A stretch of 8,936 bases of DNA from Myxococcales bacterium. GTDB lineage: Bacteria; Myxococcota; Polyangia; Fen-1088. Below are positions 1 to 8,936 of the stretch, piece by piece. The position numbers and the translations under genes are program-made. Numbering within the stretch: position 1 is the stretch's first letter; each line of letters begins with the position of its first letter. The stretch spans positions 1 to 8,936 of the forward strand of contig PMLH01000517.1 in NCBI GenBank assembly GCA_003159055.1. Direction: 5' to 3'. The notes beneath the pieces were generated by a model that had not been told where the DNA came from, made no database searches, and was given only the letters and a program-made list of their open reading frames with translations.

Positions 1-204
1 GACGTCGCCACCCTGACCCACCCCGGTGATGAATCGGTCCTGCGCAAATTGGACATCTCTGCCGGTGAGGAAGTGCTCTCGCAAGTCGGCCGGCCTTGGC
101 GGGGCAGAGGCACACGAGATGCACGCGATGCAGATGAGCGCACCCAGCGTCGCACACAGTTGCAGCCGGCAAACCTGCGAATTTCGCGGGGTGGTCGAGT
201 ACAT
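1..204 (-). CDS. Putative LPP20-family-like lipoprotein, N-terminal 68 residues (cut by window edge)
   Basis: This open frame starts at the ATG complementary to 202-204 and runs off the left edge without a stop. Its first 31 residues look like a lipoprotein signal peptide: MYSTTPRNSQVCRLQL with Arg residues, then a hydrophobic stretch (CATLGALICIACIS), with Cys28 or Cys31 as candidate lipidated residues. The lipobox is imperfect, with Cys at -3 in both cases. After a Pro-rich linker (APPRPADL) comes RFITGVGQGGD at residues 57-67. This resembles the opening strand and G-x-G turn of LPP20-type envelope lipoproteins. The Shine-Dalgarno sequence is weak (GGGA, 208-211). The gene is divergent from the kinase. 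The product would be anchored in the inner or outer membrane. The signal peptide is seen directly; the LPP20 assignment is a resemblance over a short stretch, and the rest of the protein lies outside the window. Confidence 0.6.
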   Translation of the reverse strand, partial: MYSTTPRNSQVCRLQLCATLGALICIACISCASAPPRPADLREHFLTGRDVQFAQDRFITGVGQGGDV

Positions 205-540
205 TGATCCCGGAATGATACTGTCGGCTACGCGAAAATGGAATTCGTGACACTTGGTGACCGGCACCCGCAGTCGTGAGTCGAACCTGCGGACGGTGCG
301 CCGCGTAGCTCGACGGCGGCGGCAAGAGTTGTCCTATTCAGCCAGCCGAGCTGCGAGTATGATTTCGTGGTGCGTGGCGAGCCGAACAACCAACCATACG
401 GGAGCGAGCGGCGGCCCCGGTGCTGGCAGCTCTGCCGAGCAGCATCGACTTCGCACATGAATGACACAACAACCTCAACCTCTCGACGAGTATCCCCAGT
501 TCGGCAACTGCTCCGTTGCAGAGGGGTGATTGCCTAGCCC
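205..540. other. Divergent intergenic region between lipoprotein and kinase genes
   Basis: I see no convincing gene in these 336 bases; the short open frames here have atypical composition and no recognisable product. The region must hold the promoters for the leftward lipoprotein and the rightward kinase. TATGAT (358-363) resembles a plus-strand -10 box, but the nearest -35-like hexamer (TTGTCC, 329-334) is 23 bases away, which is too far. TATCAT on the minus strand (215-220) sits very close to the lipoprotein ATG and has only a poor -35. A small inverted repeat, GCAAC-6 nt-GTTGC (504-519), lies just before the kinase's purine-rich GAGGGG (521-526). A 26-codon frame (457-537) ends two codons before the kinase ATG. 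Confidence 0.6.
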
Positions 541-2244
541 ATGCCTTTGGTGACTCGGAGATTCACCGCCGGGGAGCTCATCGCGCAGAAGTATCTGCTT
601 CTGCACTTGCTTGGACGCGGTGCGTCAGGAGAAGTGTTTCGCGCCCGCAACATCCTGGCGGGCAACGTGCTCGCGCTGAAGCTTCTCATCGAGGACGCGG
701 CAAGGGACTCCGAGCTTGTGCAGAGGTTCTTTCGCGAGGGGCGGGCCATCAATCGCATTGGTCATCCCAACATCGTCTCGGTTTTCGACGCTGGCTATGC
801 GGATGCGATCCCGTACATCGCGATGGAATACCTCGGCGGCGAGTCGCTGGCCCAGGTCCTTGACCGCATTCCGAAGCTGCCGTTTGCGTCCGTGGCCGCG
901 ATCCTGTTGAAGGTGCTCGATGCACTAGCGGCGGCCCACAAGGCCGACATCGTTCACCGCGACCTCAAGCCGGCCAACGTCTTCTTGCAGGCCTGCCCGG
1001 GTGCTGCACCCACAGTCAAGCTGCTCGACTTCGGCGTGGCCAAGATCCGCGAAGGCGGGGAATCCTCAATCAAGACCGAATCAGGGATGATTCTGGGCAC
1101 ACCCGACTACCTGTCGCCAGAACAGATCACGGCCGACGGCGAAATCGATGGACGTAGCGACCTGTTTGCCGCGGGCTCGCTGATGTTCGAGCTGCTCACC
1201 GGTCGGCGGCCCTTTCACGGCCCGACCTTCATCACCACCACGTACCGAATCGTCCATGAAGACATGCCGTCGCTTGTCGAGGCCGGCGGCCCGGACGATC
1301 CGGCCGTCGCGCAGATCCTTGCGCGCGCGCTTTGCAAGAATCGCGAAGGACGATTCGCCTCGGCCATCGAATTCGCGTGCCACCTGGAGAAGATTGCGCC
1401 CGAGGCCTCCGTGCGCGAGGCAGCCCTACGCGACCTCGATGTGCATTTGCCGACCGGCTGTGAGCAGCGCTGGAGTGGACCTCCGCTGACGCCGCCCACG
1501 GGAACCGAGACGGTACCGCCTGCCACAGGCAGTGACACGTCCAAACGGTTCTCAGCCGAGCCCAAAGTCACGGCACACGGCTCGCCGCCTCGCTCTGAGC
1601 CACTGCCGCGCAAGCTCTCGCGTACCTGGTCCGATCTGCCCATCGTCGGAAGACGCCGCAGCAGCCAACCCGCCGTCGGAAACGTGCGTGGCACCGTGCT
1701 CTTGGCCATGGATCGAGCGATTGCCACTCGCTACGGCGGTGACGTGCGTGAGGAAATCGTTGGTGTCTTGCCCCGCGAAACCCGCGACCTTTTCCACGCC
1801 GGTTCCCTGTCGCCCGAAGCGTGGTACGGCCTTCCGCAGATTGTGGCCTACCTCCAAAGCAGTAACCAAGTCGCGGTCCACGACGATGCTGAACGTTGGC
1901 GCGCGCTCGGCTACGCCGGGGTTGAGACCGATCTCCTTACGCTGCTGCGTTCGGTTCGCAGCCAAGCCGATGGTTACGTCGCACTTCGTGCAGCGTTGCC
2001 CGTTCTTTCTGGGCTGTTCGACTTTGGCCGGTGGAGTCTCGAAGGCGCTCCCGAATCGCTACGCATCGAAGCTGCCGGCTTCGCCCAAACCCCATCGTCG
2101 CTACACGATTGGCTCGCCGGAGTGATCGAACACGCCGCACGATCCACCGGTCGCCCCTATCGCGTAGCGGTCCACAGAGGGGCAGCCGACGTGGAAGGCG
2201 TCTCCATCGAATTCACAGTGGCCCTGACGGGCTACACCGACTGA
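541..2244 (+). CDS. Cytoplasmic PknB-type Ser/Thr protein kinase with C-terminal DUF2378-like domain
   Basis: This 567-residue protein has an intact Hanks-type kinase domain at about residues 17-285. It shows the glycine loop GRGASGEVF (25-33), the ATP-binding lysine K47 in ALKLL and the likely helix C glutamate E66. The catalytic loop HRDLKPAN is at 139-146, DFG at 163-165, the P+1 loop GTPDYLSPE at 186-194 and a conserved D207. The activation segment has several Ser/Thr residues (175-181), so autophosphorylation is plausible. A low-complexity Pro/Ser/Thr linker (about 305-380) leads to a compact C-terminal domain (about 381-567) containing RGTVLLAM, EEIVGVLPRE and PEAWYG. This resembles DUF2378/TIGR02265, a family largely restricted to Myxococcales. 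No membrane segment is visible, unlike PASTA-type PknB, so the kinase is probably soluble. ATG 541 is the first start after an in-frame TAG (535-537); GAGGGG lies an unusually long 14 nt upstream. The substrate is unknown. The kinase call is firm; the C-terminal family is moderately sure. Confidence 0.95.
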   Translation: MPLVTRRFTAGELIAQKYLLLHLLGRGASGEVFRARNILAGNVLALKLLIEDAARDSELVQRFFREGRAINRIGHPNIVSVFDAGYADAIPYIAMEYLGGESLAQVLDRIPKLPFASVAAILLKVLDALAAAHKADIVHRDLKPANVFLQACPGAAPTVKLLDFGVAKIREGGESSIKTESGMILGTPDYLSPEQITADGEIDGRSDLFAAGSLMFELLTGRRPFHGPTFITTTYRIVHEDMPSLVEAGGPDDPAVAQILARALCKNREGRFASAIEFACHLEKIAPEASVREAALRDLDVHLPTGCEQRWSGPPLTPPTGTETVPPATGSDTSKRFSAEPKVTAHGSPPRSEPLPRKLSRTWSDLPIVGRRRSSQPAVGNVRGTVLLAMDRAIATRYGGDVREEIVGVLPRETRDLFHAGSLSPEAWYGLPQIVAYLQSSNQVAVHDDAERWRALGYAGVETDLLTLLRSVRSQADGYVALRAALPVLSGLFDFGRWSLEGAPESLRIEAAGFAQTPSSLHDWLAGVIEHAARSTGRPYRVAVHRGAADVEGVSIEFTVALTGYTD

Positions 2245-2483
2245 TACTTCAGCCCGAAGTCCTCCTGCAGCTCTTCACCCACCTTGTCAATCTTGCCTCT
2301 CAGCTCGATCCCGCGAAGCACGAGCCCCTCGGTTTCTTTGTCGAGCTGATACTCGGCCAACGCCCGTGAAGGGCTCGCCAGCAGGCGCTTGACGAACCCT
2401 GGTTCGGTCATCGCCCGTCCGATGATCTCTTGCAGCTTGCGGCTGTCAGCACCTCTTACCTTGCCTGCCTTCTTGTTCGCCAT
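2232..2483 (-). CDS. Small (83 aa) helical protein resembling Franean1_4349-type RiPP-leader-like proteins
   Basis: The protein begins with a basic stretch (MANKKAGKVRG). A predicted helical core follows with KLQEIIGRAMTEPGF and RLLASPSRALAEYQLD. The pattern 'R-A-(L/M)-T-(D/E)-P-x-F-x-x-x-L-L-x-x-P-x-x-A-L-x-E-Y-x-L' is typical of short proteins annotated as Franean1_4349-family putative RiPPs and of some LigA-like helical domains. The C-terminal third is highly charged (GKIDKVGEELQEDFGLKYQSV is predicted helix). It has no Cys, no Gly-Gly cleavage site and no obvious Ser/Thr-rich core. It could therefore be an accessory or scaffold protein rather than a precursor. ATG 2483 is chosen because GAGGAA lies 8 nt upstream; the frame stays open further upstream, but no start there has comparable support. 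It is the last gene of the minus-strand cluster, 50 nt after the isoprenoid-synthase-like gene, and its last 13 bases overlap the kinase end. Its existence is well supported; its function is not known. Confidence 0.8.
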   Translation of the reverse strand: MANKKAGKVRGADSRKLQEIIGRAMTEPGFVKRLLASPSRALAEYQLDKETEGLVLRGIELRGKIDKVGEELQEDFGLKYQSV

Positions 2484-2491
2484 CGTGATGA

Positions 2492-2497
2492 TTCCTC
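2492..2497 (-). promoter_or_regulatory. Ribosome binding site of the 83-aa protein gene
   Basis: GAGGAA on the minus strand ends 8 nt before the ATG at 2483. It decides the start of the small gene against the open frame upstream and suggests independent, probably efficient translation of the last cistron. Confidence 0.75.
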
Positions 2498-2533
2498 GTG
2501 GTTGGCTAAAATTAGGACTCCGCCTGGATGGTT

Positions 2534-3490
2534 TTACTGTGCAGGTTTGCCCTGCGCAAGCGCAACCGCCAATCTCAGGGTCGTCGCCTGACGGATGTGA
2601 TGCTCGATCCTGGCGATTCGTTCCTCGGTGTATTCGGCCATCGCGCAAATCCCGAGCTCTTGCCCAGCGACCAGTGCCCTCTTCTGCAGGCGAATGGCCC
2701 GCCGTAGGAATCTTTCAAAAAGCGGAGCTGCAATCAATGAATTCCGCAGGGCCACAGGATCGCTCTGCCGGTTTCGCGGCAACAAGGATCGCGCCGTCGA
2801 AAGCAAATAGGTTTGCGCGCCCGATTGCAGATCACGCGAAAAGCCAAGAACGTCGTTGACCAGACCGTAGGCCTCACCCAGGTGATCGATCATCCGATCG
2901 ACGGCAGCCATTCGTTGGTCGCCATCCTTCCGCATGCGCGCCAGCAGGGCATAAAGCGGTATGCGAGCCAAGGCGACTTTGCGCGCATGTCGGCGAAAGG
3001 CCGCTAGGCGATACGGCTGCCTTTGCGCGAGCACCACCCTTTCCGCCTCGGTTTCGCCGGAGAACATCATCCACGCCGCTCGCGCGCGTTGCCAGAAGCG
3101 ATCGCCGCTGGCGAAGGTCGCCACCACGGCGATGGCATCTGTGAGTAGCAGGTTGCCGAGCAGAAGCTGGGGAGGGCTGCCTCGGGTTGCGGGCTCGTCG
3201 ATGACATTGTCCTCGATGCGAACGAAGAGATAGGCAAGCGCCGTCGCTTCCAGCAGGTCACGCAGGCCAGGAAACCCCGTGCGATCCGCGAGCCAGATAG
3301 GCAAGTGAAGAATCGGCGCCGCGTCCGGCCGGGAAAAATAGCGGTGCGGCTCCGGCCCCATCGTGGCGACCAGCTCGGTAGCAAGACGACACAGGGGTCT
3401 CGGATAGGCACGCCAGCGACGTTCGATGCGCGACCACACCTGGTCGAGAATTCCTTGGTTGCGTTCGTAGCACTGCAAAGTCGCGGCCAT
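2534..3490 (-). CDS. Class I isoprenoid biosynthesis enzyme (terpene/phytoene synthase fold)
   Basis: This 318-residue protein is almost all helical. It carries two Asp-rich motifs in the order and spacing of class I isoprenoid enzymes: RIEDNVIDEP (DNVID at 94-98, a DDxxD-type motif) and, about 115 residues later, LVNDVLGFSRDLQSG (212-224). The second resembles the NDxxSxxxE metal-binding triad, with Gly for Ser and Asp for Glu. Such enzymes bind a prenyl diphosphate through Mg2+ ions and ionise it to cyclise or join isoprenoids. I cannot tell a terpene cyclase from a squalene/phytoene-synthase-like head-to-head enzyme; substrate and product are unknown. There is no signal peptide, so it should be cytosolic. 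ATG 3490 lies 6 nt after the stop of the upstream cyclase-like gene with no strong Shine-Dalgarno, so translational coupling is likely. The neighbouring toroid protein (4861-5922) is also of isoprenoid type. Fold assignment is fairly sure; the exact reaction is open. Confidence 0.85.
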   Translation of the reverse strand: MAATLQCYERNQGILDQVWSRIERRWRAYPRPLCRLATELVATMGPEPHRYFSRPDAAPILHLPIWLADRTGFPGLRDLLEATALAYLFVRIEDNVIDEPATRGSPPQLLLGNLLLTDAIAVVATFASGDRFWQRARAAWMMFSGETEAERVVLAQRQPYRLAAFRRHARKVALARIPLYALLARMRKDGDQRMAAVDRMIDHLGEAYGLVNDVLGFSRDLQSGAQTYLLSTARSLLPRNRQSDPVALRNSLIAAPLFERFLRRAIRLQKRALVAGQELGICAMAEYTEERIARIEHHIRQATTLRLAVALAQGKPAQ

Positions 3491-3496
3491 CCGGAA

Positions 3497-4864
3497 TCAC
3501 ATTGCCGATGGTGGAAGGACGGCGCCGCCGACCAGCGCGCCGGCCAGGTTGATGCGATAGATGGCGGAATCCACGGCCATGCCGTCGATCATTTCATCCG
3601 GGATACGCTCGGCGCGGTAGATGCCACGGATGGCATCGTGCACTGGGGCGTTGATGAGAATGTCTGCGTCGAGCGCGAGACAGACGCTGCGCAGCCGACT
3701 CGAGAGATTGGCGGCTTTGCCCACCACCGTGTATTCCATCCTCTCGGACGAGCCGATGTTTCCAGCCACCACAAGCCCCTGCGCCACCCCGATGCCGATA
3801 CGGAGGGCGGGCCATTTTCCCGCGTTCTGCTTGTTCCAAGCCACCACCGCCTCGTGCATCTCGAAGGCGGCCCGCACGGCAGCACCGGCTGCATCCGGGA
3901 GATCGGTGGGAATGCCGAAAATGGCACTCACCCCTGCGGCGGTGAACTTGTCGAGCGTGCCGCCGTGACGAAACACGATTTCGACCAGACCGGCGCAGTG
4001 CCCATTCAAAATGTCGACGACTGTTTCGGGCGCAAGCTGATCGGCAAGTCGGGCAAAATCGCGTATCTCGGTGGTGAGGACCGCGGCCATGCGGCGAGCG
4101 CCCCCCATCGAGACGGATCCTGGGTGGCGAACGGCATAGTCACGCACATGCGGCGAGAGGTAGCGTCGGTACATGTCTTGCGTCTGCTCCAGCTTGCGTT
4201 TGCGTACGGTGGCTTCGGCGGATTGCAAGAGTAGACGGCGCGAGGTGTGAGAGACCCAGGCCGCAAGCACGCCCGAAACCACGATGAAGACGATGGTCAT
4301 GATCTGGTCGTCGGTGCCCAGCGCGCGCACGCCGTACACCGAGGTCGACGACAGCACGACCCAATGTCGCCCCGCACAGTAGAGGAAGATGATCGTCCGA
4401 TGCACACCGGCCATGACCGCGGCAAACAGGGACAGCCGCACGTTGAACTGAAGCGCGGTCAGCATGTTGAACATCATGTAGAGGACCGGCGTGGTCGGAA
4501 ATAACAAGGCCTCGTAGGCACCCGATGGATTGTAGAGACTCGAAACGGAAACCATCGACACAACCGACGCATCCAGCGTGATGCCAACGTACTTGAACCA
4601 AAACGGATAGGCCGACCTGCGCGAGAGCAGAAGCCCCAGTCCGGCGAAAAGCAAAAGCACCACGCCCGCCCCAACGCCCAGGCGCGTGGTCATCGGCGCG
4701 TTTGATTCGGCCACCGCTAGCCCGCTGCCGATGCCAAAGACGGCGAACAAGGCGCGGATGACGAAGGTGTTTCGCTGTCCGCGATGGGCCTCGCTGCGCA
4801 AGATGCCCTTCACCTCCTCGGGCAGATCGTCCACGGTCATTCGCCGGCCGTTCCAGATACTCAA
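3497..4864 (-). CDS. Membrane-anchored class III adenylate/guanylate cyclase homologue, probably lacking metal-binding residues
   Basis: The protein has 455 residues. About six hydrophobic segments lie within residues 33-205 (clear ones at about 33-52, 62-80, 141-163 and 188-205). A basic coiled linker (209-230) and the typical connector YRRYLSPHV (232-240) lead to a class III cyclase domain (about 257-440). Conserved features are HGGTLDKF with Lys306, YTVVG with Thr379 at the purine-selecting position, and NLSSR with Asn386 and Arg390, the transition-state residues. Both metal-binding aspartates are altered. The first (usually F-x-D-I-R-G-F) is Glu266 in TTEIRDF. The second (usually K-F-x-G-D) is Ala310 in DKFTAAG. 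Catalysis is therefore doubtful; it may be a nucleotide-binding pseudo-enzyme or sensor. TTG 4864 is the start because GAGGAGG lies 7 nt upstream; it overlaps the previous stop by three bases. ATG 4840 has no good ribosome binding site. The gene sits between two isoprenoid-type genes, suggesting a regulatory or localising role. Confidence 0.9.
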   Translation of the reverse strand: MSIWNGRRMTVDDLPEEVKGILRSEAHRGQRNTFVIRALFAVFGIGSGLAVAESNAPMTTRLGVGAGVVLLLFAGLGLLLSRRSAYPFWFKYVGITLDASVVSMVSVSSLYNPSGAYEALLFPTTPVLYMMFNMLTALQFNVRLSLFAAVMAGVHRTIIFLYCAGRHWVVLSSTSVYGVRALGTDDQIMTIVFIVVSGVLAAWVSHTSRRLLLQSAEATVRKRKLEQTQDMYRRYLSPHVRDYAVRHPGSVSMGGARRMAAVLTTEIRDFARLADQLAPETVVDILNGHCAGLVEIVFRHGGTLDKFTAAGVSAIFGIPTDLPDAAGAAVRAAFEMHEAVVAWNKQNAGKWPALRIGIGVAQGLVVAGNIGSSERMEYTVVGKAANLSSRLRSVCLALDADILINAPVHDAIRGIYRAERIPDEMIDGMAVDSAIYRINLAGALVGGAVLPPSAM

Positions 4865-5922
4865 AGAAGCGCCTCCTCGACGAGAATCAGGGCCGAAATG
4901 GCAACACAGGTAGCATATACATCACCGGCGTAGAAAAGCACGGCCGGGGCCGGCGCGAGGTGAAATGCCCCGTTCGCTGACTGCGAAGACAGCAGCCATC
5001 GGACGGCTCGTCTAAGAGAACGCTTGCACCGGGGCGTGTTTACACCGGCAGCGATAAGAGTACGAATCGCAAGGCCGGTCGGAAGTGGGCTCGGGCGATC
5101 CGCAAATCCCGCGAAGCCCCATCCACCCGTGGTGCTTTGCTGACCAAGCGTCGCGCGCACGACCGCGCCCCGCTTCTGGCCGACGTGAGCCACCGCCAAG
5201 TGGGCAGGATAGTAGGGCGTTGCATAGAACGCCGGGTGTGCGCGCCACAGCCCGTCCGGAGCGACGGTCTCTCGCAGATACGTCCGGGCTTCGGTGGCCA
5301 GCGGATGGCTTGCGCCAAGCGCGCCGAGGGCCCACGCCGTGACCGAGGGACCGGCGAGGTAGGAGTCGTAGCCGCCTTGGCCGGGCAGGATGAAGTTGGG
5401 CCAACGTCCCCCGGGTAGCGCATGCCGGACCAAGGTCGAAGCCAGGCGGCGGCGCTGGCTCGGCAAGGCATGCCAGGCCGCCGAGCAGGTTTCGATGCAC
5501 AGGCTTGGGTGTCCGCTCCAGTAAGACAATTCTCCCCGTCGGGAAACACGGCTGCGCACGAAACGTTCGGCAGCCGAATTGGATCTTCCGGCAGCAGAAA
5601 AAGCCAAGATTGCCTGGGTCGTGTGCCAGATGTCGGCGCCACCTTTCAGACGAAAGGCAAGCCGTCGCGATGGACGCACCTTGGCCAGCGCGGCCAGCGG
5701 GTGCGCAATGACATCGTTGATCGCGCCCGATGGAAGCTGGCACGTCAGAAGGTATGCAATTGCCCGATCCACCGCATCCCGGAGGGCGGACGACGTGAGC
5801 CGAAGGGAAGGAGTGACCTGGCTTCGCAAGCAACCAAGGCATAGCATGCTGCCGAGCGTTGCCACCAGCGCCCCGAGATCGCTTGCGAATCGGTGGCGGA
5901 GCAGGACGCTGTTCCGCCACAA
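4861..5922 (-). CDS. Prenyltransferase/squalene-cyclase-repeat (alpha/alpha-toroid) protein
   Basis: This protein has 353 residues from the chosen start. It contains repeated units of the type 'helix, Q-x-x-x-G-x-(W/F)' found in squalene-hopene cyclases and prenyltransferase beta subunits: LLTCQLPSGAI (58-68), APDGLWRAHP (221-230), LGQQSTTGGWGF (259-270) and LLSSQSANGAFHL (310-322). Between them are helix motifs such as DIWHTTQAILAF (97-108) and DVYATCVAISAL (334-345). No DxDD motif, the general acid of class II terpene cyclases, is visible, so it may be a non-protonating cyclase relative, a prenyltransferase-like protein or a binding protein. A hydrophobic, Leu/Cys-rich stretch near residues 14-32 might contact the membrane; it is not a convincing signal peptide. 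TTG 5922 is preferred because GGAGGAG lies 6 nt upstream; the frame stays open to a TTG at 5937, which overlaps that Shine-Dalgarno. It is the first gene of the minus-strand cluster. The repeat family is fairly sure, the reaction unknown. Confidence 0.82.
   Translation of the reverse strand: MWRNSVLLRHRFASDLGALVATLGSMLCLGCLRSQVTPSLRLTSSALRDAVDRAIAYLLTCQLPSGAINDVIAHPLAALAKVRPSRRLAFRLKGGADIWHTTQAILAFSAAGRSNSAAERFVRSRVSRRGELSYWSGHPSLCIETCSAAWHALPSQRRRLASTLVRHALPGGRWPNFILPGQGGYDSYLAGPSVTAWALGALGASHPLATEARTYLRETVAPDGLWRAHPAFYATPYYPAHLAVAHVGQKRGAVVRATLGQQSTTGGWGFAGFADRPSPLPTGLAIRTLIAAGVNTPRCKRSLRRAVRWLLSSQSANGAFHLAPAPAVLFYAGDVYATCVAISALILVEEALL
4872..4878 (-). promoter_or_regulatory. Strong ribosome binding site deciding the TTG start of the cyclase-like gene
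   Basis: GAGGAGG on the minus strand lies inside the last codons of the toroid-protein gene, 7 nt before TTG 4864. It supports the TTG as the real start and gives a stop/start overlap (TTGA). Confidence 0.75.
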
Positions 5923-5928
5923 CGCTTG

Positions 5929-5935
5929 CTCCTCC
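5929..5935 (-). promoter_or_regulatory. Strong ribosome binding site deciding the TTG start of the toroid-protein gene
   Basis: GGAGGAG on the minus strand lies 6 nt before TTG 5922. The alternative TTG at 5937 would place this element inside the coding region, so the shorter form is favoured. Confidence 0.75.
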
Positions 5936-6170
5936 AATCTGAGCTTGCGAGGTCACACCTGCCAATGTGTTCTGACAATAGGTTCCAGTCAGGACAATGG
6001 TCGAATAGGTTGAGTCCTTTGCGTCGAACATAGCGAAGGCAAGTGCACGAGCAACCCCATGACAACGCCTGGGCGTCGTCGATTGTTCGTGGCTGAGCAG
6101 TCCTCTCGCCTGAGCGCGCGAGGTTTGCGCCGCACAGGGTAACCCTTCCCATAGGTGGCGCATCAAACAT
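5936..6170. other. Divergent intergenic region between the isoprenoid cluster and pnt operon
   Basis: No gene is convincing here. It should contain promoters in both directions. On the minus strand TTGTCA (5972-5977) resembles a -35 box, but no good -10 follows at 16-18 nt. On the plus side I see no clear sigma70 promoter. A short inverted repeat, AGGGT-A-ACCCT (6136-6146), lies about 35 bases before the transhydrogenase start. I also looked for a sigma54 GG-N10-GC pattern on the minus strand and did not find one with correct spacing. Confidence 0.5.
5977..6017. repeat. Imperfect direct repeat in the divergent control region
   Basis: AATAGGTTCCAGTC (5977-5990) is followed, 27 bases on, by AATAGGTTGAGTCC (6004-6017); the first eight bases are identical, and AGTC recurs one base out of register. 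GACAAT also occurs twice here (5974-5979 and 5993-5998). The repeats lie 55-95 bases upstream of the minus-strand cluster start and 160-200 bases upstream of the transhydrogenase operon. Binding by a regulator is only a possibility. Confidence 0.4.
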
Positions 6171-6176
6171 GGGAGG
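6171..6176 (+). promoter_or_regulatory. Ribosome binding site of the transhydrogenase alpha1 gene
   Basis: GGGAGG ends 4 nt before ATG 6181. It overlaps an alternative in-frame ATG at 6169, which itself has only AGGTGG about 10 nt upstream. Confidence 0.6.
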
Positions 6177-6180
6177 CGAC

Positions 6181-7332
6181 ATGCTCAAGGTCTTTATCGC
6201 GAAGGAACGGGCCAAGGGGGAAGCGCGGGTCGCCGCTACGCCAGAGACGGTCAAGCGGCTGGTGAAGGAAGGGCTGGAAGTCGTCGTCGAATCGCAAGCG
6301 GGCGAAGGTGCTCACATTCTCGACGAGCGCTACGAAGAGGCGGGGGCGCGCGTTGCGGCGGACCTGGAAGCGGAGTGGGCAAGTGCGGACGTGGTCTTCA
6401 AGGTGGCTGCGCCGGAGGAGAAGGCCGGAGGAAACCCCGTGACCGCACTCAAGTCCGGCGCGCTTCTCATCTCGTTCCTGCAGCCCTATCGCAACCTGGC
6501 GATGGTCAAATCCCTCGCTGCCGGCAAGGTGACATCGCTCGCTATGGAGCTGGTTCCGCGAATCACGCGGGCGCAATCGATGGATGCTCTTTCGTCGCAG
6601 GCCAACATCGCGGGCTACAAGTCGGTGCTACTGGCGGCGAGCAAGCTTGGAAAATACTTCCCGATGCTGATGACGGCGGCAGGAACCATTCCGCCGGCGA
6701 AGGTTGTGGTGATGGGCGCGGGCGTGGCGGGATTGCAAGCGGTGGCGACGGCGAAACGGCTGGGCGCGGTCGTGTGGGTGTCCGACGTTCGACCGGTGGT
6801 GAAGGAGCAGGTCGAGTCGTTGGGCGGCAAGTTCATCGATTTGCCGACGCAAGAATCGGGGGAAGGGCAGGGCGGCTACGCGAAAGAAATGAGCAAGGAC
6901 TTTCTCGTGCGCCAACAAGCCATCATCAAGGAGCACATCGCGAGCGCGGATGTCGTGATTACCACGGCGCTGATCCCTGGCCGGCCCGCCCCACGTTTGG
7001 TCTCCGCCGACATGGTCAAGGCGATGCGACCGGGCTCGGTGATTGTGGATCTTGCGGCCGACCAAGGCGGCAATTGCGAATTGACCGTGGCCGACCAGGA
7101 AACCGTCGCGCATCGAGTGAGCATTCTTGGTTTCACCAATTTGTCGTCGAGCATGCCGCTCGACGCGAGCACGCTCTATGCGCGGAATGTTCTGGAGCTG
7201 GCCCTGCTCGTGCTCAAAGGTGGCAAGTTGACGCTCGATCTTGACGACGAGATCATCAAAGGGACGCTGCTGACCCACGACGGGCGCATCGTTCACGGTC
7301 CCACGGCCAACGCGGTCAAGGCGGCGCCATGA
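6181..7332 (+). CDS. pntAA: NAD(P) transhydrogenase subunit alpha 1 (NAD(H)-binding domain I)
   Basis: This is the soluble domain I of Re/Si-specific nicotinamide nucleotide transhydrogenase, which exchanges hydride between NAD(H) and NADP(H). The 383 residues cover the whole family length. The N-terminus MLKVFIAKER is of the usual type. RITRAQSMDALSSQ (127-140) is the conserved loop that contacts NAD. GAGVAGLQA (179-187) is the Rossmann nucleotide loop, with Asp202 in VSDVRP selecting NAD over NADP. TTALIPGRPAP (261-271) and DLAADQGGNCE (290-300) are also conserved. I see no missing key residue. ATG 6181 is preferred because homologues begin at this point and GGGAGG lies just before it; ATG 6169 would add four residues. 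The stop overlaps the next start as ATGA. The alpha chain is split in two, as in Rhodospirillum and Thermus, not fused as in E. coli. Confidence 0.95.
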   Translation: MLKVFIAKERAKGEARVAATPETVKRLVKEGLEVVVESQAGEGAHILDERYEEAGARVAADLEAEWASADVVFKVAAPEEKAGGNPVTALKSGALLISFLQPYRNLAMVKSLAAGKVTSLAMELVPRITRAQSMDALSSQANIAGYKSVLLAASKLGKYFPMLMTAAGTIPPAKVVVMGAGVAGLQAVATAKRLGAVVWVSDVRPVVKEQVESLGGKFIDLPTQESGEGQGGYAKEMSKDFLVRQQAIIKEHIASADVVITTALIPGRPAPRLVSADMVKAMRPGSVIVDLAADQGGNCELTVADQETVAHRVSILGFTNLSSSMPLDASTLYARNVLELALLVLKGGKLTLDLDDEIIKGTLLTHDGRIVHGPTANAVKAAP

Positions 7333-7646
7333 TCGGCGAAGTGATGGGTGAAATAGCGGGTGAAATGACCGGTGGCCTGCTGATATCTCTCTACCTGTTC
7401 ACGCTGGCCGCATTCTTGGGGATGGATGTGATCCGCAAGGTTCCGCCCACGCTGTATGGCGCGCTGGCCGCGGCCGTGGGCGCGGCGGCGGCGTTGGCCG
7501 TCGTCGTTGCTTTGCCATCGGCGGGTGCCAGCCGTCCTGGTGTCGCGGCGGCCTTGACCACCGTCGCAGTCATGATCGGCAGTGCAGGCGTCGTCGGCGG
7601 ACTTCTGCGACTTCGACGTCTGTCGCACAAGCGAGGCGGCAAATGA
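7329..7646 (+). CDS. pntAB: NAD(P) transhydrogenase subunit alpha 2 (membrane part), divergent
   Basis: This 105-residue membrane subunit has three hydrophobic segments (about 15-32, 43-63 and 72-92). The first contains LLISLYLFTLAAFLGMDVIRKVPP in outline, the hallmark start of PntAB (usually LYIFVLAAFxGYxxIxxVPP). The next helix is very unusual: where homologues have LHTPLMSxxNxIxG, this protein has LYGALAAAVGAAAA (42-55). The His, Thr-Pro, Met-Ser, Asn and the Ser/His of that helix, some of them linked to the proton path, are thus replaced by Tyr, Gly or Ala. The C-terminus is short and basic (RLRRLSHKRGGK). It overlaps both neighbours by ATGA junctions, so the three subunits should be made in step. 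Identity rests on the first helix, the length and the operon position, and is secure; coupling to protons is in doubt. The homologue motif is recalled, not aligned. Confidence 0.92.
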   Translation: MIGEVMGEIAGEMTGGLLISLYLFTLAAFLGMDVIRKVPPTLYGALAAAVGAAAALAVVVALPSAGASRPGVAAALTTVAVMIGSAGVVGGLLRLRRLSHKRGGK

Positions 7647-8884
7647 CGGCCGGGCTCGCCGCGTATGGCGTGCCGGTACTGTACATCGCATCGGCGGTGT
7701 TCTTCATAATGGGGCTCAAGCTGATGTGCCGTGTGCGCTCGGTTGGCCGTGGTGGTGTTTTGCTCGGCATTGGCTTTCTTCTCGCCGTGCTGGGCATAGC
7801 GATCGAAGCCGCGCGCCTCGATCCGAAATTCGCGCTGATCGGCCTTGCGGGGGGCGTGCTACTCGGACTGTCCTTGGGCTACGTGACGAACATCGACCTT
7901 CGCCCCAGCGTGGGACCTCTCCTCGCGGCGGCGGGCGGGATCACGGCGCTCTTGCTTGGCATCGCGGTCTTCCTGCACCAAGAATCGTGGCCGCTCGCAA
8001 ACGACCTTGCCTTGTCGGGTGGAGTGCGTGGCGCGGCCGTCGGTCTGGCCGTGGTTTCCGGGGCGTTTGCCCTCGCATTCGGGCTTCTTGCCGGGTTCGG
8101 CCCCGCTGCCCGCGGCGCCGGGCGGCCGGCGGTGGTTGCCCTGGCCGCGTCCGCCTCGGGCTTGGCTGCGGCAATGATGGGGTTCGCGCTCGGCAATCCC
8201 ATCGTTGTTGCCGTGGGTGGATTGACCACCACCGCGGGCTTGTCTCTGTCGAGCATCGTGGCGAACGCGCTCGGATCGAAGCCGCTCGACGTTGCGTTCG
8301 GCACTTTGGGCAGGCGTGCAGGCGATGAATACAGCGATGTCAAAGCGTGCGGCCCGGAGGAGACGGCGATGGTACTCGAATCTGCACGCAAGGTGATCTT
8401 CGTCCCTGGCTACGGCATGGCAGTCGCGCAAGCCCAACACGCGCTTGCCGACCTCGGCAAGATGCTGGAGGCGCGCGGCGCGAAGGTTCTCTATGCGATT
8501 CATCCCGTGGCGGGATTGATTCCCGGCCACATCAACATTCTGCTCGACGAGGCCAAAATCGACACCGCACAGATCCTCGAATGGGAAGCCGCCAACCGCG
8601 AGCTTGCCGACACTGACGTTGCCCTGGCGGTGGGGGCCAACGACATCGTAAATCCGGATGCGCGGGGCAACTCGCAAAGCGCCGTGTTCGGCATGCCTTT
8701 CGTCGACGTCGGTCGTGCGGCCGCAGTATTCGTCCTCAAGCGAAGCCTGCGGCCCGGTGCCGCCGGCGTGAAGAATCCGCTGTTCGAACGGCCCAACACC
8801 AACATGGTGTTCGGCGACGCAAAGAAGGTGCTGCAAGCCATCGGGGTCGAGCTGAAGGCGCAAGCCCCGAGGAAGGCGGCGTAG
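7643..8884 (+). CDS. pntB: NAD(P) transhydrogenase subunit beta (membrane domain plus NADP(H)-binding domain III), divergent membrane part
   Basis: This 413-residue subunit is shorter than the usual 460 or so. Residues 1-210 form about seven to eight hydrophobic helices; residues 235-413 form domain III, which binds NADP(H). Domain III is well conserved: PGYGMAVAQAQ (255-265), IHPVAG..PGHIN (286-298), GANDIVNP (331-338), LKRSL (365-369), AGVKNPLF (374-381) and NTNMVFGDAKK (385-395). In the membrane part, RPSVGPLLAAAGG (87-99) aligns with the E. coli segment around beta-His91 and has Ala95 at that place. RPAVVALAASASG (161-173) aligns with the segment around Asn222 and has Ala169. The helix usually reading TGSVIAFGKL is SGAFALAFGLL (139-149). 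The N-terminal GLK is followed by a non-canonical loop (GLKLMCRVRSVGRGG). GAGG (7633-7636) serves as ribosome binding site, and the start overlaps the pntAB stop. Hydride transfer looks possible; proton translocation may be lost or altered. The alignments are from memory. Confidence 0.94.
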   Translation: MTAGLAAYGVPVLYIASAVFFIMGLKLMCRVRSVGRGGVLLGIGFLLAVLGIAIEAARLDPKFALIGLAGGVLLGLSLGYVTNIDLRPSVGPLLAAAGGITALLLGIAVFLHQESWPLANDLALSGGVRGAAVGLAVVSGAFALAFGLLAGFGPAARGAGRPAVVALAASASGLAAAMMGFALGNPIVVAVGGLTTTAGLSLSSIVANALGSKPLDVAFGTLGRRAGDEYSDVKACGPEETAMVLESARKVIFVPGYGMAVAQAQHALADLGKMLEARGAKVLYAIHPVAGLIPGHINILLDEAKIDTAQILEWEAANRELADTDVALAVGANDIVNPDARGNSQSAVFGMPFVDVGRAAAVFVLKRSLRPGAAGVKNPLFERPNTNMVFGDAKKVLQAIGVELKAQAPRKAA

Positions 8885-8886
8885 CC

Positions 8887-8936
8887 ATGGACTCGGGCAT
8901 GATTCTTTGGACGGTGATGATGTTCGTGCTGGCGGC
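8887..8936 (+). CDS. Start of an unidentified gene with a hydrophobic N-terminus (cut by window edge)
   Basis: ATG 8887 follows the pntB stop after only two bases, so it is probably co-transcribed. Only 16 codons are visible, reading MDSGMILWTVMMFVLA. This looks like the start of a membrane segment. The family cannot be recognised from so little sequence. It may be a fourth component of the transhydrogenase operon or an unrelated membrane protein. Confidence 0.5.
   Translation, partial: MDSGMILWTVMMFVLA

Follow-up and report, generated by a model that had tools for sequence, protein, structure and literature searches.

The closest described relatives of the locus studied here are the proton-translocating transhydrogenases of E. 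coli and Thermus thermophilus. The E. coli enzyme, PntAB, is made of two chains with 13 helices according to passages of PMC5742237. The Thermus enzyme (PDB 4o9u/4o93) has three chains. In the canonical model, as it is set out in parts of PMC9529548 and PMC8551311, NADP(H) stays trapped while hydride is transferred and is exchanged when domain III docks with the channel, the exchange being coordinated with proton movement. Excerpts of PMC8551311 also report that the pumping signal is lost in the E. coli H91A enzyme, and the mechanism by which the domains are coupled is described in the abstract of PMC5742237 as still incompletely understood.

The window, which is the whole 8,936-nucleotide stretch of Myxococcales DNA that was analysed, carries three open and tightly packed transhydrogenase genes, with both reading frames and homology giving the order alpha1-alpha2-beta of a three-chain nicotinamide nucleotide transhydrogenase:

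6169 to 7332, + strand: alpha1, domain I, NAD(H)-binding (reading frame, Pfam, NCBIfam; alternative start at 6181).
7329 to 7646, + strand: alpha2, membrane helices TM2-TM4 (reading frame, Pfam, Thermus alignment; likely true start at 7365).
7643 to 8884, + strand: beta, 413 amino acids (reading frame, Pfam, PDB relatives).

Pfam finds AlaDh_PNT_N/C, PNTB_4TM (2.3e-11) and PNTB (3.4e-93) in the three chains, the PDB relatives of which are the transhydrogenases of E. coli, Thermus, R. rubrum and mitochondria; E. coli PntAB is homologous to them over their full extent and has like nucleotide-binding motifs. The start of alpha2 is more likely to be Met13 (base 7365), because all 55 rows have this residue and it is the first one in the relatives displayed. 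The alpha1 chain passes NCBIfam NF006942 (subunit alpha) with 447 bits against a cut-off of 383, falls short of the alanine dehydrogenase equivalog TIGR00518 (150.4 bits against 391.85), has the AlaDh_PNT fold of PntAB/NNT domain I and is identical at 27 of the 28 columns that reach 95% conservation among 104 canonical rows. The loop PRITRAQSMD, which we take to be the Arg-Gln-Asp loop, can be read by eye in alpha1, the alignment near the loop being gapped in 30 of the 104 rows. The original prediction that domain I keeps its nucleotide-binding motifs holds for the window chain.

It is apparent that the window beta does not stand alone, as with its relatives it forms a conserved subfamily with a shortened membrane part. 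The beta protein search gave 7636 matches, of which the best 120 were listed; the first 53 of these (P0001-P0053) include 44 of 405 amino acids or more, which are 408-426 amino acids long and 52-70% identical to the window, and these 44 were taken as the subfamily, with nine shorter ones dropped and with P0054 (431 amino acids, 62%) and the fragment P0056 (233 amino acids, 72%) left uncounted though they probably belong. The 44 score 369 bits or more, the canonical chains that follow score 288 or less and are mostly of 450-490 amino acids. A further protein search gave 7998 matches, again with the best 120 listed. Two canonical sets were used for comparison, the first being 51 of the 63 listed chains P0058-P0120 with 445-500 amino acids (52 with K-12) and the second 117 loci (L002-L118), 110 of which have an alpha2-like frame; both are biased toward sequences like the query, and the second also toward one phylum.

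The alpha2 search gave 55 matches which are of the same kind as the subfamily by alignment, and all alpha2 counts below are for these 55 (55/55 listed), fragments included. Eleven alpha2 clusters pair with beta clusters by an identical size of the longest contig (36443, 31835, 158408, 275987 and others), which suggests that they lie on the same contigs. Where the source gives an organism (clusters P0005, P0149, P0151 and P0165) it is a Polyangia bacterium, and where it names the chains it labels them as subunits of an ordinary or a proton-translocating transhydrogenase. A quick tree of 90 rows, which carries a long-branch warning, places the 24 of the 44 subfamily rows included in one group with support of 100 on a branch of 1.24. 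The searches with beta and alpha2 and the tree bear out the suggestion, made at first from the window by itself, of a distinct subfamily. A PF00205 label on some relatives was rejected as a weak similarity under the Pfam cut-off.

A contig scan with the subfamily alignment, using patterns that proved too general, returned at least 80 loci; among the 80 kept none is of the subfamily and all have Asp213 and Asn222. In 195 genomes from the phylum of G002 the whole-beta query found no subfamily-level match covering the membrane part among the matches listed, with up to nine first-look candidates scored per genome. A query with just the membrane part, at E 1e-12, gave no match in five genomes from the phylum of G001 or in the overlapping sets of 198 each for G003 and G004, an empty outcome that carries no weight without a positive control. 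Viral contigs gave seven relatives, none above 45%, and 294 plasmid records were all below 60%. The listings of open-licence papers that were searched show no description of such a subfamily, which is taken as a new and conserved form of an enzyme family already known.

The beta membrane part is homologous to that of the PntAB/NNT family and is where much of the difference lies:

7646 to 8269, + strand: beta membrane part, seven predicted helices (residues 2-28, 34-56, 61-81, 91-111, 126-152, 161-183 and 186-209).
7925 to 7927, + strand: Ala95, facing E. coli His91 (alignment).
8018 to 8098, + strand: helix 126-152, with the Ser139-Lys145 stretch and TM11 missing (alignment, predicted helices).
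8120 to 8125, + strand: Gly160-Arg161, facing E. coli Asp213-Met214 (alignment).
8147 to 8149, + strand: Ala169, facing E. coli Asn222 (alignment).
8276 to 8278, + strand: Ser212, facing E. coli Arg265 (alignment; 39 of 44 subfamily rows have Arg).

The predicted model (mean pLDDT 82.8) has seven helices against nine (TM6-TM14) in canonical chains, and two fewer than the Thermus beta, which agrees with the view that so short a chain would have a rebuilt membrane domain; helix 126-152 looks as if the first part of TM10 had been fused to the last part of TM12. Against the NCBIfam PntB equivalog the chain reaches 230 bits, the cut-off being 689, with residues 138-400 as the best stretch. E. coli PntAB, unlike the window operon, has His91, Asn222, Asp213 and Ser139. 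That Ala95 and Ala169 match His91 and Asn222 had been correctly foreseen, and of the relatives with these Ala substitutions, which the original prediction proposed to look for, the 44 beta chains all share the second: residue 91 is Ala, Ser, Thr or Pro in all 44, and Asn222, which is Asn in 117 of 117 canonical loci, is Ala in all 44. Asp213 is replaced by Gly, Ser, Ala or Val in 44 of 44 (Asp in 117/117 canonical loci), and the Ser139 stretch is absent from 44 of 44 (Ser139 in 116/117); the motif TGSVIAFGKL had been thought to be changed to SGAFALAFGLL, and by the alignment that stretch is deleted in all 44. The cores of the helices matching TM9, TM10 and TM13, with four residues trimmed from either end, contain not a single Asp, Glu, Lys, Arg, His, Asn or Gln in any of the 44 rows.

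Some polar residues remain in the beta chains of the subfamily, with Ser170 in 41 of 44, Ser172 in 43, Glu55 near a helix end in 43 and Lys26 in all 44; together with Arg265 (39/44; Ser in the window) they count against an uncoupled enzyme. By alignment the window Ser172 faces Thermus Thr214, and in passages of PMC5742237 the Thr214 to Ala mutant is reported to lose >90% of channel-coupled activity.

The alpha2 chain, which is predicted as three helices at low confidence (pLDDT 66.0), has changed in a similar manner at its most characteristic motif:

7455 to 7490, + strand: alpha2 residues 43-54, YGALAAAVGAAA, replacing HTPLMSxxNxIx (Thermus alignment, relatives).

The expected replacement of LHTPLMSxxNxIxG is confirmed by alignment with Thermus 4o9p, in which LHTPLMSGSN lies opposite LYGALAAAVG. 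One detail needs correction, in that Thermus His42 faces Ala54 and it is the LHTP His (E. coli alpha His450) that faces Tyr43; the Asn of the motif is Gly51. Among the 55 alpha2 relatives the LHTP His is Tyr in 46, Gln in three and Phe in one, and the alpha Asn458 position is Gly in 54, against 110 of 110 canonical operons in which both the LHTP His and Asn458 are kept. The five remaining alpha2 chains retain the LHTP His and a single beta of the 44 retains Arg350, both of which run counter to an uncoupled enzyme. Relative to the Thermus enzyme the channel positions of the window are Ala, Gly or Tyr, and five (near-)invariant PntAB/NNT channel positions (Ser139, Asp213, Asn222, alpha His450 and alpha Asn458) are lost, in agreement with the claim that the usual polar residues are gone from both membrane parts.

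The original argument leaned chiefly on the histidine that is central to the channel. The window does lack it (Ala95, Ala54), and as stated at the time there is no substitute His in the predicted beta helices of the window, but its absence is not diagnostic. His is found at beta 91 in 53 of the 110 canonical operons, at alpha2 42 in one and at neither in 56, of which 55 have Ser/Asn and one Ala/Gln; the 30 loci compared in the phylum of G002 divide into 21 with His91 and nine with Asn. In the 55 Ser/Asn operons His exceeds a quarter of rows at just two membrane positions, alpha His450 (all) and beta His161 (40%), the latter sitting, by our reading, between TM10 and TM11. Because 56 of 110 canonical operons share it, the lack of a central His cannot by itself set the subfamily apart, and it was rejected as the main argument. 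As these operons are presumably coupled, the proton path may need fewer titratable groups than supposed, a point against the uncoupled reading.

Differences are not confined to the membrane, as domain III carries changes of its own:

8351 to 8881, + strand: domain III, NADP(H)-binding, with GYGMAVAQAQ, GANDIVNP and KRS (PDB relatives, alignment).
8516 to 8518, + strand: Leu292 at the E. coli Arg350 position, the latch (alignment).
8546 to 8548, + strand: Asp302, fixed in the subfamily, Ala360 in canonical chains (alignment).
8759 to 8761, + strand: Ala373, facing E. coli Tyr431 within loop E, the lid (alignment).

Domain III had been described as conserved, which is correct for the PntAB/NNT nucleotide-binding motifs (GYGMAVAQAQ, GANDxVNP and KRS) and fails at Arg350 and Tyr/Phe431, which in the window are Leu292 and Ala373 and are both present in the Thermus enzyme. 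Arg350 is Leu in 41 of the 44 subfamily chains, Val in two and Arg in one, against Arg in all 116 canonical rows that show a letter at this place; residue 431 is Ala in 39, Ser in four and Thr in one, against Tyr or Phe in all 116 such canonical rows. Tyr315 is kept in 42 of 44 and Asp392, Lys424 and Arg425 in 44 each. The hydrogen bond between the equivalents of R350 and Y315 is described in excerpts of PMC9529548 as present in the detached, occluded state and absent in the attached state (these print the partner once as Y325 and elsewhere as Y315, which is adopted here), and a hydrogen exchange study in the same source, as excerpted, places loop E at K424-F439, which includes residue 431. 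From this place in loop E, residue 431 may form part of the lid.

The chain P0061 (429 amino acids, 45% identical) adjoins the subfamily in the tree with support of 99 on a long branch, a placement that is unsure because the quick tree warns of long branches. It shares the deletion, the short membrane part, Ala at the His91 position and the change of Ala360 to Asp, and has Val for Arg350; unlike the subfamily it keeps Asn222 and Phe431.

It is hardly credible that the operon is decaying to a pseudogene, or that the odd residues are faults of assembly or alignment. The membrane part is Ala-rich and shortened, as such a reading would have it, yet the three frames are open and closely packed, the changes recur in sequences of several sources, 44 of beta and 55 of alpha2, and the membrane part is conserved inside the subfamily, for which reason decay was rejected. 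Mean pairwise identity is 0.64 for the membrane part and 0.79 for domain III in the subfamily, against 0.58 and 0.68 over the same columns in canonical chains, and since the canonical set is wider, the subfamily being one lineage, only the ratio of the two can be compared, which is slightly lower in the subfamily. The share of Ala is 0.225 in the subfamily and 0.147 in high-GC canonical loci. Enrichment of Ala driven by GC was rejected as an explanation, as each of the 46 canonical loci whose GC is at least 0.63 retains all six beta positions compared, S139, D213, N222, R265, R350 and aromatic 431.

A conserved membrane part could also mean that coupling to protons, or to another ion, persists by a rebuilt route such as a water wire, for example along Ser170, Ser172 and a Thr/Ser-rich TM14 with Glu55, Lys26 or Arg129 as end groups. 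The near-constant Ser172, the invariance of K26, E55 and R129 in the 40-row alignment A2 and the existence of canonical enzymes without a central His would all fit. However, this appears unlikely given the three channel-helix cores empty of such polar residues, the loss of Asp213 from the Asp213-Arg265 pair that links to domain III, and the loss of the latch residues in domain III, which coupling would be expected to need.

The reading that is probable, from the sequences, is that of a three-chain transhydrogenase subfamily without proton coupling, an uncoupled and membrane-anchored exchanger of NAD(H) and NADP(H) in which the latch on the nucleotide would have been loosened with the channel, because five (near-)invariant membrane positions and two NADP(H)-site residues of domain III are lost. 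The absence of proton conduction, an easier exchange of NADP(H) and a role as redox equilibrator are likely to go with this. An uncoupled equilibrator was already among the original proposals and is the best-supported reading, though its basis in the histidine, being common to so many canonical operons, did not stand. The membrane part, shortened and very hydrophobic, would persist to anchor the complex and to serve as scaffold for the dimer. With the Arg350-Tyr315 bond and the aromatic residue of the loop E lid lost, the trap would be weakened, and NADP(H) should therefore exchange without help from a proton gradient. An enzyme that lost its channel alone might be stuck holding trapped NADP(H), and the joint loss of channel residues, Asp213 link and latch makes sense if NADP(H) is now able to come and go freely. 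The complex would equilibrate the two nucleotide pools, in a direction set by the pools. The same task, NAD/NADP equilibration without a proton gradient, would be that of the soluble transhydrogenase SthA/UdhA, which is a flavoprotein of a different family; Pfam finds no flavoprotein domain in the three window chains.

Residues such as the Asp at Ala360 (44/44) and Arg157 (41/44) are newly fixed in the subfamily, and these may mean new contacts. Along with the keeping of a membrane anchor without channel residues, they would suit a complex that performs no net transhydrogenation, serving mainly as a sensor or buffer of NADP redox state or in cyclic exchange only, and being tethered by its membrane part to a site or a partner. 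This is quite improbable, as the motifs for catalysis and nucleotide binding are retained in both hydride-transfer domains (for alpha1, in the window).

For the uncoupled exchanger, the chances seem about even that a conserved natural lineage has lost the channel and the NADP(H) occlusion latch together, and that a reversible pump has in this way become a free-running, membrane-anchored hydride exchanger. If this is true, a lineage losing both ends of the link would be an experiment done by nature, one that points to the residues through which the two enzyme halves are coupled. It would also call for caution, in that a homologue of PntAB need not be a proton-driven source of NADPH.

The deletion that marks the subfamily of the window beta chain, in which the membrane part is shortened and Asn222 (E. 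coli numbering) is replaced by Ala, is also present in P0061, a short beta chain of 429 aa among the protein search matches, yet this chain retains Asn222 and Phe431. It is possible that P0061 represents an intermediate step; with this chain as the query, no second short chain was found among the matches listed, the best 120 of 7998.

Longer chains are also found, with 12 of the 13 long PntB matches of 540-700 aa among those listed carrying a tandem pair of domain III (P0055, P0057, P0063, P0064, P0070, P0073, P0081, P0082, P0083, P0085, P0090 and P0097), and the organism names on two long matches are Desulfobacula sp. and Desulfobacterales. The KRS motif of domain III functions in binding the 2'-phosphate of NADP. 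In P0055 and P0081, the two sequences that were read, KRS is absent from both copies and CNY, CNF or CNL is found there, thus from sequence this binding may have been lost.

A natural fusion of alpha2 and beta is seen in P0098 (615 aa), PNTB_4TM being followed by PNTB, with a full-length beta part.

The window also contains other frames, those with family matches being assigned by family search:

541-2244, + strand, Ser/Thr kinase, its C-terminal part without any family match
2232-2648, - strand, small protein that weakly matches ribosomal peptide families of the NHLP/Os17 and Frankia types, scoring under the curated cut-offs
2534-3490, - strand, adjoining 318-aa frame, no family match
3497-4864, - strand, adenylate/guanylate cyclase-type domain preceded by a hydrophobic N-terminal part
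4861-5937, - strand, weak squalene-cyclase-like C-terminal match

Among the canonical loci, a set that leans to query-like sequences and one phylum, 56 of the 110 operons with an alpha2-like frame have His at neither beta 91 nor alpha2 42 (Thermus numbering), and all 110 have the LHTP His (E. coli alpha 450). The usual claim of a conserved central His may be invalid for these canonical transhydrogenases.
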